NCBI GenBank assembly: GCA_012522475.1
Contig: JAAYKH010000021.1
Span: forward strand, 1-64,000
Direction: 5' to 3'
Source of the DNA: Chloroflexota bacterium
GTDB taxonomy: Bacteria > Chloroflexota > Anaerolineae > Anaerolineales > Anaerolineaceae
Length of the DNA: 64,000 nt
Part shown: piece by piece, positions 1 through 64,000 of the stretch
Layout: each line of letters opens with the position of its first letter
Numbering within the stretch: the stretch's first letter is position 1
Program-made: the position numbers and the translations under genes
Notes under the pieces: generated by a model
Told to the model about the DNA's origin: nothing
What the model saw: the letters and a program-made list of their open reading frames with translations, nothing else
Databases searched by the model: none

Positions 1-592
1 CATCTCGCCAAAACCGCATTGGGAATAAACGAATGAGCGTATCCGCCGGGTGGAATTGCCAGGTGCCGCTTTCAAAAAAGACCAGGTGAAACCATGTAAA
101 AATTGAATCGAAATTCAGCGCAATAAACATCAAAACCGCCACGATCAACCCAATCGTAACCCACCCACCCCAATAGAATGCAGTTGTCACCCATTGGCGA
201 TTTTCACGGCGTTTTGTCATCCAGACAATTGTGAGAAGAACCGCGCTAAAGGTTACCAAAGCCACTCGCATTCCAGTGACAACAGCTTTAACGTCCACCA
301 TATGGCTTAATTCACGAGCATTAAACACAGGTTCGCTACTATCAAACGCTAAGTTAGATAAATAAGAAATATCTTTATAATTGACAAGATAATTAATCGA
401 AGGTTCAGACCAACGAAATCGGTCCACCAAAGAAAAACCATAGGGGTCTTCTGGAAAAGCTGGCAATCGATAAGCCAGCCTGGCGTATGAGGGCATGATT
501 AACAATCTGACAGAGATCATCAAAATTACAAGTGGTGTAATAAAAGTGATGGTCCACAGTAAAATTTTTGTAATGTTTGCATTTGGTTTCAT
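1..592 (-). CDS. TIGR01906/DUF1461 family integral membrane protein (3' end cut by window)
   Basis: Reading leftwards from an ATG at 590-592, the frame stays open to the window edge, so about 197 N-terminal residues are visible and the C-terminus is missing. There is a membrane segment near residues 8-32, a long extracytoplasmic loop, then two more hydrophobic stretches (about 104-124 and 137-160). The end of the visible part carries the typical pattern of aromatic residues, a Pro-Ala-Asp, and Phe-Pro-Met-Arg-Phe-Trp that I associate with this family. The function of the family is unknown. The start overlaps the stop of the upstream fusion gene by 4 bases (ATGA), so the two are probably translationally coupled. 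Confidence 0.7.
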   Translation of the reverse strand, partial: MKPNANITKILLWTITFITPLVILMISVRLLIMPSYARLAYRLPAFPEDPYGFSLVDRFRWSEPSINYLVNYKDISYLSNLAFDSSEPVFNARELSHMVDVKAVVTGMRVALVTFSAVLLTIVWMTKRRENRQWVTTAFYWGGWVTIGLIVAVLMFIALNFDSIFTWFHLVFFESGTWQFHPADTLIRLFPMRFWRD

Positions 593-2142
593 TGAAAATC
601 CTTCAAACCACCAGATAGGAAAAAATCAACAACAAGCTTATTTGTTAGCCACTCTATCGGTGCGATATCGTCTGTGAATACGCGCGTTATCTCTGGCGTT
701 GGTTGACGATACGTAATCGTCATTGCCATTACTTCCAACAGCAATGGATGCACGTCTGAGCCAACCAGAAGGTTGTAATGATCGAAAAAATTCTCCCAGC
801 TCCCAGGCTGTTTTGTCGCAAATAAAATCGTATTGAAGGATTCTGGCAGGTCCATGATAAATATCGTTGGGAACACCTGACAGATTGTCGTCCCCAGATC
901 ATTGATTAATGTTCGATCTGTTGGGCTGCGCCCGATATTGATCACCATCACACCCTCATCGGACAGCTTTTCATACACAAGTTGAAAAAACTCCAGCGTT
1001 GTCATATGCCATGGGATATAAGGGGGGCGGTAAGCATCAACGCTGATGATATCGTAATCACCTGGCATGCGAGATAAGCCCCAGCGACCATCCTGCACAT
1101 AGATATTCAGGTTGGGTTGATTCATATCAAAATATTTACGGCCAACCTCAACAACCAAGGGATCGATCTCAAAACCATCGATCTGAATATCACCAAAAAC
1201 CGCTTGAGCCTGCCTGGCAGTCGTCCCTGCAGCCAGACCTAAAATTGCCATCTTTTCTATTGGGCGCTTACTTTGCGAAGGCAGGTTGAAAAATGGCGCA
1301 ACAAGCACCTGAGACCAGGGCCCATAATAATTCAACTGGATGGGATGATAAATAGAATGTATTCCCTGCCCTTCATTGAGGTGAAGATACCGATAGTCTT
1401 GCTCTTCAACGACTTGAACATAATTATAAGCAGATTCCCCCTCAAAAATTAAATTTTTCGTAGCCTTGTCCGCACCCCTGGCGCCAAACAACCACAACAG
1501 AATCAAAATTAATGGCATCCAGGCATACCTCAACCAGGGCTTGAAACCGACATAGAGACAAAACCCAATTGAAGCAATCACCATTAATAAAGAGCTAAAA
1601 AACAGGAAAGTGCGATAAGTGCCAATCAGTGGCACCAGAACGAGCACAGGTAAGAAAGTGCCAATAAAAGAGCCCAGTGTTGAAATTGCAGAAAGTGCGC
1701 CAGCCGTTTTACCGACATCGCTGGCATCTTTTAATAACAGCTTCAACGCAAATGGTGACACCATCCCCAGCAAAGTCACCGGAATTATAAACAATATCAT
1801 CACGGTAACAAAAGCTCCGGTAAGAATTGGCATTTGAAACTGGTCAAATGCATTGGCTGTGATGCGCAAAATTGGGCGTGAAACCATCGGCACCAAGCCT
1901 ACAGCCAGGCTGCCCCACAATAGGATGCGATAGAAAACACGATATTGGGGGTTTTTATCTGCGATTTTCCCACCCAGCCAGTAACCGATCGTGAGATATA
2001 TCAAAATTAAGCCAATAATACTGGCCCAAACCAGGTTACTGCTTCCATAAACGTTTCCCAACAGGCGTGAAGCAGATAATTCAACAGAAAGTGCAGTCAT
2101 CCCCGAGAAAAACACGGTGAGATGCAAAAAATACTTTTTCAA
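589..2142 (-). CDS. Fused MFS-like / spermidine-synthase-like membrane protein
   Basis: A 517-residue protein. The N-terminal half is about eight hydrophobic helices resembling a shortened MFS transporter. From about residue 295 there is a cytosolic Rossmann methyltransferase-like domain with a glycine motif (LGLAAGTTARQ), an acidic ribose-binding position in DGFEIDP, and an ISVDAYRPP motif, as in spermidine synthases. Many such fusions are not proven polyamine enzymes, so substrate and reaction are open. The start is TTG (2140-2142), chosen because GGAGG lies six bases upstream. It is followed with a 4-base overlap by the DUF1461 gene. Confidence 0.75.
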   Translation of the reverse strand: MKKYFLHLTVFFSGMTALSVELSASRLLGNVYGSSNLVWASIIGLILIYLTIGYWLGGKIADKNPQYRVFYRILLWGSLAVGLVPMVSRPILRITANAFDQFQMPILTGAFVTVMILFIIPVTLLGMVSPFALKLLLKDASDVGKTAGALSAISTLGSFIGTFLPVLVLVPLIGTYRTFLFFSSLLMVIASIGFCLYVGFKPWLRYAWMPLILILLWLFGARGADKATKNLIFEGESAYNYVQVVEEQDYRYLHLNEGQGIHSIYHPIQLNYYGPWSQVLVAPFFNLPSQSKRPIEKMAILGLAAGTTARQAQAVFGDIQIDGFEIDPLVVEVGRKYFDMNQPNLNIYVQDGRWGLSRMPGDYDIISVDAYRPPYIPWHMTTLEFFQLVYEKLSDEGVMVINIGRSPTDRTLINDLGTTICQVFPTIFIMDLPESFNTILFATKQPGSWENFFDHYNLLVGSDVHPLLLEVMAMTITYRQPTPEITRVFTDDIAPIEWLTNKLVVDFFLSGGLKDFQ

Positions 2143-2176
2143 ACAACGCCTCCAAAGGTCAGTTAATTTATCAAAG

Positions 2177-2182
2177 ATTATA
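2177..2182 (-). promoter_or_regulatory. Possible -10 box for the MFS/spermidine-synthase-like gene
   Basis: Perfect TATAAT on the minus strand, 35 bases before the TTG start. No convincing -35 hexamer at normal spacing was seen. Confidence 0.35.
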
Positions 2183-2425
2183 ATGGATATAATGCCAATG
2201 CGGGTTCAAAACGTGCAAGCCAAAATCATCATCTCCGAGAATTACTTAAAAACAAGAATTATGACGATGCAAAACGGGTGAGACAGTATCAGCACCCTCC
2301 TGAAGCCCCGTAGAGCAATTTTAAGGCTGTTAAAGGTCACACAGGCGTCTTACCATTGAATAAGTGTGTAAACGGCCAAGTGTGGTGTTTTTTTCTTAAC
2401 AAGTTGGTAAGCTTTCGTTTAAATG

Positions 2426-2447
2426 AAAAAGCTCAGAATATCTGAGC
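2426..2447 (-). terminator. Intrinsic terminator after tRNA-Gln
   Basis: Minus strand: a 6-bp stem (GCTCAG/CTGAGC) with a 5-base loop, at 2431-2447, followed directly by TTTTT (complement of 2426-2430). It begins about nine bases after the tRNA 3' end. Confidence 0.7.
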
Positions 2448-2455
2448 CTCTCATA

Positions 2456-2526
2456 CTGGGGGTGAAGGATTCGAACCTCCATAAACAGATTCAGAGTCTG
2501 CTGTCTTGCCATTAGACGAACCCCCA
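2456..2526 (-). tRNA. tRNA-Gln (anticodon CTG)
   Basis: The minus strand folds as a full cloverleaf of 71 bases. The acceptor stem is TGGGGGT/ACCCCCA with discriminator G. The D stem is GTCT/AGAC. The anticodon stem is GCAGA/TCTGT with loop CTCTGAA, giving anticodon CTG, which reads the glutamine codon CAG. The T arm is GGAGG-TTCGAAT-CCTTC. CCA is not encoded. It stands alone, with its own promoter and terminator. Confidence 0.95.
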
Positions 2527-2545
2527 CCGTTTAACGACGAAATTT

Positions 2546-2574
2546 ATTCTACCAAACACCGGGTAAAGTAGCAA
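2546..2574 (-). promoter_or_regulatory. Promoter for tRNA-Gln
   Basis: Minus strand: TTGCTA (complement of 2569-2574), a 17-base spacer, then TAGAAT (complement of 2546-2551). The tRNA 5' end lies 20 bases downstream. Four of six and five of six bases match the sigma-70 consensus. Confidence 0.6.
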
Positions 2575-2975
2575 GTTAAAACTGGTGTTTGCAAGCGAGT
2601 CAAATTACCTATGAATTGAGGTAATTTTTCCATAAATATTTTACGGTTGAGGGAGTAAATTTCAATAGTAGACGGTACCTATTAACAAAGGGGCATTCTT
2701 TTATCCAGCACCCATAGATTGAAGCGCCGTCAATTGTATCGACGCTGCAATCCAGCCGCATTTAGATTTTAGCTAACAAAAGATGTGAAAATTGAAATCA
2801 CAGTGTGAATCCAAACTGCTGCTGGCGGGTTGATCCATGGGTTGGTTCTAAAATTTCAGCTTTATGAAAAAACTCATGGTGTTAACCAGATACAGAATTA
2901 AAGGATCTAAAAAACCGTCGGGTACTTACCCAATAATGAAGATCAGGGTCTTACTAATTTTTTGATGTCTTTTTA
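2575..2975. other. Intergenic stretch without a recognisable gene
   Basis: About 400 bases between the tRNA promoter and the end of rodA. It holds a 9-bp AT-rich inverted repeat at 2602-2627 (AAATTACCT/AGGTAATTT, followed by two further T on the plus strand) and the possible rodA terminator. No protein remnant was recognised. Confidence 0.6.
2909..2931 (-). terminator. Weak terminator-like element after rodA
   Basis: Minus strand: a 5-bp hairpin GGGTA-AG-TACCC, then GACGG, then six T. The 5-base gap between the stem and the T run makes it a poor intrinsic terminator. Its position 45 bases after the rodA stop fits the end of the mre-min operon. Confidence 0.3.
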
Positions 2976-4085
2976 TCATTTACGCGTTGGGGAACGCATC
3001 GCCACACTTTCAACCATTCCAACCCCCAACATCAAGGTCAGTAAAGAGCTACCGCCATAGCTAATGAATGGCAGTGTCAATCCGGTCACAGGAAACACGT
3101 TTAAATTAACCCCAATATTCACAATCGTCTGGAAAAATATCAAAACCCCAAAACCATAAGCTATCAACGCACCAAAGGTATCAGCAGCATTTTGTGAAAT
3201 ATAAAAACAACGCACAACGACCAGCACCAGCAAGGCGATCACAATCAACGTTCCTGCAAATCCAAATTCTGCGGCGAGGACGGAAAAGATGAAGTCCGTA
3301 TGGCGAACCTTTAAAAAGCGCAATTGAACTTGGGAGGATTGATTATAACCCTGGCCAAACCAACCGCCCGTGCCTATCGTAATCAAGGCCTGGTCAACAT
3401 TGTAAGTTTCACCATATCGGGCATCGGGATCGGGAAAGAGAAAATTCGTGATTCGATTTCTCTGATAATCAGCCAAAAAAGAAAAACCTGTCAGCGCACC
3501 GATTAACAACACAAACATGATGAAGGCAACGAAGATTAAAATATAACGGATTTTTATACCCGCAATCCATAGGTAAGCTGCCCACATCACCAGCAATACA
3601 ATGGTCATACTTAAGTTCGGTTGAAGAAAAATCCAAATCAGCAAGCCGCCCACCACAGTCCCACTTTTAAGCAATGTATTGGTGGAAAAAGTATCCTTGT
3701 TGACTTTTGACAATAAATTTGATAATGCTAAAATAATTACAATTTTTGCTAATTCAGAAGGCTGAACCAGAATCTGACCGACCTCCAACCACCTTGCTGC
3801 ACCAAACCTTGCTTCAGCCGTATATACAAACATTAAAAAAACCATGGTCACAAGGTACATGGGAGGGATCAATGTAATCCAATATTTATAGTCAACGGAA
3901 GCGACCACAAATAACACAGCCAGGCTGATAATTAGAAACGTGGTTTGACGTTGTGGGTGGTCAACCAGCTCAATATTTCCAGCAATCGAACTGCGGATTA
4001 ATGCTATCCCAAGGATTGAAAGGATCAGTGCAGCGCCAAATAACAAGAAATCGAAGTTCTGCCAAATGTTGCGGGTATTATCCAT
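2976..4085 (-). CDS. rodA: Rod-shape SEDS glycosyltransferase RodA
   Basis: A 369-residue polytopic SEDS protein. It polymerises lipid II into glycan strands at the outer face of the membrane, together with a class B PBP. The essential acidic residue is D264 in RHTDFIFSVLAAEFG. The C-terminal signature TGLTLPFISYGGSS is at about 334-347, and about ten hydrophobic segments are visible. It is the last gene of the mreB-mreC-mreD-mrdA-minCDE-rodA operon, so its natural partner is the intact PBP2 encoded five kilobases upstream in the same operon. The start ATG is 20 bases after the minE stop. It is distinct from the SEDS-PBP fusion at 52845-55490. Confidence 0.9.
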   Translation of the reverse strand: MDNTRNIWQNFDFLLFGAALILSILGIALIRSSIAGNIELVDHPQRQTTFLIISLAVLFVVASVDYKYWITLIPPMYLVTMVFLMFVYTAEARFGAARWLEVGQILVQPSELAKIVIILALSNLLSKVNKDTFSTNTLLKSGTVVGGLLIWIFLQPNLSMTIVLLVMWAAYLWIAGIKIRYILIFVAFIMFVLLIGALTGFSFLADYQRNRITNFLFPDPDARYGETYNVDQALITIGTGGWFGQGYNQSSQVQLRFLKVRHTDFIFSVLAAEFGFAGTLIVIALLVLVVVRCFYISQNAADTFGALIAYGFGVLIFFQTIVNIGVNLNVFPVTGLTLPFISYGGSSLLTLMLGVGMVESVAMRSPTRK

Positions 4086-4105
4086 CGCTCACCCGAGTCT
4101 GGTCT

Positions 4106-4372
4106 TTATTTGCGACGCCGGCGAGGGCTTCGCAGGGGGATATTTGCGATCAAAGTTTGTTCGCGGCCTTCAACTTGAATCTGGATTTCGGTCTCATCAG
4201 CATCGATTTCAACAAAATCTGATATAGCTTGAATCAATCGATCTTTTAATTTTTTTAGATCCTCAGAGCTAAGGTCTGTTCTATCGTGAACCAAAACCAG
4301 ATGCAAGCGCTCTTTGGCCTGTAACGCGCTTGACGGCGGTTTTTTGAGAATTCGTCCAATGAAAGAAGTCAT
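4106..4372 (-). CDS. minE: Cell division topological specificity factor MinE
   Basis: An 88-residue protein that stimulates MinD ATPase and moves the MinCD division inhibitor away from midcell. The N-terminal part has an amphipathic start (SFIGRILKK) and the MinD-interacting segment around AKERLHLVLVHDR. The rest is the dimerising alpha/beta domain, ending in an Arg/Lys-rich tail. I place the start at ATG 4370-4372, one base after the minD stop. GGAGAG lies upstream, and a longer in-frame reading would run back into minD. MinE together with MreB in one operon suggests a rod-shaped cell with Min oscillation or gradient. Confidence 0.9.
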   Translation of the reverse strand: MTSFIGRILKKPPSSALQAKERLHLVLVHDRTDLSSEDLKKLKDRLIQAISDFVEIDADETEIQIQVEGREQTLIANIPLRSPRRRRK

Positions 4373-4373
4373 T

Positions 4374-5174
4374 TTAAGTCTCTCCGGAAAACAGCTGCCC
4401 CAGGCGTGAAAGCAATCCTGCTTTAACATTCAATGACACCCAGGGAACCTCTTCTCCCAGCAAACGTTTGCCGATATTCAAAAAAGCTAATCCTGCTTTA
4501 CTCTTTTCATTCAATACCACAGGTTGCCCACTATTCGTGCTGATTAGAACGGTCTCATCCTCAGGGACAATACCGATTAACGGAATCGCTAAAAGCTCTA
4601 TAACGTCAGAAATCGAAAGCATATCACCGCGCTTAACCATTTCAGGGTTTATCCGGTTAATAATCAGTTGTGCAGGCCCTTTCTCTTCTGCCTCAACCAG
4701 ACCAATAATCCGATCAGCGTCACGAAGCGATGAAACCTCTGGGTTCGTGATCACCAGAACTTGGTCAGCAGGTGCAATTGCATTTCGAAAGCCTCTTTCA
4801 ATCCCAGCTGGTGAATCAATCACGATCCAATCGGCCATTGAGCGTAATTCTTCACATAAGCGAACCATGTCACTGGCGGAAACGGCGGATTTATCACGGG
4901 TTTGAGCAGCCGGGATAAGGTGTAAATTTTCGTACCGACGGTCACGAACCATTGCCTGTGTCAGACGGCAACGGCCTTCAACAACATCCACAAGGTCATA
5001 AACAATCCGGTTTTCCAACCCCAAAACCACATCTAAATTGCGCAAGCCAATATCGGTATCGATACAGACCACTTTTTGCCCAAGCGTCGCTAAGGCTATC
5101 CCCAAATTGGCTGCTGTTGTTGTTTTTCCAACGCCACCTTTTCCTGAAATGATAGCAACGACTTTTCCGTTCAT
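4374..5174 (-). CDS. minD: Septum site-determining ATPase MinD
   Basis: A 266-residue ParA-family ATPase with the deviant Walker A motif SGKGGVGKTT at residues 10-19. Further family motifs are CIDTDIGLRNLD around 38-49 and the conserved IDSPAG. The C-terminal GLLSRLGQLFSG forms the amphipathic membrane-targeting helix typical of MinD. It recruits MinC to the membrane and is released by MinE. The order minC-minD-minE is kept, with an 17-base gap after minC and one base before minE. Confidence 0.93.
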   Translation of the reverse strand: MNGKVVAIISGKGGVGKTTTAANLGIALATLGQKVVCIDTDIGLRNLDVVLGLENRIVYDLVDVVEGRCRLTQAMVRDRRYENLHLIPAAQTRDKSAVSASDMVRLCEELRSMADWIVIDSPAGIERGFRNAIAPADQVLVITNPEVSSLRDADRIIGLVEAEEKGPAQLIINRINPEMVKRGDMLSISDVIELLAIPLIGIVPEDETVLISTNSGQPVVLNEKSKAGLAFLNIGKRLLGEEVPWVSLNVKAGLLSRLGQLFSGET

Positions 5175-5191
5175 TAAACTCCTTATAATAA

Positions 5192-5854
5192 TTAGTTTAG
5201 CCAGGGTTCAGCCACAATCTGCTCATCAATGATTCTGGCCACTTCTGGCTTGGGCTCAGCCTGCCCCTCTGGCGTAATGGCAATTTTTGAAGCAATTCTC
5301 AACTGGGTGGGTGAAAGATCCAAAGCACAAACTATCGCAGTTAGGTCGCCATCCGCGCCAGCATGGACTGTCCCTCGCAAGCGCCCCCAGACGATTACAC
5401 TACCGGAAGCAATAATTTCTGCGCCAGGATTTACGTCTCCAATTACGGCAACATGACCTTTGTATTTTACCGTAAACCCTGATCGCATGGTTCTTCGAAT
5501 TAAGACGGCTGATTCACCAGCCAGTACAACATCTGAGGGCTCCAATTTTTGATCTGTTTTCTTTTTAGATTTCTCTAGCTTGGTGATCAAGCCCATCTTT
5601 TGAGCCGCTTCCTGGGTGATCATCGATTTGCTCACCAGCCCATAAAGTGAAATATTGTGTTGGTTCAATTTTTTCTGCAACACTTCTATCGCATGGGTGC
5701 CTAAAACACAATGACCAACATCCAAAACAAGCTGAGCTCCATCAAAAAACGTTTGCTTGTCCTGTAATGTTTGAATTAGGGCTTTCTTAGCGTTCTGCCA
5801 TTCCTGATCATGAAATTTGACCAGGATTCCCTCTTTAATACCTTTGATTTCCAT
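5192..5854 (-). CDS. minC: Septum formation inhibitor MinC
   Basis: A 220-residue protein. The N-terminal domain (about 1-105) is divergent, as usual for MinC. The C-terminal beta-helix domain (about 115-215) carries the family pattern GHVAVIGDVNPGAEI, VIVWGRLRGTVHAGA and SPTQLRIA. It blocks FtsZ assembly and binds MinD. The start ATG is preceded by GGTGAAAA. It begins 79 bases after the PBP2 stop, the largest gap inside this operon, so a secondary promoter there is possible but none is obvious. Confidence 0.9.
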   Translation of the reverse strand: MEIKGIKEGILVKFHDQEWQNAKKALIQTLQDKQTFFDGAQLVLDVGHCVLGTHAIEVLQKKLNQHNISLYGLVSKSMITQEAAQKMGLITKLEKSKKKTDQKLEPSDVVLAGESAVLIRRTMRSGFTVKYKGHVAVIGDVNPGAEIIASGSVIVWGRLRGTVHAGADGDLTAIVCALDLSPTQLRIASKIAITPEGQAEPKPEVARIIDEQIVAEPWLN

Positions 5855-5933
5855 TTTTCACCAGCGCAATATTTAGAAAAGCATTGCCACAAGCTTAACC
5901 ATTATCCTTTGCCAGAGCTTGGATACTTTACGT

Positions 5934-8021
5934 TTACGGGCCGTTCTCTGCGTCAATGGCTTTCAATTCGAAATAAGCATCAATTACGCGACGAACAATC
6001 GGTGCTGAAAGCGTAGCCCCTTCTGAGCCATTGTAAACAAAGGCAACCACAGCAATTTCAGCATCATCCCAGGGTGCAAAACCCACATACCAGGCATGTG
6101 ATGGCCAGGCACCAAAAATACATTTACCTTGTTCATTAGCGATATCATCACAATATTCAGCCGTGCCGGTCTTCCCTGCTGATTTGCTCGAATCGTTGCG
6201 GAACAATTCAACATGCCTTTCAATTTCATAGCGATGGGCTGTCCCATCTGTGACCACCAACCGCATGGCCTGGTTTGCCAATTCAATCACCCAGGGCTCT
6301 ACAGTTTTTTTCTCTCCAGTCGGGTTATTTCCATCATACACGTTAATTACCGGGTCAGTGGTAATATCCCAACGGTAACTAGGTGTTAATTCCTGAACAA
6401 TCGTTCCGTCTTCTGCTACAATTTTGTCGATCAGCGTCACGTCCATTAACTTGCCGCCGTTAGCAATTGTAGAAAATGAATTTAATACTTGCAGCGGGGT
6501 GGCCAGTACAAAACCCTGGCCAACAGCTGCTGTATACGTGTCACCGGTAGCCCAGTTCTCGCCAAGGTTGATGCGTTTCCAGGTGGGATTGGGAATCAAC
6601 CCATCCTGTTCACCCGGCAGTTCAATCCCAGTTAATGTACCATAGCCCAAAGCTTGGGCATATTCGCTAATGCGCCAGATTCCCAAGCCATCACCCGGAA
6701 CCTCATCCTGGTAACCACCGCCTACTTTATACCAGTAGACGTTACACGAATGAGCCACACCCCACATAAAATTTACCATGCCATGACCAGCGCGGTTCCA
6801 GCAAACAAATTGTCGCGGAACGCCGGGATCATTTTCATAAAAGCGCTGAGTTATGGTGATAATGCCGGGATCAAAAATTTCATAATCGGGCGTAACAACG
6901 CCCTCATTCAAAACTCCCAGGGCAGGCGCCATTTTAAAAACTGATCCAGGTGGATGTTCAGCCGAAATCGCATGATTAAAAAGCGGGCGCTGTGGATCAT
7001 TACTCAATTGCTCGTAGTAATAGCCAGGAATAGCCCGCTCCATGCGGTTGTTTTCATAATTCGGGTATGAAACCAAAGCAAGAATTTCCCCGGTTTTGGG
7101 GTTCATGGCAATTACAACGCCACTGTTTGAAAGGACTCTGCCCATGGCGTAGTTCCAAAATTCAATTTCATCAATCAGGGCTTCTCGAGCAATCGCTTGC
7201 AGCCTGGTATCGATGGTCAGATAAATATCATTTCCTGGAATTGGGTCAATGGGTTCATCAAGGTTTCTGATAACCTCCCCAGCAACATTGACCTCCACTC
7301 GACGAAAGCCGTTCGTCCCTGCCAGTATATCATTCATCGATTGTTCAACACCGGCGTAACCGACCTTGTCACGGTTTGCAAGAAATCCCCGTTCGGTGTA
7401 ATAGTCCTGTAATATTGCAGGAATTGGCCCTAAAAAACCAATAATCTCTGCAGTCAATTCACCAGTTGGATATTGGCGCACAGGAATAATTTCAACATCA
7501 ATGCCCGGCCATTTTTCGCGATTCTCCATGACCACCATGGCAACATCCTGTGAAACATTACATTTCAGCGCCGTGGCCTCAAAAGGCCAGTTGGTTGAAG
7601 CAATGTAGACGACTTCTTGAATGCCCAGCTCACTGAAACAGGGGGTAAAAGTTCTTACGGTTTCTTCATCTGTATCACCCAGGCTCACCGGCATATCAAT
7701 CAATTCAGATAGATCCCGAAAAATAGCCTGGATGTCACCTTCTTCACCGGGCAGATAGCCGGGAATAACAACCACATTATAAGAAGGCACATTTTGCGCC
7801 AGGATATACCCATTGCGATCGTAGATCGTCCCACGAATTGAAGGCTCGCGTATCGTACGCGTCCGATTTTCATTCGCCTGAGCCACAAAAGCAGCACCCT
7901 GCAAAATTTGAATGTCAAATAACCGCAAACAAAAGAAGCCAAACACGGTTGCGATTAAAATATACAAAATTGAATATCGCCATTTATCAAAGTTTTTGCT
8001 CGATTGCGAAAAGATGTTCAC
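5934..8021 (-). CDS. mrdA: Penicillin-binding protein 2 (class B transpeptidase, elongasome)
   Basis: A 695-residue protein with one N-terminal membrane anchor (about 15-38), a PBP dimerisation region and a C-terminal transpeptidase domain. All active-site motifs are intact: the nucleophile S360 and K363 in PPGSVFK, S425-C426-N427, and K617-T618-G619 in AGKTGTAE. It cross-links peptidoglycan during side-wall growth and should pair with RodA of the same operon. The start is GTG, overlapping the mreD stop by four bases (GTGA), with GGAGGT upstream. This intact enzyme is a useful contrast to the motif-less PBP domain at 52845-55490. Confidence 0.93.
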   Translation of the reverse strand: MNIFSQSSKNFDKWRYSILYILIATVFGFFCLRLFDIQILQGAAFVAQANENRTRTIREPSIRGTIYDRNGYILAQNVPSYNVVVIPGYLPGEEGDIQAIFRDLSELIDMPVSLGDTDEETVRTFTPCFSELGIQEVVYIASTNWPFEATALKCNVSQDVAMVVMENREKWPGIDVEIIPVRQYPTGELTAEIIGFLGPIPAILQDYYTERGFLANRDKVGYAGVEQSMNDILAGTNGFRRVEVNVAGEVIRNLDEPIDPIPGNDIYLTIDTRLQAIAREALIDEIEFWNYAMGRVLSNSGVVIAMNPKTGEILALVSYPNYENNRMERAIPGYYYEQLSNDPQRPLFNHAISAEHPPGSVFKMAPALGVLNEGVVTPDYEIFDPGIITITQRFYENDPGVPRQFVCWNRAGHGMVNFMWGVAHSCNVYWYKVGGGYQDEVPGDGLGIWRISEYAQALGYGTLTGIELPGEQDGLIPNPTWKRINLGENWATGDTYTAAVGQGFVLATPLQVLNSFSTIANGGKLMDVTLIDKIVAEDGTIVQELTPSYRWDITTDPVINVYDGNNPTGEKKTVEPWVIELANQAMRLVVTDGTAHRYEIERHVELFRNDSSKSAGKTGTAEYCDDIANEQGKCIFGAWPSHAWYVGFAPWDDAEIAVVAFVYNGSEGATLSAPIVRRVIDAYFELKAIDAENGP

Positions 8022-8521
8022 ACCTCCACCTCCAGTGGAGAAATTCGCCCTGCAAGGTCTTTAACGATGGCGTAGGCTGGCAAAGCGAATATCAAATTTA
8101 ATAATGCACTTGGCAAGATCACATGGTCAAGGCTTTCACGCCATGTTATTGGCGCACGTGTGATTTGTAACACAAGCACATAAACCCCATGTTGAAAAAA
8201 CGTGCCCAGCAAAACAACCAGAAACATCGCCAACAATGGTGTACGCCAAATTCGCCTTTGTAAAGCTTTAGATATCAAAACGACGCCCAGGTAGCTTATT
8301 AACGGGGCAAAGTACGGCATTGCTGAAATAGAGCTGACCAATAAGCCAGCTGCAATAATGCAGAACCAACTGTTTTTTATCTGTTCCTGTAGCGACCAGG
8401 CCGCCAAGAATAGCAAGATAATGTCTGCTGTTCCAGACAGTAGCTTTGTCTGCGAAAAAATCGTGGTTTGTAAGACATAAAATACCAATAGCAACAAAAC
8501 ACACAGCAAATGAGAAATCAT
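8018..8521 (-). CDS. mreD: Rod shape-determining protein MreD
   Basis: A 167-residue membrane protein with about five hydrophobic segments. Its sequence is weakly conserved, as usual for MreD, so the call leans on its position between mreC and mrdA. It overlaps both neighbours by 4 bases, ATGA with mreC and GTGA with mrdA. It is thought to be the membrane component of the MreBCD elongation complex. Confidence 0.8.
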   Translation of the reverse strand: MISHLLCVLLLLVFYVLQTTIFSQTKLLSGTADIILLFLAAWSLQEQIKNSWFCIIAAGLLVSSISAMPYFAPLISYLGVVLISKALQRRIWRTPLLAMFLVVLLGTFFQHGVYVLVLQITRAPITWRESLDHVILPSALLNLIFALPAYAIVKDLAGRISPLEVEV

Positions 8522-9363
8522 TGCCCACGCTCCGGAATCAGCGAGGTGATATCCACGAATTCGAAATCTGAGACGACCAAGACCGCGTTAATACTTTCAA
8601 AATCAACAATAGGCTGCACCGAAGCCGTTTGAAATAAAGCGTTCTCACGGCGTTGTATCGAAAGCACTTGACCCACGAACAAGTTTGAGGGAAAATTCCC
8701 TCCCAATCCTGAAGTTAACACAACATCACCAGGTTCCACGAAAACATCCAAGGGGATCATATCCAAAGAGACATCACCGGTAAGCGATCCAACCAGTTGG
8801 GCTTCAATGCCGGCCGATTTTAACCGGATATTTACCACCGAGGTTGAATCCGTAATCAATTTTACCCGGGCAGCACCAGCAATAACCGCATCAACCTGGC
8901 CAACCAAACCTTGTTGGGTGACAACAGGCATTCCATAAAACACCCCGTGATTGGTACCACGATCAATGATAATGTACTGCAAAAAGGGGCTGATTTCCCG
9001 GCCAATCACAGTGGCGGCAATGTAGTTATATTGAGGGTTCGTCCGCCCAAAGTCAAGCAACGCAAAACACACCTGTGCCTCACCCAAACGTTCTTCCATA
9101 ACAATCAATTGGGTTTGAAGCTGTGTGAGTTGAGATTCAAGTATGGCATTTTGTTCCCTGAGGACTGTCATGTCGCGGGGTGTGGTCAGCAGGTCCCGAA
9201 TCGAGATATAACGCACGGAGAGCCAGCTTTGCAATGAGATCAAAGGGTTCACCGATAGGTTAAAAACTGGGGTTAAGTAACCGCTCAATGCAAGAAATAA
9301 GACCCCGCTGATGATCACAAAAATAACGATAGTTTGAATGTTTTTTGAATTAAGGAATTTCAT
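8518..9363 (-). CDS. mreC: Rod shape-determining protein MreC
   Basis: A 281-residue protein with one N-terminal membrane helix (about 10-32), then a coiled-coil stretch (about 60-95) and a C-terminal beta-rich domain. Family patterns include GREISPFLQYIIIDRGTNHG, the PVVTQQGLVGQV motif and VVLTSGLGGNFPSNLFVG. MreC links cytoplasmic MreB to extracytoplasmic PBP2/RodA. It starts at ATG 50 bases after mreB. Confidence 0.9.
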   Translation of the reverse strand: MKFLNSKNIQTIVIFVIISGVLFLALSGYLTPVFNLSVNPLISLQSWLSVRYISIRDLLTTPRDMTVLREQNAILESQLTQLQTQLIVMEERLGEAQVCFALLDFGRTNPQYNYIAATVIGREISPFLQYIIIDRGTNHGVFYGMPVVTQQGLVGQVDAVIAGAARVKLITDSTSVVNIRLKSAGIEAQLVGSLTGDVSLDMIPLDVFVEPGDVVLTSGLGGNFPSNLFVGQVLSIQRRENALFQTASVQPIVDFESINAVLVVSDFEFVDITSLIPERGQ

Positions 9364-9413
9364 AATTAACCGATCCTATAATTATTGCTGGATCGAATTA
9401 TTGATGTCAACGG

Positions 9414-10490
9414 TTATGATAGGATCATCCGTGTGGAAGGCTCTCGCTCTATGCCAACCAAAAAACTCGAAAACTCTTCTTTATTCTGAAGAACCATGCC
9501 ACACCCCCGTGCCACACAGGTCGTTGGATCCTCTGCCACCCAAACACGAATACGCAAATCGGATGATAAGCGTTCGGCAAGATTTTTGATCTGCGAACAT
9601 CCGCCCGCCAGACAAATCCCGTTGTCAATTAAGTCTGCCAGTATTTCCGGTGGTGCTTCATCAAGCGCATCGCGGATTGTTTTAATAATCACTGCAATCG
9701 ATTGTGAAATTGCCTCGCGAATTTCCACCGATGAAATCTCGATAGACTCTGGTAATCCAGTCACTAAATTCCTGCCCCGCACCTCCATGGTCAGCTCTTC
9801 TTTCATGGGATAAGCAGACCCGATGGCAATTTTTACCTTTTCTGCCATTCTTTCACCGATGAATAAATTATATTTATTCCTGATGTAGTTGATGATATCC
9901 TGGTCAAGTTCATCACCAGCAACTCGTAACGACCTGGAAGCAACCACGCCTCCCATCGAAACAACAGCGACTTCCGTTGTTCCACCACCAATGTCAACGA
10001 CCATCGTTCCCTGCACCTCCATAACCGGCAGGCCGGCTCCAATGGCTGCGGCAGATGGTTCATGGATTAAGAGCACTTCTCTGGCACCAGCAGCTTTGGC
10101 AGCATCAAATACAGCCCGTTTTTCCACTTCTGTGGCGCCTGAGGGGATGCCAATAACAACCCTTGGTTTTGGGAGTGGAACAATACTTTGCTGATGTGCT
10201 TTGCCAATGAAATACTCCAACAAAGCCTGGGTAATATCATATTCACTGATCACACCATCTCGCAAAGGTCGTAGCGCAATCACATTGGCTGGCGTCCGGC
10301 CAACCATAGATTTCGCTTGTGCGCCAATCGCAATTGGGTCACGAGTACGTTTCTCAAGCGCCACCCAGGAGGGTTCGTTGATCACGATGCCTTTGCCACG
10401 AATGAAAATAAGCGTATTTGCAGTCCCTAAGTCAATACCAATATCGAGAGAAAACAAACCCCAAAACCAGTTAAACGGCGAAAATGCCAA
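9414..10490 (-). CDS. mreB: Actin-like cell shape protein MreB
   Basis: A 358-residue actin-family ATPase. Visible motifs are the phosphate-1 loop IDLGTANTLIF, the MVGRTPANVIALRPLRDGVI segment, phosphate-2 VVDIGGGTTEVAV and the adenosine motif GGCSQIKNL. Its filaments steer side-wall synthesis. The start is TTG (10488-10490), seven bases after AAGGAG. An ATG three bases further upstream overlaps but is in the wrong frame. A weak start codon on the first gene of the operon may hold MreB dosage down (inference). Operon order is mreB-mreC-mreD-mrdA-minCDE-rodA. Confidence 0.95.
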   Translation of the reverse strand: MAFSPFNWFWGLFSLDIGIDLGTANTLIFIRGKGIVINEPSWVALEKRTRDPIAIGAQAKSMVGRTPANVIALRPLRDGVISEYDITQALLEYFIGKAHQQSIVPLPKPRVVIGIPSGATEVEKRAVFDAAKAAGAREVLLIHEPSAAAIGAGLPVMEVQGTMVVDIGGGTTEVAVVSMGGVVASRSLRVAGDELDQDIINYIRNKYNLFIGERMAEKVKIAIGSAYPMKEELTMEVRGRNLVTGLPESIEISSVEIREAISQSIAVIIKTIRDALDEAPPEILADLIDNGICLAGGCSQIKNLAERLSSDLRIRVWVAEDPTTCVARGCGMVLQNKEEFSSFLVGIEREPSTRMILS

Positions 10491-10547
10491 TTCATACTCC
10501 TTAAATTAACAAGTTTGGCAATGAAATATCACCAAAAAACCACGCAA

Positions 10548-10558
10548 ATTATACCATA
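10548..10558 (-). promoter_or_regulatory. Extended -10 promoter for the mre-min operon
   Basis: The minus strand reads ATGGTATAAT: TG-G-TATAAT, an extended -10 with a perfect hexamer at 10548-10553. It lies about 57 bases before the mreB TTG start. No good -35 box is at 16-18 bases, which extended -10 promoters tolerate. Confidence 0.55.
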
Positions 10559-10678
10559 GGACGATAATCAAGCTTTTTCTGATAATTGTTTTTAGTTTAC
10601 CCTTTTGATGACAACCTGCCAACTATGAAACAGTTAACCACCAAACACCGTCATTGCTGATTAATCATAAAAAACACG

Positions 10679-12004
10679 CTAATGATTAATCTTTTCAGCC
10701 ATCGTAAAACTACGCCGATTAACGATCGTTTGAGGTGTTTCTAAGACCGCTTTGATATCATCACCCTCGTTGATTACAAAAATAAAAGCACCTTGGCCGG
10801 ATAGTTTTTGTGCTAATTCATCCGCATCAGATAAGCCGCCAAAATTCTTAGGGTTGATGATGATGATTACAGGAATTAAACCCCGGTGAAGCAATTCCAT
10901 GGTAATCGTCTGAAGATGTTCGCTGGTTTCAGGTGAGATGATAACCACAGTACTGCCCCTCACCAAATGACTTATCTGAGTGCTCACCAAAGCCCAGATC
11001 GGCAGCTCGCCCTCCGGTTCTAGTACAGCCAGTGTTTCTAATATTTTCCCCAACTGGCGTTCACCGCGTTCGGCTGGCAGGATTGAATATTTTTGACCTG
11101 CCGAAACTAAACCCACTTCCCGACTTTCTTTGATGAAGTATTGAGCAAGAGAAGCTGCAATAGAGATTGCATATTCCGCAGTATCTGGCGGCAACTTGTA
11201 AGTTTTTTTGTAACGACCCCACCAAACCTGATGCAAATTTGGCACACCGATTTCGTCGCTGCGAATATGAGCTGGTTGATATGCATCGAGGAAAATCCAC
11301 ACTTCTGCCAAGGGGTCTTTCTCAAATTCTTTAACCATTAATTTTTGTTGACGTTCTGAAGAAGGCCAATGAATTTGTCTGAGCGGGTCGCCCGGGACAT
11401 ACTCACGGACGCCTGCAACATAGGGCGTGACCTCGAGTGTTTTTTCTCGCAAGGCACGGCCACCCGGCAGGACGCCAGAAGGCGCCAGGAAAAATTGAAT
11501 ATCAAATAAATACGGAATAACCAGCAATCGCAGGTTGTTTTCAAAACATTTCCTTCGCAGGAACAGGCCAAAAATATCTCCCGATTCAACCTGTGTGGGG
11601 CTAAGTGAAAACCACCCTCTTTTTTGAAGCAAGGTCAAGCCGATATAAACTCTGGTGTGTTTCCCACCCACATTGGTGAGCGCCTTCGAACCCGTTCCAC
11701 CCAAAAGATTAGATTGATCAACAATTTTCAACCATACTTTGGGGATGATCGAGCGGTTAACAACCTCATATTCCTCAGAGAAGACCTCACCCACCTGCTT
11801 GCGGTTAATCCGTGAGGAACGCTTGAGCGTGATGCCCGTTAATGACACAGCTGTCCACAAGGCGCTCAACCCCAAGATCACAATCATTGTTATTGTCAAA
11901 CGCAGAAAAATAGGGTTTGGCGCGAGCCAGGGCAGCCGTGTAAGCAGGTAACTTCCTCCGGCCAGAAAGAGCACCCACCAGAACGACCGACCAAATTTGA
12001 TCAT
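10679..12004 (-). CDS. DUF58 family protein (MoxR-associated)
   Basis: A 441-residue protein with two N-terminal membrane helices (about 8-25 and 33-52) and a beta-rich stretch. The DUF58 core around residues 195-240 reads [20 protein letters not shown], followed by a von Willebrand A-like fold with [14 protein letters not shown]58 proteins accompany MoxR ATPases and are thought to be their membrane-linked targets or adaptors. Their exact job is not established. The start overlaps the MoxR stop by 4 bases, so the pair is one operon. Confidence 0.85.
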
Positions 12005-12975
12005 AAATCGCCGTCTCCCAGATCCCCAGCGGGCACCGGTAAAGTATCCAATATTTCTTTCACGATTCTGGTCGAACTGACATCGGCCAGTCGAGCAGAG
12101 GGGCTCATCACCACGCGATGAGACAACACATAGGGCGCAAGCATTTTAATATCATCCGGTAAAACGAAATCCCTGCCATCCAGAGCTGCCATTGCCTGCC
12201 CCGCTCTAAACAGACTCAGGCTTCCTCGCGGGCTGGCACCAAGAAACACCTCGGGATGTTCGCGCGTTTCCCTGACCATTTGAACAATGTAGCGTTTGAC
12301 CGGCTCAGAGACATAGATGCTTTTAATCATGTTCTGGGCGTTGAGAACCTCTTCACTTGTTACCACAGGCTTAAGTTCCATGATTGGGTGGATCAGTTGT
12401 TGTTCTTCCAAAATCTTAATTTCATTAGCCAATGAGGTATATCCCAGGTCGATCCGCATTAAAAATCGATCCAATTGAGCCTCTGGCAGAGGGAAAGTGC
12501 CTTCGTATTCGATGGGATTCTGAGTAGCCATGACCATAAAGGGAACAGGTAAAGCATGTGTCATGCCATCAACAGTCATCTGCCGTTCTTCCATCGCCTC
12601 TAACAGCGCTGATTGTGTTTTTGGTGTGGCTCGGTTGATTTCATCTGCCAGCACCACCTGTGCCATCAAAGGGCCGGGTCGAAATTCAAACTCGTGTGTG
12701 TTCTGGTTGTAAATCGAAACACCTGTTACATCGCTTGGGAGCATGTCAGGCGTAAATTGAATCCGCTTAAACGTGCATCCCAACGACGCAGCCAAACTAC
12801 GGGCCAGCATTGTCTTGCCCACGCCTGGCACATCTTCAATAAGAAGATGTCCCTGACATAAAAAAGCAACCACCGTCAACGCAATCGGGGTTTCCTTGCC
12901 GATAATTACTTGATTCAAATTCTGCTTAAGTTTATTTGCCAGTTCCTGCACCAGGGTAATATCAAGGGGCATCAT
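12001..12975 (-). CDS. MoxR-type AAA+ ATPase
   Basis: A 324-residue AAA+ protein. Walker A is [16 protein letters not shown] at about 48-63. Walker B is [26 protein letters not shown], the MoxR signature, with sensor 1 in [22 protein letters not shown]. MoxR ATPases act as chaperones for assembling or activating membrane or metal-dependent complexes. Here the only linked partner is the DUF58 protein, with no transglutaminase or VWA genes following. Two adjacent ATG codons are possible starts. GGAGAT fits either. Confidence 0.9.
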
Positions 12976-13202
12976 GAAATCTCCTGTAGAATCATCAAAT
13001 TCAATAGAAAATTGTCCGGATTCCTAAACTTATTTTATCTCATTAAAATTATTGGTACACTTGGATCAGTATTGGATAAATGTATATTCATTTTCAGCAA
13101 GAATCCTGCTGTTAAGATGATAAAATAATATCACCTCGTTGAAAAGTGTGGATTTATGGTTGAAGAAAGCACCAGACCTGCTCAGATGAAAGGCCAATGC
13201 TT

Positions 13203-13904
13203 ATGAGTGAATCGTTAAATCTCTTCCGCTTGCAAAAACTAGATAGCGAAATCGATCAAACCAGGTCGCGCCTCGAAGAAATTATCCGCGCGCTCAACGA
13301 TGATCGGCGCCTAAAATTAGCCCATCAACAACATGAAAAAGCTCAAGAAATTGTCCGCAAGGCTCGCATTAAGCTCAAACAGATTGAACACAAGGTTGAA
13401 ACGCAGCGGATAAAGCGAAAAGCTTCCCAAACCTCTCTGTTTAGCGGAAAAATTAAGAACCCTAAGGAGCTGCAAGATCTACAAATGGAGTCCGAGGCGC
13501 TCAAACGTTATATTGCCCAATTGGAAGATGAACAACTGGAAGCAATGATTGATCATGAATCTACCGAAGAGAAATGCCAGGCAGCAGAAGACAATCTCAA
13601 GCAAGTCAAAGCACAATTAGTTCAAGAAAATGCCGCTTTAATAGGTGAACAATCAAAATTGAAGGTATCTCTTAAACGATCACTCCGTGAGAGGGAAGCC
13701 GCTCTTCAATCAATCTCTCACCAGAACCAGACCCTTTATCTTCAGCTTCGAGAACGCAAGCGGGGTGTTGCCGTGGCTTCAGTTTCCGAAGGCGGCTGTG
13801 GTATTTGTGGTCAAGCATTGACACCTGCAGACCTTCAGACAGTGCGCTCCTCCATTGGGCTGGTCTTTTGCAGTTCGTGTGGACGAATTCTATACGAAGG
13901 TTAA
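13203..13904 (+). CDS. Coiled-coil C4 zinc-ribbon protein (DUF164 / COG1579 type)
   Basis: A 233-residue protein made mainly of a long heptad-rich coiled coil (about 5-180), ending in a four-cysteine zinc ribbon (CGICGQ ... CSSCG). This layout is typical of COG1579, proposed to bind nucleic acid; the function is not established. I prefer ATG 13203, because AAAGG lies nine bases before it. An in-frame ATG at 13197 is only three bases from that site. It is transcribed opposite to the flanking genes and converges with yggT, seven bases away. Confidence 0.8.
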   Translation: MSESLNLFRLQKLDSEIDQTRSRLEEIIRALNDDRRLKLAHQQHEKAQEIVRKARIKLKQIEHKVETQRIKRKASQTSLFSGKIKNPKELQDLQMESEALKRYIAQLEDEQLEAMIDHESTEEKCQAAEDNLKQVKAQLVQENAALIGEQSKLKVSLKRSLREREAALQSISHQNQTLYLQLRERKRGVAVASVSEGGCGICGQALTPADLQTVRSSIGLVFCSSCGRILYEG

Positions 13905-13910
13905 TGGGTT

Positions 13911-14171
13911 TTATTGAAAACTGCGCAGCAACGCAACGATAATTGCCCCTACAACCTGCAAGGCAATCATAAGAATCAAGGGGCTGAAATCCATTCCACC
14001 CACTGGAGAGACATACTTTCGAATAGGTTTTAAAAGGGGGTCAACGATCCGTCCGAGTGTGTCAATCACTGGATGAAAGGGGTCTAAAAAGTAACGGAGC
14101 AACGAGTAAACAAAAACAGCAAGGACCAAAACCCTGACCGTGGCGTTGACAATTATAATTAACAATCCCAT
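13911..14171 (-). CDS. YggT family membrane protein
   Basis: An 86-residue protein with two hydrophobic helices (about 3-27 and 62-82), joined by a loop with the YggT pattern LDPFHPVIDTLGRIVDPLLKPIRKYV. The role is not firmly known; in several bacteria it is linked to membrane or division functions. It follows yggS by 12 bases, the classic yggS-yggT pairing, and ends the long minus-strand run that begins with smpB. Confidence 0.85.
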   Translation of the reverse strand: MGLLIIIVNATVRVLVLAVFVYSLLRYFLDPFHPVIDTLGRIVDPLLKPIRKYVSPVGGMDFSPLILMIALQVVGAIIVALLRSFQ

Positions 14172-14183
14172 TTTCCACCCTAT

Positions 14184-14930
14184 TCATTCATTGACGGGCC
14201 TGGATCCAAAGATCGTTGTACCCAGTCTGATGATGGTTGCACCCTCTTCAATGGCGACTTCATAGTCAAAGCTTGTTCCAATCGATAGTTCATCCCAGGA
14301 GACTTCAGATAATTCCTTCCGGAGGAAACCCTGCAGCCGGCCCAGGCGCTGATAAAAAGGGCGTGTTTTTTCCGGATCGTCAAAGAAAGGCGGCATGCTC
14401 ATTAATCCTTGTATTTGTAAATGCGGAAATTCGGTGATTTCTTTAAATTCCGATAGTAAATCGGGCCAGCGATGCTCATCCCATGCGTTAAACCCATGTT
14501 TACTTTCTTCGCCGCTTACATTAACTTCAATCAAAACTGGCATGCTCCGGTTGGTTTCAGCACAGAAACGGTCCAGGCGGCGGGCAATCTTGATACGATC
14601 CACAGCATGAACCCAGTCAAAATAAGCGCATACCGAGCTTGCCTTTCGGCTCTGAATATGACCGATCATGTGCCAGGCAAGGCTTTCATCTGAGGCTAAC
14701 TCCTGAATTTTCTCAACAGCCTGTTCAGGATAGTTTTCGCCAAAGTCGCGAATGCCGGCAGCTATACCGGCTTTAATCGTCTCCAGTGGCAAAAGCTTCG
14801 TGACTGCCACCAGTTTAATTTCATTGACGTCTCGCCCTGCCTTCCTGGCTGCCTTTTCCATTCGCCCTTTTATATTGGCAAGGTTTGCTTCAATCTGAGC
14901 AACCTGTTGCGAGAAGTTTAACGCTGTCAT
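14184..14930 (-). CDS. PLP homeostasis protein YggS/PROSC
   Basis: A 248-residue single-domain PLP-binding protein of the fold type III barrel. The cofactor lysine is in KLVAVTKLLPLETI (about residue 45). Other family patterns are DFGENYPEQ, WHMIGHIQSRK and the phosphate-binding end SIGTSFDYEVAIEEGATIIR with GTTIFG. It buffers pyridoxal phosphate rather than catalysing a known reaction. It is followed by yggT. Confidence 0.92.
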   Translation of the reverse strand: MTALNFSQQVAQIEANLANIKGRMEKAARKAGRDVNEIKLVAVTKLLPLETIKAGIAAGIRDFGENYPEQAVEKIQELASDESLAWHMIGHIQSRKASSVCAYFDWVHAVDRIKIARRLDRFCAETNRSMPVLIEVNVSGEESKHGFNAWDEHRWPDLLSEFKEITEFPHLQIQGLMSMPPFFDDPEKTRPFYQRLGRLQGFLRKELSEVSWDELSIGTSFDYEVAIEEGATIIRLGTTIFGSRPVNE

Positions 14931-14963
14931 CCGATGATCTCCCTGTGATCTCCCTGTTTTAAC

Positions 14964-15752
14964 TTAATTATCCCTGATGCTCATGAAAACAGCAAATCGA
15001 CCGGTTTGACCATGCTCACCACGATGAGAATACCAATCTTCTAAATTACAAGCAGTACAGATTTTGGAAATTTCAATGTGCTTCACGCCAGCCTGAAAAA
15101 GGACATCCTGGTTAGCACCCCACAAATCCAGAAAGAGTTTTCCATCCTTGTTTTGAAAATAATGCCGGGTATCGCCACGGAAATGCTTCTGGTACAAGCT
15201 CAGCACTTCAGGGCCGACTTCGTAACAACGTTGACAAATAGAGGGGCCAATGCCTGCAAAAATTGTTTCTGGACGAGAACCGAAGCAAGCCGTCATTTTT
15301 TCAACCGCTCGCTGGGCGACCTGCTGATAGGTTCCCTGCCATCCAGCGTGAGCGATGCCGATCACGCGCAGCAGCGGGTCGACCAGTAAGATTGGCACAC
15401 AATCAGCAAAGCGCATAAACAAGGTGACAGTAGCTTTGTCTGTCAGGATTCCATCCGCCCGATCATGAGGTTGGTCCAAACTTCGCGGCGCATCTGCACA
15501 AACAATCTTATCTCCATGGACCTGCCAGACATCAAATCGAGAAGAAAAATCATAACCAAAAGCATTGTAAATCCGTTTGTGGTTGGTCAGTACCGCCTGG
15601 GGGTCATCCCCCACCGTGCCCCCAGTGTTCAGGCTGTTGAAAGGTGGCTGGCTAACACCGCCTCTGCGCGTCAATATCGCATGGAATACTGGGAGGTCTT
15701 GAAAACTTTCAAATTGGTAGTAACGCAGACCTTGTTTATCATAAAAACGCAT
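14964..15752 (-). CDS. pgeF: Peptidoglycan editing factor PgeF / YfiH laccase-domain protein
   Basis: A 262-residue protein with the Cu-oxidase_4 signatures. Metal-ligand motifs are VHGDKI, FADCVPILLVDP and AHAGWQGT, and the following IGPSICQRCYEVGPEV is characteristic. Members have been described as purine-nucleoside phosphorylase/adenosine deaminase-like enzymes and as an editor of peptidoglycan precursor stem peptides. Which applies here is open. Its start overlaps the DUF2085 gene stop by one base (TGATG). Confidence 0.88.
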   Translation of the reverse strand: MRFYDKQGLRYYQFESFQDLPVFHAILTRRGGVSQPPFNSLNTGGTVGDDPQAVLTNHKRIYNAFGYDFSSRFDVWQVHGDKIVCADAPRSLDQPHDRADGILTDKATVTLFMRFADCVPILLVDPLLRVIGIAHAGWQGTYQQVAQRAVEKMTACFGSRPETIFAGIGPSICQRCYEVGPEVLSLYQKHFRGDTRHYFQNKDGKLFLDLWGANQDVLFQAGVKHIEISKICTACNLEDWYSHRGEHGQTGRFAVFMSIRDN

Positions 15753-16762
15753 CAGGTCCTCTTACCTCTCTGCGCCTCGATTTGTGAGACAATGGCCTGC
15801 TTCAACTGCATTTCCCGCCGGTTTTCCTTAATCGATTCTTCCATATATGGGTAGCCAAACCAGGCTGAGGTTAAGCCAAACAACCCACCTGTCACAACGC
15901 GAAACATCGGGGTGCTTTCACGTAATGGGATCCAATCAAAGATCGCCCAACCCGTCTGACCAAGTAGTTGGGAGAATCCATCCAAACCAATCGGGCCCAA
16001 ACCCAGCAGAATCCATATATACCAGGGCAACGGTTTAATCCTTCTGCCGAAAACAGAAAAAATCAAGCCAAACACAAAAATCGCGCTGTAAATTGCAACA
16101 TCTCTCTGACATAAGGCCGTCTTGTAACCCATGGTTTCATTGCCGAGAAAGCTACGGGCGGCGTTGACATTGTTCTCATCGATCCCAGCAGCCATGCCAA
16201 AGGTCAACAACCCATCCACCTGACCCATTTGGCTTGGGTAATAAGGCTGTTCACCAAACAGGTAGAAGGTTCGGTATCCCAGTTGATGACACAGTGGGCT
16301 GTAGACCTTATAAATAACCTTGGCAGGTGTTACCCAGCCGATCTTCATCAACCCTGGTGCCAGAAAAGCAAAAAAGACATATAAAAAGACAACAGCATTA
16401 AAGACCAGCATGTATTTTCTCGAAAACCAGTGTGAAAAGCGGTCAGCTTTTTCCATCTCAAGGGGTTCAGAAATACGCCGCACCAATACCTGGTTACCCT
16501 TTGCCTGTGCTTCTTCCAATCTCGCTTCGGATTTTTCAAAGGCGAGTTTAATGTCTTCAATTTCGAAGGTTTTTGTGATCCGATAAACACCGATGTCTAA
16601 AACAGGTGCCTTGTCAGCATACTCAGATTGCAAAACTGGCTCGCGATCGATATCAATAATGGACAATTCATGAGGATGTTCATTTTGAAGTTGATCGAGA
16701 TGTTGGATAATCGCTTCAAATTGATTGTCAGCTTTTGAAATAAATAATGTTGCCTGTATCAT
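15752..16762 (-). CDS. Thioredoxin-like / DUF2085 membrane fusion protein
   Basis: A 336-residue protein. Residues 1-80 look like a glutaredoxin-type fold: MIQATLFIS at the first strand, a cis-proline-like KAPVLDIGVY, and a final helix. The Cys pair expected after the first strand is replaced by SKADN, so it cannot be a normal redox centre. A charged linker follows, then from about 130 the DUF2085 membrane domain with SPLCHQLGYRTFYLFG and LGLGPIGLDGFSQLLG. The start overlaps the TlpA stop (ATGA). Its place after ccdA and tlpA suggests a link to envelope thiol transfer, which is inference. Confidence 0.75.
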   Translation of the reverse strand: MIQATLFISKADNQFEAIIQHLDQLQNEHPHELSIIDIDREPVLQSEYADKAPVLDIGVYRITKTFEIEDIKLAFEKSEARLEEAQAKGNQVLVRRISEPLEMEKADRFSHWFSRKYMLVFNAVVFLYVFFAFLAPGLMKIGWVTPAKVIYKVYSPLCHQLGYRTFYLFGEQPYYPSQMGQVDGLLTFGMAAGIDENNVNAARSFLGNETMGYKTALCQRDVAIYSAIFVFGLIFSVFGRRIKPLPWYIWILLGLGPIGLDGFSQLLGQTGWAIFDWIPLRESTPMFRVVTGGLFGLTSAWFGYPYMEESIKENRREMQLKQAIVSQIEAQRGKRT

Positions 16763-17373
16763 TCACCTAGCCCTAACTTTAATAAATACCGATCAATAAG
16801 TTCTGAATCTAATTCACCAATATGGGTTGCAACGACCTCACCTCTTTCGTCAAAAAAAAGGGTCGTGGGGAACCCAAAAACTCTGTATTGGCGGGCAATT
16901 GTATTTGTGGGGTTAAGAAGGAAGGTTAATTCAAACCCATGTTGATCAACAAAGTTTCGCACAACATGCTCTTCCTCGCCGGGGTTGATGGCCAACACCA
17001 CCAATTCGTTCTCATAGCGGTGCGCATAATCCTGAATTACGGGCATCTCTTCCAGGCACGGCGGGCAATAAGTTGCCCAAAAATTCACCATCATGGGCTT
17101 TCCAGAAAAGTCATCAAGAGCAATTGGTTCGCCGTCTAAATCAAACAAATCAGCCTGCTCTATCTCAACGATGACGGCTTCTTCCTCACTTACTTCCGGG
17201 GTCGGAATTACGACATCCTTTTCAGAAGTGAGCGCCACCGGATCGTTGAGACTAAGGTTCGTTTGCTGATGCTTGCTCTGGGCCGTCTGGCGTAATTTTA
17301 AAAACACGAAGATGCCCATTGCAATGATCAACACCATCAAACCCAGGTCAACCAGCCAAAGTTTCTTTCTCAT
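16759..17373 (-). CDS. TlpA/ResA-type membrane-anchored thioredoxin
   Basis: A 204-residue protein with an N-terminal membrane anchor (about 7-26), a charged spacer and a thioredoxin domain. The active site is C103-P-P-C106 in NFWATYCPPCLEEMP. The cis-proline segment is FGFPTTLFFDERG. Such proteins reduce extracytoplasmic disulfides, often for cytochrome c maturation, with electrons from CcdA, encoded 22 bases upstream. No cytochrome maturation genes are in the window, so the substrate is unknown. Confidence 0.9.
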   Translation of the reverse strand: MRKKLWLVDLGLMVLIIAMGIFVFLKLRQTAQSKHQQTNLSLNDPVALTSEKDVVIPTPEVSEEEAVIVEIEQADLFDLDGEPIALDDFSGKPMMVNFWATYCPPCLEEMPVIQDYAHRYENELVVLAINPGEEEHVVRNFVDQHGFELTFLLNPTNTIARQYRVFGFPTTLFFDERGEVVATHIGELDSELIDRYLLKLGLGE

Positions 17374-17395
17374 GCAATCACAATCCCTAACCGGG

Positions 17396-18118
17396 TTAAA
17401 TCCCAGAGTTTAACAGACTATCAAATGTGGCCAGCTGCTGGTAGATGCCCAGGAACAGCATGACGCCGACAATGATTAAAATAATGCCCATCAAAATTTG
17501 AATGATCTGCATTGCTCTGCCGTATTTTTTCAAAAATCTTGTTACCCACCCCACGCCCAAAGCTGCAATTAAGAAAGGCAAAGCCATCCCTAATGAGTAC
17601 ACGCTCAGCAAGCTGACGCCCTGGCCGATATTGGCACGTTCAATCGCCAAAGTCAGGATTAATCCCAGCGTTGGGCCGACACAAGGTGACCACCCAGCAG
17701 AAAAGACCACGCCCATTATGAAAGAGGCAAAGAAGCCGCTGCCCTGGCTCAATTTTGACTGTGGCCTGAAATCATAATTGAGGAAGGGAATCGTGATCAA
17801 CCCTGTCATATGCAGTCCAAACAAGATGATGATCACACCGCCTGCTTTTGCCAGCAGTTCGCGGATTTGAAATAAGAACACACTAAAAACCGAAAAAGCC
17901 AATCCAAGTGAGATGAAAACAAAACTAAACCCGAGCACAAAAGCTAAACCATGCAAGAATGTCTTCCACTTGTTGGCTGTTGTTGCTTCCTGATCCAAAA
18001 TTGAACGCCCGCCCAGGTAGCCCACATAGGCCGGAACCAGTGAAAATACACAGGGTGAAAAGAAGGATACCAGGCCTGCTAAAAAAGCCAAACCTATTGA
18101 AATGTTGATCTCACCCAT
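17396..18118 (-). CDS. ccdA: CcdA-type thiol-disulfide transporter
   Basis: A 240-residue membrane protein with six hydrophobic segments. The two redox cysteines lie in the repeat-related motifs FFSPCVFSLVP (C23) and AGWSPCVGPTLG (C146). It passes electrons from cytoplasmic thioredoxin across the membrane, here presumably to the TlpA protein encoded next. It lies 20 bases after the L,D-transpeptidase gene. Confidence 0.92.
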   Translation of the reverse strand: MGEINISIGLAFLAGLVSFFSPCVFSLVPAYVGYLGGRSILDQEATTANKWKTFLHGLAFVLGFSFVFISLGLAFSVFSVFLFQIRELLAKAGGVIIILFGLHMTGLITIPFLNYDFRPQSKLSQGSGFFASFIMGVVFSAGWSPCVGPTLGLILTLAIERANIGQGVSLLSVYSLGMALPFLIAALGVGWVTRFLKKYGRAMQIIQILMGIILIIVGVMLFLGIYQQLATFDSLLNSGI

Positions 18119-18138
18119 AAAATTTGCCTTAATCTGAT

Positions 18139-19302
18139 TTAGGACACCAATTCAACGGTTACCGGCGTCGACACACCAAAACCAGACCAGGTCAGATCCC
18201 CCTCTTGATAAGGGACTGCCGGTTCTACCCAGCGCCAGATCCACTTTACATCTTCATTCCGACAATTAATGCACCCGTTTGATTTCATAATCCCAAAGGC
18301 ATTGTGCCAGTACGTTGAATGAATATAGACGCCACCAGGTTCAATGCCAAAATTCCAGGCCACACCAGGCAAATCGAAGCCCGGCATATAACGCCCATCC
18401 TGGCTGTAATGCATGGAGATATTTTTCCGCCAGGGCGTATGTTTGCCAATCGGTGTGATCCATTCCCCGGTCTCAAAATTTCGCCCACCTGTCGTTACAG
18501 TCGTAAAGAAAACTTCCTGATCACCTTCAAAGCAGGTTAATGTTTGAACACCGATTCCTCGCATTTGAATCAGGATGTGTTTGCCATCGACGCCCGGGTT
18601 GATGGGAGTAATGTCTTCAGGCATGATGGGTTGGCACACGTGGGCATCGACCCAGTAAGTATCAGGGAAGGCGCCCACTTTTTGCATCAAACAATATTGG
18701 GTCCTTCCCGTTGTGGGGTTTTGGCGGATGTCAAACGCCCAATAAACCTGCGAAAAACGCACGCGTGGATAGATCACATGGGGGTCTTTAACCCACCACT
18801 GATAGTTTTCTTTGGGCTTTGTCAGATCAATATCAGTGTAAGGTGTGGTAATTTCAACCCACATTCCGCGAGACCCGTCAGGCATTTCCGGGAGTTCAGC
18901 TAAAGGTTCATGGACAATATGGCGTACCCTTTGAACGTCGTCCGCATAAAGATAACCTTCTGGAGTTTCGACCCAGCGTTGATTGATCCGCAATGGGTCC
19001 AACTGTTTGGCAATGACTTCCTGTTTCCACACAAACACATCATCGTGATAAGCAGTGCCGATAACCGGAGCATCAATATATGGCTCACTTCGAATTGGCA
19101 CGTGAGTACCCCACTCACCAACGCAAATTCGACCTAAAAGCTGGTCAACGGGAAACTCAGGGGTAACAGGGTTTTGCAGTACTGCCTGGTTGCTGGCAGT
19201 AAAAATATGGCCCATTTTTGTTCCGCTAAGCGCAAAACCACCCAGAGTCAACGCTGATAATTTCAAAAATTCTCGTCGAGATAATCTGTCTTTGCGATTC
19301 AT
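18139..19302 (-). CDS. Tat-exported L,D-transpeptidase (YkuD family)
   Basis: About 387 residues, starting with a twin-arginine signal (SRREFLKLSALTLGGFALSG), so the folded protein is exported. After an SH3-like region (about 60-130) comes a C-terminal YkuD domain. The catalytic motif reads IHSTYWHNAFGIMKSNGCIN, the Cys being about 43 residues from the end; the usual SHGC is SNGC here. It probably forms 3-3 peptidoglycan cross-links or attaches proteins. I use ATG 19300-19302; a TTG seven codons earlier is also in frame, but lies in the promoter. Confidence 0.85.
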   Translation of the reverse strand: MNRKDRLSRREFLKLSALTLGGFALSGTKMGHIFTASNQAVLQNPVTPEFPVDQLLGRICVGEWGTHVPIRSEPYIDAPVIGTAYHDDVFVWKQEVIAKQLDPLRINQRWVETPEGYLYADDVQRVRHIVHEPLAELPEMPDGSRGMWVEITTPYTDIDLTKPKENYQWWVKDPHVIYPRVRFSQVYWAFDIRQNPTTGRTQYCLMQKVGAFPDTYWVDAHVCQPIMPEDITPINPGVDGKHILIQMRGIGVQTLTCFEGDQEVFFTTVTTGGRNFETGEWITPIGKHTPWRKNISMHYSQDGRYMPGFDLPGVAWNFGIEPGGVYIHSTYWHNAFGIMKSNGCINCRNEDVKWIWRWVEPAVPYQEGDLTWSGFGVSTPVTVELVS

Positions 19303-19311
19303 ATTATGATT

Positions 19312-19340
19312 AAAGTAATCCAAATAGTCGTAAATGTCAA
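19312..19340 (-). promoter_or_regulatory. Promoter for the L,D-transpeptidase gene
   Basis: Minus strand: TTGACA (complement of 19335-19340, perfect -35), 17-base spacer, TACTTT (complement of 19312-19317). A start point about seven bases on would sit almost at the ATG 19300-19302, giving a leaderless or near-leaderless mRNA. The -35 overlaps the hutH stop codon. Confidence 0.5.
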
Positions 19341-20884
19341 GAAAAGGGCTCTGTTTCTAATTCCCTTTTCAAGATTAAGGCTTTCATTTTTTCAATATCG
19401 GGGCCCCACCAGGTGTCCTTCGGTTGATAGGGAATTGCCGCTCTTATTGTGTTATAAACCGCCCCGGTTCCCCGCCCTAAAGCAGCTGCGGGATGCTGCT
19501 TGAGCCTTAAATCTATAGCTCTTGCAGCAATGTAGCACTCCACTGCCAAAACGTAAACTGTGTTCGCAAGGATCTGGGTTGCATGCCTGGCTGCCGTCAT
19601 CGCGTTGGCATTGTGATCCTCTTGCTGTGCTGAAACAGGGAGCGATTCAACCGAATCGGGGCTGGCCAGCGTGCGGTTTTCCAGAACCAGCGCAGCAGCA
19701 GTGTAATGCGGCATCATCATCCCCGAATTTAATCCCGCATCATCATCTTTATCGACCAGCATTGGTGGCAGGCCGCTGTTAAAGTTCGCGTCAATCAGTC
19801 GGCTTGTTCGCCGCTCTGAAATTGCTGCCAGTTCAGCTATTGCAATCCCCAGATAATCCATCACCATGCCGATTGGCTCCCCGTGAAAATTACCGCCCGA
19901 AAGCGCGATGCCCGGGTCGAACAATAAGGGGTTGTCCGTGGCAGCATTAATTTCATGGCCAATAATGTTTTCGCAAAATGCCAGTGTGTCCCAACCTATA
20001 CCCTGAACCTGGGGCGCACAGCGCAAGGAATATGCATCCTGCACACGCGCGACACGATCAATTAAAGTGCTGCCCTGGGTCAGCGTTCTGACCGCTTCTG
20101 CAACGCTCTTTTGACCTTTCAGGCCACGTGACTGATGCAGGCGGGCGTCAAACGCGGCTGAACAGCCCATTAACGCTTCTAATGTCAGTGCCAGGGAGAT
20201 TTCCCCAGCCCGCAATAAGGTTCTCGCGTCATATAAAGCCAGTGCGGCAATCGCCGCGGAAAAAGTAGCCCCGTTTGAGAGCGCCAGACCTTCCTTTGCC
20301 TGCAGGACGACCCTTTCAATTCCTGCACGTGCCATGGCGGCCTTTCCGGTGAGAATTTCATTTTCATAGCGTGCATATCCCGATTCCGAATCAAGGTCCT
20401 GCGCATCGGTTGTAAATACCAGCCCAATGTGAGAAAGCGGCGCCAGATCTCCAGAGGAGCCCAACGAACCTTGCGCGGGAACGATCGTGGTGACCTGTTG
20501 ATTAAGTAACTTTAGCAGGGTTTCGATGACCTCCAAACGCACGCCAGAATGCCCTTTTGCCAGTGTGTTGGCTCGCACTAATATCGCTGCTCTGACGATA
20601 TCATCCGCCAATGGCTCGCCGGTGCCCACCGCATGGCTGAGGATAAGGTTCCTGCTCAATTGCGCTGAATCATCAGTTGAAATGCGAATATCAGAAAAGA
20701 CCCCAAAGCCGGTATTGATCCCATAAACAGGCTCACCGCGTCGAATGATATCCTCAACCCAATCACGAGATCTTTTGATCGTAAGTTTTGCTGAGAGCGC
20801 CAATTCAACGCAAGCGCCCTGACGGGCAACAGCAACAATTTCTTCAAAGGTGAGGTGACCACCATCAATCGTAATTGTTTGCAT
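19337..20884 (-). CDS. hutH: Histidine ammonia-lyase (HutH family aromatic amino acid lyase)
   Basis: A 515-residue MIO-dependent lyase that would remove ammonia from histidine to give urocanate. Motifs are VYGINTGFG (catalytic Tyr54), LILSHAVGTGEP with the His typical of HAL, and QEDHNANAM near 420. The MIO triad is Ser143-Ser144-Gly145 in GSLGSSGDLAPLSH instead of the usual Ala-Ser-Gly; the family signature allows Ser here. No hutU, hutI or hutG is nearby, so it may feed a distant pathway or use another aromatic amino acid. It sits 21 bases after the phytol-kinase-like gene. Confidence 0.85.
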   Translation of the reverse strand: MQTITIDGGHLTFEEIVAVARQGACVELALSAKLTIKRSRDWVEDIIRRGEPVYGINTGFGVFSDIRISTDDSAQLSRNLILSHAVGTGEPLADDIVRAAILVRANTLAKGHSGVRLEVIETLLKLLNQQVTTIVPAQGSLGSSGDLAPLSHIGLVFTTDAQDLDSESGYARYENEILTGKAAMARAGIERVVLQAKEGLALSNGATFSAAIAALALYDARTLLRAGEISLALTLEALMGCSAAFDARLHQSRGLKGQKSVAEAVRTLTQGSTLIDRVARVQDAYSLRCAPQVQGIGWDTLAFCENIIGHEINAATDNPLLFDPGIALSGGNFHGEPIGMVMDYLGIAIAELAAISERRTSRLIDANFNSGLPPMLVDKDDDAGLNSGMMMPHYTAAALVLENRTLASPDSVESLPVSAQQEDHNANAMTAARHATQILANTVYVLAVECYIAARAIDLRLKQHPAAALGRGTGAVYNTIRAAIPYQPKDTWWGPDIEKMKALILKRELETEPFS

Positions 20885-20905
20885 TAAAACTCCCTTTTCA
20901 GAACA

Positions 20906-21604
20906 CTAAAAACCGATCAGGACGGAAACCAGGGGAACGGTGATATTATCAATATCCGCAAAGGGCAGGGACTCAACCAATGTTGACCCAATCGCAATCA
21001 CAGCTATTGGAAGCAAGTATTCCTTCATCGGTAGTGGAAAAATATTTTTCCCAACAAAGACCCACAGCACCAAGGTCGAGAGTAAAAAACCACCAAAAAG
21101 CATGGTCAATGAGCCTGCCAGCGTCTTCTTTGGTGACCAGGGTATGCTGACCCCGCCGACCTTATTCCCAACAATATCTGCCAGACCATCCCCACCGCAT
21201 AACATCATCAGAGCAACAATCCCGATTGGCGAGCGCCACCAAAAGGCAATCGTCAACAGGATAAAAGCGATCCCATAAAATAAGGGCCCACGCAAGATCT
21301 CACGTCGATCACCAGTGCGAGACAAAGCGACCACCGCTGATGGGTCCTTTATAACCCCAGAGCCTACCAATGCGAATTGCAGCGTTATGGCCAAAGGCAC
21401 CAGCGCTGCCAAAAACGGCGCTGATGGCTTATCTTTAAAAAACAACCAACAGAGAACGAAAATAGGGCCGGTACCTATATGTATTATTTTGCGACTGATA
21501 ACGCTTGAAACCCACCCCCGATGCGCGAAGAAGTTGTTCAGCCTCAGCCAGAAAACTGCGATCAGCACGGTTAAGGCTAACGCAAGCAGGTTATTGTTGA
21601 GCAT
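20906..21604 (-). CDS. Phytol/dolichol kinase-like CTP-dependent membrane lipid kinase
   Basis: About 232 residues and seven membrane helices. Family motifs are SRKIIHIGTGP, LCGGDGLADIVGNKVGG, SPKKTLAGSLTM and ESLPFADIDNITVPL, as in the phosphatidate cytidylyltransferase/phytol kinase superfamily. It probably phosphorylates a prenyl alcohol with CTP (family knowledge); the exact lipid is unknown. I place the start at ATG 21604, six bases after AAAGGA. The gene lies between smpB and hutH, so it has no metabolic context here. Confidence 0.8.
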   Translation of the reverse strand: MLNNNLLALALTVLIAVFWLRLNNFFAHRGWVSSVISRKIIHIGTGPIFVLCWLFFKDKPSAPFLAALVPLAITLQFALVGSGVIKDPSAVVALSRTGDRREILRGPLFYGIAFILLTIAFWWRSPIGIVALMMLCGGDGLADIVGNKVGGVSIPWSPKKTLAGSLTMLFGGFLLSTLVLWVFVGKNIFPLPMKEYLLPIAVIAIGSTLVESLPFADIDNITVPLVSVLIGF

Positions 21605-21634
21605 TATTTCCTTTCCCAAACTTTGACGCCCCAG

Positions 21635-22105
21635 CTATAGATTTTGATTGTTTCGCCGGCTCGCCAGCGTCCGATCAACATCCCGATCCATATCCCGTTT
21701 TTTAATCGATTGTCGTTTGTCGTAATGCCGTTTTCCCTTAGCCAGGGCAATTTCCACCTTGGCCAGGCCGTGGCGCAAATACAAGATGGTCGGGATGATC
21801 GTAACGCCTCTCAGACGCACTGCTTCCCAGAGCGTTTTGATCTCGCGTTTGTGCAGCAACAAACGACGGTCGCGCTCCGGTTCATGGTTGAACACACTGG
21901 CCTGATTGTAAGGGGCAATGTGAGCGCCGACCAACCAAGCTTGTTTGCCGTTCGTTCGAACATACGCTTCAGCAAGAGATACCTGGCCTGCCCGAATGGA
22001 TTTGATCTCAGAACCCTTAAGTTCAAGACCAGCTTCAAAGGTCTCCAGGAGGTCATATTCAAATTTTGCTTTTCTATTTCTTGAAATTATTTTAATTCCG
22101 CTCAT
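21635..22105 (-). CDS. smpB: SsrA-binding protein SmpB
   Basis: 156 residues from ATG 22105. It binds tmRNA and brings it to stalled ribosomes for trans-translation. Family patterns are NRKAKFEYDLLETFEAGLEL, GSEIKSIRAGQVSL, the HEPERDRRLLLHKREI segment and the basic C-terminal tail DKRQSIKKRDMDRDV. AGGTG lies just before the ATG; a GTG six codons earlier is a less likely start. The ssrA gene itself is not visible in the window. Confidence 0.93.
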   Translation of the reverse strand: MSGIKIISRNRKAKFEYDLLETFEAGLELKGSEIKSIRAGQVSLAEAYVRTNGKQAWLVGAHIAPYNQASVFNHEPERDRRLLLHKREIKTLWEAVRLRGVTIIPTILYLRHGLAKVEIALAKGKRHYDKRQSIKKRDMDRDVDRTLASRRNNQNL

Positions 22106-22233
22106 GACACCTAATTTTAACACAAACTCGCGCTTCGAAGAACAACCAACAACCCATCAAAACCAACCTCGCCTGTAAATTAACTGGTCTGCGAATCATC
22201 ATCCCAGGAAATTCTCAAGCTGATTTCAATGGG

Positions 22234-22239
22234 TATAAT
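22234..22239 (+). promoter_or_regulatory. Possible -10 box for the patatin-like gene
   Basis: Perfect TATAAT, 43 bases before the start codon of the patatin-like protein. The -35 region is poor. Confidence 0.35.
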
Positions 22240-22281
22240 ACTATCAATAGGCAAACGTAGCTGTTTTTTAGGAGTTGCACA

Positions 22282-23205
22282 ATGGATATTACCTTAGCTT
22301 TAGGCGGAGGGGGCGTCAGGGGTGTTGCACATATTGGTGTGATTCGCACCTTGGAAGAGCACCAATTCAAAATTAAAGCAATTGCTGGAACCAGTGCAGG
22401 CGGGCTGATGGGGGCAGTTTACGCGGCCGGCTTCAGCACCCAGAAAATTGAAAATGCCGTTGATGACTTTGATCCTCTGCGAGCTTTTTCGCGTCAAACA
22501 GATGATCGCCCTTCTTTATTAGGCCTGGGCGGCATTTCTGATAAGCTCACTGCGCTTTTAGGTGAGCGCACTTTCGATGAACTTGAAATACCCTTTGCGG
22601 CAACAGCTGTCAGTTTGTATACGGGCAAAGAAATTATCCTCACCACAGGGAAAGTAATCGACGCAGTTTTAGCCACAATCGCCGTTCCAGGCATTTTCCC
22701 CAGCCAAAAAATTGGCGGTCGGGTGCTGATCGACGGGGGCATCCTCGATCCTGTACCTGTACAGGTTGCCCGTTGGATGCGACCCGATCTACCCGTAGTA
22801 GCGGTCACGTTGAATAAGCGTTCACCCGATTTCCCAGAAGAGGAAGTCGCATTGCCAATTCACATCCCGGGGCCTGCTTCAGTCATTGAACATCTGAACA
22901 ATTTAAGGCCAGTCCAGGCGTTAAAAATTTTCTCGCAATCATTTGAGGTGGCCAGTAAACACTTAACTAAGCTATCGATGCAGTTGTACAAACCCGAAGT
23001 GATCATTTCGCCCCCTGTTGGGCATATTGGATTGCTACAAAAAATTGATGTTAAAGAAATGGTCCAGGCAGGCATGGCAGCCACAGAGGACATTCTCAAC
23101 GAAATTGAAGCAGAAGCAAATTGGATGAAAACCCTGCAGCGTAAGGTTAAACAACACGTCAACCCTGACCCCCTGCCAGATTATTGGGGAAACGTCGAAA
23201 CATGA
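22282..23205 (+). CDS. Patatin-like phospholipase (RssA-type)
   Basis: A 307-residue serine hydrolase. The oxyanion loop is GGGGVRGVAHIGV (about 8-20). The nucleophile elbow is GTSAGG (Ser about residue 41). The dyad Asp is in LIDGGILDPVPV (about 154-165). It should act on acyl esters of lipids at the inner face of the membrane; the natural substrate is unknown. The C-terminal 90 residues are less conserved. AGGAGT lies upstream of the ATG. Confidence 0.88.
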   Translation: MDITLALGGGGVRGVAHIGVIRTLEEHQFKIKAIAGTSAGGLMGAVYAAGFSTQKIENAVDDFDPLRAFSRQTDDRPSLLGLGGISDKLTALLGERTFDELEIPFAATAVSLYTGKEIILTTGKVIDAVLATIAVPGIFPSQKIGGRVLIDGGILDPVPVQVARWMRPDLPVVAVTLNKRSPDFPEEEVALPIHIPGPASVIEHLNNLRPVQALKIFSQSFEVASKHLTKLSMQLYKPEVIISPPVGHIGLLQKIDVKEMVQAGMAATEDILNEIEAEANWMKTLQRKVKQHVNPDPLPDYWGNVET

Positions 23206-23367
23206 TCGATTGAAAACATGTTTTAGGTGATCACTGACCAAACCGAGTAACGTATGGAGTCACCTGGAGTTGATATCAGGTTGACCTGAGTGCAACGCCT
23301 GCTGACAATAAAAACCAGTCCCATGTGGACAAAAATTCAATTTTTTCGATGGAAAGAGCCCTGATAA

Positions 23368-24018
23368 ATGCCTGATCATCACCATGAGATCATCGAAATT
23401 GATGGATGGCACTTTCGTGTCCAGCACCCAAAGGAAAACACAAGCAGCCCACGGCTTATGTTATTGCTGCATGGTTACCAGGGTAATGAAAACTCGATGT
23501 GGCTTCTCACCAACCCTTTGGCCGATGATTACTTGATGATTGCACCACGTGCGCCAATCGAAAGCGCTGAAAACCAGTATGTCTGGCATGAAATCAAACC
23601 ACAATGGCCCGATATTGGAGTGTATCAGCAGTTGGCGGATCAATTGCTGACACGAGTTGACCTCTGGCTGGAAAAACAAATGATACCGGCAAAAACGTTC
23701 GACCTCATGGGCTTCAGCCAGGGTGCGGTAATGGCGTATGCGCTCGCTTTTTTACGCCCAGAAAGAATCAACCGGGTTTCTGCGCTGGCAGGTTTTATTC
23801 CGCACTCGTGGAAGGCCCAGGTGAATATGGGTAATATAAAAGATAAGCCTTTCTTTATTGCCCACGGAATTCGGGATGAAATTATCCCTATCTCAAAAGC
23901 ATACCAGGCCGCCGGCTGGCTGAAAGAATTTGGCGCTCACATCACTTTCTGCGAAGCAGATATCGGGCATAAATTGGGTGCAAATTGTTTTAAAGGTTTG
24001 GGGGATTTTTTTGGCTAA
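23368..24018 (+). CDS. Carboxylesterase/phospholipase-type alpha/beta hydrolase
   Basis: A 216-residue hydrolase of the carboxylesterase/thioesterase group. The oxyanion strand is LLLHGYQGNE. The nucleophile is in DLMGFSQGAVMAYAL (Ser about 116), the Asp in HGIRDEIIPIS and the His in DIGHKLG. All three catalytic residues are present. The substrate is unknown, probably short acyl esters. It ends overlapping the SH3-protein gene of the opposite strand by four bases. Confidence 0.85.
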   Translation: MPDHHHEIIEIDGWHFRVQHPKENTSSPRLMLLLHGYQGNENSMWLLTNPLADDYLMIAPRAPIESAENQYVWHEIKPQWPDIGVYQQLADQLLTRVDLWLEKQMIPAKTFDLMGFSQGAVMAYALAFLRPERINRVSALAGFIPHSWKAQVNMGNIKDKPFFIAHGIRDEIIPISKAYQAAGWLKEFGAHITFCEADIGHKLGANCFKGLGDFFG

Positions 24019-24650
24019 CGCCCACTGATCAGCGCAATTACACCCAAGAATATCCCTAAAGCCCCAAGACCGATGATAATTAACCCCATCGGGAGACCAC
24101 TGAAGCCTGGCGTACCTTCGAGTGCTTCAAAAGTCGGGATCTCCAGCGGTGCTGGCTCTGTAAATGTGGGCAAACGAGTGGCATCGGGCGTGATTAGAAA
24201 TTGCGCCGCCAGGGTTGGATCGACGGTCCTGGTTACATGCGGCGTCGATGTCGGCGGCGGGTCAACAATCGGAACGTCGCCGCCATAGAGCGTAACCAGG
24301 TTCCCATACACCCACGCCTTACCTCCACGCACACCCGGATATTCAATCTGGAACCAATCCTCATAACGGCCAATCGCATTGGCCTCCTGGTGGATCAGCA
24401 AAACACCAACTTTTTCGGTTAATGCATTCGGCCCTGCACGCACATTGATTTGATTATCCGTAGCAGTCAGAGGGTTGACAACAACATACGGCCCTCGCGG
24501 GGTGCTGGTCACTGTTGCTAACACACCCGTTGGCTGCTGCGCCAACGGTTCTCCGATCACAGGATTAGACAGGCCGCTCCAGAGCAGGAGTACGATCACA
24601 AAGATCAGAAGAAATACGTGTTTCCAACGAATTTGATAAACAGCTTTCAT
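24015..24650 (-). CDS. Secreted or membrane-tethered bacterial SH3-domain protein
   Basis: A 211-residue protein. An N-terminal hydrophobic segment (about 10-30) acts as signal or anchor. An SH3b domain (about 60-120) has the typical INVRAGPNALTEKVGVL and WFQIEYPGVRGGKAWVYGNLV. A Pro/Thr-rich linker and a C-terminal membrane helix (about 187-207) follow. SH3b domains often bind cell wall, so a wall-sensing or tethering role is possible but unproven. Confidence 0.75.
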   Translation of the reverse strand: MKAVYQIRWKHVFLLIFVIVLLLWSGLSNPVIGEPLAQQPTGVLATVTSTPRGPYVVVNPLTATDNQINVRAGPNALTEKVGVLLIHQEANAIGRYEDWFQIEYPGVRGGKAWVYGNLVTLYGGDVPIVDPPPTSTPHVTRTVDPTLAAQFLITPDATRLPTFTEPAPLEIPTFEALEGTPGFSGLPMGLIIIGLGALGIFLGVIALISGR

Positions 24651-24752
24651 TTTTTCACCTTAACAATCATCCAAACGGATTATAATCCATGGTGAAAGAT
24701 TAATACAGTTGATCGAGTATCGTCGACTGAAGTATTCTTGGAAGGTCAAAAC

Positions 24753-25352
24753 ATGCCAATTACTCGTATTTATCACGGAGACATCAGTCCAAGCGACATC
24801 GCGCGAGATCTGATCGCTTATTATAATCGCGGGGCTTACTTTGTTCAGCAAATCGGGCGTGACCCTCAAATTGCACTGCAAATTGCAACCCGCCAATTCC
24901 AAAAATCCGGTGGGCAAACCGCGTTAACCATCACAATTCACAGTGTTGAAGATGGAATCTCAGTTCAGGTTGGCAAACAAGCCTGGTTGGGTGTGGCTGC
25001 CAGTCTTGGTGTAACCGCTTTACAGGCAATTCGCAACCCTTTTTCCTTGATCGGTCGGCTTGATGATATAGCCCAGGATATTGAATCGCTTCGGCTGAGT
25101 GACGAAATATGGCAAGTGATCGAAAAAACGGTCCAGCAGCTTGGCGCCGGGAAAGAACTTTCAGACCGCTTGAAGCGTTATGTCTGTCCCTATTGCAATA
25201 CTGCTAACCCGCCAGGCGAAAGCCGCTGCATCGCATGTGGTGCGCCCTTAGGGGACATCCAACCGACCGCTTGCTTAAACTGTGGGTTTGTTGTCAGTTC
25301 ATTGGAACGATACTGTCCGAATTGCCAGAGTGAATTACCCACAAAAAAATAG
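24753..25352 (+). CDS. Double zinc-ribbon protein of unknown function
   Basis: 199 residues from ATG 24753, preceded by GGAAGG; an in-frame TTG 15 bases earlier is unlikely. The N-terminal ~130 residues form an unrecognised alpha/beta domain, containing a hydrophobic stretch around a glycine-rich WLGVAASLGVTAL. The C-terminus has four CxxC pairs (CPYC, CIAC, CLNC, CPNC) forming two zinc ribbons. Small double-ribbon proteins often act in protein-protein contact. No neighbour gives a clue. Confidence 0.65.
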   Translation: MPITRIYHGDISPSDIARDLIAYYNRGAYFVQQIGRDPQIALQIATRQFQKSGGQTALTITIHSVEDGISVQVGKQAWLGVAASLGVTALQAIRNPFSLIGRLDDIAQDIESLRLSDEIWQVIEKTVQQLGAGKELSDRLKRYVCPYCNTANPPGESRCIACGAPLGDIQPTACLNCGFVVSSLERYCPNCQSELPTKK

Positions 25353-25403
25353 CATGCGATTTTTGTTTTCTTGTCAATAAAAACCAAGAGGGGTATTGCA
25401 CTG

Positions 25404-26903
25404 CTAAATTATTCGCCAATGTCGATTATGACGCATGATGAAGTCATCCGCGCCATGTGGGCCCTGTGTGCCGGCTTCATAAATAGGCTGGTTTTCCAGA
25501 CCTTGGGTTTCCCAAGCATCGATAATCTCCTGGGTTAAGTGGCAGGCTTCGCCTACCTCGTCTCTGCGATTAAATAGAGTGGCATCACCTTGCAAACAAT
25601 CCAACAGCAAGCGTTCATAGGCCTCTGGGTGAGAATCACCAAACGCTTCTGCATAACTGAAGCGCATCTCAACGGGTTCAATGCGCATGGCTCCACCAGG
25701 AACCTTGGCACCCAAAAATAGTGTGATCCCCTCATCGGGCTGAATGCGCAAAACCAGCATATTGGGGGCTTCCCCGGCTAAATTGCGTTGACCAAACAAT
25801 GTCAACGGAATTTGAGTGAATTGAATTGCAATCTCAGTTTTTCGTTTCGGCAATCGTTTTCCTGAACGTAAATAAAAGGGAACGCCTGCCCAACGCCAAT
25901 TGTTCACAAACAGGCGAGCAGCCATAAAAGTTTCTGTTACCGAATCTGGGGCGACATTGGGCTCATCTCGATAACTGGGCACCCGTGCACCATTAATTGT
26001 GCCAGAGACATACTGGGCTCGAAAAGTATTCTTCAACGCCGTATCGCCGCTGATGACATTAATTGAATTAAGCACCTTCACTTTTTCATCTCTGACCGCT
26101 TTTGGGCTGAACACAGCGGGCGCTTCCATCGCCGTCAGTGACAATAATTGGAGCAGATGATTCTGAAATACATCTCTGATCACACCCGCGTGATCATAGT
26201 ATCCTGCGCGGGTGCCCACACCCTCCGATTCAGCCATGGTGATCTGGATATGGTCGATATTATTGCGATTCCACAATGGCTCAAAGATCCCGTTTCCAAA
26301 CCTGAACGCGAGGATGTTTTGTACCGTTTCTTTTCCAAGATAGTGGTCCATACGGTAGATCTGGTCTTCCTGAAAAACGGAATGCAGTGTTTTATCCAAC
26401 GCTTGTGCAGATATAAGATCATGACCAAAAGGTTTTTCAACCACAATACGCCGCCAACCATCGCGGCAGGATTCAAAATTCGATTGGCCAATTTTTTCTG
26501 CAATGGTTGCATATGCTCCCGGAGGTGTCGCCAAATAAAACAATATATTTTTCACGCCAAGTCCGCTCAGAATTTCACGTAAGAGGGTGTATCCGGCAGG
26601 TTCCTCAAACGGAGACTCAACATAACACGTATGCTCCAACAGCTTGTTCAGAACCTGTTCATTTACGGGTTGGGTGCGAGCGTAATTTGTGATGCCATCA
26701 GACAATTCTGCCCGCAGTTTTTGATCATCCCATGGGCGCCTGGCAAAACCAATGATATGAAAAGGTTGCGGGAGGTGGTTAAGTAAGGCATTTTCATACA
26801 GTGCAGGCATCAGTTTCCTACGGGAAAGGTCACCTGTTACGCCAAAAATTATGATCGCAACACCTTCAGAACACGGGTGATTATTTGTTTCAATCTCAGA
26901 CAT
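25404..26903 (-). CDS. zwf: Glucose-6-phosphate 1-dehydrogenase
   Basis: A 499-residue enzyme that oxidises glucose-6-phosphate to 6-phosphogluconolactone, the entry step of the oxidative pentose phosphate pathway. The NAD(P) motif is FGVTGDLSRRKLMPALY at about 20-36. The substrate/active-site motif is IYRMDHYLGKETVQN (about 181-195), with EKPFGHDL before it. No gnd, pgl or complete opcA lies next to it, but prs, which uses pentose phosphate, is divergently placed 460 bases away. Confidence 0.95.
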   Translation of the reverse strand: MSEIETNNHPCSEGVAIIIFGVTGDLSRRKLMPALYENALLNHLPQPFHIIGFARRPWDDQKLRAELSDGITNYARTQPVNEQVLNKLLEHTCYVESPFEEPAGYTLLREILSGLGVKNILFYLATPPGAYATIAEKIGQSNFESCRDGWRRIVVEKPFGHDLISAQALDKTLHSVFQEDQIYRMDHYLGKETVQNILAFRFGNGIFEPLWNRNNIDHIQITMAESEGVGTRAGYYDHAGVIRDVFQNHLLQLLSLTAMEAPAVFSPKAVRDEKVKVLNSINVISGDTALKNTFRAQYVSGTINGARVPSYRDEPNVAPDSVTETFMAARLFVNNWRWAGVPFYLRSGKRLPKRKTEIAIQFTQIPLTLFGQRNLAGEAPNMLVLRIQPDEGITLFLGAKVPGGAMRIEPVEMRFSYAEAFGDSHPEAYERLLLDCLQGDATLFNRRDEVGEACHLTQEIIDAWETQGLENQPIYEAGTQGPHGADDFIMRHNRHWRII

Positions 26904-26956
26904 CAGGATCTCCAGGGATTTGATCCCTAATTAGATTTTTCGATCTCAATTCTACC

Positions 26957-27154
26957 CTACTCTATCTGATAATAAATCAATTTTTCTATTGCTTGTAAAA
27001 CGCTTGTTTGCCCTTCGTCGTCAACTCGCCATCTTGCTTCTGAAATAACTCCTTCTATGTGCAGTTGATCAACACAGGCACCGTCAATCCCCGAGAAGGT
27101 TTTTACTTGCCGTTCTAAATCATTATTTCCTATACACAGTACTGATAAATTTGC
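26957..27154 (-). pseudogene. Unrecognised gene remnant upstream of zwf
   Basis: An open frame of 65 codons on the minus strand, ending in TAG at 26957-26959 and bounded by TGA at 27155-27157. It has protein-like composition (for example GIDGACVDQLHIEGVISEAR and WRVDDEGQTS) but no ATG and no ribosome site. It looks like the 3' end of a gene that lost its front. I do not recognise the family. The rest of the 463-base gap between zwf and prs shows nothing I can name. Confidence 0.35.
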
Positions 27155-27366
27155 TCATTAGCCGCACTTGGTGGGCTGCATAACGTGGTATAGCGGTTGT
27201 TATTCATCGACCTGGCCATAAAAATACATTTTTAGGTTGAACAAGTATCGTTCACGGCTATTAAACGGCTATCATGCCTGAAAACCCCCTAACACAAAAA
27301 TAATCGTGGTTTATAATTGAAATCTCAGGCGCTTTTTCATCTTAGGTTTACTTGCGAAAGGGTCCA

Positions 27367-28317
27367 ATGGCTGAGCACACCTTACGAATATTTTCCGGAA
27401 ATGCACATCCCGAACTGGCACAGGAGATTGCAACGATTTTAAATGTTCCCATGGGCCGTTCAAAAACCACCATCTTTCCTGACAGCGAAACGCATGTCAC
27501 CATCGATGAGGTCGTGCGCGGACAGGATATTTTTATTGTCCAGCCGTGCAGCACACCAGTTAACGAGCACCTGATGGAATTGCTGTTATATCTTGATGCT
27601 TTCAGGCGCGCCAGCGTACATTCGGTCAGCGTACTCATGCCTTACTTTCCTTACGCCCGCCAGGATCGAATGGCAAAGGGCAGAGAAGCGATCAGTGCTC
27701 GAGTGGTCGTAAATCTACTCGAAACTTTAGGCGCTGATCGAGTGGTCTATATGGATATTCACAACACTGCTATCCAGGGATTTTTTAATATCCCCGTAGA
27801 TCCACTCTCTGCTATCCCGGTGTTGGCTTCTTATTTCAAGCAAGAGCGCTTTAAAAATTATGTCATTGTCAGCCCTGACGTCGGGCGAGCTGATGTTGCC
27901 GGAAAATATGCAGAACTGACAGACCTGCCTTTGGTGGTGATGCATAAGCGCCGCACCTCAGCCAAAGAAACGCACACCACGCATGTTGTAGGCGATATCC
28001 GTGGAAAAAGCCCCATTATCATCGATGATCTCATGGCGAGCGGAAGTGTTATGCGCCAATTGGATGCTCTTTACAATGCAGGCGCAGTGGGCAAAGCCTA
28101 TTTTTCGGTCACCCATCCCGTTTTATTGCCCTCAGCAATCCAGTACCTTAATGAGGATGATCGGATTGAAAAATTGGTCGTGACCAATACGATCCATATT
28201 CCCCCGGAAAAACGTGTCCCGAAGCTCGAAATCGTCTCAATTGCGCCGTTAATGGCAAAAATTATCGACCGGATTTACCATGGCACCAGCCTGTCCGATT
28301 TACTGGTATTAACATAG
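27367..28317 (+). CDS. prs: Ribose-phosphate pyrophosphokinase
   Basis: 316 residues from ATG 27367, with GAAAGG five bases upstream; an earlier in-frame TTG is unlikely. It makes PRPP from ribose-5-phosphate and ATP. Motifs are [19 protein letters not shown] and the [20 protein letters not shown] region with its catalytic His. The PRPP loop is [13 protein letters not shown], where the more common form is DDIIDTGGT, so the loop departs from the textbook sequence at several positions. Confidence 0.9.
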
Positions 28318-28347
28318 GGGGTAGATGCACTGGCGACTGGCAGGTTT

Positions 28348-29502
28348 TTAATAAGCCTCGTCCAAAATTGAGCGTAAAAAGCTTTCATCCAGCTTGACGG
28401 GATTCTTCTGCATACTCGAAGAAACCTTTGATTTTTCAATGATCAAGCTGAAGTCATCGCGGTGAATGCCCAGGCTCCTCAATCTCGGGATGTCAAGCGA
28501 TTCTGCCAGCTCTTTTATCCAGTTGACACCATCATCTACGTTTGCGTGCGAGTTGCCAGTCACCCACCTGGCAATGTTTTGATAGCGGGTTTCAGTTTCA
28601 CTTCGTCCCGCCAGGTTGTGCAGGGCAATCATATTGTATTTAATCACATGAGGCAAAAGACAGGCGCAGATCACCCCATGCGGGGCATTAAACATCCCCC
28701 CAATCGGGCCGGCAAATCCATGTACAGCGCCAAGGCCGCCGTTTGCCAATGCCAGCCCTCCAAATAAGCTGGTTAAACACATATCACGGCGCGCTTGCCG
28801 ATCCTGACCGTCATGATAAGCCTTCAATAACGACCTGGCACCACGTTTAATGCCTTCACTGGAAATAATGTCCGTCATCGGGTTTGCGTGTGTAGAAACA
28901 TAACCTTCAATCACCTGGGTGAACGCGTCCATCCCTGTGCTGGCTGTCACTGCCGGCGGCATTGTGTAGGTCAATTCGGGGTCAACAAGCGCTATGGAGG
29001 GGATCATCTTACGGCCCCGCATCGAGACTTTAACCCGATGTTTCGGAGAGGTGATCACAGCATTACGGGTAACTTCTGTGCCGGTGCCAGCCGTGGTGGG
29101 AATGGCAATGAGCGGGGCTGCCAGGTGGGTGATTTCCCTGCCCAACCCAACCACTTCCAGGTAATCCGTTAGCTCGCCAGGATTCGTCAACATGGCGGCA
29201 ATCGCTTTCGCCGTATCCAGCACTGACCCACCACCAAATCCAATCACCAGCTCACAACGATTCTGTTTTGCCAGCTCAATGCCGGACAAAACTGTTTGAA
29301 TTTCTGGCTCCGATTCCACTCGAAACACTGCACTGGTTATTCCCGCCGCTTCCAGTAGATACACCAAAAGGTCAACTGGAACTGAGCCACCCCCAGTGAC
29401 GATTAATGCACATTCACCAAATTCACTGGTAATATCTCCCACGCGGGAAAGCACACCCTCACCAAAAATAATTTGGTTAGCTGACGAAAATTCAAACCGC
29501 AT
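28348..29502 (-). CDS. Iron-containing alcohol dehydrogenase
   Basis: A 384-residue group III dehydrogenase. The NAD motif is VIGFGGGSVLDTAKAIA (about 86-102). TTAGTGTEVTRNAVI and the metal-ligand region GAVHGFAGPIGGMFNAPHG are clear. It should interconvert an alcohol and an aldehyde or a related compound; the substrate cannot be read from sequence. It starts two bases after the ABM-domain gene, so the pair is an operon. Confidence 0.88.
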   Translation of the reverse strand: MRFEFSSANQIIFGEGVLSRVGDITSEFGECALIVTGGGSVPVDLLVYLLEAAGITSAVFRVESEPEIQTVLSGIELAKQNRCELVIGFGGGSVLDTAKAIAAMLTNPGELTDYLEVVGLGREITHLAAPLIAIPTTAGTGTEVTRNAVITSPKHRVKVSMRGRKMIPSIALVDPELTYTMPPAVTASTGMDAFTQVIEGYVSTHANPMTDIISSEGIKRGARSLLKAYHDGQDRQARRDMCLTSLFGGLALANGGLGAVHGFAGPIGGMFNAPHGVICACLLPHVIKYNMIALHNLAGRSETETRYQNIARWVTGNSHANVDDGVNWIKELAESLDIPRLRSLGIHRDDFSLIIEKSKVSSSMQKNPVKLDESFLRSILDEAY

Positions 29503-29504
29503 CG

Positions 29505-29813
29505 TTAATCCCAGTCTATCTCGCCTGGAAAGACAGCCTCATAAACAATCTTTGTCCTGGGAATGGCCATCATACCTTCGGCCGTGTCGCGCCATCGCTG
29601 ATAATGTGCTGTTTCTTTATGTCGCATCGAATCATCCTTAGTACGGTAGACTTCCACAAGCACAAAGGATTCTGGCTTTCCTTCTTCTTGTAGAACATCA
29701 AAACGGGCGATGCCCGGTTCTTCAAGGCTGGCTTTTGCATTGATGCGGGTTGCTTCTTTAAATTGTTCAATATCGTCGGGTTTAACTTGAATAAATACGT
29801 GAACGATATACAT
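29505..29813 (-). CDS. Antibiotic biosynthesis monooxygenase (ABM) domain protein
   Basis: A 102-residue single-domain ferredoxin-like protein. Typical features are IVHVFIQVKPDDIEQF at the start, the ARFDVLQEEG strand and an HxxTxHYQRW-like segment (HKETAHYQRW). GGAGGT lies six bases before the ATG. LsrG-like members process small carbonyl compounds. Coupling with an iron-dependent dehydrogenase suggests a shared small-molecule pathway, which is inference. Confidence 0.8.
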   Translation of the reverse strand: MYIVHVFIQVKPDDIEQFKEATRINAKASLEEPGIARFDVLQEEGKPESFVLVEVYRTKDDSMRHKETAHYQRWRDTAEGMMAIPRTKIVYEAVFPGEIDWD

Positions 29814-30007
29814 TTACAACCTCCTCTTACGGGTCAGATTCTTTAATATTCAGAGTATACTATGTTTCGATTTAACAACAGAGAAGAGCATAAACACAAC
29901 CCAAATCAACACTGGCAATATTTCAATTCTTCATTCGCACATATTTACGAGCTTTTGAACTGGCTTTTCTGAGTAATCAGCTTTATAACGCCGGCTTGAA
30001 CGCTTAG

Positions 30008-30169
30008 CCTATCCTTGTTAACCAAACCAGAATTCATGCAAGGGAAATTAATTTTACACATCCACCCACTGGTGAATGGACAAAGTTAACTGCACCCTAT
30101 CATAATGATTTTCGTGACGCTTATTTACAACTCAGGTCGGCCAAAGCTCAGCATGCAGGGATTTTATAG
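30008..30169 (+). pseudogene. Remnant of an RluA-family pseudouridine synthase (C-terminus only)
   Basis: The plus-strand frame after TAG 30005-30007 reads TRIHAREINFTHPPTGEW, then LTAPYHNDFRDAYLQLR. This matches the conserved RluA/RluD C-terminus, where HA, a strand, FxHPxTGE, then AP and DF precede the final LR. The rest of the gene is missing: there is no start, and the catalytic Asp region is absent upstream. The stop at 30169 lies inside the opposite-strand radC 3' end. It fills most of the gap between the ABM gene and radC; the remaining part (29814-30007) shows only a spurious 36-codon frame. Confidence 0.55.
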
Positions 30170-30839
30170 AAACAAACCCTTTGGCACCAATCACCACATG
30201 ATCTAAAATTGGTAATTCCAGCATTTTTCCTGCCTCAATCAGCGTACGGGTCAGGTAAATATCCTCTGGGCTGGGGGCAGGGTCGCCACTGGGATGATTA
30301 TGGACAAGGAGCAGAGAAGCGGCGTTATGCCGAATCCCAGCTTTGTAAATTTCTGCCGGGCGCACTGTAGATGCGTTCAATGAGCCGCGATAAAGCTGCT
30401 CCGTCCGGATATGTCGATTGCGGGTATCCAGCAGCAGCACCCACAATTCTTCTTGTTCAAGGTGCGCCATTTTATACTGTACCAGGTCCGCCGCGTCCTG
30501 AGGACTGGTAATTAACACCCGGTCCTCGGGTTGTTTCCTGGCGATGCGAGCACCCAGCTCGATAGCTGCTTTAATTTGCGCGGCCTTTGCCGGGCCAACG
30601 CCATCAATTTGACATAATTCAGTAAAGGTTGCCTTTTTTAATCCTTCCAGTCCCTCAAAACGATACAACAACTGCTGACCTATTTGAACTGCACTTGCAC
30701 CCTGCATCCCAACCCGCAGGAGGATTGCCAGCAGTTCCGCGTCATTGAGTACGTGAGCGCCCTGCTGTTCTAAACGCTCTCGCGGTCGTTGAGACTGTTC
30801 GATATCCTTGATGCGGTAACCAATTTTGTCATCAGCCAT
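30132..30839 (-). CDS. radC: RadC family JAB-domain protein
   Basis: A 235-residue protein with the helix-hairpin-helix-like front (LCQIDGVGPAKAAQIKAAIELG) and a C-terminal JAMM metal site, VHNHPSGDPAPSPED, all ligands present. The original DNA-repair role is doubtful, and the biochemical function is not established. AAAGG lies upstream of ATG 30839. Its last 38 bases overlap the antisense RluA remnant, so the deletion junction lies very near its end. Confidence 0.9.
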   Translation of the reverse strand: MADDKIGYRIKDIEQSQRPRERLEQQGAHVLNDAELLAILLRVGMQGASAVQIGQQLLYRFEGLEGLKKATFTELCQIDGVGPAKAAQIKAAIELGARIARKQPEDRVLITSPQDAADLVQYKMAHLEQEELWVLLLDTRNRHIRTEQLYRGSLNASTVRPAEIYKAGIRHNAASLLLVHNHPSGDPAPSPEDIYLTRTLIEAGKMLELPILDHVVIGAKGFVSIKSLHAELWPT

Positions 30840-30950
30840 GGCATGCCTTTTCTGGGTTATCTAAGTATGATCAATAAACGAAGTCAGATTTTAAATTTCG
30901 ATTGTAAACGATGTTTTTTATAGTCTCCTGTAAATGCTATAAGCGCATCG

Positions 30951-30959
30951 TGTTATAAT
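30951..30959 (+). promoter_or_regulatory. Extended -10 promoter for the STAS operon
   Basis: TGTTATAAT, 31 bases before the STAS gene ATG. The -10 hexamer is perfect and carries the TGN extension. Confidence 0.55.
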
Positions 30960-30990
30960 TTACAAAATAAAACACAAAAAAAGATAAGTT

Positions 30991-31341
30991 ATGAAATTGA
31001 TTGTAAACGAACATCACCATTGTGATCTGATCGAAATTGTCGGGAGGATCGATAGTTATTCCGCGCCTCAAATAGAAACCGTGCTTGATGATCTGATAAG
31101 TGATGACCATTATAATATTATCGTAGATTTGCAAAATGTGAATTTTATCTCCAGTTCCGGTATGCTTACCTTTGTGAAAATACAGCGCAAATTTAAACAA
31201 CAAAACAAGGGGGAGGTCATTTTTATACGTGTTCCGGGATTGATTTATCGAAGTTTTGAAATAGCTGGCTTCAATACCATCTTTAAATTTTTTGATGCTT
31301 TTGAGACCGCACAAGCTAATTTCTCGAGTCCTGAAGAATGA
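30991..31341 (+). CDS. STAS-domain anti-sigma factor antagonist
   Basis: A 116-residue single STAS domain. The phosphorylation loop is DLQNVNFISSSGMLTFVKI; the Ser in SSG (about residue 55) is the usual kinase target. It would bind the RsbW-like kinase encoded next and release that protein's client when unphosphorylated (partner switching). It overlaps the kinase gene by 4 bases (ATGA). Confidence 0.87.
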   Translation: MKLIVNEHHHCDLIEIVGRIDSYSAPQIETVLDDLISDDHYNIIVDLQNVNFISSSGMLTFVKIQRKFKQQNKGEVIFIRVPGLIYRSFEIAGFNTIFKFFDAFETAQANFSSPEE

Positions 31342-31751
31342 AAACCAAAACATATCCGGCTAACTATAAAAACCTGGCAACCATCAGCCAGTTCATTGTA
31401 GAACAAGCAAAAGGTGCAGGGTTTTCAGAAAGCGAAATCTACGCCATCCAAACAGCGGTTGACGAAGCCTGTTCAAATATCATCGATCATGCATATGGCG
31501 GTGAGAACCTTGGCAAAATCAAAATAAAAATCAAGATTTTTAACAACATAATTCAAATCATTCTTATCGACCAGGGTGAATCATTTAATCTGGAAGATAT
31601 CCCAGAACCGGATATCACCTCGCCGCTTGAGATCAGGAAAGAACGGGGGTTAGGTGTTTTCTTCATGCGCAATCTTATGGATAAAGTCATGTATAAACAT
31701 TCCTCTGGAGAAGGAAATATCCTGACCATGGAGAAGCACAAAGGAGAATAA
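31338..31751 (+). CDS. RsbW-like serine kinase / anti-sigma factor (HATPase_c)
   Basis: A 137-residue GHKL ATPase domain without a histidine-kinase dimerisation part. The N box is AVDEACSNIIDHAYGG, G1 is LIDQGESFN and G2 is ERGLGVFFMRN. It probably phosphorylates the STAS protein encoded just before and binds an unknown client. No sigma factor gene lies nearby. It is followed after 2 bases by the GAF-SpoIIE phosphatase. Confidence 0.88.
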   Translation: MKTKTYPANYKNLATISQFIVEQAKGAGFSESEIYAIQTAVDEACSNIIDHAYGGENLGKIKIKIKIFNNIIQIILIDQGESFNLEDIPEPDITSPLEIRKERGLGVFFMRNLMDKVMYKHSSGEGNILTMEKHKGE

Positions 31752-31753
31752 CC

Positions 31754-34700
31754 ATGGGCTCCACTAACGCATCCATGGTTTTTCCTGAATTTATATCCCA
31801 GCCACTGCACCTCTTTATTGAGCATTTGGCTTCGTTAAGCGACTATTCTGAACAAAAAACCTATTTTGAGGGGTATCTTCATGAGCATTTTAGGGCTACA
31901 GCGTTTCTCTGGTTAAATTCACCTCACAAATCAATCGCTTCAAGCACAGGGGGCATCCAGCTTCCTTTTGATCCGCATGCTCTTTCAGTGAAAGAAATTG
32001 CCGGCACCTCATGGGTTCATACCTGTGAAACGGGAGAGACCTTCTGGGCGGCCTTTCCCCTCGCCTATGGGCGTGAAAACTTTGGGAAGCTATTTTTATC
32101 GCGAGATTTCCCATTCACAGACCAGGAAATTTCCACACTCAATCAGCTTTGTACCGTTGCAGGGCTGTCAATATTCACGACTTTACAGGTTCAACTTCAC
32201 CACTGGCATCAGAAGCAGCTCAATTTGGTCCGGTCAGTCACAATGAGGATTTCACAGATTACCGATCTAACGCAATTAACCCGTGAATTATCCAGGTTGA
32301 TCCAAGAAACTTTTAATTATTATTACGTTGCCATATTCCTCATTCATGATCAATCTGGCAAACTTCACTTCAAAGCCAGCGCTGGACCCGATGAAAGCAA
32401 ACGGCCTGAATTTGAGCATGACGACCATCCTGGGTTTGAACTCGGTGAACACATGATTGGTTATGTCGCTCAAACGGGCTACGAACTGGTGGCAAATGAC
32501 GTCACTCAAGAATCACGTTATCACTCTGTAGATTCTCTGGATGCAACTAAAGCTGAGGTTGTCCTTCCGCTGAAAGTGGAAACCCGCGTTTTCGGGGTTC
32601 TTGATATTCAAGCAAATACCAAAAATGCATTTGACAACGAAGATTTATTGGTTTTGCGAGCACTGGCAGACAATATCGCCATCGCGATTGAAGGTGCACA
32701 CCTTTACCAGTCAGCGCAGAAAAAGGCAGAGCAGTTTGCCATTGTCGCAGATGTTAGCCGGGCCATTACGCACATCCTCGATATCGATGAACTCCTTCAA
32801 AAGATCGTTGACCTGATTCACGATCGATTTCTTTATCCGTATGTGCATCTTTACACGATTGATCATGTTCGAAACCAAATCTCTTTCAAAGCTGGCAGCG
32901 GTGATAGAATGAAGCTCTACGAAAAAGCAAAGGTCTCTTTTAATTTAAACTCAGACAAAGGTATCTTGTCCTGGGTTGTACAGCATGCTCAAACAATGCG
33001 AGTTGCAGATGTAAAACAAGAGCCCTTGTTTCTTCAAGCACCTATAATTTCTTCAATCGAAGGTTCGGAAATGGTCGTTCCCCTGTCCTTTGGAGGGCAG
33101 GTGTTGGGTGTTTTAGATCTTCAAAGCGACAAAAAGAATGCCTTTTCTTTTGAAGATCAGCAATTAATGGAAACCTTGGGAGACAGCCTGGCCATCGCCA
33201 TTAGGAATGCCTGGCTTTATCGTTCAGAAAAATGGCGTCGACAAGTCGCCGAAAGTCTGAAAGATGTGGCCGGGTTGTTATCGGGCAATATTGATCTGAT
33301 CAGTGTTTTGACGGTGATTTTAGAAAAATTGCACAGCACCTTGCCCTGTGATGTCGCTGGAATCTGGTTGTTTACCGATGATCAGGGCTCTCTAAACGCC
33401 ATAGAACAACAAGATTTGTATCTGGCCGCCTATAAAACATCGCCTTCACTTACCGATGAAGCTTTGTCACATTTAGTTATTGCGCCGGATAAGTGGACGA
33501 AGGCAATCATAAAACAAAAAGAACCTAAAATCCGCACCAAAGAAGAACCTCTTGGGCCAATTGCAACCCTTTTCGACTTTCCTGTTGATTATTCAGAAAT
33601 TTCTGTACCGTTGATTACCGGGGAAGAGGTAATCGGTTTGTTAACACTGGTTCATCACACACCTAATCGTTACGGCCTTGAGTCAGAAAAGATCACATCA
33701 GCCTTCGCCAGTTATGCAGCCATCGCCATTCAGAACAACCGTCTTTATACCGAGGCGCAGGAACAGGCTTGGGTTTCTACGATTTTATTACAGGTCGCCA
33801 ACGCAATTCAATCTTTGACCGATCTTAATGAATTAACGTCAACCATTGTTCGCTTAACACCCATGATTGTTGGGGTTAGAGGCTGCGGGCTTATCCTCCG
33901 GCCCGCTGAAAGCAAGAACTTTCAACTCTCAGCGATGTATGGCATTATTGATCCTGCAGAGGAGAAAAAGTTCACTGAACCGCTTCCATTATCGACCTCC
34001 CCGATCCTGGAAAGAATGCTGATTGAACAAACCCCAATCCACGTAACCGACCCCCACAAAGACTTTAACATCCCTGAAGAACTTGCCAATCAGTTTGCGA
34101 AAAACACCCTGATCCTCTTTCCACTGATTGCCAGAAACGAAATCCTGGGAGCGTTCCTGATTGCCAATGACCCAGAATCAACGAAAAAAGAATTACCCGG
34201 CGATATTTTTAGTGAGGAACGCAATAAAATCGTTCAGGGGATTATGCAACAAACTGCGATTGCTATTGAGAATATCCGTTTATTCGAAGCCCACCAGGAA
34301 GAAGCTTATATTTCAGCGGTTTTGCTTCAGACAGCTCAGGCAATTGTAAGCAGTGCAGATCTTCAGGATACCCTCGATTCAATGGTCAATATCATACCCT
34401 TTTTAGTGGGGATTGAATCCAGCGTAATTTACCTGTGGGAAAAAAGTGAGAATCGTTTTCTCATCGCCCACGCGGCAGCTCAAAGCGCAGTTGAAACCAA
34501 TGCATTACTGGGATTAACTTTTATGCCAGGCGATTTCCCCATGCTGGATGCAGTTTTCCGCAGCAACCGCCCTATTGTTCATCCGTTCATCGAGGTATCT
34601 CTTCCTCCCGATGACTGGGACCTGGCGCTTCCGGATGAGGACCAGATCGATCCGACCCCGATACTGCAAACACACTATCCACTTTTGATGGGTTTCCCCC

Positions 34701-35587
34701 TTTCAGTTAAAGATGAGGTCTTTGGTGTGCTCCTTTCAATGGACGATAATGTTGCCACCAACCGGGAGCGGCGTTTTGAATTGCTGTGGGGAATTGCCCA
34801 ACAGGCATCATTGGCGATCCAGAATGACCGGTTAAATAAAGAAATGCTCGACCGACAACGTATAGAGCGTGAATTTCAACTTGCCAGAGAGATTCAGCAA
34901 ACATTTCTTCCTAACCAGATTCCCGCTTTACCTGGGTGGGAATTAGATGTCCGCTGGGAAACAGCCCGCCAAGTCGGTGGAGACTTTTACGACTTTTTCA
35001 TCCTCCCAGATGGCCGGTTTGCATTTGTGATCGCCGATGTTTCTGACAAAGGTCTGGCTGCGTCATTGTATATGGCAGTTACCCGCACACTTTTACGTGC
35101 CGCCGCCTTAGAAACTGATTCCCCTGCCAAAACCCTGGAGCACGTCAATCACCTGCTTCTGGATAACTCTCAGAACGGTTTGTTTGTAACCGTTTTTTAT
35201 GGCATGCTGAATTTACAGGATGGTCATCTCTCCTATACAAACGCCGGACACAACCCGCCCGTGGTCCTCAGGCAAGATCATAACGATGCAATCTTTCTAA
35301 ACAAAGGCGGGATCGCCTTAGGTGCACTGCCAAGCATTAAACTTCCTCTATACGAAGCAACCCTCAATCCTGGAGATTGTCTTATTCTTTATACAGATGG
35401 CGTTACAGAGGCTTTCAACCTCCAGGAGCAGATGTATGGCGATGAGCGTTTCTTACAAGTATTGAAGAGGTTAATTGGCTCAAAAGCTCAGGAAATTTTA
35501 GAAGTGCTTGAAACCGATCTGGACAAATTTCGAGACGGCGCCCCACTCAGTGATGATACGACCTTGCTGGCAATTTGTAGAGTCTGA
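31754..35587 (+). CDS. Six-GAF SpoIIE/PP2C-type serine phosphatase
   Basis: A 1277-residue soluble sensor-phosphatase. It has a degenerate N-terminal GAF-like unit (about 18-140), then five GAF domains at about 156-315, 324-490, 495-670, 671-850 and 850-1020. Units five and six begin with near-identical helices (STILLQVANAIQS and SAVLLQTAQAIVS), a sign of tandem duplication. A short coiled linker (about 1025-1050) leads to the SpoIIE domain, with intact metal motifs QVGGDFYDFF, IADVSDKG, YTDGVTEAF and SDDTTLL. It would dephosphorylate the STAS protein in response to small ligands. No membrane segments are seen. Confidence 0.9.
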   Translation: MGSTNASMVFPEFISQPLHLFIEHLASLSDYSEQKTYFEGYLHEHFRATAFLWLNSPHKSIASSTGGIQLPFDPHALSVKEIAGTSWVHTCETGETFWAAFPLAYGRENFGKLFLSRDFPFTDQEISTLNQLCTVAGLSIFTTLQVQLHHWHQKQLNLVRSVTMRISQITDLTQLTRELSRLIQETFNYYYVAIFLIHDQSGKLHFKASAGPDESKRPEFEHDDHPGFELGEHMIGYVAQTGYELVANDVTQESRYHSVDSLDATKAEVVLPLKVETRVFGVLDIQANTKNAFDNEDLLVLRALADNIAIAIEGAHLYQSAQKKAEQFAIVADVSRAITHILDIDELLQKIVDLIHDRFLYPYVHLYTIDHVRNQISFKAGSGDRMKLYEKAKVSFNLNSDKGILSWVVQHAQTMRVADVKQEPLFLQAPIISSIEGSEMVVPLSFGGQVLGVLDLQSDKKNAFSFEDQQLMETLGDSLAIAIRNAWLYRSEKWRRQVAESLKDVAGLLSGNIDLISVLTVILEKLHSTLPCDVAGIWLFTDDQGSLNAIEQQDLYLAAYKTSPSLTDEALSHLVIAPDKWTKAIIKQKEPKIRTKEEPLGPIATLFDFPVDYSEISVPLITGEEVIGLLTLVHHTPNRYGLESEKITSAFASYAAIAIQNNRLYTEAQEQAWVSTILLQVANAIQSLTDLNELTSTIVRLTPMIVGVRGCGLILRPAESKNFQLSAMYGIIDPAEEKKFTEPLPLSTSPILERMLIEQTPIHVTDPHKDFNIPEELANQFAKNTLILFPLIARNEILGAFLIANDPESTKKELPGDIFSEERNKIVQGIMQQTAIAIENIRLFEAHQEEAYISAVLLQTAQAIVSSADLQDTLDSMVNIIPFLVGIESSVIYLWEKSENRFLIAHAAAQSAVETNALLGLTFMPGDFPMLDAVFRSNRPIVHPFIEVSLPPDDWDLALPDEDQIDPTPILQTHYPLLMGFPLSVKDEVFGVLLSMDDNVATNRERRFELLWGIAQQASLAIQNDRLNKEMLDRQRIEREFQLAREIQQTFLPNQIPALPGWELDVRWETARQVGGDFYDFFILPDGRFAFVIADVSDKGLAASLYMAVTRTLLRAAALETDSPAKTLEHVNHLLLDNSQNGLFVTVFYGMLNLQDGHLSYTNAGHNPPVVLRQDHNDAIFLNKGGIALGALPSIKLPLYEATLNPGDCLILYTDGVTEAFNLQEQMYGDERFLQVLKRLIGSKAQEILEVLETDLDKFRDGAPLSDDTTLLAICRV

Positions 35588-37339
35588 TTACTTGGCAACA
35601 ATTACAGGAACATGGGTACCGCGCAACACCCCATCCACCGTACTGCCTAAAATTATTTCCAACAGTGGCGAAAGGCCATACCCTCCCATAATAATCAAGT
35701 CTGCATTAATTTCTTGAACGACCTGTAAAATAATCGTGTTTATGCGCCGTGTGGGCTTTTTATAAATTTGCTCAACACATTGATTGCCCAGGTATTCTGC
35801 TGCTTCTGTCAGCAGACGCTGTCCATGAGTTTCATCTTTATCTACAACGATTACGGACAATTGTTTGTCGTAACGATTGGCCAAATAAGCAGCAATATAC
35901 AGTGCTTGTTTCCCCTTTGGGCTGCCATCATATGCCAGCAATATGTGGTTCATCTCGCTCAATTCATTACAGACAAAAAGCAACGGGCTCGAACTTCTGC
36001 GAACAAGTTTTCGAATGCCAGATTTAAGCCGCGCAAACAGGTTGGTCGATGGTGGTCGATTCAGCTTGAGAACAACCAGGTCATTTACTTTCGCTCTTTC
36101 GTTAATGGTCTCTGCAATATCTCCCCGCGTAAAAACCAAGTTGCCATGGGTACCATACCCTTTAAGGATTTCAGAAAAGTGCTGGTTAATCTCTTCTTCA
36201 GAAATCGCCGGTCGCATTAAGTCGTAAGGTTTTTTTACAACGAGTCCCCTTACGTCCGCCTCTTCCATCACAGCGATCTTAGCCGCTTGCTCCAGTGCGA
36301 TCCAACTATCAGAACGTCCGCTAATAGCCACAAGAATATCAGGAAATAATCTGTTTTGGTGAAGGTCTTTAATTGTCGTCGGTATATCTGGTGTTGAAAC
36401 ATCCCTCGTCTCGGAAGCCACAAATTTTACAAAGGCGTTTCTAAACCAGTGTTTTATGATATGAAATAATTTCCTGCTATGCTGACGTAAAAGGTCCGAG
36501 GCGGCTTTTTCAGGACGAATGGACCAACCTAATTCCGCTTGAAGATAGGATTGGTGATCAAGAATCCAGATATACAGGTCGGTTTCTGTTCTGTCTGGGA
36601 ATTCTTGTAAGAATTTTTGTCCATGAATAATCTCGATCACAGGCAAATAAACATGGTCGTACCAATGCCAAACCGCTTCTTTCCAGGGGATTTCACGCTG
36701 CAACTCCAAGCCCATGTAATAACGATGCACCCGGATATGCTCCTCAAGAATTGGATATTGCCCAGGGATAGTCAGCCTAAAGCTTACCCCGGGAATAATC
36801 GTATCAATACTTGTGTTCTCAAGGAAATCACTATATTCCGCTTTTAAAATAATATCATCCGGTGAATCATCCGGGGATAAAGGAATACGTGTGTTTATTT
36901 CAGTGACGTAGGCTTCGATTTTTTCAAAACCCATTTGTTTGGCGATCGATACCCGGTGGTTGCCGTCCAGGACAAAGTAAGCTTCACCGATTTTGTAAAC
37001 CATAATTGGCGGCACTCCCATGCTACCAGGCGATATCATGGCAGTCTTAACGTTTGCCCAGCGGTGTTCACTTGAATCGTGAAGCGGTAAAAAGTTGCGA
37101 TCAAAATCCTGATAGCGATTTACACTGCCAACAATTGCGTGTACCGGGATATCTTTAATCCCTTTAGATGAAAGACCGAGGGCATGCATTTTTTGGCTGA
37201 TTTCATCAAAGCGTAGCAAATCTAAGGGTTTTCCAGTTATGGCGGCCCACAGATGCTGCAACCTTGCCTTTGATCGCGCCCGTCTGAAATCCTCTAAAGC
37301 TCTAGAATATTCGGCTTTGTTTTTTCTCTCGGTTAACAT
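35588..37339 (-). CDS. ParB-like / universal stress protein fusion
   Basis: A 583-residue protein. Residues about 62-155 form a ParB/sulfiredoxin-like domain with PPIMVYKIGEAYFVLDGNHR and VSIAKQMGFEKIEAYV. An unassigned alpha-helical region (about 170-330) follows. Then come two UspA domains, about 335-445 and 452-583. The second keeps the nucleotide motif MGGYGLSPLLEIILGST with the usual G-x2-G-x9-G-S spacing. The stop directly abuts the stop of the GAF-phosphatase gene, with no intergenic base. The front domain may bind or hydrolyse nucleotides; no catalytic claim can be made. Confidence 0.75.
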   Translation of the reverse strand: MLTERKNKAEYSRALEDFRRARSKARLQHLWAAITGKPLDLLRFDEISQKMHALGLSSKGIKDIPVHAIVGSVNRYQDFDRNFLPLHDSSEHRWANVKTAMISPGSMGVPPIMVYKIGEAYFVLDGNHRVSIAKQMGFEKIEAYVTEINTRIPLSPDDSPDDIILKAEYSDFLENTSIDTIIPGVSFRLTIPGQYPILEEHIRVHRYYMGLELQREIPWKEAVWHWYDHVYLPVIEIIHGQKFLQEFPDRTETDLYIWILDHQSYLQAELGWSIRPEKAASDLLRQHSRKLFHIIKHWFRNAFVKFVASETRDVSTPDIPTTIKDLHQNRLFPDILVAISGRSDSWIALEQAAKIAVMEEADVRGLVVKKPYDLMRPAISEEEINQHFSEILKGYGTHGNLVFTRGDIAETINERAKVNDLVVLKLNRPPSTNLFARLKSGIRKLVRRSSSPLLFVCNELSEMNHILLAYDGSPKGKQALYIAAYLANRYDKQLSVIVVDKDETHGQRLLTEAAEYLGNQCVEQIYKKPTRRINTIILQVVQEINADLIIMGGYGLSPLLEIILGSTVDGVLRGTHVPVIVAK

Positions 37340-37647
37340 TTAGCTCCTGCTAGTAAGTGTTCGATGAAGCATAAAAAAATAATTGGCCAACACTAACAGT
37401 TTATCTTACCGAGTAATGATTGCCTTGACAATCATTACTGGAAAAAACACCTTAATTGAATACGTATTTAATCTCATTGATTAGTTTTTACTGAAGCAGT
37501 ATACGCATAACAATTTTCAAAGTTCAACGCGGTCACCCACAAATCATAACGATAAGAAGCGCATTGGAGAGGGTGGCAAACCTTAAGCTAAACCAAAAAT
37601 AAGCCGGCTTTTGCTTGTACAGTATATTTTACCTGTAACATTCATGC
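37340..37647. other. Divergent intergenic region with a long perfect palindrome
   Basis: Between the ParB/USP gene and the pfkB operon. It contains an 11-bp perfect inverted repeat AGTAATGATTG-CCTTGA-CAATCATTACT at 37412-37439. Neither side is followed by a T run, so it is not an ordinary terminator. It may be an operator. Nothing coding was seen. Confidence 0.55.
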
Positions 37648-37653
37648 TATAAT
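37645..37653 (+). promoter_or_regulatory. Extended -10 promoter for the pfkB-parAB operon
   Basis: TGCTATAAT: perfect -10 hexamer at 37648-37653 with TG extension, about 64 bases before pfkB. The -35 region is weak. Confidence 0.5.
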
Positions 37654-37716
37654 TTGAAGAACAAAATACAAAACGCTGGGTGATGACTTTGATGGACTTA
37701 TTAAACCAACAACGGG

Positions 37717-38598
37717 ATGCAATTGACCGTGGCTGATGACAAAAGAGCGCTACAACCAACCCGCTTACCGGCTTTAGACTATCTGGTCATCGGGCACGTG
37801 ACAGCAGACTTAACGTCTCTTGGCGTTCGTTTGGGGGGCACAGCAGCCTTTTCTGGATTAACCGCACAAGCCTTAGGCCTGAAAACAGGCATAATTACAG
37901 CGTGTTCGCCAGAATTAGATATCAGCCTCGTCAATCCTCTTATAAAGTACATAAAAAACAGCTCGAAATCAACCACTTTTGAAAACATTTCCAACGGCGT
38001 TCACCGGGTTCAGCACCTTTATCATCGGGCTGAACCGCTCACAAAGGATGATATACCCCAGTTTGATCCTGATCCAGATATCGTTCACCTCGGCCCTGTA
38101 GCCAATGAAGTGGATTGGGAAATCCTATCCCGGTTTCCACACAGTCTGAAATGCCTGACGCCGCAGGGTTGGATGCGCGGGACAGACCCTGATCAGAAAG
38201 TGGTTTATCAGCATTGGGAAGGTTTTGAAAACATCCTGCCACAGGCAGACGTCGCCGTCATCAGCCATGAAGATGTACGCATGGAAGAGAGCTTGATTGA
38301 AGAAATGGCCAGCGCTATTCCTGTTTTTGTCGTCACCGAAAATTTCCGCGGAGCGCGGGTTTATTGGCACAATGATGTCCGTTTTATTAAGGCGCCTGAG
38401 GTAAAATATGAGGACGATACAGGTGCAGGAGATATTTTTGCAACTGCTTTCTTTTACCGGTATCTTTTTACGAAAGCCCCCTGGGAAGCTGGACGATTTG
38501 CAGTCACGCTTGCCTCCTGTTCGGTAACGCGCCAGCATTTGAATAGTATTCCCACCGCGGATGAAATCCTTCAAGCGAAAATGCAACTCATCGGGTAA
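37717..38598 (+). CDS. PfkB/ribokinase family sugar kinase
   Basis: A 293-residue kinase. The front motif LGGTAAFSGLTAQALG matches the PfkB glycine pair. The ATP/catalytic motif is DDTGAGDIFATAFFYRY near residue 240, with the catalytic Asp present. The substrate is unknown. The start is ATG 37717 or possibly GTG 37729; a 17-codon frame (37683-37736) overlaps the start. The gene lies 14 bases before parA, so it is likely cotranscribed with the partition genes. Confidence 0.8.
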   Translation: MQLTVADDKRALQPTRLPALDYLVIGHVTADLTSLGVRLGGTAAFSGLTAQALGLKTGIITACSPELDISLVNPLIKYIKNSSKSTTFENISNGVHRVQHLYHRAEPLTKDDIPQFDPDPDIVHLGPVANEVDWEILSRFPHSLKCLTPQGWMRGTDPDQKVVYQHWEGFENILPQADVAVISHEDVRMEESLIEEMASAIPVFVVTENFRGARVYWHNDVRFIKAPEVKYEDDTGAGDIFATAFFYRYLFTKAPWEAGRFAVTLASCSVTRQHLNSIPTADEILQAKMQLIG

Positions 38599-38612
38599 AT
38601 AAGGATTCAGTT

Positions 38613-39416
38613 ATGACCTTAGGCAAAATTTATACGATTGTTAATCAAAAAGGCGGCGTTGGTAAAACAACTACAGCAATCAACCTGGGGGCTTATTTGG
38701 GCAATTTTGGGCAAAAAGTCTTGATTATTGATATCGACCCGCAATCCAACGCTACTTCTTGTTTAGGAATCAACAAACATGATATTGATAGTGGAACCTA
38801 TAATGTGTTGATTGGTGCTCAACCCATTCTTCCTCAAATTTTGCATAATCCTCGTTTTAAATTATCCTTATTGCCTTCTTCACCTGCGCTGGCTGGGGCT
38901 GAAATAGAACTGATTGACGTCCAAAATCGGGAATATTCTCTAAAAAATATACTTGAACCGATTAAATATCGCTATGACTATATCCTGATCGATTGTCCTC
39001 CATCGTTAGGCCTGCTGACGGTAAATGGACTTGTCGCCGCGATCGATGGTGTATTAATTCCAGTGCAATGTGAATTCCTGGCATTAGAAGGTTTAGGGCA
39101 GTTAACCAGAACCATTAATCTGGTGAAGACCTCACTATATAAAGAATTGGAAATCCGCGGCGTCATCCTGACCATGTTTGATGGTCGAACCAACCTGGCT
39201 TCGGACGTCGTTGAAGAGGTCAGGCGATATTTTGGAGATCAAGTTTTTAATACAATTATTCCACGTTCTATTCGTCTGGCTGAAGCCCCATCTTATGGCC
39301 AGCCTATATCAATTTACGCGCCTGAATCCACCGGCGGCCAAGCCTACAAGGCGCTCGCTAAAGAATTGTTAGCTGCAGACAACATACACAAAACGATCAT
39401 TCAGGAGGTAACCTAA
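38613..39416 (+). CDS. parA: Chromosome partitioning ATPase ParA (Soj)
   Basis: A 267-residue Walker-type ATPase with NQKGGVGKTTTAINLG (K17), DIDPQSNATSCLGI and IDCPPSLGLLTVNGL. It forms nucleoid-bound dimers that move ParB-parS complexes. It overlaps parB by one base. No parS (TGTTTCACGTGAAACA-like) site was found by eye in the surrounding sequence. Confidence 0.93.
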   Translation: MTLGKIYTIVNQKGGVGKTTTAINLGAYLGNFGQKVLIIDIDPQSNATSCLGINKHDIDSGTYNVLIGAQPILPQILHNPRFKLSLLPSSPALAGAEIELIDVQNREYSLKNILEPIKYRYDYILIDCPPSLGLLTVNGLVAAIDGVLIPVQCEFLALEGLGQLTRTINLVKTSLYKELEIRGVILTMFDGRTNLASDVVEEVRRYFGDQVFNTIIPRSIRLAEAPSYGQPISIYAPESTGGQAYKALAKELLAADNIHKTIIQEVT

Positions 39417-40288
39417 TGGCACGTAGACCCGGTCTGGGAAAAGGGTTGGACGCGTTAATTCCCTCAGGTGAAGACAAAAGTGCTGAAAGTCCGACCCTCG
39501 CTGGTGACAGCATCCAGCACATTCCCGTCGAAAGTATCCTCCCCAACCCCCATCAACCGCGCAGCATTATTAATGATGAAGCTTTAAATGAATTAGCTGC
39601 GTCTATTCTTGAGCATGGGATCTTGCAGCCATTGATCGTCTCCAAGCAACCTGATCAAGATGCCTATACCCTGGTTGCCGGTGAGCGCCGTTGGCGAGCA
39701 GCAAAACTTGCCGGGCTCGTCCTGGTGCCTGTCATTGAACGCACGGTCACAGAACAAGACCAATTAGAACTGGCCCTAATCGAAAACCTGCAGCGCAGCG
39801 ACCTTTCACCCCTTGAAACTGCCGAGGCTTACCGCCATTTGGTTGAAGATTTCTCCCTGACCCATGAACAGGTTGCTGAACGAGTGGGAAAAAGCCGAAC
39901 CAGCGTCACCTATACTTTGCGTTTGTTAAACCTTCCTGAACAAGTCAGGAAATCGCTTGCTGAGAACTTGATCAGTGAAGGACATGCCCGGGCACTCCTT
40001 GGGTTATCAACTGAAGCCGCCCAATATTCGGTTTTAAGTGTTATTCTGCGAGAAAACTTAAACGTCCGCCAAACCGAGGCTTTGGTAAAGAAAATGAGCG
40101 GCGAAAAGCCGCTCGCCAGGCCCAAACCTGCTCCTTCACCCGAAGTTAGCGAGCTGGAAAGCCGGCTTAGAAGTCACTTCGGAACAAAAGTAGCGCTCAA
40201 TGACGGAAGGAATGGTGGAAGACTGGTGATTTATTATTATTCCAACGAAGAACTCAACGCAATTTTAGACAAAATCCTGAACGAATAA
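39416..40288 (+). CDS. parB: Chromosome partitioning protein ParB (Spo0J)
   Basis: A 290-residue protein. The N-terminal CTPase domain has VAGERRWRAAKLAG and IENLQRSDLSPLETAEAY. The helix-turn-helix is LTHEQVAERVGKSRTSVTYTLRLL. A C-terminal dimerisation region (about 235-290) follows a proline-rich linker. It loads on parS and slides as a CTP clamp. The start overlaps the parA stop (TAATG). Confidence 0.93.
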   Translation: MARRPGLGKGLDALIPSGEDKSAESPTLAGDSIQHIPVESILPNPHQPRSIINDEALNELAASILEHGILQPLIVSKQPDQDAYTLVAGERRWRAAKLAGLVLVPVIERTVTEQDQLELALIENLQRSDLSPLETAEAYRHLVEDFSLTHEQVAERVGKSRTSVTYTLRLLNLPEQVRKSLAENLISEGHARALLGLSTEAAQYSVLSVILRENLNVRQTEALVKKMSGEKPLARPKPAPSPEVSELESRLRSHFGTKVALNDGRNGGRLVIYYYSNEELNAILDKILNE

Positions 40289-40292
40289 CCCG

Positions 40293-41903
40293 ATGATCTT
40301 ATTTCACAACGCAACTGTCCATGCATCGGAATACACTGGTGCCACGGCGCTTGTGATCGCCCATGGCCGTTTTCTTGCCATTGGTAAAGATGCTGATATT
40401 CTCGATGCTTTTTCCTCGCGCGCTAAACCATTTAATTTAAATGGCAAAACTATTTTTCCGGGTCTTATCGACGCGCACATCCATCTCCGCAATTTGGCAG
40501 AAAGCATGTCAATGGTTGATTGCGAGACAGCCACCCGGCAAGAATGTCTCTCCCGGGTGAAGAATCTTGCTGATCGGCTACCTAAGGATGCCTGGATCAG
40601 AGGGCATGGCTGGAATCATAATCAATGGGTAGAAGGTTTCGGCAATGCCGGTCTGCTGGATGAGGTTTGTGGTGGCAGGCCTGCTTATCTGACCGCTAAA
40701 TCTTTACATGCATCCTGGGCAAATAGCCAAGCATTGGCTTTGGCGGGAATTGACGCACAAACACCAGACCCACCCGGGGGGATCATTCAACGGGACGCTA
40801 CCGGTCAGCCTACCGGCATCCTCCTGGAGGCCGGTGCTAAAAAGCTGGTCGAAGAGCTTCTCCCCAAGCTCAGTGCCCAGGATATTCTTAACAATATTCG
40901 AGCTTTAATACCCGAACTCTGGGAAGCCGGCCTGGTAGGCGTTCACGATTTTGATGATTTCACCTGTTGGACAGCCCTGCAAGCGCTCAAGCAGACAACA
41001 AGCACTCCGTTGCGGGTCCATAAACAAATCCCTTTTTCACATCTGGATACTTTTATTGCTGCAGGTTTGCGCACAGGCTTTGGTGACAATCATTTAAATT
41101 TGGGTGGTGTTAAGCTATTTGTGGACGGCGCCCTGGGCCCGCAAACTGCGGCCCTGTTCCAGCCGTATGAAGGATCACAGGTTACAGGCGACCTCTTGTT
41201 GACTGAAGATGAACTTTTTGAAATAGGCGCCTACTCAGTAAGCCATGGTATCTCCCTGGCCGTCCATGCTATTGGTGACTTGGCGAACCACACTGTTTTG
41301 AATGCTTTTGAAAGAATCAGAATCTACGAAGAAGAGCACCATTTACCGCATTTGCCTTATCGAATTGAACACGTTCAGATTATTGATCCTGAAGATCTGC
41401 CCCGTTTCAAAAAATTAGGTGTGATTGCCTCTGTGCAACCCATCCATGCCCCTTCCGATATGGTCATGGCAGACCGTTTCCTGGGTAGTCGGGCAGATCA
41501 TGCCTATGCTTACCGATCACTCCTGAATTCTGGCGCAACTTTAGTCATGGGCTCTGATGCACCGGTGGAACCTTATCACCCCTTTTACGGATTGCATGCT
41601 GCGGTAACTCGATGTCAACTGGACGGTGAACCTGGAGAAGCGGGATGGCATCCTGAACAGCGTTTATCACTTTCAGACGCTCTATTGGGTTTCACGTATG
41701 CGCCTTCTTCAGTTGCAGGATTTAGCGATCAGCTTGGCAAAATCTCACCCGGCTATCAAGCTGATTTTCTTCTCCTCAACGAGGGTCCTTTTAAAATTTC
41801 CCCACATGCACTGGGATCAATCCAGCCTCTGGCCACCTTCATCGCGGGCGACTGTGTGTATAACACCACAGAACATCTTTTTGAAACACAGGGTAGCGAG
41901 TAA
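40293..41903 (+). CDS. Amidohydrolase family protein (YtcJ type)
   Basis: A 536-residue metal-dependent hydrolase of the composite-domain type. The metal motif is IDAHIHLRNL (about 61-70). The central His is in AVHAIGDLANHTV, the next in YRIEHVQIIDPED, and the terminal Asp in LVMGSDAPVEPYHPF. The substrate is unknown. It starts four bases after parB and is therefore likely part of the pfkB-parA-parB unit. Confidence 0.88.
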   Translation: MILFHNATVHASEYTGATALVIAHGRFLAIGKDADILDAFSSRAKPFNLNGKTIFPGLIDAHIHLRNLAESMSMVDCETATRQECLSRVKNLADRLPKDAWIRGHGWNHNQWVEGFGNAGLLDEVCGGRPAYLTAKSLHASWANSQALALAGIDAQTPDPPGGIIQRDATGQPTGILLEAGAKKLVEELLPKLSAQDILNNIRALIPELWEAGLVGVHDFDDFTCWTALQALKQTTSTPLRVHKQIPFSHLDTFIAAGLRTGFGDNHLNLGGVKLFVDGALGPQTAALFQPYEGSQVTGDLLLTEDELFEIGAYSVSHGISLAVHAIGDLANHTVLNAFERIRIYEEEHHLPHLPYRIEHVQIIDPEDLPRFKKLGVIASVQPIHAPSDMVMADRFLGSRADHAYAYRSLLNSGATLVMGSDAPVEPYHPFYGLHAAVTRCQLDGEPGEAGWHPEQRLSLSDALLGFTYAPSSVAGFSDQLGKISPGYQADFLLLNEGPFKISPHALGSIQPLATFIAGDCVYNTTEHLFETQGSE

Positions 41904-41929
41904 AATACTTCAAATGAGCCGGCTTACGC

Positions 41930-41935
41930 TATAAT
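41930..41935 (+). promoter_or_regulatory. -10 box for the double-XRE regulator gene
   Basis: Perfect TATAAT, 46 bases before ATG 41982. The -35 match is weak. Confidence 0.4.
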
Positions 41936-41981
41936 AAATCTGCATCAAATCGGTGATTAAAACAGTGTCAGGACGTTTCAA

Positions 41982-42650
41982 ATGCTCGAATCGAATAATC
42001 AAATCCTCAAACGGATTAAATTTATCAGAAAAAGCAAACGGTTCAGTGTTCATGATTGCGCCTCTATTCTGGGTATATCAAAAGAAGCTTATCTCAATAT
42101 TGAAAATGGAACTCAGCCGATCACTTTGCCAGAGCTTGAATTGTTGGCGCTCTACTTTTGCGAAGCGCCCTCTGTCATCATTTTCGCCGATCAGATGCCC
42201 AACAAAAACCTCGCCTTTCTTGATGAAAACCTGAGCCTGCACTACAAAAGGATTCGAGAAAAGATGTTACGGGCCCAGATTATCCAGGCAAGAGAAAAAC
42301 TCGCCCTGACCTTAACAGATGTTCAAAAAGCCACGCACATCTCCATAGAAACGTTGACCTCATATGACGAGGGAACCTCGTTAATGCCCATTGATGATCT
42401 GATTAAAATCACCTGCTTTTTAGGCATCCCTTCGGAAGCTCTCCATGAGCCGCTCTGGACCAGTCAGCCTGACCTTGAAAGTGAAACGGCCGGCGATAAC
42501 TGGCATCCCGAGTATCAAAGTCCAGATTCTCTGGTGCAACTGGATGATCAGGATGCTTACATAGATATCCTTGATGCCTTTGGGAGGATCCCTAAAGAAG
42601 ACCAGGCTTATATCGTAAAGTATTTAATTGAAAAACTTCGGGCTATGTGA
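41982..42650 (+). CDS. Tandem XRE-type helix-turn-helix regulator
   Basis: A 222-residue protein with two Cro/C1-type HTH domains. The first is about residues 8-62 (FSVHDCASILGISKEAYLNI), the second about 96-150 (LTLTDVQKATHISIETLTSY). The C-terminal 70 residues end in a short acidic helix. AGGA lies eight bases before the ATG. Two HTH units in one chain could bind a pair of half-sites without dimerising. The target is unknown. Confidence 0.75.
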   Translation: MLESNNQILKRIKFIRKSKRFSVHDCASILGISKEAYLNIENGTQPITLPELELLALYFCEAPSVIIFADQMPNKNLAFLDENLSLHYKRIREKMLRAQIIQAREKLALTLTDVQKATHISIETLTSYDEGTSLMPIDDLIKITCFLGIPSEALHEPLWTSQPDLESETAGDNWHPEYQSPDSLVQLDDQDAYIDILDAFGRIPKEDQAYIVKYLIEKLRAM

Positions 42651-42703
42651 GCCACAATCATCAAAGCAATTATTTTTTGTTTTCCACAAAGTGATGATGT
42701 CCT

Positions 42704-43573
42704 ATGCCAGCTTTCCAGACATTCACACAACAGGATACATCAATAACCAACGCAACCCATGCTGATCAAAGGGCCATTAGCCACTTCCTCAGCAATTGCT
42801 CCCGTATCCATCATCATTTAGATTGGCTTTCTACATCAGAGTGGATCGGCAAACAACCTTTTCTTCTTGAAAAACACCAGCAACAGATTGAAGCAATCCT
42901 TCTGGCTACACCCGAGGTTCCAGAAGTGGCATGGATTCGCCTGTTTGGTATCAGGGATCTCGAGTTACTTAAGCCCACATGGGAACAAATGCTGCATAAG
43001 GCCATAACCATTCTTAATCCATTGAGAGCAAAAACACTGGCAGCACTCGGTACCAATGAGGTTTTTTCTTCTCTGCTCATCGGATCAGGTTTCAGGCATA
43101 CTAATGATGTTGTTATCCTCGAGAATAACAATCCTGCCGAACTCCCCGTCTACACTTCAGCACAGATTGAGATCCGTCAGATGTGTGTCAATGACTTGCC
43201 AGAAGTCACTCACCTTGATCAAAGCACCTTTGCCCCAATCTGGCAAAACTCTTTAGACAGCCTTAAAAAGGCCTATCAGCTCAAAGAGGTCGCCACAGTG
43301 GCAGTTAATCAGCAGCAAATCGTTGGTTATCAGATCAGCACCGTTTTTAGCAAACATAGCCATCTGGCCCGCCTTGCAGTCCATCCGGATCACCAGGGAC
43401 AGAAAATCGCCTCACTGCTGGTGAATGATCTGTTCATGCGATTAACTGAGAAGCATATTTGTCAGGCAACAGTTAACACCCAGGCTGACAATCACCCTTC
43501 GTTAGCGGTTTATTTTAAATTTGGGTTTCAAAAAACTGGAAAGGTAATCCCTGTCTATCAATATGACCTATAA
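42704..43573 (+). CDS. GNAT family N-acetyltransferase
   Basis: A 289-residue protein. The C-terminal half (about 150-289) has the acetyl-CoA motif ARLAVHPDHQGQKIASLLVNDL and a terminal NHPSLAVYFKFGFQKTG. The N-terminal half resembles a degenerate second GNAT fold without the motif. The substrate is unknown. No strong ribosome site was seen before the ATG. Confidence 0.82.
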   Translation: MPAFQTFTQQDTSITNATHADQRAISHFLSNCSRIHHHLDWLSTSEWIGKQPFLLEKHQQQIEAILLATPEVPEVAWIRLFGIRDLELLKPTWEQMLHKAITILNPLRAKTLAALGTNEVFSSLLIGSGFRHTNDVVILENNNPAELPVYTSAQIEIRQMCVNDLPEVTHLDQSTFAPIWQNSLDSLKKAYQLKEVATVAVNQQQIVGYQISTVFSKHSHLARLAVHPDHQGQKIASLLVNDLFMRLTEKHICQATVNTQADNHPSLAVYFKFGFQKTGKVIPVYQYDL

Positions 43574-43668
43574 CTCAATAAGTCGACGCAGAATGTTCAG
43601 ATGACTTTCTGGACATTCTCTTCGATTTGTGGGAAAATCATACCATTCATTATCCAATGGAGTTCTTT

Positions 43669-44343
43669 ATGGCCACAAAACAAACAAGGCGTCAAATATT
43701 AAAAATCAAACATATCAAGCAAAAACGAAAAAAGAACAAGCGCGCGCTATTAATCGCGCTTGGGGTTGTCTTGCTAATCAGCCTGGCAATCATTTTGCCC
43801 AATTTACTGCGAGCCAAACCAAACTATAAGAGCAGCAGCACTGGGTTCACACTTGGAAACCCTGATGCCCCGATCAGCGTGGTGAATTTTTCGAGTTTTT
43901 ATTGTGGCTATTGTGAACTTTTTTCCCAGACTGACGAACCCGAATTTATTAAAAACTATGTGGACACGGGCGATGTTTTTTATCGCTATGTCAACCTGGC
44001 TTTTTCAAACGATGAAGAAACCCTGAATGCAGGAAAGGCCGCCTACTGTGCCGCGGAACAAAACCTCTTTTTTAATATGAAACCAAGTTTTTATTCAGCC
44101 TCGCGTGAACAGGACGGTTTTTCAATCTCTAACATAATTCGCATGGCGGAAGCAGCAGGTGTGGATCGTGAGCAGTTTGAAATCTGTCTTTTGGAAAACG
44201 AAACCCTGGAGAAAGCGCTGTCTGATGATATCCTTTTTGCTCAATCCATCGGTCTGACTGGAACGCCAAGTTTTTTGGTGAATGACCAGTTGGTTTTTTC
44301 TAACCAATTAATCCCCCTGGTAGAATCACTGTTGGAACAATAG
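43669..44343 (+). CDS. DsbA-like membrane-anchored thiol oxidoreductase
   Basis: 224 residues from ATG 43669 (GGAG six bases upstream; an earlier in-frame GTG is unlikely). It has a very basic cytoplasmic start, one membrane helix (about 27-46) and a thioredoxin fold with a helical insertion. The active site is C79-G-Y-C82 in VNFSSFYCGYCELF, and the cis-Pro loop is TGTPSFLVNDQLV. It probably acts on disulfides in exported proteins. Confidence 0.87.
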   Translation: MATKQTRRQILKIKHIKQKRKKNKRALLIALGVVLLISLAIILPNLLRAKPNYKSSSTGFTLGNPDAPISVVNFSSFYCGYCELFSQTDEPEFIKNYVDTGDVFYRYVNLAFSNDEETLNAGKAAYCAAEQNLFFNMKPSFYSASREQDGFSISNIIRMAEAAGVDREQFEICLLENETLEKALSDDILFAQSIGLTGTPSFLVNDQLVFSNQLIPLVESLLEQ

Positions 44344-44403
44344 TTCCAAAACTACGCGAAAGTTATTTGTATATCTCAAACAACATATAAAAACTGAAAC
44401 GCT

Positions 44404-45117
44404 TTACCCGCCAAAAAACCGTTCCAGAATCAGCATAATTAACGGTGTAACCAACAATCCCGGCAGAAAACTACCTGTCCGGATTTTTTTAACCTTCAAC
44501 AAGCTGCTGAGGGAAACCGAGATTAAAACCAAACCGCCCACAGCCGTCATTTCTGTGATCATTGCAGGGGAAAAGAATTGACTGAACAATCCGGACATAA
44601 GTGAGATTCCACCCTGGTAAATCAGAATGCTTAGTGCAGAAAAGCCCACACCAATGCCCAGAGAAGAAGCGAAAGCGATCGAAGCAAATCCATCTAAAAT
44701 TGCTTTGATGGTTAGCATTTCATAATTTCCGGTTACCCCATCCTGAATTGCTCCTAAAATCGCGATCGGTCCGATAACAAAAACCAGTGACGCGGTAACA
44801 AAACCTTCAACAAATTTTGATGATGTTCCCTGCTGGGGTCTGCCCCGATTGACCAGTTGATTTAAGATTTCTCCAAGTTTTGCCAGGTGTTCCTCTACCT
44901 GCCACCATTCCCCCAACAAAGCCCCAATTAACAATCCACCCAAGGGAACCAGAGGATTCGCTGTTTCTAAAAAAGACATTATGCCATAGGCCAGTGTGAA
45001 TAAACCCAGGCCAGACACCACTGTTTCTCGTAGTTGTGTCGAAAGGCGGGTGCCAATCAAGATTCCAAAAATAGAACCAAGCACAATGGTAGCGACATTA
45101 ATCAATGTACCAATCAT
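44404..45117 (-). CDS. DUF554 family membrane protein
   Basis: A 237-residue, glycine-rich membrane protein with about seven hydrophobic segments. Its start, MIGTLINVATIVLGSIFGIL, is typical of DUF554 (YdfK-like). The function is unknown; a transport role is often supposed. It begins three bases after the ATR gene stop. Confidence 0.82.
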   Translation of the reverse strand: MIGTLINVATIVLGSIFGILIGTRLSTQLRETVVSGLGLFTLAYGIMSFLETANPLVPLGGLLIGALLGEWWQVEEHLAKLGEILNQLVNRGRPQQGTSSKFVEGFVTASLVFVIGPIAILGAIQDGVTGNYEMLTIKAILDGFASIAFASSLGIGVGFSALSILIYQGGISLMSGLFSQFFSPAMITEMTAVGGLVLISVSLSSLLKVKKIRTGSFLPGLLVTPLIMLILERFFGG

Positions 45118-45120
45118 TAC

Positions 45121-45669
45121 TCAATCTTCTTTTGCTAATTGTATGTCGCCCCCGGAAGTAACCGTTTCATAGACCTCAACGATAAATAGCAAAGACGATA
45201 ACCGATTGAGATAGGCGATTAACACCGTTTTTTGGATCAACCCGGCTTCCAACATCTCAACTGCCCGGCGTTCAGCACGCCTGACAATGGTGCGCGCCAG
45301 GTCGATAGCTCCGCTCGCCGGAGAATCGCCTGGAATGATAAATTCCCTGGGCAAATCTATGCCTTCTTCAAGATTTTGAATCTGTGCTTCAAGCCAGGAC
45401 AAATGCTCTTGTTTGATTTGGTCGAATTTATTTGCGGTCTCTGGAGATGCTGACAATTCTGACATTAATAAATACAGGTGTTTTTGAATTTCAAGCAATA
45501 TCGTTTGAGATTTAGAGGTTACGCTTAATGCACGAGCCAACCCAATTGCAGCGTTAGCCTCATCAACACTCCCCACAGATTCGATGCGCAATGACGCTTT
45601 GGATATTCTGCCTTTACCTAAATATCCTGTTGCACCTTGATCACCTTCAGCAGTATAAAAAGAAGCCAT
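45121..45669 (-). CDS. PduO-type cob(I)alamin adenosyltransferase
   Basis: A 182-residue enzyme that transfers adenosyl from ATP to cob(I)alamin. ATP-binding front: YTAEGDQGATGYLGKGRISK. Then SVDEANAAIGLARA, and the C-terminal signature FIIPGDSPASGAIDLARTIV with RRAER. GAGGGG precedes the ATG. No cobalamin riboswitch or B12-dependent enzyme is next to it. Confidence 0.9.
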   Translation of the reverse strand: MASFYTAEGDQGATGYLGKGRISKASLRIESVGSVDEANAAIGLARALSVTSKSQTILLEIQKHLYLLMSELSASPETANKFDQIKQEHLSWLEAQIQNLEEGIDLPREFIIPGDSPASGAIDLARTIVRRAERRAVEMLEAGLIQKTVLIAYLNRLSSLLFIVEVYETVTSGGDIQLAKED

Positions 45670-45679
45670 TGCCCCTCAC

Positions 45680-47386
45680 TCATTCTTCAATCATGACCGA
45701 TGTTTCTTCCGTAGAAACAATGGTCTCATCACGACCAGCGAGGATATACCACTCGTGAACATTGTAAAACCGATCGCTGGGTTCGAACACGGGGCCAAGG
45801 ACGATACCATTGACATCGGTGCTGATTGCATAGGTATAAGTTGAATAAAATAAAGGCAATGACGGCATTTCTTTCATAAATAAAACCTGAAAATTTCGAT
45901 AAAGCCGTTCACGTTCGCCAATATCAACCGTCATCCGAGCTTGTTCTAAAAACTCGCTGGCTGAGCGATTGTCCCATTCGGCATAATTCTGTCCAGAAAC
46001 AACCTGTGCCTGACCCCAAAATGGGTAGGGGTCGGGGTCTGGTGATCGCATCAGATTGATATCAACCAAGGCCGTTTCATATTCACGTGCTTCAAGGTCA
46101 GCCAGAAGCTGCTCGTACGGTTTGGCAATCAGCTCAACCTGAAGACCGAGGGTTCCCCAATCGGATTTAATCAACGCTGCAATTTGGCTGTGTTTTTCGG
46201 TAGAAGGGTGTAAAAGTGTAACCGCGACCTCTTTGCCGCTTTCTGTGCGGTATCGTTCTGTTTCATCATCGAAATTTACCCCAGCTTCTGTGAACAGACG
46301 CTGGGCTTCATCCAGGTCAAAATTAATGTTTTCCAAATTGGTGTAATACGCCCAGGTGCCGGGCATAATCGGACCATTGGCAAGAACAGCCTGGCCCTGA
46401 AGCACCTGCTCTACCATACGCGTCCGATTGAGTGCATGCATTAATGCCTGTCGAAAGTCTGGGTTCTGGAGGAAATCAACCTCCGGGTTATCCAGATTCA
46501 GATAAACAATCGACATAAGTGGTTCGCGGACGGTGAATTGAGAAAGCGCGGGCTCTTTTAATACCTCGCTCAAAATAGACTGATGCACATTCCCAATCCC
46601 TTCAACCTCGCCACGCCGGTAGGCGTCCAGTGCCGCTTGAGAATTCGGATAATAACGAAAAATAAACTCATCCAGGTACGGACGATCCAGAAAGTATGCG
46701 TCAAAAGCTTCCAGCACCACACCAACAATTTGATCGTTTTCAACCAACAGACGTTGGTATCGAAACGGGCCAGTACCAATCGGCGCCAGATTAAATGGAT
46801 GATCGATCATTGCCTCCAGGCTCAGCCCACCAAGCAAATGTTCGGGGAGGATGCCAAATGTTAAATAATCTAGAAAAGGCGCAAAGGGTTCGGGGAGGAG
46901 AAACTGCATTTGCGTCTCAGATAATAACACGACCTCAACTTGTGCCCAGAAATTTCGCAAATCTTCAGGGATCAAAGAATGCTCTGATTTGAGAAGGTCA
47001 ACAGTGAAGAGCACGTCATTGCTATTAAAAACTTCGCCGTCGTGCCAGTACACTTCATCCCGCAAACTGAAATTGTAAACTGTGCCATCAAAGGAGACAC
47101 CCCAAGATTCAGCTAAATCTGCCTGAGGTAAACCTTGTGAATCAAAACGGACCAGGCCGTTAAATAAAAGTCGGCTCACATCCTGGTCAGGCGGGTTGTG
47201 AACACTGAGAAATGGGTTTAACCGCATGAAATCACCAATTAATGCTTCAGTGTAGATACCACCTGAAATTGGTGATGGCGTAGAAGTCATTTCTTCATCG
47301 CTATCAATTTGCTGAAGAATCAACAAAATCCCGACAATCAACCCGGTAATAAGAATAATTAGCAACTGCCAACGATATTTCTTCAT
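45680..47386 (-). CDS. ABC transporter substrate-binding protein (SBP_bac_5, peptide/solute)
   Basis: A 568-residue extracytoplasmic binding protein anchored by an N-terminal helix (about 7-25). There is no lipobox Cys. Family patterns are VSRLLFNGLVRFD, LAESWGVSFDGTVYNFSLRD, the VYWHDGEVFNSNDVLFTVDL segment, and DFRQALMHALNRTRMVEQVL. The ligand is probably an oligopeptide, but no permease or ATPase genes are adjacent. It follows secG by 100 bases and precedes the ATR gene by 10. Confidence 0.88.
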   Translation of the reverse strand: MKKYRWQLLIILITGLIVGILLILQQIDSDEEMTSTPSPISGGIYTEALIGDFMRLNPFLSVHNPPDQDVSRLLFNGLVRFDSQGLPQADLAESWGVSFDGTVYNFSLRDEVYWHDGEVFNSNDVLFTVDLLKSEHSLIPEDLRNFWAQVEVVLLSETQMQFLLPEPFAPFLDYLTFGILPEHLLGGLSLEAMIDHPFNLAPIGTGPFRYQRLLVENDQIVGVVLEAFDAYFLDRPYLDEFIFRYYPNSQAALDAYRRGEVEGIGNVHQSILSEVLKEPALSQFTVREPLMSIVYLNLDNPEVDFLQNPDFRQALMHALNRTRMVEQVLQGQAVLANGPIMPGTWAYYTNLENINFDLDEAQRLFTEAGVNFDDETERYRTESGKEVAVTLLHPSTEKHSQIAALIKSDWGTLGLQVELIAKPYEQLLADLEAREYETALVDINLMRSPDPDPYPFWGQAQVVSGQNYAEWDNRSASEFLEQARMTVDIGERERLYRNFQVLFMKEMPSLPLFYSTYTYAISTDVNGIVLGPVFEPSDRFYNVHEWYILAGRDETIVSTEETSVMIEE

Positions 47387-47486
47387 GATATTAATTTAAA
47401 ATGGGCAACCTCGTTTTGGTCAGTTGCCCGGTTCTTCATGGTTGAGGTTGAAAATTAAAAACAAAAACTTCCACAATGGACGTGGT

Positions 47487-47714
47487 TTATTGACCGAACA
47501 TAACCGTTAACATGGTCAGGATAAAAAAAGCCACGCTGAGAATAATGGTTATCCAGAACAAGGTTTTCTCGACACCACGCCTTTTTGTATAAACGCCGCC
47601 TACGTCACCGCCACCGGTCAGCCCACCCAAACCAACGCCTTTACTCTGCAGGATGATGCTCGCAACAAGCGCTATAGACGTTATAATTAAAGCTATGCTA
47701 AAATAGTTTTCCAC
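47487..47714 (-). CDS. secG: Protein-export membrane protein SecG
   Basis: A 75-residue protein with two membrane helices and the SecG loop SKGVGLGGLTGGGDVGGVYT. It is an accessory part of the SecYEG channel. The start is GTG, with a strong AAAGGAGG ribosome site. It is probably first in an operon with the binding protein, ATR and DUF554 genes. Confidence 0.9.
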   Translation of the reverse strand: MENYFSIALIITSIALVASIILQSKGVGLGGLTGGGDVGGVYTKRRGVEKTLFWITIILSVAFFILTMLTVMFGQ

Positions 47715-47737
47715 ACGTGCCTCCTTTAACAGGCATG

Positions 47738-47767
47738 ATTATACCCATAATTCAAAATAATCGTCAA
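47738..47767 (-). promoter_or_regulatory. Promoter for secG
   Basis: Minus strand: TTGACG (complement of 47762-47767), 18-base spacer, perfect TATAAT (complement of 47738-47743). It is one of the best consensus promoters in the window. Confidence 0.65.
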
Positions 47768-47771
47768 CCCA

Positions 47772-48839
47772 ATGAACGAAACCAAGTTTGCAATCCACAT
47801 TCACACCCACTACTCCGATGGCAATGCTTCTCATGAAGAGCTGGTAAAAATCGCAGCGAAAGCGGGGTTGCATGGGATCATCACCACAGATCATAACATC
47901 TGGCTGGATGGTTTGGAAGGGTATTATGGCCAGGGTAAACAGAAGGTCATGCTGCTTGTTGGCGAAGAGATCCATGATCGCACCCTCGATCCACCAGGAA
48001 ACCACTTACTTGCCATTAATGCACGCAAAGAATTATCTCGATTTAGCGATTCCCCTCAGCAATTAATCGATCAAATACAGCACAGTGGTGGACTTTCTTT
48101 CCTGGCTCACCCTGTTGAAGACCCATTGGAAGAATTCAACCAAAAGGACTTTTCATGGCGCGATTGGGATATTCATGGCTTTACCGGGATTGAGCTTTGG
48201 AACCACATGAGTGAATTCAAAAGCGTCAGTTCCGGTTATTTTTCAGCCGCGGTGAATGCCCTGTTCCCCAAACAGATGTCGCTTGGACCATTGGAGCGAA
48301 CGCTCTCGCTCTGGGATCAATTGATTGCTTCACGAATGCAGAAAATCGTCGCAATTGGTGGTGTTGACGCCCATCAACTCCAGTACAAATTGGGTCCGTT
48401 TTCGATTTGGATCTACCCATACCTCCATCATTTTAAAAGTGTGACCACGCACATCATCAACTCCAAGCCGCTCAGCGGATCATTTCCTGATGACCGGAAT
48501 ATGCTCATACGCTCACTCGAACAGGGACATTGTTTTGTCGCTTATGACTTACCGGCGCCAACCGATGGCTTCATGTTCTCAGCTAACAATGAAGAGGGTC
48601 GTTTTATTATGGGGGACGCGGTGAAAATTCAAAATGGTCTGACCTTTCAAATTTGCTTACCCAGGCAAACGCTATGCCGATTATTGAAAGACGGAAAAAT
48701 CCTTAAGGAGTGGACAGATCACAAAGTGTGCACCCATATCACAACAGACCCGGGTGTCTATCGAGTGGAAGCCTTCATTCCTTATAAGGGGAAAATGCGC
48801 GGTTGGATCTTCAGCAACCCCATCTATGCGTGGCTTTAG
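47772..48839 (+). CDS. PHP-domain metal-dependent phosphoesterase
   Basis: A 355-residue protein. The PHP metal motifs are [17 protein letters not shown] at the start, [15 protein letters not shown] and LAHPVED; the later GGVDAHQL adds a further metal ligand. It probably hydrolyses a phosphoester; the substrate is unknown. The last 4 bases overlap the end of rtcB on the other strand. Confidence 0.83.
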
Positions 48840-50293
48840 CCTTTGATCACAATCAAGGGCTTGATTAAGGCGACTTTTTTTGCTATGCCTGCACCGACAA
48901 CGCTTTCAACAACCTGGTTCACATCTTTGTAGGCTTGTGGGGCTTCTTCTGCCAGCCCGGGTAGTGACCCAGCCCGAACATCAATTCCATCCTGCTCGAG
49001 CTGTTGCAATAAGGTCTCGTCCCAAATACTGCGTTTTGCTTGCGAACGGCTCAAGACACGGCCACCTCCCTGACAGCATGAGCCAAAGCACCGTAACATG
49101 CTGGTTTCTGTGCCGGTTAGCACCCACGAACCCGTGCCCATCGAACCAGGCACCAGAACTGGTTGACCGATCTCTTGATACTCTGTGGGTAAACCCTCAG
49201 TTCCAGGCCCGAAAGCTCGGGTTGCCCCTTTTCGATGAACACAAACCATCTTTTGATCGCCGTTAACTTGATGTCGCTCAAATTTTCCGATGTTATGAGC
49301 AATATCATAGACCTGTCTTAATTGCCAACGATCGACCTTGCCAGCCAATACGGTTTCAAAAGCCTGACGCACATTGTTGGTCAAAATTTGACGGTTAAGA
49401 AAAGCATAATTGGCAGCACAGCGCATTGCAGCCAGGTAATCCTGGCCTTCATCTGATGTAATCGGAGCGCACACAAGCTGTTTGTCCGGAAGTTTGATGC
49501 CATATTTGGTAACAGCGCTTTGAAGGCGGCGTACATAATCGGTGCAAATCTGGTGACCGAAGCCGCGCGATCCCGTATGAATTTGCACAGCAAGTTCACC
49601 ACGATAAAGCCCCATTGCCCCAGCAGCCACCTCATCGAACACCTCTGTGACAAGATCAACCTCAATAAAATGGTTTCCGCTTCCCAAGGTTCCCAGCTGA
49701 TTTTTACCGCGTTCCATCGCCCGTGAGCTGACTTTCCCCGGGTCTGCCCCGGGTAAACAACCCTGGTCTTCAGTCCGTCGGAGGTCTTCCGCCGCGGTAT
49801 AAACGTCATCCTTGGCCCAATTCGCGCCCCGCAAACAAACTTCAACCATCTCAGCGTTGGATAACTTCTTACGTCCACCAACGCCAACACCGCTTGGGCA
49901 AAGCTGGTCCACAACAGTTGCTAAATCGGATAGAAAAGGCGTCGCTTCTTCTAACGTTATTCGCGAAGATAATAAGCGAACGCCACAGTTGATATCATAA
50001 CCAATTCCGCCGGGTGAAATCACACCGGTTTCAAGATCCGTTGCAGCGACACCACCAATTGGAAATCCATACCCCTGATGCATATCCGGCATGACCATAA
50101 CCGCCTCAACCAGACCTGGTAAAGTGCTGGCATTGACCGCTTGTTCAATTGAGTTATCTTTCAGCGCGTCTTGAAGTAATGCCTGAGAGGCGAACACCCG
50201 CACTGGGACTCGCATATCAGAGCGAAAATCCTTTGGAATCTCCCATTCATAATCGCTGAGTTTGGTGAAAGTTTTTTCTGTAATTGTGCTCAT
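48836..50293 (-). CDS. rtcB: RtcB-family RNA ligase with altered guanylation residue
   Basis: A 485-residue RtcB protein; the family joins 2',3'-cyclic phosphate and 5'-OH RNA ends via a GMP-His intermediate. Metal ligands are conserved: D100 and C103 (GYDINCG), N207-H208 (GSGNHFIE), H239 (HTGSRG) and H333 ([10 protein letters not shown]). The guanylation motif, normally CHGAGRxxSR, reads [11 protein letters not shown], so the nucleophile His is Gln408. This is read directly from a CAG codon. Either the enzyme is inactive, uses another residue, or has changed role. GGAGGG precedes the ATG. It is cotranscribed with archease, 11 bases upstream. Confidence 0.88.
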
Positions 50294-50304
50294 TTGATGC
50301 CCTC

Positions 50305-50715
50305 CTAAACATCAAAAGTGATGGTGATTGAAAAGCCAGTGGCCGTTCTTTCCAGATTCAGGTCATGAAATGTAACAGCCTTGATATCTCGTTCCCAGGT
50401 CAGAATCCTTCGCCCGGTTGACTGAACTGAAATTTCATTTTGGCCATTTTCAAAAGAAAAATCGGATAAGGCTAAACCTTTCTCCTCAACGAAAAACAAT
50501 AATTCGGTCAGGAAGTCAACAACTACCGTTTCATGGTTTCCATGAGGAATAGTGAAATTTTGATGCGTCTTAGATTGAGCTGTTTCCAGCACTGCATCCA
50601 TGAGGGCGTACAGTCCCTCAGCAGCCTGCTTAAGCAAGCTTGGGAAGTCCCTCGCCCAAACCTGCAGCGCGATATCTGCTGTGTGTTCAACCTCTTTATA
50701 TCCGTTCAATGCCAT
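50305..50715 (-). CDS. Archease (RtcB activator)
   Basis: A 136-residue protein with the archease metal-site motifs [12 protein letters not shown] near the N-terminus and [13 protein letters not shown] near the C-terminus. Archease speeds RtcB guanylation and turnover. The gene starts 11 bases after a minus-strand TATAAT, so its mRNA leader would be only a few bases. The next gene is rtcB. Confidence 0.9.
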
Positions 50716-50722
50716 ACTTGAG

Positions 50723-50732
50723 TATAATTATA
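50723..50732. promoter_or_regulatory. Overlapping divergent -10 boxes (archease / fhaA)
   Basis: The 10-base palindrome TATAATTATA gives a perfect TATAAT on the plus strand (50723-50728) and on the minus strand (50727-50732). The starts of fhaA (50747) and archease (50715) are both within 20 bases. The two promoters cannot be occupied together. Confidence 0.5.
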
Positions 50733-50746
50733 CCGGATTGAGTACC

Positions 50747-51538
50747 ATGAACACGAATTTTGACCGTTTGGAAGCAAGATTGCGCAGTCTCTTTGAGAAA
50801 AAGCTGCCAAAACTTTTCACAGGGCACCAACCACAGCTTCCACTGGTGGAGCAAATCATTGATTTAATGCGAAGTCATACGTTAGGGGATGATGAAGGAA
50901 GCCTTCACGCACCTGACAAATACATTATCAGTGTTTCACCAGAAGATCTGGACGAATGGCAGTTGCACCAAGACATCCTCGATGAACTCACCAATTCAAT
51001 CCTCGAGATGGGAACGTCCTTGGGCTTGATCTTTTCAAAGGCCCCTCAGATTGAACTGGAACAACGATCACGGATTGCTATTGGCACTTATATGCTCACA
51101 GCTCATTTTTCCGCCTCTGATCCACATCTTTCGGATACGGCAGCATTGGATCATGACAGGGGAGATGTCAACAAATCAACCCCACCTGAAAACGCCATAC
51201 TCATCATCGACGGGAAAACCACTTACCCATTAAACAAACCTGTGATCAATATTGGTCGTCATTCAAACAATGACCTGGTGCTCACCAATCCACATGTCTC
51301 GCGCCATCATGCCCAACTACGGGTGATTAAAAATCACTATGTTGTCTTTGATGTCGGCTCAATGGGTGGTTTATTCTTAAATAACCGGCGGGTCTCACAG
51401 GCTACTTTACATGCCGGCGATGTTTTACGGATTGGGGCAGTCAACCTTATTTACAACCAGGAACCTACCAGCACCTTCCAAACATCGGTGTTCCCTGTTG
51501 ATGATTTGAACGAAAATCAGGGAGAGGGTTTTGAATGA
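50747..51538 (+). CDS. FhaA-like protein (DUF3662 + FHA domain)
   Basis: 263 residues from ATG 50747; an ORF extending 49 codons further upstream would run through archease. The N-terminal DUF3662 domain (about 1-125) contains DKYIISVSPEDLDEW. The C-terminal FHA domain (about 160-255) has INIGRHSNNDLVL, HVSRHHAQL and the DVGSMGGLFLNN loop. FHA domains bind phosphothreonine. In Actinobacteria FhaA acts in cell-wall control with Ser/Thr kinases. No kinase gene is in this window. It overlaps the next gene by 4 bases. Confidence 0.87.
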   Translation: MNTNFDRLEARLRSLFEKKLPKLFTGHQPQLPLVEQIIDLMRSHTLGDDEGSLHAPDKYIISVSPEDLDEWQLHQDILDELTNSILEMGTSLGLIFSKAPQIELEQRSRIAIGTYMLTAHFSASDPHLSDTAALDHDRGDVNKSTPPENAILIIDGKTTYPLNKPVINIGRHSNNDLVLTNPHVSRHHAQLRVIKNHYVVFDVGSMGGLFLNNRRVSQATLHAGDVLRIGAVNLIYNQEPTSTFQTSVFPVDDLNENQGEGFE

Positions 51539-51966
51539 ATGCCGTTGTGGTGCTTGGACTGCGTATCTTTTTTTTGATCGTATTATATGGTTTTGTAGGG
51601 TGGATTAGCTTCATCATATTTAAAGACCTGCAAACACTTTTCGATCTTAAGCGTTCCCAGGTTGCTCCAATTGTCCTGAGCGTCATTGTCAACCAGGAAT
51701 CTCTTGAAAAACAATACACAAAATCCGAGATTATCCTCGGGCGCGATCCAGATTGTGATCTAACCATCGCGGATGAAACCGTTTCTCTCAGACATTGCAA
51801 ACTATATTATCATCACAAACAATGGTGGGTCCGTGATTTAGAATCAACCAACGGTTCATTTATCAACAACACATTCATCGAGTCACCTGTTGTGGTGATA
51901 GATGGTGATGAATTAAAACTAGGTAAAGTCCCCATCACCATACGATTTGATCAACAGGTAAGATAG
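51535..51966 (+). CDS. FhaB-like membrane-anchored FHA protein
   Basis: A 143-residue protein with one N-terminal membrane helix (about 7-27) and an FHA domain (about 55-140): IILGRDPDCDLTIAD, VSLRHCKLYYHHK and DLESTNGSFINN. It is likely a cytoplasmic-facing phosphothreonine reader at the membrane. The order fhaA-fhaB with 4-base overlap matches the actinobacterial wall-synthesis locus. Confidence 0.87.
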   Translation: MNAVVVLGLRIFFLIVLYGFVGWISFIIFKDLQTLFDLKRSQVAPIVLSVIVNQESLEKQYTKSEIILGRDPDCDLTIADETVSLRHCKLYYHHKQWWVRDLESTNGSFINNTFIESPVVVIDGDELKLGKVPITIRFDQQVR

Positions 51967-51975
51967 GAGATCAAA

Positions 51976-52842
51976 ATGCTTGCTGCCCCTGTATTAGCAG
52001 TTATTGGCGGGTCGGGGTTATATAATTTCAGCGACTTAAAGGATACCCAGACCATTGAAGTGGACACACCTTTTGGTCCACCCAGCTCACCAATTACAAT
52101 TGGAAAATTGTCCGGAAAACCGGTTGCTTTCCTCGCACGTCACGGCATCGGTCACATCTACCCACCCAGCGAAGTCCCCTATCGTGCTAATATTTATGCA
52201 CTTAAATCCTTAGGAGTCCGCCGGATTGTCAGCGTTAGCGCCTGTGGATCATTACGCGAATCCTATGCACCCGGCCACATTGTCATTCCCAATCAAATTT
52301 TTGATTTTACGCACCAACGCAAACGCTCCTTTTTTGAAACAGGGCTGGTTGCACACGTCAACGTTGCCGATCCATTTTGCGAAGCGCTGTCAGATGTCCT
52401 TGAAGAAGCAATCCAGGAAACGGGTGCAACTTACCATCGAGGGGCGACTTACATCACCATCGAGGGGCCACGCTTCTCGACCAAGGGCGAATCAAACCTC
52501 TATCGCTTGTGGGACATCGACATCATCGGAATGACAGCCTCACCGGAGGCGTTTCTCGCCCGTGAAGCAGAAATCTGTTATGCCACCATGGCCCATGTTA
52601 CCGATTACGATGTCTGGCATACCACGCTAGAATCGGTCACTGTGGAGATGATTGTCCAAACACTTCTTAATAACCTCAGTGTTGCTCAGCAAGCAATTAA
52701 AAATATGGTCGCCAAGATTGATCCCAATGTACATTGCGGATGCGAGGATAGCTTAAAAGATGCGATCATCACCAATCAAGACCATATTGACCCTGCAATG
52801 ATCGAGAAACGGTCGTTGTTAATGAAAAAATATCTGGGATAA
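51976..52842 (+). CDS. mtnP: S-methyl-5'-thioadenosine phosphorylase
   Basis: A 288-residue PNP-family enzyme that cleaves methylthioadenosine to adenine and methylthioribose-1-phosphate. Motifs are VIGGSGLYNF, ARHGIGHIYPPSEVPYRANI, SVSACGSLRE and EGPRFSTKGES, plus GMTASPEAFLAREAEICYA. GGAG lies upstream of the ATG. It sits 9 bases after fhaB and 2 bases before the SEDS-PBP gene, so a purine-salvage enzyme is embedded in a wall-synthesis operon. Confidence 0.9.
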   Translation: MLAAPVLAVIGGSGLYNFSDLKDTQTIEVDTPFGPPSSPITIGKLSGKPVAFLARHGIGHIYPPSEVPYRANIYALKSLGVRRIVSVSACGSLRESYAPGHIVIPNQIFDFTHQRKRSFFETGLVAHVNVADPFCEALSDVLEEAIQETGATYHRGATYITIEGPRFSTKGESNLYRLWDIDIIGMTASPEAFLAREAEICYATMAHVTDYDVWHTTLESVTVEMIVQTLLNNLSVAQQAIKNMVAKIDPNVHCGCEDSLKDAIITNQDHIDPAMIEKRSLLMKKYLG

Positions 52843-52844
52843 TC

Positions 52845-55490
52845 GTGCTAAGGCTGTTCTCTCATCGGGATCAAGAGGTTCCTAACAAACACATTCAAAG
52901 CAGGTTAATGATTGTTGCGGGTGTGGTAATTTTAACTTATGGCCTGATCCTGACTCTAGCCCCTGCTATTCGTTACCATGCTGGTCTCGAACGCTTCCAA
53001 TTCCAGCACTGGATTGGCATTCTCGCCTGGTTTCTGTCATTCTCAGTTTTACACCATCAAACTCAGCGACATCTACCCGAAAGTGATCCTTATCTCCTGC
53101 CGCTTGCTGCACTTCTGAGTGGGATTGGTTTGCTCACCATCTGGCGGCTTTTTCCCAGTCTCGGGTTGCGCCAAATGGCATGGCTGGTTTTAGCCTGTTT
53201 GCTTGGTTTGATTGTTGTAAATTTCCCACGATTATTACAGTTTTTACGACGTTATAAATATATCTGGTTGGTTCTCGGCCTGTTGCTAACTGGTTTAACC
53301 ATCTTCCTGGGAACGAACCCTCAGGGTGAAGGATCAACTCGTTGGTTATATGTGTTTGGGATACACTTTCAACCCTCTGAACCCTTAAAATTGTTGTTGA
53401 TTGCTTATCTCGCGGGTTTTTTCACAGATCAGCTTACAGTTCGTGGAAAACAATTTGAGGTGTTTCTGCCAACCCTGGTGGTAACTGGTCTTGCCTTAAT
53501 GCATTTAATTTTCCAGGGCGATTTGGGAACCGCCATCATTTTCATGCTCATCTACCTAGCCATGCTGTTCACCTCGGGTGGGAGCCTCTGGGTCTTCTGG
53601 TTAACACCTGTGTTGATCGCCATTGCAGGATTGGCTGGATACATGCTGACTGACATTGTCCAGCTGAGAATAGATGCATGGTTAAAACCCTTTAGCGATC
53701 CAACAGGCGCCACCTACCAGGTGGTTCAATCAATGATCGCCATTGCAGAAGGTAATTTAATTGGAACAGGAGCTGGCCTGGGCAGTCCGGGGTTGATTCC
53801 GGTCGCTGTTTCTGATTTTATTTTTTCAGCCCTGGCTGAAGAACTTGGCTTGTTGGGCATTGCTGCGGTTATTGTCCTGTTTTTTCTCTTAATCTACCGC
53901 GGCATAAAAATCGCTGCCTCAACAAATAACTCTTTCTACCGACATCTGTCCTTAGGGCTGACTTTTTATTTTGGAATCCAGGGTATTTTGATTATCGGTG
54001 GAAACATCGGTTTGCTACCCCTCACAGGGGTAACACTCCCATTGCTTTCATACGGTGGATCATCATTGGTGGTATCTTTTTTGGGCGTTCTAACGCTGTT
54101 GACAATCAGCCACCAACCAGAGTCAGACAACCAAACCAAAACAATTCCCCTTCCGCGCTATGCGCTGATCGGCGTAATACTGGTTTTGTTTTTTATCATT
54201 GAAATTATCGGGGCAAGCCTGCTATCTTTTTGGTTTAGCCCGGCGTTAGTGGACAGACCAGAAAACCCACGCTGGATCATAGATGATCGGTTTGTACAAC
54301 GGGGAGAGATCGTTGATCGTGACAACCAGACTATCATCACCAATACCGGCATTACAGGCAATTTCAGCCGCACAAGTGACCATATCCCCCTCTACCCGGT
54401 GATCGGGTATACCGATCCGGTCTTTGGTCAAACTGGGATCGAAGCCACCATGTTCAATTACCTAAGAGGAAAAATCGGTTACACATTTGCTACCCAATTT
54501 CGTCAGCGGCTGCTTTACAATCAACCGCCCAAAGGGTTGGATGTGCGTCTGACAATAGATTTGGGCCTTCAGCGGTCAGCTGACGATCTCCTTGAAGGTT
54601 ATCAGGGTGCAATTGTAATTATGAACGCCGCCTCTGGTGAGATTTTAACCATGGCGTCTCACCCGTATTTTGATGCCGCATATTTACAAGAAGACTGGGA
54701 TACGCTTCTTGTCGATGAAACTGCACCCTTGCTCAACCGCGCCACCCAGGGTTTATATCCCCCAGGGGCAACCCTGTTCCCATTCATAATTATCGATGAT
54801 GCTTTGATAAGCACACAATTACAAGAACCTGAAGATCGATTAACAGTCAAGACCGCAGACCTCAATTGTGCCCTCAAGCCTCAAAAACCCCTTACCTGGC
54901 AAAGCATTATCGCCAATGGATGCCAAACGGCTCAAATGACGGTCGCCGCAGATGTCGGAAGCGACGCGCTCATCAATCTGTATGCTGATCTTGGCTTTTT
55001 TACCAGCCCCCAATTGCATCTTCCGGTTGCTGATGCAGCTGCGTCCAACACAATTGATCTAAACGCATTTTTTAGCGGAGAAGGAAACTTCAAGCTGAGC
55101 CCATTACAAATGACGATGGCTGTTAGTACGCTTTCTAACCAGGGCGTGTTGCCCGGCCCGCGAATCGTCAATGCCTATAATGACCCCGTTGAAGGGTGGA
55201 GCACTTTGCCAAAATTACAGGCCAATGTTGAAACATTTGACGCCGTTTCAATAAATCGGGTCAACAATCTGCTCAGACAATCAAATTATCCCTATTGGCA
55301 GGTTGTATCGACAGTTATGACAGAAGACCAGCAGCCAGTGACATGGTTTATTGCGGGTACTTCAGCAGATTGGCAAGGTCAACCCATTGCAACCGTCGTC
55401 GTCCTGGAACTTGATGCGCCTTCCCTGGCCGAATCTATCGGCAGGGCATTAATTGAAGAAGCTATTCAATTTTTAGGGCAGGCCCAGTAA
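52845..55490 (+). CDS. SEDS glycosyltransferase fused to a degenerate class B PBP domain
   Basis: An 881-residue fusion starting at GTG. Residues about 20-422 are a FtsW/RodA-type SEDS domain, with the catalytic Asp kept (D324 in VSDFIFSALAEELG) and the signature TGVTLPLLSYGGSS. One more helix (about 438-462) leads to an extracytoplasmic PBP-like domain (about 475-880). That domain has lost the transpeptidase residues: SxxK is A642-T-L-F645 in PPGATLFP, SxN is G692-C-Q694, and no KTG precedes the WFIAGTS strand. The fold landmarks are otherwise clear, so this is a pseudo-transpeptidase, perhaps an activator of the linked polymerase. It is the last gene of fhaA-fhaB-mtnP-SEDS::PBP. Confidence 0.88.
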   Translation: MLRLFSHRDQEVPNKHIQSRLMIVAGVVILTYGLILTLAPAIRYHAGLERFQFQHWIGILAWFLSFSVLHHQTQRHLPESDPYLLPLAALLSGIGLLTIWRLFPSLGLRQMAWLVLACLLGLIVVNFPRLLQFLRRYKYIWLVLGLLLTGLTIFLGTNPQGEGSTRWLYVFGIHFQPSEPLKLLLIAYLAGFFTDQLTVRGKQFEVFLPTLVVTGLALMHLIFQGDLGTAIIFMLIYLAMLFTSGGSLWVFWLTPVLIAIAGLAGYMLTDIVQLRIDAWLKPFSDPTGATYQVVQSMIAIAEGNLIGTGAGLGSPGLIPVAVSDFIFSALAEELGLLGIAAVIVLFFLLIYRGIKIAASTNNSFYRHLSLGLTFYFGIQGILIIGGNIGLLPLTGVTLPLLSYGGSSLVVSFLGVLTLLTISHQPESDNQTKTIPLPRYALIGVILVLFFIIEIIGASLLSFWFSPALVDRPENPRWIIDDRFVQRGEIVDRDNQTIITNTGITGNFSRTSDHIPLYPVIGYTDPVFGQTGIEATMFNYLRGKIGYTFATQFRQRLLYNQPPKGLDVRLTIDLGLQRSADDLLEGYQGAIVIMNAASGEILTMASHPYFDAAYLQEDWDTLLVDETAPLLNRATQGLYPPGATLFPFIIIDDALISTQLQEPEDRLTVKTADLNCALKPQKPLTWQSIIANGCQTAQMTVAADVGSDALINLYADLGFFTSPQLHLPVADAAASNTIDLNAFFSGEGNFKLSPLQMTMAVSTLSNQGVLPGPRIVNAYNDPVEGWSTLPKLQANVETFDAVSINRVNNLLRQSNYPYWQVVSTVMTEDQQPVTWFIAGTSADWQGQPIATVVVLELDAPSLAESIGRALIEEAIQFLGQAQ

Positions 55491-55507
55491 GCTCCCGTTT
55501 CCTGGGT

Positions 55508-55529
55508 GCTCCTCGTAAAGGAGCTTATT
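55508..55529 (+). terminator. Weak terminator-like hairpin between convergent genes
   Basis: A 6-bp stem GCTCCT/AGGAGC with loop CGTAA, followed by TTATT. The T run is poor. It lies between the ends of the SEDS fusion gene and tyrS. Confidence 0.3.
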
Positions 55530-56739
55530 CGATCACGCGAATAAAGTGGCGTTTGCCAACCTGCACAATCGTATTCGGATGAACGTATAAATAGGGATCA
55601 TCAACAGAGTTACCGTCAATTTTTACCCCGTGTTGCTCAATGAGCCGACGAGCCTGGCTCTTGCTGCTCACCAAACCGCTATCCACTAAGATCTCCAGCA
55701 AGAAGGGTTCGCCAAGCGGTTTAAATTCAGCGATACGATCGGGAAGCTCCCCTTTTTGAAACAGGTTAATGAATTCCGTCCGTGCGTGTTGTGCCTGCGT
55801 TTCACCGAAAAATGCAGCGGTGATCTCCTCTGCGAGTTCCATCTTTGCATCGCGAGGATGAAGGTCACCTGTTTTTATTGCGCTTTCGAACGCCTCAATT
55901 TTTTCTACCGACCAGCGGGTAACCAGACGAGAATAACTCGGCATTGCGAAATCCGGCACACTCATCACCTTGCCAAACATATCCTCAGGAGTGGTGTTCA
56001 GCGGAATATGGTTGCCGAGAGATTTACTCATTTTCAATGTGCCGTCGGTTCCGGGAAGAATGGGCAAAATAATGCCAATGTTAGGCTTGACCTCTAAAAA
56101 AGTCATGATCTTTCGGGCTGCATTGACAATATTAAATACCTGGTCCGACCCACCAACCTGGACATCGGCTTCTAAGGCATAAGCGTCATAACCTTGCATA
56201 ATGGCATAAAACAATTCATGAAAATAAATTGCCTCTTCACTTTCCCAACGTTTGCGAAAATTTTCGCGCGACAAGAACTGTTGTAAAGTGAAATTTGATG
56301 CAAGTTGAATCAAATCTTTAAAGGTCAGGCCGGTTAACCATTCAGCGTTGTAACGAATTTCCGTCTTTTCTTTATCCAAAATCCGAAAGGCTTGTTCAGC
56401 ATAGGTTTCAGCGTTCTGCTTCGCCTCCTCAGGGGTGAGTTGTGGCCGCAATTTGTCTTTGTCCGAAGGGTCGCCAATCAACGCCGTATAAGTACCGATT
56501 AGAAAAATAGCCTGGTGTCCCAACTCTTGAAATTGGCGCAGCTTTCTCATTGTTACTGTGTGACCGATATGCAAATCAGATGTACGCGGATCGTAGCCGC
56601 AGTACACTCTTAACGGCCTTCCTTTCCGGTCAGCTTCAATTAAGCGCTCACGCAATTCATTTTTCATAACCTCGTACATCGCCGGGTCGCCATATTCAAC
56701 GCCGCGCATCAAGTATGTGACCTGTTGATTGATATTCAT
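55525..56739 (-). CDS. tyrS: Tyrosyl-tRNA synthetase
   Basis: About 404 residues. It charges tRNA-Tyr. Class I motifs are DLHIGH and LKMSKSLGN. The C-terminal S4 RNA-binding domain is SKSQARRLIEQHGVKIDG and the following strands. I choose ATG 56739 because AAGGAG lies six bases before it; an ATG two codons earlier overlaps that site. The gene is preceded by a structured leader of about 140 bases and a good promoter. Confidence 0.93.
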   Translation of the reverse strand: MNINQQVTYLMRGVEYGDPAMYEVMKNELRERLIEADRKGRPLRVYCGYDPRTSDLHIGHTVTMRKLRQFQELGHQAIFLIGTYTALIGDPSDKDKLRPQLTPEEAKQNAETYAEQAFRILDKEKTEIRYNAEWLTGLTFKDLIQLASNFTLQQFLSRENFRKRWESEEAIYFHELFYAIMQGYDAYALEADVQVGGSDQVFNIVNAARKIMTFLEVKPNIGIILPILPGTDGTLKMSKSLGNHIPLNTTPEDMFGKVMSVPDFAMPSYSRLVTRWSVEKIEAFESAIKTGDLHPRDAKMELAEEITAAFFGETQAQHARTEFINLFQKGELPDRIAEFKPLGEPFLLEILVDSGLVSSKSQARRLIEQHGVKIDGNSVDDPYLYVHPNTIVQVGKRHFIRVIE

Positions 56740-56782
56740 ACTCATCTCCTTACTGTCAAGCTGTTTTCTATCGTATTCATGC

Positions 56783-56831
56783 AAAACAAAACGCGCCCAT
56801 CTCTCAAGGCGCGCCAGCGAGCCAAGATGGG
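56783..56831 (-). promoter_or_regulatory. Putative attenuator in the tyrS leader
   Basis: In transcript order: CCCATCT, then CGCGCC, then AGATGGG whose last two G are shared, then GCGCG and TTTTGTTTT. Hairpin A pairs CCCATCT (56825-56831) with AGATGGG (56796-56802), 7 bp. Hairpin B pairs CGCGCC (56808-56813) with GGCGCG (56792-56797), 6 bp, and is followed by a U-rich tail (56783-56791), so it resembles an intrinsic terminator. The two structures cannot form together. No T-box consensus (GGTGGNACCGCG) was found. Confidence 0.55.
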
Positions 56832-56888
56832 GATATTGTGATCTTTATTTATAATACTCTACCGTTTGTTTTTGCATACAATGATTAT

Positions 56889-56918
56889 ATCGAAAAATAC
56901 CAGATTATGACAATTTAA
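56889..56918 (-). promoter_or_regulatory. Promoter for tyrS
   Basis: The minus strand reads TTGTCA, 18 bases, TATAAT. The -10 is perfect and the -35 matches five of six. The start point would be about 140 bases before the tyrS ATG, placing the hairpins in the leader. Confidence 0.6.
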
Positions 56919-56919
56919 T

Positions 56920-57199
56920 AGTGGGACTGACCCAAATTTCAGAAACAAAACCAGGTGAAAAGACAGGTTCGTAGACCTGTTAACCGTTAATTGACCAGAG
57001 AAATTAATCCTAAGGCGACAGATATGACCCAGTTGCGATTCGATTACATTGTGTGGATTCTCTTGCGATCTACATCATTTTATTCAACAATGCTGCGTCA
57101 GGTGGTTAATTTTTATTTTCCCCTAGCAGTTTTATACTGCAAGAATAGATCATAAACCATCAAGGACAGGGAAATTTAATTCAGTTCAATAAGTATTAC
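56920..57199. other. Intergenic stretch without a recognisable gene
   Basis: About 280 bases between the divergent tyrS and HNH promoters. No coding remnant or RNA was recognised. Confidence 0.5.
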
Positions 57200-57208
57200 T
57201 GTTATAAT
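57200..57208 (+). promoter_or_regulatory. Extended -10 promoter for the HNH gene
   Basis: TGTTATAAT, 16 bases before the HNH ATG, so the leader would be about 9 bases. The TG extension is present and the -35 is weak. Confidence 0.5.
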
Positions 57209-57223
57209 CATATTGGTGTTGTT

Positions 57224-57727
57224 ATGAATGAACAGGTCCTCGTATTAAATGCGAACTTTCAACCCATCAATGTCACGTCGATGTATCGTGCCGTCAACCT
57301 GATGCTGACAGAAAAAGCAACCTTGGTTTTAAATGGTAGGGGCGTCATCCGATCGGTCTCGCAAACCTTCCCCATTCCCTCGGTTATTCGTCTTAATCGT
57401 ATGGTCAAATTTCCCAGGCCGGTGGTCAAGCTAAATCGAAAGGAAGTTTTCCGCCGAGATCACTTTGTGTGCCAGTATTGCGGAAAACAGACCAGCGATT
57501 TGCCGATTGATCATGTTATCCCACGCCATTTAGGCGGCAAAACTCGTTGGGGAAACGTTGTATCCGCATGTGGACGCTGCAACCATCTCAAAGGGGGACT
57601 GACGCCTGAACAATCTGGAATGCACCCCATCAAACGTCCCAAACGACCGCCCAACACTGCAGCCTACCTGTTTGGAAAACACCTGAACCAACAGCAGGAC
57701 TGGGAGAACTTCCTCTTAGGGTGGTAA
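57224..57727 (+). CDS. HNH endonuclease
   Basis: A 167-residue protein typical of the single-copy chromosomal HNH group. The front reads VLVLNANFQPINVTSMYRAV. The HNH site with its zinc cysteines is CQYCGKQTSDLPIDHVIPRH and CGRCNHLKGG. The biological role of this widespread group is unclear. Free-standing, not linked to a mobile element or restriction system. Confidence 0.87.
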   Translation: MNEQVLVLNANFQPINVTSMYRAVNLMLTEKATLVLNGRGVIRSVSQTFPIPSVIRLNRMVKFPRPVVKLNRKEVFRRDHFVCQYCGKQTSDLPIDHVIPRHLGGKTRWGNVVSACGRCNHLKGGLTPEQSGMHPIKRPKRPPNTAAYLFGKHLNQQQDWENFLLGW

Positions 57728-57893
57728 GTATATATTAACCTGCAAGAGGCTTTGGCTCAAATCCTATCTTCATTCGATTTGGACAACCACTTTTTTCATG
57801 TGTTCCGGCTGGGAATTTCCTAATGTGTTAAAAGTAAAAACAAAGCATGTCGTCAGGCAAGGTCAACTGGGCATTTAATGTTCAACCAGAATC
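57728..57893. other. Intergenic region after the HNH gene
   Basis: The gap to lgt is about 300 bases in all. Apart from the lgt terminator, no gene or RNA was recognised. Confidence 0.5.
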
Positions 57894-57931
57894 AAAATTC
57901 CTCACCGGCTAAACTGGATTAACCGGTGAGG
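57894..57931 (-). terminator. Terminator after lgt
   Basis: A 9-bp stem CCTCACCGG/CCGGTGAGG with a 14-base loop (57900-57931). On the minus strand it is followed by AATTTTGATT. It lies about 100 bases after the lgt stop and probably ends the ftsK-pgsA-lgt operon. Confidence 0.55.
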
Positions 57932-58029
57932 CGTGTATGTGCTGACCCTTCAACTTGGTTGATTATTTAAAAAGTGTTGGAAAAACCTTTTAGCACTTAT
58001 TCGGCTTTCTTCTTTTATCTTAGCGAGGA

Positions 58030-58902
58030 CTATTCTTCCTGTGCTTCTTCCCATTCGGTCTCAGGGTCAGTCTCGCCCGATGCTGCCCTGGCTTTAGCAC
58101 CAGGTGGAAAAATTGTTTCCCGGTGTCGCCAGGCAATCAATCCTGCTGATGCCAGCGTGATGATCAGCATCAGCGTTTGGTTGGCATTTACACCGCCCAC
58201 ATAACTGGAATCGAGCCTGAGAAATTCTAATAAAAACCTGAAGAACGGATAGGTAACCAAATAGGATAAGAAAACATCGCCTTCTTTTAGTTTGTGGTGC
58301 ATTTTTCGGTTTAGCCACAATAAAAGGCCCATGTTCAAAACATTAAAAATGGATTCGTATAAAAACAAGGGGTGATAGGTGGCAACATCTCTGAACTCGG
58401 GCAATCGGTGCTGGAGGTCAATCGTGATCGCCCAGGGGAGATTGGATGGACTGCCATAAACTTCTTGGTTGACAAAATTTCCCCAACGTCCAATTGACTG
58501 GGCTAAAGCCAGTCCAGGGGCGATGAGATCCGCCCATTGCAGGAAACTGAGCGCATGTTTTTTCGTGTAGAAAAACAGTGCTAAAGCGCCGCCAGCAACC
58601 GCACCTGGAATCCCCAATCCTCCCCTCCAAATTGCGATGGCATCCAAGGGATGGGTAAGGTAGTACCAGGCTGTGATTCCCTGTTCTACCATCGATGCTG
58701 GTGGGGTCAGAATATGCCAGATGCGAGCGCCAATCACCCCGCCGAGAACGAGCCAGGGTAAACTATCCCATACAACTTCGGGGTTCAATCCCCGCCGTTT
58801 TGCCTCATAGTAGCTCAATACCCCGGCAGCAATGACACCGACCATGATGATCATGCCATAATAATTTAATGTTAACGGCCCAATACGAATACCTTCAGCC
58901 AT
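58030..58902 (-). CDS. lgt: Prolipoprotein diacylglyceryl transferase
   Basis: About 290 residues with seven membrane helices. It transfers diacylglycerol from phosphatidylglycerol to the lipobox Cys. The Lgt signature GRWGNFVNQEVYGSPSNLPW is intact, and PHPLFLYE-like YHPLFLYES is present. I choose ATG 58902, four bases after the upstream gene's stop, with GAGAGG nine bases before it; a longer in-frame reading would run into that gene. The C-terminal 25 residues are acidic. Confidence 0.93.
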   Translation of the reverse strand: MAEGIRIGPLTLNYYGMIIMVGVIAAGVLSYYEAKRRGLNPEVVWDSLPWLVLGGVIGARIWHILTPPASMVEQGITAWYYLTHPLDAIAIWRGGLGIPGAVAGGALALFFYTKKHALSFLQWADLIAPGLALAQSIGRWGNFVNQEVYGSPSNLPWAITIDLQHRLPEFRDVATYHPLFLYESIFNVLNMGLLLWLNRKMHHKLKEGDVFLSYLVTYPFFRFLLEFLRLDSSYVGGVNANQTLMLIITLASAGLIAWRHRETIFPPGAKARAASGETDPETEWEEAQEE

Positions 58903-58906
58903 GTTT

Positions 58907-59578
58907 TTATTCCTCTCTATTGCGAATAATTTCCCCATTTGTCTTGGCCTGTTTTCTCACATAGAATATTCTCTGCAATGCGGTGAAATTGTTCAAGATT
59001 GATAAAATCCACAGTGAGATCCGGGGGAAACCAAAAATTAATCCGGGGATTAAAACAAAATACCTTTCCACGCGGGTAAATAAGCCGATTTTTGCTAAGT
59101 AATTCAACGATTCTGCTTTTGCTCGGATGTAAGAAACTAAAATCGACCCCATCGAAGCCAAGAAAACCAGCAATGCATCCTGCCAGGTTCCAGTTTGAAT
59201 AAAATAGACCAGTAAACCAGCATATAAAGCAAATTCAGAATAGCGGTCAGAAACGGAATCAACAAACGAACCGTAGCGGCTGCTTTCATTTCGCAAACGT
59301 GCCATCGTTCCATCCAAAGCATCTAGGGGGGCCGTGATCATGGCAATAATCCCACCCCACATCAATTGGCCTGATGCAACCAATACGCCGCCAGCAATAT
59401 TGCCTAACAATCCTGCCATAGTAATCACATTAGGGCGGATTCCCAAGCGATTTAAAAATGCGCCCAATCCATCCAGAACACCTTTACAAACATGGCGCAA
59501 GAAATCGGTAAAAGTTTTATTGTCTTCGTCGTTTGCTTGATTTATGGGTGTAAGTTTATCACACTGTTTGAAAAACAA
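58907..59578 (-). CDS. CDP-alcohol phosphatidyltransferase
   Basis: A 223-residue membrane enzyme. The catalytic motif D-G-x2-A-R-x8-G-x3-D-x3-D is seen in DALDGTMARLRNESSRYGSF with SVSD following. It makes a phospholipid head group from CDP-diacylglycerol, perhaps phosphatidylglycerophosphate or phosphatidylinositol phosphate; which one cannot be told. The start is uncertain: TTG 59578 has no ribosome site, and another TTG about 26 codons later is possible. It precedes lgt, which uses phosphatidylglycerol. Confidence 0.83.
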   Translation of the reverse strand: MFFKQCDKLTPINQANDEDNKTFTDFLRHVCKGVLDGLGAFLNRLGIRPNVITMAGLLGNIAGGVLVASGQLMWGGIIAMITAPLDALDGTMARLRNESSRYGSFVDSVSDRYSEFALYAGLLVYFIQTGTWQDALLVFLASMGSILVSYIRAKAESLNYLAKIGLFTRVERYFVLIPGLIFGFPRISLWILSILNNFTALQRIFYVRKQAKTNGEIIRNREE

Positions 59579-59584
59579 CGCTGC

Positions 59585-61840
59585 TTACATATCTTCATCT
59601 TCTTCAAGGTTAATCAGAATTTCCCGCTCACGTCCGCCCCGCTGTGTCGGCCCAATGATGCCCATCTCTTCAAGTTGATCAATTAAGCGCGCTGCTCTTG
59701 GATATCCCACACGCAATTGCCGCTGAAGAAACGAAGTACTCACACGGCCTTCTGCTTTAATCAGTTTAATCGCCTCATCAACCAGAAAATCGTCAACGTT
59801 TCCAAGCTCATCTTCTCCCACCTGGTCTTCCCACGGTGGCGCATCAGAATCGTCATAACGTTCAATTGCCGGCATGGGTTTATCTTTCAATTGTTTTTGC
59901 CACCAGCGAATAATCCGGTTGAGCTCCTTGTCGGTGACAATTGCGCCCTGGGCACGTTGCGGTAAGCCAAATTCAGGATGCATAAAGAGCATATCACCTT
60001 TGCCCAACAGGGTCTCAGCACCCCCCGTATCCAGAATAACTCGCGAATCTATGGAAGTTGCTACAGCAAATGAAATCCTGGTCAGAAAATTCGCTTTGAT
60101 TAAGCCGGTGACCACATCGGTGCTCGGCCGTTGGGTCGCTAAGATTAAATGAATCCCCACAGCGCGCGCTTTTTGAGCCAAACGAATGATTGCGTGTTCC
60201 GTTTGATCAGGCGCTGTCATCATCAAATCTGCCAGTTCATCAATGATGATCACAATCTTTGGCATCTTGGGCTTATTTTGGACTTCTAATTTTCGATTGT
60301 AAGCATCAATATTTCTGGAACGTGCCTTTTCCAGCAATTTATAGCGGAAATCCATTTCAGTTGTCGCCCAGCGCAATATGCCCAAAATACGCTCGATATC
60401 CGTTTCAACATTGCCCATCAGGTGAGGTAAACCATTAAAACGCATCAACTCCACACGTTTTGGGTCAATCATTGCTAATTTAACTTCTTCAGGCGTGTTA
60501 CTCATCACCAAACAAGCGGTCAGCGCTGTGATGCAAACACTTTTCCCCGATCCCGTCGTGCCTGCAATAAGCAAATGCGGCATAGTTGCCAGGTCTGAAA
60601 TAAGTGCTCGGCCAGAGACATCCCTGCCCAGGGCCAGGGCTAAATGTGAATTTACTCTTGAAAAAGATTCCGATTCAAGCAAAGGCCGTAACTGTACATC
60701 CACGCTGTTAGGGTTTGGAATTTCAATACCAACATAGGATTTCCCCGGAACTGGGGCCTCAATTCTTAACCGTTCAGCAGAAAGTGCCAGTGCAAGGTCT
60801 CGCTGCAAAGAAGAAATTTGTGATACCCGGATCTTTTGTCGATCATCGTCGGATTTGTCAATATAGCCAGGTTCAACTGCAAATTGTGTCACCGTAGGCC
60901 CGGAGCGGTATCCAACCACCTTTGCAGGTATCCCAAATTCATCCAGAGTTTTCTCAATCAGGCCCGCAGTCAAATTGATCGTCCGCTTATCGGGCTTGAA
61001 GGATTCTCCTTTATTCAAAAGATCAAGCGGTGGTAGGTTCGGAGCACGGTCCAGGGGGGCATCTGGTGTTTCATCTCCAAAATCGGGCGGGTTGAATGAC
61101 TTTCGGTACTCAGGCGGCAGCCAGGCAGCACTTGGCTCAGAGTCTTGCTCTTTCTCGGCTTCCGGTGTCTTCTCACGAACAGCAGTGGGTGCTTTTACTG
61201 GTTCACTCGGACTGCCAAAAGTTTCTTCCATTATTGGAAGGTTACTTACCTGGGTCTGCACAGCACGTTCAAGTTTTGGGAACAGCTTAAACGCAGCGCC
61301 TGCACAAAGAATAAACAAGAGGGTAAGAATCACAAACCCTATGGTCGGACCTGTTGTTGAACGAAATATCTCTGCAAGACCCCAGCCAACAATGCCGCCA
61401 GGATCTTGTCCTGCTTCGACTTGTGTAATAACACTATTTTGGGCAATTGAAATCACCGCCATAAAGAGAAACCCCATAGCCTCAAAGGCTAAAACGCGCC
61501 CCAACGAGAACGCTTGTAAGGGTTGTTTGCGCCACCGAATAACCTGTAAGCCGGCCGCAACCATCGCGAGGATGATGAGATAGCGCCCCAAGCCAAACCA
61601 ACGGGTGAGAAAGTTTACCAATGGCGTGATCAACTTGCCTGTTGTCACCTGGAAAAACCCGAGTAAAAGGATAAATGCAGCAGAAAAAAGTAAGATTCCC
61701 AGGAAATCCCATCCATACTGCAAGATATGGAACCCCTGAATAAACCCTTTTCCGCGGCCCCATTCATCCAGCGTAAAAAGCGAGCTCTGTTTGACCTTGC
61801 CTTTTTTCTTTTCAGTGGGTGTTTGCGAGCGTTTTGCCAT
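59585..61840 (-). CDS. ftsK: DNA translocase FtsK/SpoIIIE
   Basis: A 751-residue protein. The N-terminal part has about four membrane helices (to about residue 190). A proline/acid-rich linker of about 100 residues follows. The motor has Walker A GTTGSGKSVCITAL near 428 and Walker B IVIIIDELADLM near 537. The C-terminal winged-helix gamma domain reads VSTSFLQRQLRVGYPRAARL. It pumps chromosome ends through the closing septum. It sits in one operon with the S1, phosphatidyltransferase and lgt genes. Confidence 0.93.
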   Translation of the reverse strand: MAKRSQTPTEKKKGKVKQSSLFTLDEWGRGKGFIQGFHILQYGWDFLGILLFSAAFILLLGFFQVTTGKLITPLVNFLTRWFGLGRYLIILAMVAAGLQVIRWRKQPLQAFSLGRVLAFEAMGFLFMAVISIAQNSVITQVEAGQDPGGIVGWGLAEIFRSTTGPTIGFVILTLLFILCAGAAFKLFPKLERAVQTQVSNLPIMEETFGSPSEPVKAPTAVREKTPEAEKEQDSEPSAAWLPPEYRKSFNPPDFGDETPDAPLDRAPNLPPLDLLNKGESFKPDKRTINLTAGLIEKTLDEFGIPAKVVGYRSGPTVTQFAVEPGYIDKSDDDRQKIRVSQISSLQRDLALALSAERLRIEAPVPGKSYVGIEIPNPNSVDVQLRPLLESESFSRVNSHLALALGRDVSGRALISDLATMPHLLIAGTTGSGKSVCITALTACLVMSNTPEEVKLAMIDPKRVELMRFNGLPHLMGNVETDIERILGILRWATTEMDFRYKLLEKARSRNIDAYNRKLEVQNKPKMPKIVIIIDELADLMMTAPDQTEHAIIRLAQKARAVGIHLILATQRPSTDVVTGLIKANFLTRISFAVATSIDSRVILDTGGAETLLGKGDMLFMHPEFGLPQRAQGAIVTDKELNRIIRWWQKQLKDKPMPAIERYDDSDAPPWEDQVGEDELGNVDDFLVDEAIKLIKAEGRVSTSFLQRQLRVGYPRAARLIDQLEEMGIIGPTQRGGREREILINLEEDEDM

Positions 61841-61848
61841 GATCGTAA

Positions 61849-62865
61849 TTAATTGCCTTTAAGTATTAAACCTAATCGTCTTTCTTTCGGATCTAAACTG
61901 AGCACACCAACTTTTATTACCTGTCCTTCGAACAAAAAGTCACCGATTTTCTCACAAGTCGCTGGAAAGGCAATCGTCGAGATGTGGATCAAACCTTCAA
62001 TGCCAATTTCTAAACGGGCAAATACACCATATTTAACAATTCTGGTGATGATAGCATCAAGGACATCGCCTGGAGAAATTTTCTCAGTTAAATTATCCCA
62101 CGGATTCTTCGCTAACTGCTTGAGACTCAGAGCAACCCGAGCTTGCTCCAACGACACATTGACGACCATGGTTTCAACTTTGTCGCCAAGTTTTAAGATC
62201 ACAGATGGATGAGAGACCCGCCCCCATGATAATTCAGAAATGTGGATCAATCCTTCAAGACCGCCCAGATCTACAAACACACCAAAGTTGGTTATGTTTG
62301 TTACGATGCCGCTGACAATATCACCCTCAGCCAAACTATGGAGTAATTTTTTTCGTTTTCCAGCGCCGGCCAGGGCAGCTCGTTCGGAAAACACAATTCG
62401 GTCTTTTTGGGGGTCACATTCAATAATTTTCAATGAAACTTCACGGCCTAAATAACCATGAAAATATTGCTCTTGTTCTTTTTTTGTGGTGTTTGAGGGC
62501 AGATCAACCAGATGCGATGCCGGAATAAAGCCACGGATGTATTCGCCTTCAACTAAAATACCACCGCGATTAAAACCAACCACTTGGATTGCAACGATCT
62601 CATCATTTTTATATAGCGAGTCAACCTTGTTCCAATTGATTGTGGAGGGAACCGGGGCGCGCTCCGCAAGCAGCTGTTCCTCACCAGCAGGGTCTTCTTC
62701 AGCCCGTAGATTTTTAATCTGGGGTTCGCTTTCCAAAATAGACGTCCACCAACGATCATCCAAGGCTTCTGGCGGATGCAAGCGGTCATCCTGTGGGAAA
62801 TTACAATCCCACTCTTTTTCGATTTGAGCCTTCCGTTCGCCTTCCGCCCTTTGTTGCGCAGTCAT
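61849..62865 (-). CDS. Triple S1-domain RNA-binding protein (RpsA-like)
   Basis: A 338-residue protein. After a charged N-terminus (about 1-75) come three S1 domains at about 82-160, 177-250 and 264-336. The second and third are canonical (GIVTNITNFGVFVDLGGLEG, LIHISEL). It may be a short form of ribosomal protein S1 or an RpsA paralogue. The start overlaps the upstream gene by 4 bases (ATGA). It is followed after 8 bases by ftsK. Confidence 0.85.
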   Translation of the reverse strand: MTAQQRAEGERKAQIEKEWDCNFPQDDRLHPPEALDDRWWTSILESEPQIKNLRAEEDPAGEEQLLAERAPVPSTINWNKVDSLYKNDEIVAIQVVGFNRGGILVEGEYIRGFIPASHLVDLPSNTTKKEQEQYFHGYLGREVSLKIIECDPQKDRIVFSERAALAGAGKRKKLLHSLAEGDIVSGIVTNITNFGVFVDLGGLEGLIHISELSWGRVSHPSVILKLGDKVETMVVNVSLEQARVALSLKQLAKNPWDNLTEKISPGDVLDAIITRIVKYGVFARLEIGIEGLIHISTIAFPATCEKIGDFLFEGQVIKVGVLSLDPKERRLGLILKGN

Positions 62866-64000
62866 GCTTGCTCCTCTTCACGCGCTGACAGTTCCATACT
62901 AACAATCATTTTAGAGACAGCTTCTAAAGCGACTCGTTGCTTCCGATAAAGATCGGCTTCAGACATCGCCAATCGATTTGCCACCTCTCGAACTTTTCTC
63001 CCTTCGAGAAATTTCAATTCGAGGATATTATACAAAATCCATTCTGCGGTAAACCTTCGTTCGCCTTCAGGTTTGATGTTATTGATGGCTGTCTTTAAAA
63101 TACCTCGTAAGGCATTAATCGGGCTGCCATCAAAATCATCAATTGCCGATTGTACAATTCGGAGGCTAAGCAAAGGGCTTTCTGTCAGCTTTGGCCCCCC
63201 CCAATAATGCGTCAGCGCATCTTTGACCCATTCAACAAAATCTTCTTCAGGCAATTGTGCTTCATCCATCAAAACACTGGTTTTATTGTAACTTGATGCT
63301 GCTCTCAGTTGTTGAATTAATAAAACCTGCGGATGCAGATTCTCCATAGAATCGATAACTTGTTGTTGTAATTTCCAATCTCGAAGCGCAATGCTAACCC
63401 GCGATGCCAGCAGCGTAATCGATTGCACATGCTCTGCATCCATTTCACGCTCACTAACCCAGGGAAATCCACACAGCCCAAGCAGGATTTTTCCATTCTG
63501 CTGATCAGCATACACCAGCGGAATCAACAAATGGCCGCTCCAGTGAAGGAAATTCTCATCGGGGTTCGATTCATTCTTCAATGTCAACGCCAAAATCTCA
63601 TCAGAGGACTCGATTTCATTAAACGCAGATTGATCACCCGCTACGGTTAACATCACCAACCCCCCACCATCCAACATAGCAATAAAAGCGCTTTGCACCT
63701 GTAAAAGATCACAAATCGTTGCCGTCACAATTTCCAGAAATTGTTGTAAATCAGAACGGGTTAATAGGTGGTCTTCAAGGGATTGGATCCGCATGATCTC
63801 TCGGCGATCGCTGCCATAAAAGAGCAAACGCTCCCAAAACGGGGCGAGTAAAGTGATTAAGTATTCCAGCAGAAGGATTAACCCCACCATAAAGATGGGA
63901 ACAAAAGGATTGTACGGATCCTCCCAGAGCATTCCGAAGCGCCGGATAATGGTTGTGGCTGCAAGCACGACTGATGCTGTAAAGGGCCCACGTAAAAACC
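62862..64000 (-). CDS. Membrane-linked GAF protein with C-terminal helix-turn-helix (5' end cut)
   Basis: The frame is open to the window edge, so the N-terminus is missing; about 379 residues are visible. A hydrophobic segment (VPIFMVGLILLLEYLITLLA) ends a likely membrane part. A GAF domain of about 160 residues follows. The C-terminus carries a helix-turn-helix (REVANRLAMSEADLYRKQRV) resembling sigma region 4 or a simple transcription regulator. It is probably a membrane-bound sensor-regulator. A GTG at 63966-63968 could be mistaken for the start. Confidence 0.7.
   Translation of the reverse strand, partial: FLRGPFTASVVLAATTIIRRFGMLWEDPYNPFVPIFMVGLILLLEYLITLLAPFWERLLFYGSDRREIMRIQSLEDHLLTRSDLQQFLEIVTATICDLLQVQSAFIAMLDGGGLVMLTVAGDQSAFNEIESSDEILALTLKNESNPDENFLHWSGHLLIPLVYADQQNGKILLGLCGFPWVSEREMDAEHVQSITLLASRVSIALRDWKLQQQVIDSMENLHPQVLLIQQLRAASSYNKTSVLMDEAQLPEEDFVEWVKDALTHYWGGPKLTESPLLSLRIVQSAIDDFDGSPINALRGILKTAINNIKPEGERRFTAEWILYNILELKFLEGRKVREVANRLAMSEADLYRKQRVALEAVSKMIVSMELSAREEEQA

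What the first reader, a model, noticed from the sequence alone, without database searches (positions are those of the whole stretch)
52845..55490. SEDS polymerase fused to a transpeptidase-dead PBP domain
One 881-residue chain joins an apparently active FtsW/RodA domain (D324 kept) to a class B PBP fold with all three catalytic motifs lost: SxxK is ATLF (642-645), SxN is GCQ (692-694), and KTG is absent. SEDS proteins are normally activated by a separate class B PBP. Here the activator seems to have been fused in and stripped of cross-linking activity, which would give a self-activated glycan polymerase. The intact mrdA/rodA pair elsewhere in the window supports a second, different role.
Basis: partly seen in the sequence, partly recalled or inferred. 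Interest (0 to 1): 0.85.

Follow-up and report, generated by a model that had tools for sequence, protein, structure and literature searches.

The report
Wall-strand polymerase with dead cross-linking partner
An enzyme that builds cell-wall sugar strands is fused to a cross-linking partner that has lost all its catalytic residues; this dead partner was fixed once in the Anaerolineae bacteria, and so offers a natural test of whether such partners matter mainly as activators rather than as cross-linkers.

Summary
The ORF at 52845-55490 encodes 881 aa: a SEDS polymerase with its catalytic Asp (D324 = E. coli RodA D262), a PbpA-type pedestal, and a transpeptidase fold without catalytic residues (ATLF, GCQ, no KTG). 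It is neither an error nor a pseudogene. In 191 distinct homologous loci (164 fused, 27 as adjacent genes) all three motifs are lost and the SxxK lysine is never kept. In 29 other PbpAs, nearly all from other Chloroflexota lineages, all three are intact. All domains are under purifying selection. The usual order is reversed: in active systems the TP domain is more conserved than the pedestal, in dead ones the pedestal is. The model (pLDDT 92) matches M. tuberculosis PbpA and FtsW. The locus is the fhaA-fhaB-rodA-pbpA operon, not a duplicated mrdA/rodA. Fusions with an active TP exist (L237; solved Atopobium TP domains). Best explanation: a pseudo-transpeptidase kept as activator and scaffold of a SEDS polymerase, with other PBPs cross-linking. 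This is inferred, not assayed. New variant of a known kind.

The parts
52845..55490 (+). SEDS-pseudoPBP fusion gene (RodA-PbpA type), 881 aa, GTG start
   Evidence: homologues
53166..54116 (+). SEDS (FtsW/RodA) polymerase domain, residues 108-424
   Evidence: PF01098 1.2e-74; place; fold match FtsW 8bh1 Z 37.0
53814..53816 (+). D324, equivalent of catalytic Asp D262 of E. coli RodA; invariant in 37 and 63 aligned fusions
54150..54233 (+). transmembrane helix 436-463 that in unfused relatives is the N-terminal anchor of PbpA
   Evidence: model helix H436-463
54300..54539 (+). pedestal / PBP_dimer_2 domain (residues 486-565)
   Evidence: PF21922; more conserved than the TP domain in dead homologues
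54606..55469 (+). catalytically dead transpeptidase fold (about residues 588-875)
   Evidence: PF00905 8.4e-18; fold match M. tuberculosis PbpA 3lo7 Z 38.8
54768..54779 (+). ATLF (642-645) in place of SxxK
   Evidence: lysine not seen at this place in 191 dead homologues
54867..54869 (+). C675, present in all 131 long-form dead homologues together with C693
54918..54926 (+). GCQ (692-694) in place of SxN; C693 is the middle residue
55296..55340 (+). stretch where KTG lies in active relatives (residues about 818-832); no K[TS]G
   Evidence: alignments
50747..51538 (+). fhaA homologue (FhaA_N + FHA). The ORF opens at 50600, but the M at residue 50 (50747) just before the FhaA_N domain is the likelier start
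   Evidence: PF12401 and PF00498; conserved order; start is inference
51535..51966 (+). fhaB homologue (TM helix + FHA)
   Evidence: PF00498, NF049868 below its cut-off
51976..52842 (+). S-methyl-5'-thioadenosine phosphorylase gene in the same gene cluster
   Evidence: TIGR01694 over cut-off; present at this place in most Anaerolineae relatives
2976..4085 (-). separate RodA (mrdB) of the MreB elongasome, not part of the fusion system
5934..8021 (-). intact PBP2 (mrdA) with SxxK, SCN and KTG
   Evidence: TIGR03423 over cut-off; motifs

Best explanation
The protein is the RodA-PbpA pair of the fhaA-fhaB-rodA-pbpA operon in one chain, in which the PbpA half has become a pseudo-transpeptidase. The SEDS half polymerises lipid II with the usual SEDS active site (D324). 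The PBP half no longer acylates stem peptides or beta-lactams. It is kept because its TM helix and pedestal hold the SEDS domain in the active state through extracellular loop 4, with the dead TP fold as a structural head, often with a Cys675-Cys693 pair, that positions the complex or gives partners something to bind. Cross-links in the strands it makes come from other PBPs in the cell. Shown here: anatomy, motif loss in 191 homologues, shared ancestry with active PbpA, purifying selection on every domain, reversed conservation of pedestal and TP. Inferred: lipid II polymerase activity, activation by the pedestal, lack of beta-lactam binding, regulation through the FHA proteins, the disulfide.
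For: Motif loss fixed in 164 fused and 27 split homologues, motifs intact in 28 split and 1 fused. SEDS residues D324, E332, E333 and others invariant. Structure model pLDDT 92.2, pTM 0.89; PBP part matches PbpA 3lo7 Z 38.8, rmsd 2.9, 371 residues; SEDS part matches FtsW 8bh1 Z 37.0, rmsd 2.4. dN/dS in 21 close pairs: SEDS 0.02-0.20, pedestal 0.04-0.17, TP 0.07-0.28, so the dead domain is maintained. At SEDS identity 0.46-0.52 active pairs have pedestal 0.35 and TP 0.40, dead pairs pedestal 0.42 and TP 0.31: the activator part kept its constraint and the catalytic part lost it. About 57 short-form homologues lost the stretch that bears SxN and kept SEDS, pedestal and the rest of the fold. Other genes can cross-link: 1 class A and 4 motif-bearing class B PBPs in the window's genome. 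Precedent: TP-dead PBP2B of B. subtilis and PBP1 of S. aureus still support division, explained by pedestal-ECL4 activation of FtsW (PMC8078798); TP-dead SpoVD partly supports division and needs its SEDS partner (PMC12713402); RodA-PBP2 fusions polymerise lipid II, in one study with PBP2 cross-linking blocked by mecillinam (PMC6207328) and in another when only the PBP2 TM helix is kept (PMC10449877).
Against: No biochemistry. The E. coli RodA data show that the TM helix alone stimulates polymerisation (PMC10449877), so activation by itself does not explain why a 290-residue dead TP domain is kept under selection. Something must need the head. Split copies show that fusion is not required. All evidence is sequence and predicted structure, mostly from metagenome-assembled genomes.
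Confidence: 0.75

Rival explanations
1. The dead TP fold has been turned into a binding or sensor domain: it reads a wall fragment, a stem peptide or an envelope partner in the old substrate groove and passes the signal to the SEDS domain, or anchors the complex to the wall.
For: The TP domain is under purifying selection (dN/dS 0.07-0.28), has near-invariant residues (W834 equivalent 180 of 191) and a Cys pair present in 131 of 131 long forms. FHA genes in the same cluster suggest a regulated complex.
Against: The groove-bearing stretch with SxN is missing in about 57 short forms, so a conserved ligand in that groove cannot be universal. Compatible with, rather than opposed to, the best explanation.
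Confidence: 0.3
2. The domain is still an enzyme with other chemistry, for example a cysteine nucleophile at C693, which lies where the SxN motif was.
For: C693 is present in all 131 long-form dead homologues.
Against: It occurs with C675 in all of them, which suggests a disulfide; both Cys are already present in some active PbpAs where Ser and Lys do the work (L222, L245, L246); short forms lack both. No conserved base at the SxxK lysine position.
Confidence: 0.05
3. The SEDS half is not a peptidoglycan polymerase but handles another lipid-linked sugar, and the PBP half is a vestige that merely keeps it folded.
For: The system is the third SEDS in a cell that already has FtsW and RodA.
Against: The SEDS active-site residues are invariant; the orthologous system in other Chloroflexota has an intact transpeptidase, so its substrate was presumably peptidoglycan; no change of SEDS is seen at the point of TP loss.
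Confidence: 0.08
4. Sequencing error or decaying pseudogene.
For: None beyond motif loss.
Against: Open frames of about 800-960 aa in most of 100 relatives; motif loss in all 191 dead homologues; strong purifying selection.
Confidence: 0.01

Closest known systems
RodA-PbpA of Actinobacteria (M. tuberculosis fhaA-fhaB-pstP-rodA-pbpA-pknA-pknB locus; PbpA structures 3LO7, 3UN7)
   Same: PbpA-type dimerisation domain (PF21922), PbpA fold (Z 38.8, rmsd 2.9), FhaA/FhaB genes next to it; by descent the same system
   Different: M. tuberculosis PbpA is acylated by beta-lactams and is a separate protein; here the TP is dead and fused; no pstP, pknA or pknB was seen in the immediate neighbourhood, while an MTAP gene lies between fhaB and the fusion
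SEDS-PBP fusions with an active TP: Atopobium parvulum protein behind 4JBF/4R3J (residues 523-952 solved with beta-lactams), and Chloroflexota L237 found here
   Same: fold, and SEDS-PBP in one chain (for Atopobium inferred from residue numbering; for L237 shown)
   Different: TP active site intact in these; lost here
E. coli RodA-PBP2 and P. aeruginosa FtsW-PBP3 synthases (8TJ3, 8BH1)
   Same: SEDS fold, catalytic Asp, TM helix + pedestal + TP layout
   Different: two chains, active TP, other operon (mrd or dcw cluster), other PBP subfamily
Engineered TP-dead bPBPs: B. subtilis PBP2B, S. aureus PBP1, C. difficile SpoVD S311A
   Same: a bPBP without transpeptidase activity that still supports its SEDS partner (PMC8078798, PMC12713402)
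   Different: single laboratory point mutations; here the loss is natural, complete, old, and fixed across most of a bacterial class

Membership tests
SEDS (FtsW/RodA) glycosyltransferases | FTSW_RODA_SPOVE domain with about 10 TM helices | tested here: met
   PF01098 1.2e-74; fold match 8bh1_A Z 37.0 over 328 residues
SEDS (FtsW/RodA) glycosyltransferases | catalytic Asp (RodA D262) conserved | tested here: met
   D324 aligned with D262, invariant in homologues
SEDS (FtsW/RodA) glycosyltransferases | lipid II polymerase activity | not testable with these tools
   needs purified protein
class B PBP, PbpA type, by descent | TM anchor + pedestal + transpeptidase fold | tested here: met
class B PBP, PbpA type, by descent | place in fhaA-fhaB-rodA-pbpA gene order | tested here: met
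   two Fha genes upstream in 121 of 203 SEDS loci with at least 2.8 kb of upstream DNA, among them active split ones such as L244, L245, L246
functional DD-transpeptidase / penicillin-binding protein | SxxK, SxN and KTG motifs | tested here: not met
   ATLF, GCQ, no KTG
functional DD-transpeptidase / penicillin-binding protein | covalent binding of penicillin | not testable with these tools
   Bocillin assay needed

The most novel reading that the evidence does not exclude
A SEDS glycan polymerase permanently and naturally uncoupled from its own cross-linker: Anaerolineae would run a dedicated third synthase that lays down strands which it never cross-links itself, with the dead PBP head (often disulfide-tied) acting only as allosteric switch and wall or partner sensor under FHA/Ser-Thr-kinase control.
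Probability: 0.4. Interest if true: 0.85.

Novelty: new variant of a known kind. Interest (0 to 1): 0.72.

Why it matters
Whether class B PBPs matter to SEDS polymerases mainly as activators or as cross-linkers has been studied with point mutants. Here evolution ran the experiment: at least 191 sampled loci kept the SEDS enzyme, the anchor and the pedestal, and lost every catalytic motif of the transpeptidase. The fused, single-chain, cross-linking-free protein is also a ready-made reagent for SEDS polymerase assays, inhibitor work and structure. It adds a pseudoenzyme class to wall biology; no description was found in the open papers searched (absence there is weak evidence).

Tried and rejected
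Sequencing error or pseudogene: rejected, motif loss in 191 homologues with low dN/dS. Copy of mrdA/rodA: rejected, PbpA-type pedestal and fha gene order. Disulfide as a replacement invented after the loss: rejected in that form, since 7 of 29 active PbpAs already have both Cys; only its fixation accompanies the loss. Many independent inactivations: not supported, a single dead clade (including L236) has a higher likelihood than the free tree (p-AU 0.577); L223 is the one clear separate case. Compensation by extra class B genes: PF00905 minus PF00912 counts are 4.41 in dead and 3.64 in active genomes (p 0.0008), but the difference is about the dead gene itself, so no clear compensation. Literature searches for SEDS fusions in Chloroflexi, pseudo-PBPs and degenerate transpeptidases found nothing on point. 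No coordinates of the models could be read, so the pedestal-ECL4 contact and the C675-C693 distance were not measured. Foldseek/VIA lists are filled by PBP chains, so nothing follows from families that are not listed.

Full report
CHECK. The ORF at 52845-55490 (+) is real, 881 aa with a GTG start 2 bases after the stop of the gene before it. Pfam finds FTSW_RODA_SPOVE (residues 108-424), PBP_dimer_2 'Penicillin binding protein A' (486-565) and Transpeptidase (588-812). D324 aligns with D262 of E. coli RodA, the residue whose D262A change abolishes polymerase activity (PMC6207328). The SxxK of E. coli PBP2 (STVK) aligns with ATLF at 642-645. SxN is GCQ at 692-694. No K[TS]G exists downstream.

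HOMOLOGUES. A search of 100 relatives (same genus, family, order) found the system in most, with open frames of about 800-960 aa. Named hits are Anaerolineae/Anaerolineales, among them Levilinea saccharolytica, Thermanaerothrix daxensis, Pelolinea submarina and a Leptolinea. I fetched loci from the order, class and phylum, aligned the PBP parts and read the motifs. After removal of loci with identical SEDS sequence: 164 fused and 27 split loci with no SxxK and no KTG; 28 split and 1 fused (L237) with all three motifs; 1 intermediate (L223, KTG only); 1 cut-off outlier (L093). Four of the 164 score an S.N by a loose pattern that is not at the motif. In the 191 dead sequences position 642 is Ser in only 20, and Lys is not among the residues seen most often at 645; no S..K pattern was found there; in the 29 active ones both residues are invariant.

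ORIGIN. The neighbourhood is fhaA (FhaA_N + FHA), fhaB, an MTAP gene, then the fusion. The same fha-fha-(MTAP)-rodA-pbpA order stands before active, unfused rodA and pbpA in other Chloroflexota, for example L244, L245, L246. With the PbpA-type pedestal and the fold match to M. tuberculosis PbpA this identifies the system as the fha-linked RodA-PbpA, not a copy of the elongasome pair that the window also holds (mrdA 5934-8021, rodA 2976-4085, mreC, mreB). Nearly every one of 60 sampled genomes, dead or active, has three SEDS proteins. FHA domains bind phosphothreonine (established knowledge); four protein-kinase domains exist elsewhere in this genome.

ORDER OF EVENTS. On a SEDS tree of 111 rows dead/active needs 2 changes, fused/split 9. 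Holding all dead rows together gives a higher likelihood than the free tree (p-AU 0.577). The nearest relatives of the dead clade (L222, L249) are split and active, and split dead copies lie within several parts of it. The simplest reading is: TP lost once, while the genes were separate, then fused several times (fission in some lineages cannot be excluded). In a separate recent case, L223, a close relative of L222, has the stretch from the SxxK serine to beyond SxN replaced by a GEL/EEL repeat-like linker while KTG is kept. This is a metagenome assembly, so it needs checking.

SELECTION. In 21 close pairs dN/dS is 0.02-0.20 for SEDS, 0.04-0.17 for the pedestal, 0.07-0.28 for the dead TP domain. 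All are maintained. At equal SEDS identity (0.46-0.52) active pairs have pedestal 0.35 and TP 0.40, dead pairs pedestal 0.42 and TP 0.31. Loss of catalysis relaxed the TP part and not the pedestal, as expected if the pedestal's job continued. Cys675 and Cys693 are both present in 131 of 131 long-form dead sequences and both absent in 57 short forms (3 more short forms score one Cys); active ones are mixed (7 both, 9 one, 13 none). A disulfide is likely but inferred.

STRUCTURE. The AlphaFold2 model from 63 sequences has pLDDT 92.2, pTM 0.89. PBP part: 4r3j Z 39.3, 3lo7 Z 38.8 rmsd 2.9 over 371 residues. SEDS part: 8bh1_A Z 37.0 rmsd 2.4 over 328. The short form L110 (808 aa) still folds as SEDS plus PBP: pLDDT 87.6, 3upp Z 37.6, 3lo7 Z 36.8 rmsd 2.2. 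The best PBP match, from Atopobium parvulum, is numbered 526-952 in its chain, which implies that it too comes from a SEDS-PBP fusion, but one solved with bound beta-lactams.

MECHANISM. Published work puts SEDS activation in the pedestal-ECL4 contact and shows that TP-dead bPBPs still serve their SEDS partner (PMC8078798; PMC12713402). Published fusions of E. coli RodA and PBP2 polymerise lipid II (PMC6207328, PMC10449877). I conclude that this is a SEDS polymerase with a built-in pseudo-transpeptidase activator, cross-linking being left to other PBPs; the genome has one class A and four class B proteins with motifs. Weak point: the TM helix alone can stimulate E. coli RodA, so the kept TP head probably has a further role, as scaffold, sensor or partner-binding surface. 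Polymerase activity, lack of penicillin binding and regulation by FhaA/FhaB are untested here.

KNOWN OR NEW. SEDS-PBP fusions are known to exist (stated in PMC10449877). I found no account of a dead PBP in such a fusion, or of a class-wide pseudo-transpeptidase, in the open papers held; subscription papers could not be searched. New variant of a known kind.

Noticed in passing
L223:2860-3999 (-) compared with L222:5100-6530 (+): Close relatives in one genus code: L222 PbpA is intact, L223 has the stretch from the SxxK serine past SxN replaced by a short Gly/Glu/Leu repeat-like sequence while KTG is kept. A recent independent loss of the active site, or an assembly artefact.
   Followed up: partly
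L237:3668-6568 (-): A natural SEDS-PbpA fusion (967 aa) with all three TP motifs intact in another Chloroflexota lineage, so fusion and inactivation are separable.
   Followed up: partly
L236:3989-6649 (-): Fused and dead copy in a genome placed in another class of the phylum; transfer, misplacement or separate loss. The tree does not reject joining it to the main dead clade.
   Followed up: partly
51976-52842: An S-methyl-5'-thioadenosine phosphorylase gene sits between fhaB and the SEDS gene in most Anaerolineae relatives and some other Chloroflexota; why a purine-salvage gene keeps this place is unexplained.
   Followed up: no
57224-57727: Stand-alone HNH endonuclease of 167 aa whose HNH part resembles that of IscB/Cas9d (NCBIfam hits below cut-off).
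   Followed up: no
48836-50715: rtcB and archease genes side by side on the - strand, divergent from the fha cluster; the RtcB is nearest an intein-containing RtcB-related family but lacks the intein.
   Followed up: no
L005, L006 (G000 contig C14, 42885-46138): Two adjacent active class-B-like PBPs of 752 and 779 aa in the window's genome; candidates for cross-linking the strands made by the fusion.
   Followed up: no
L093:1457-4231 (+): A short contig binned with a genome that also has a dead split pair (L083) carries an SxxK/SxN-bearing SEDS-PBP fusion cut off at the contig end; perhaps contamination.
   Followed up: no
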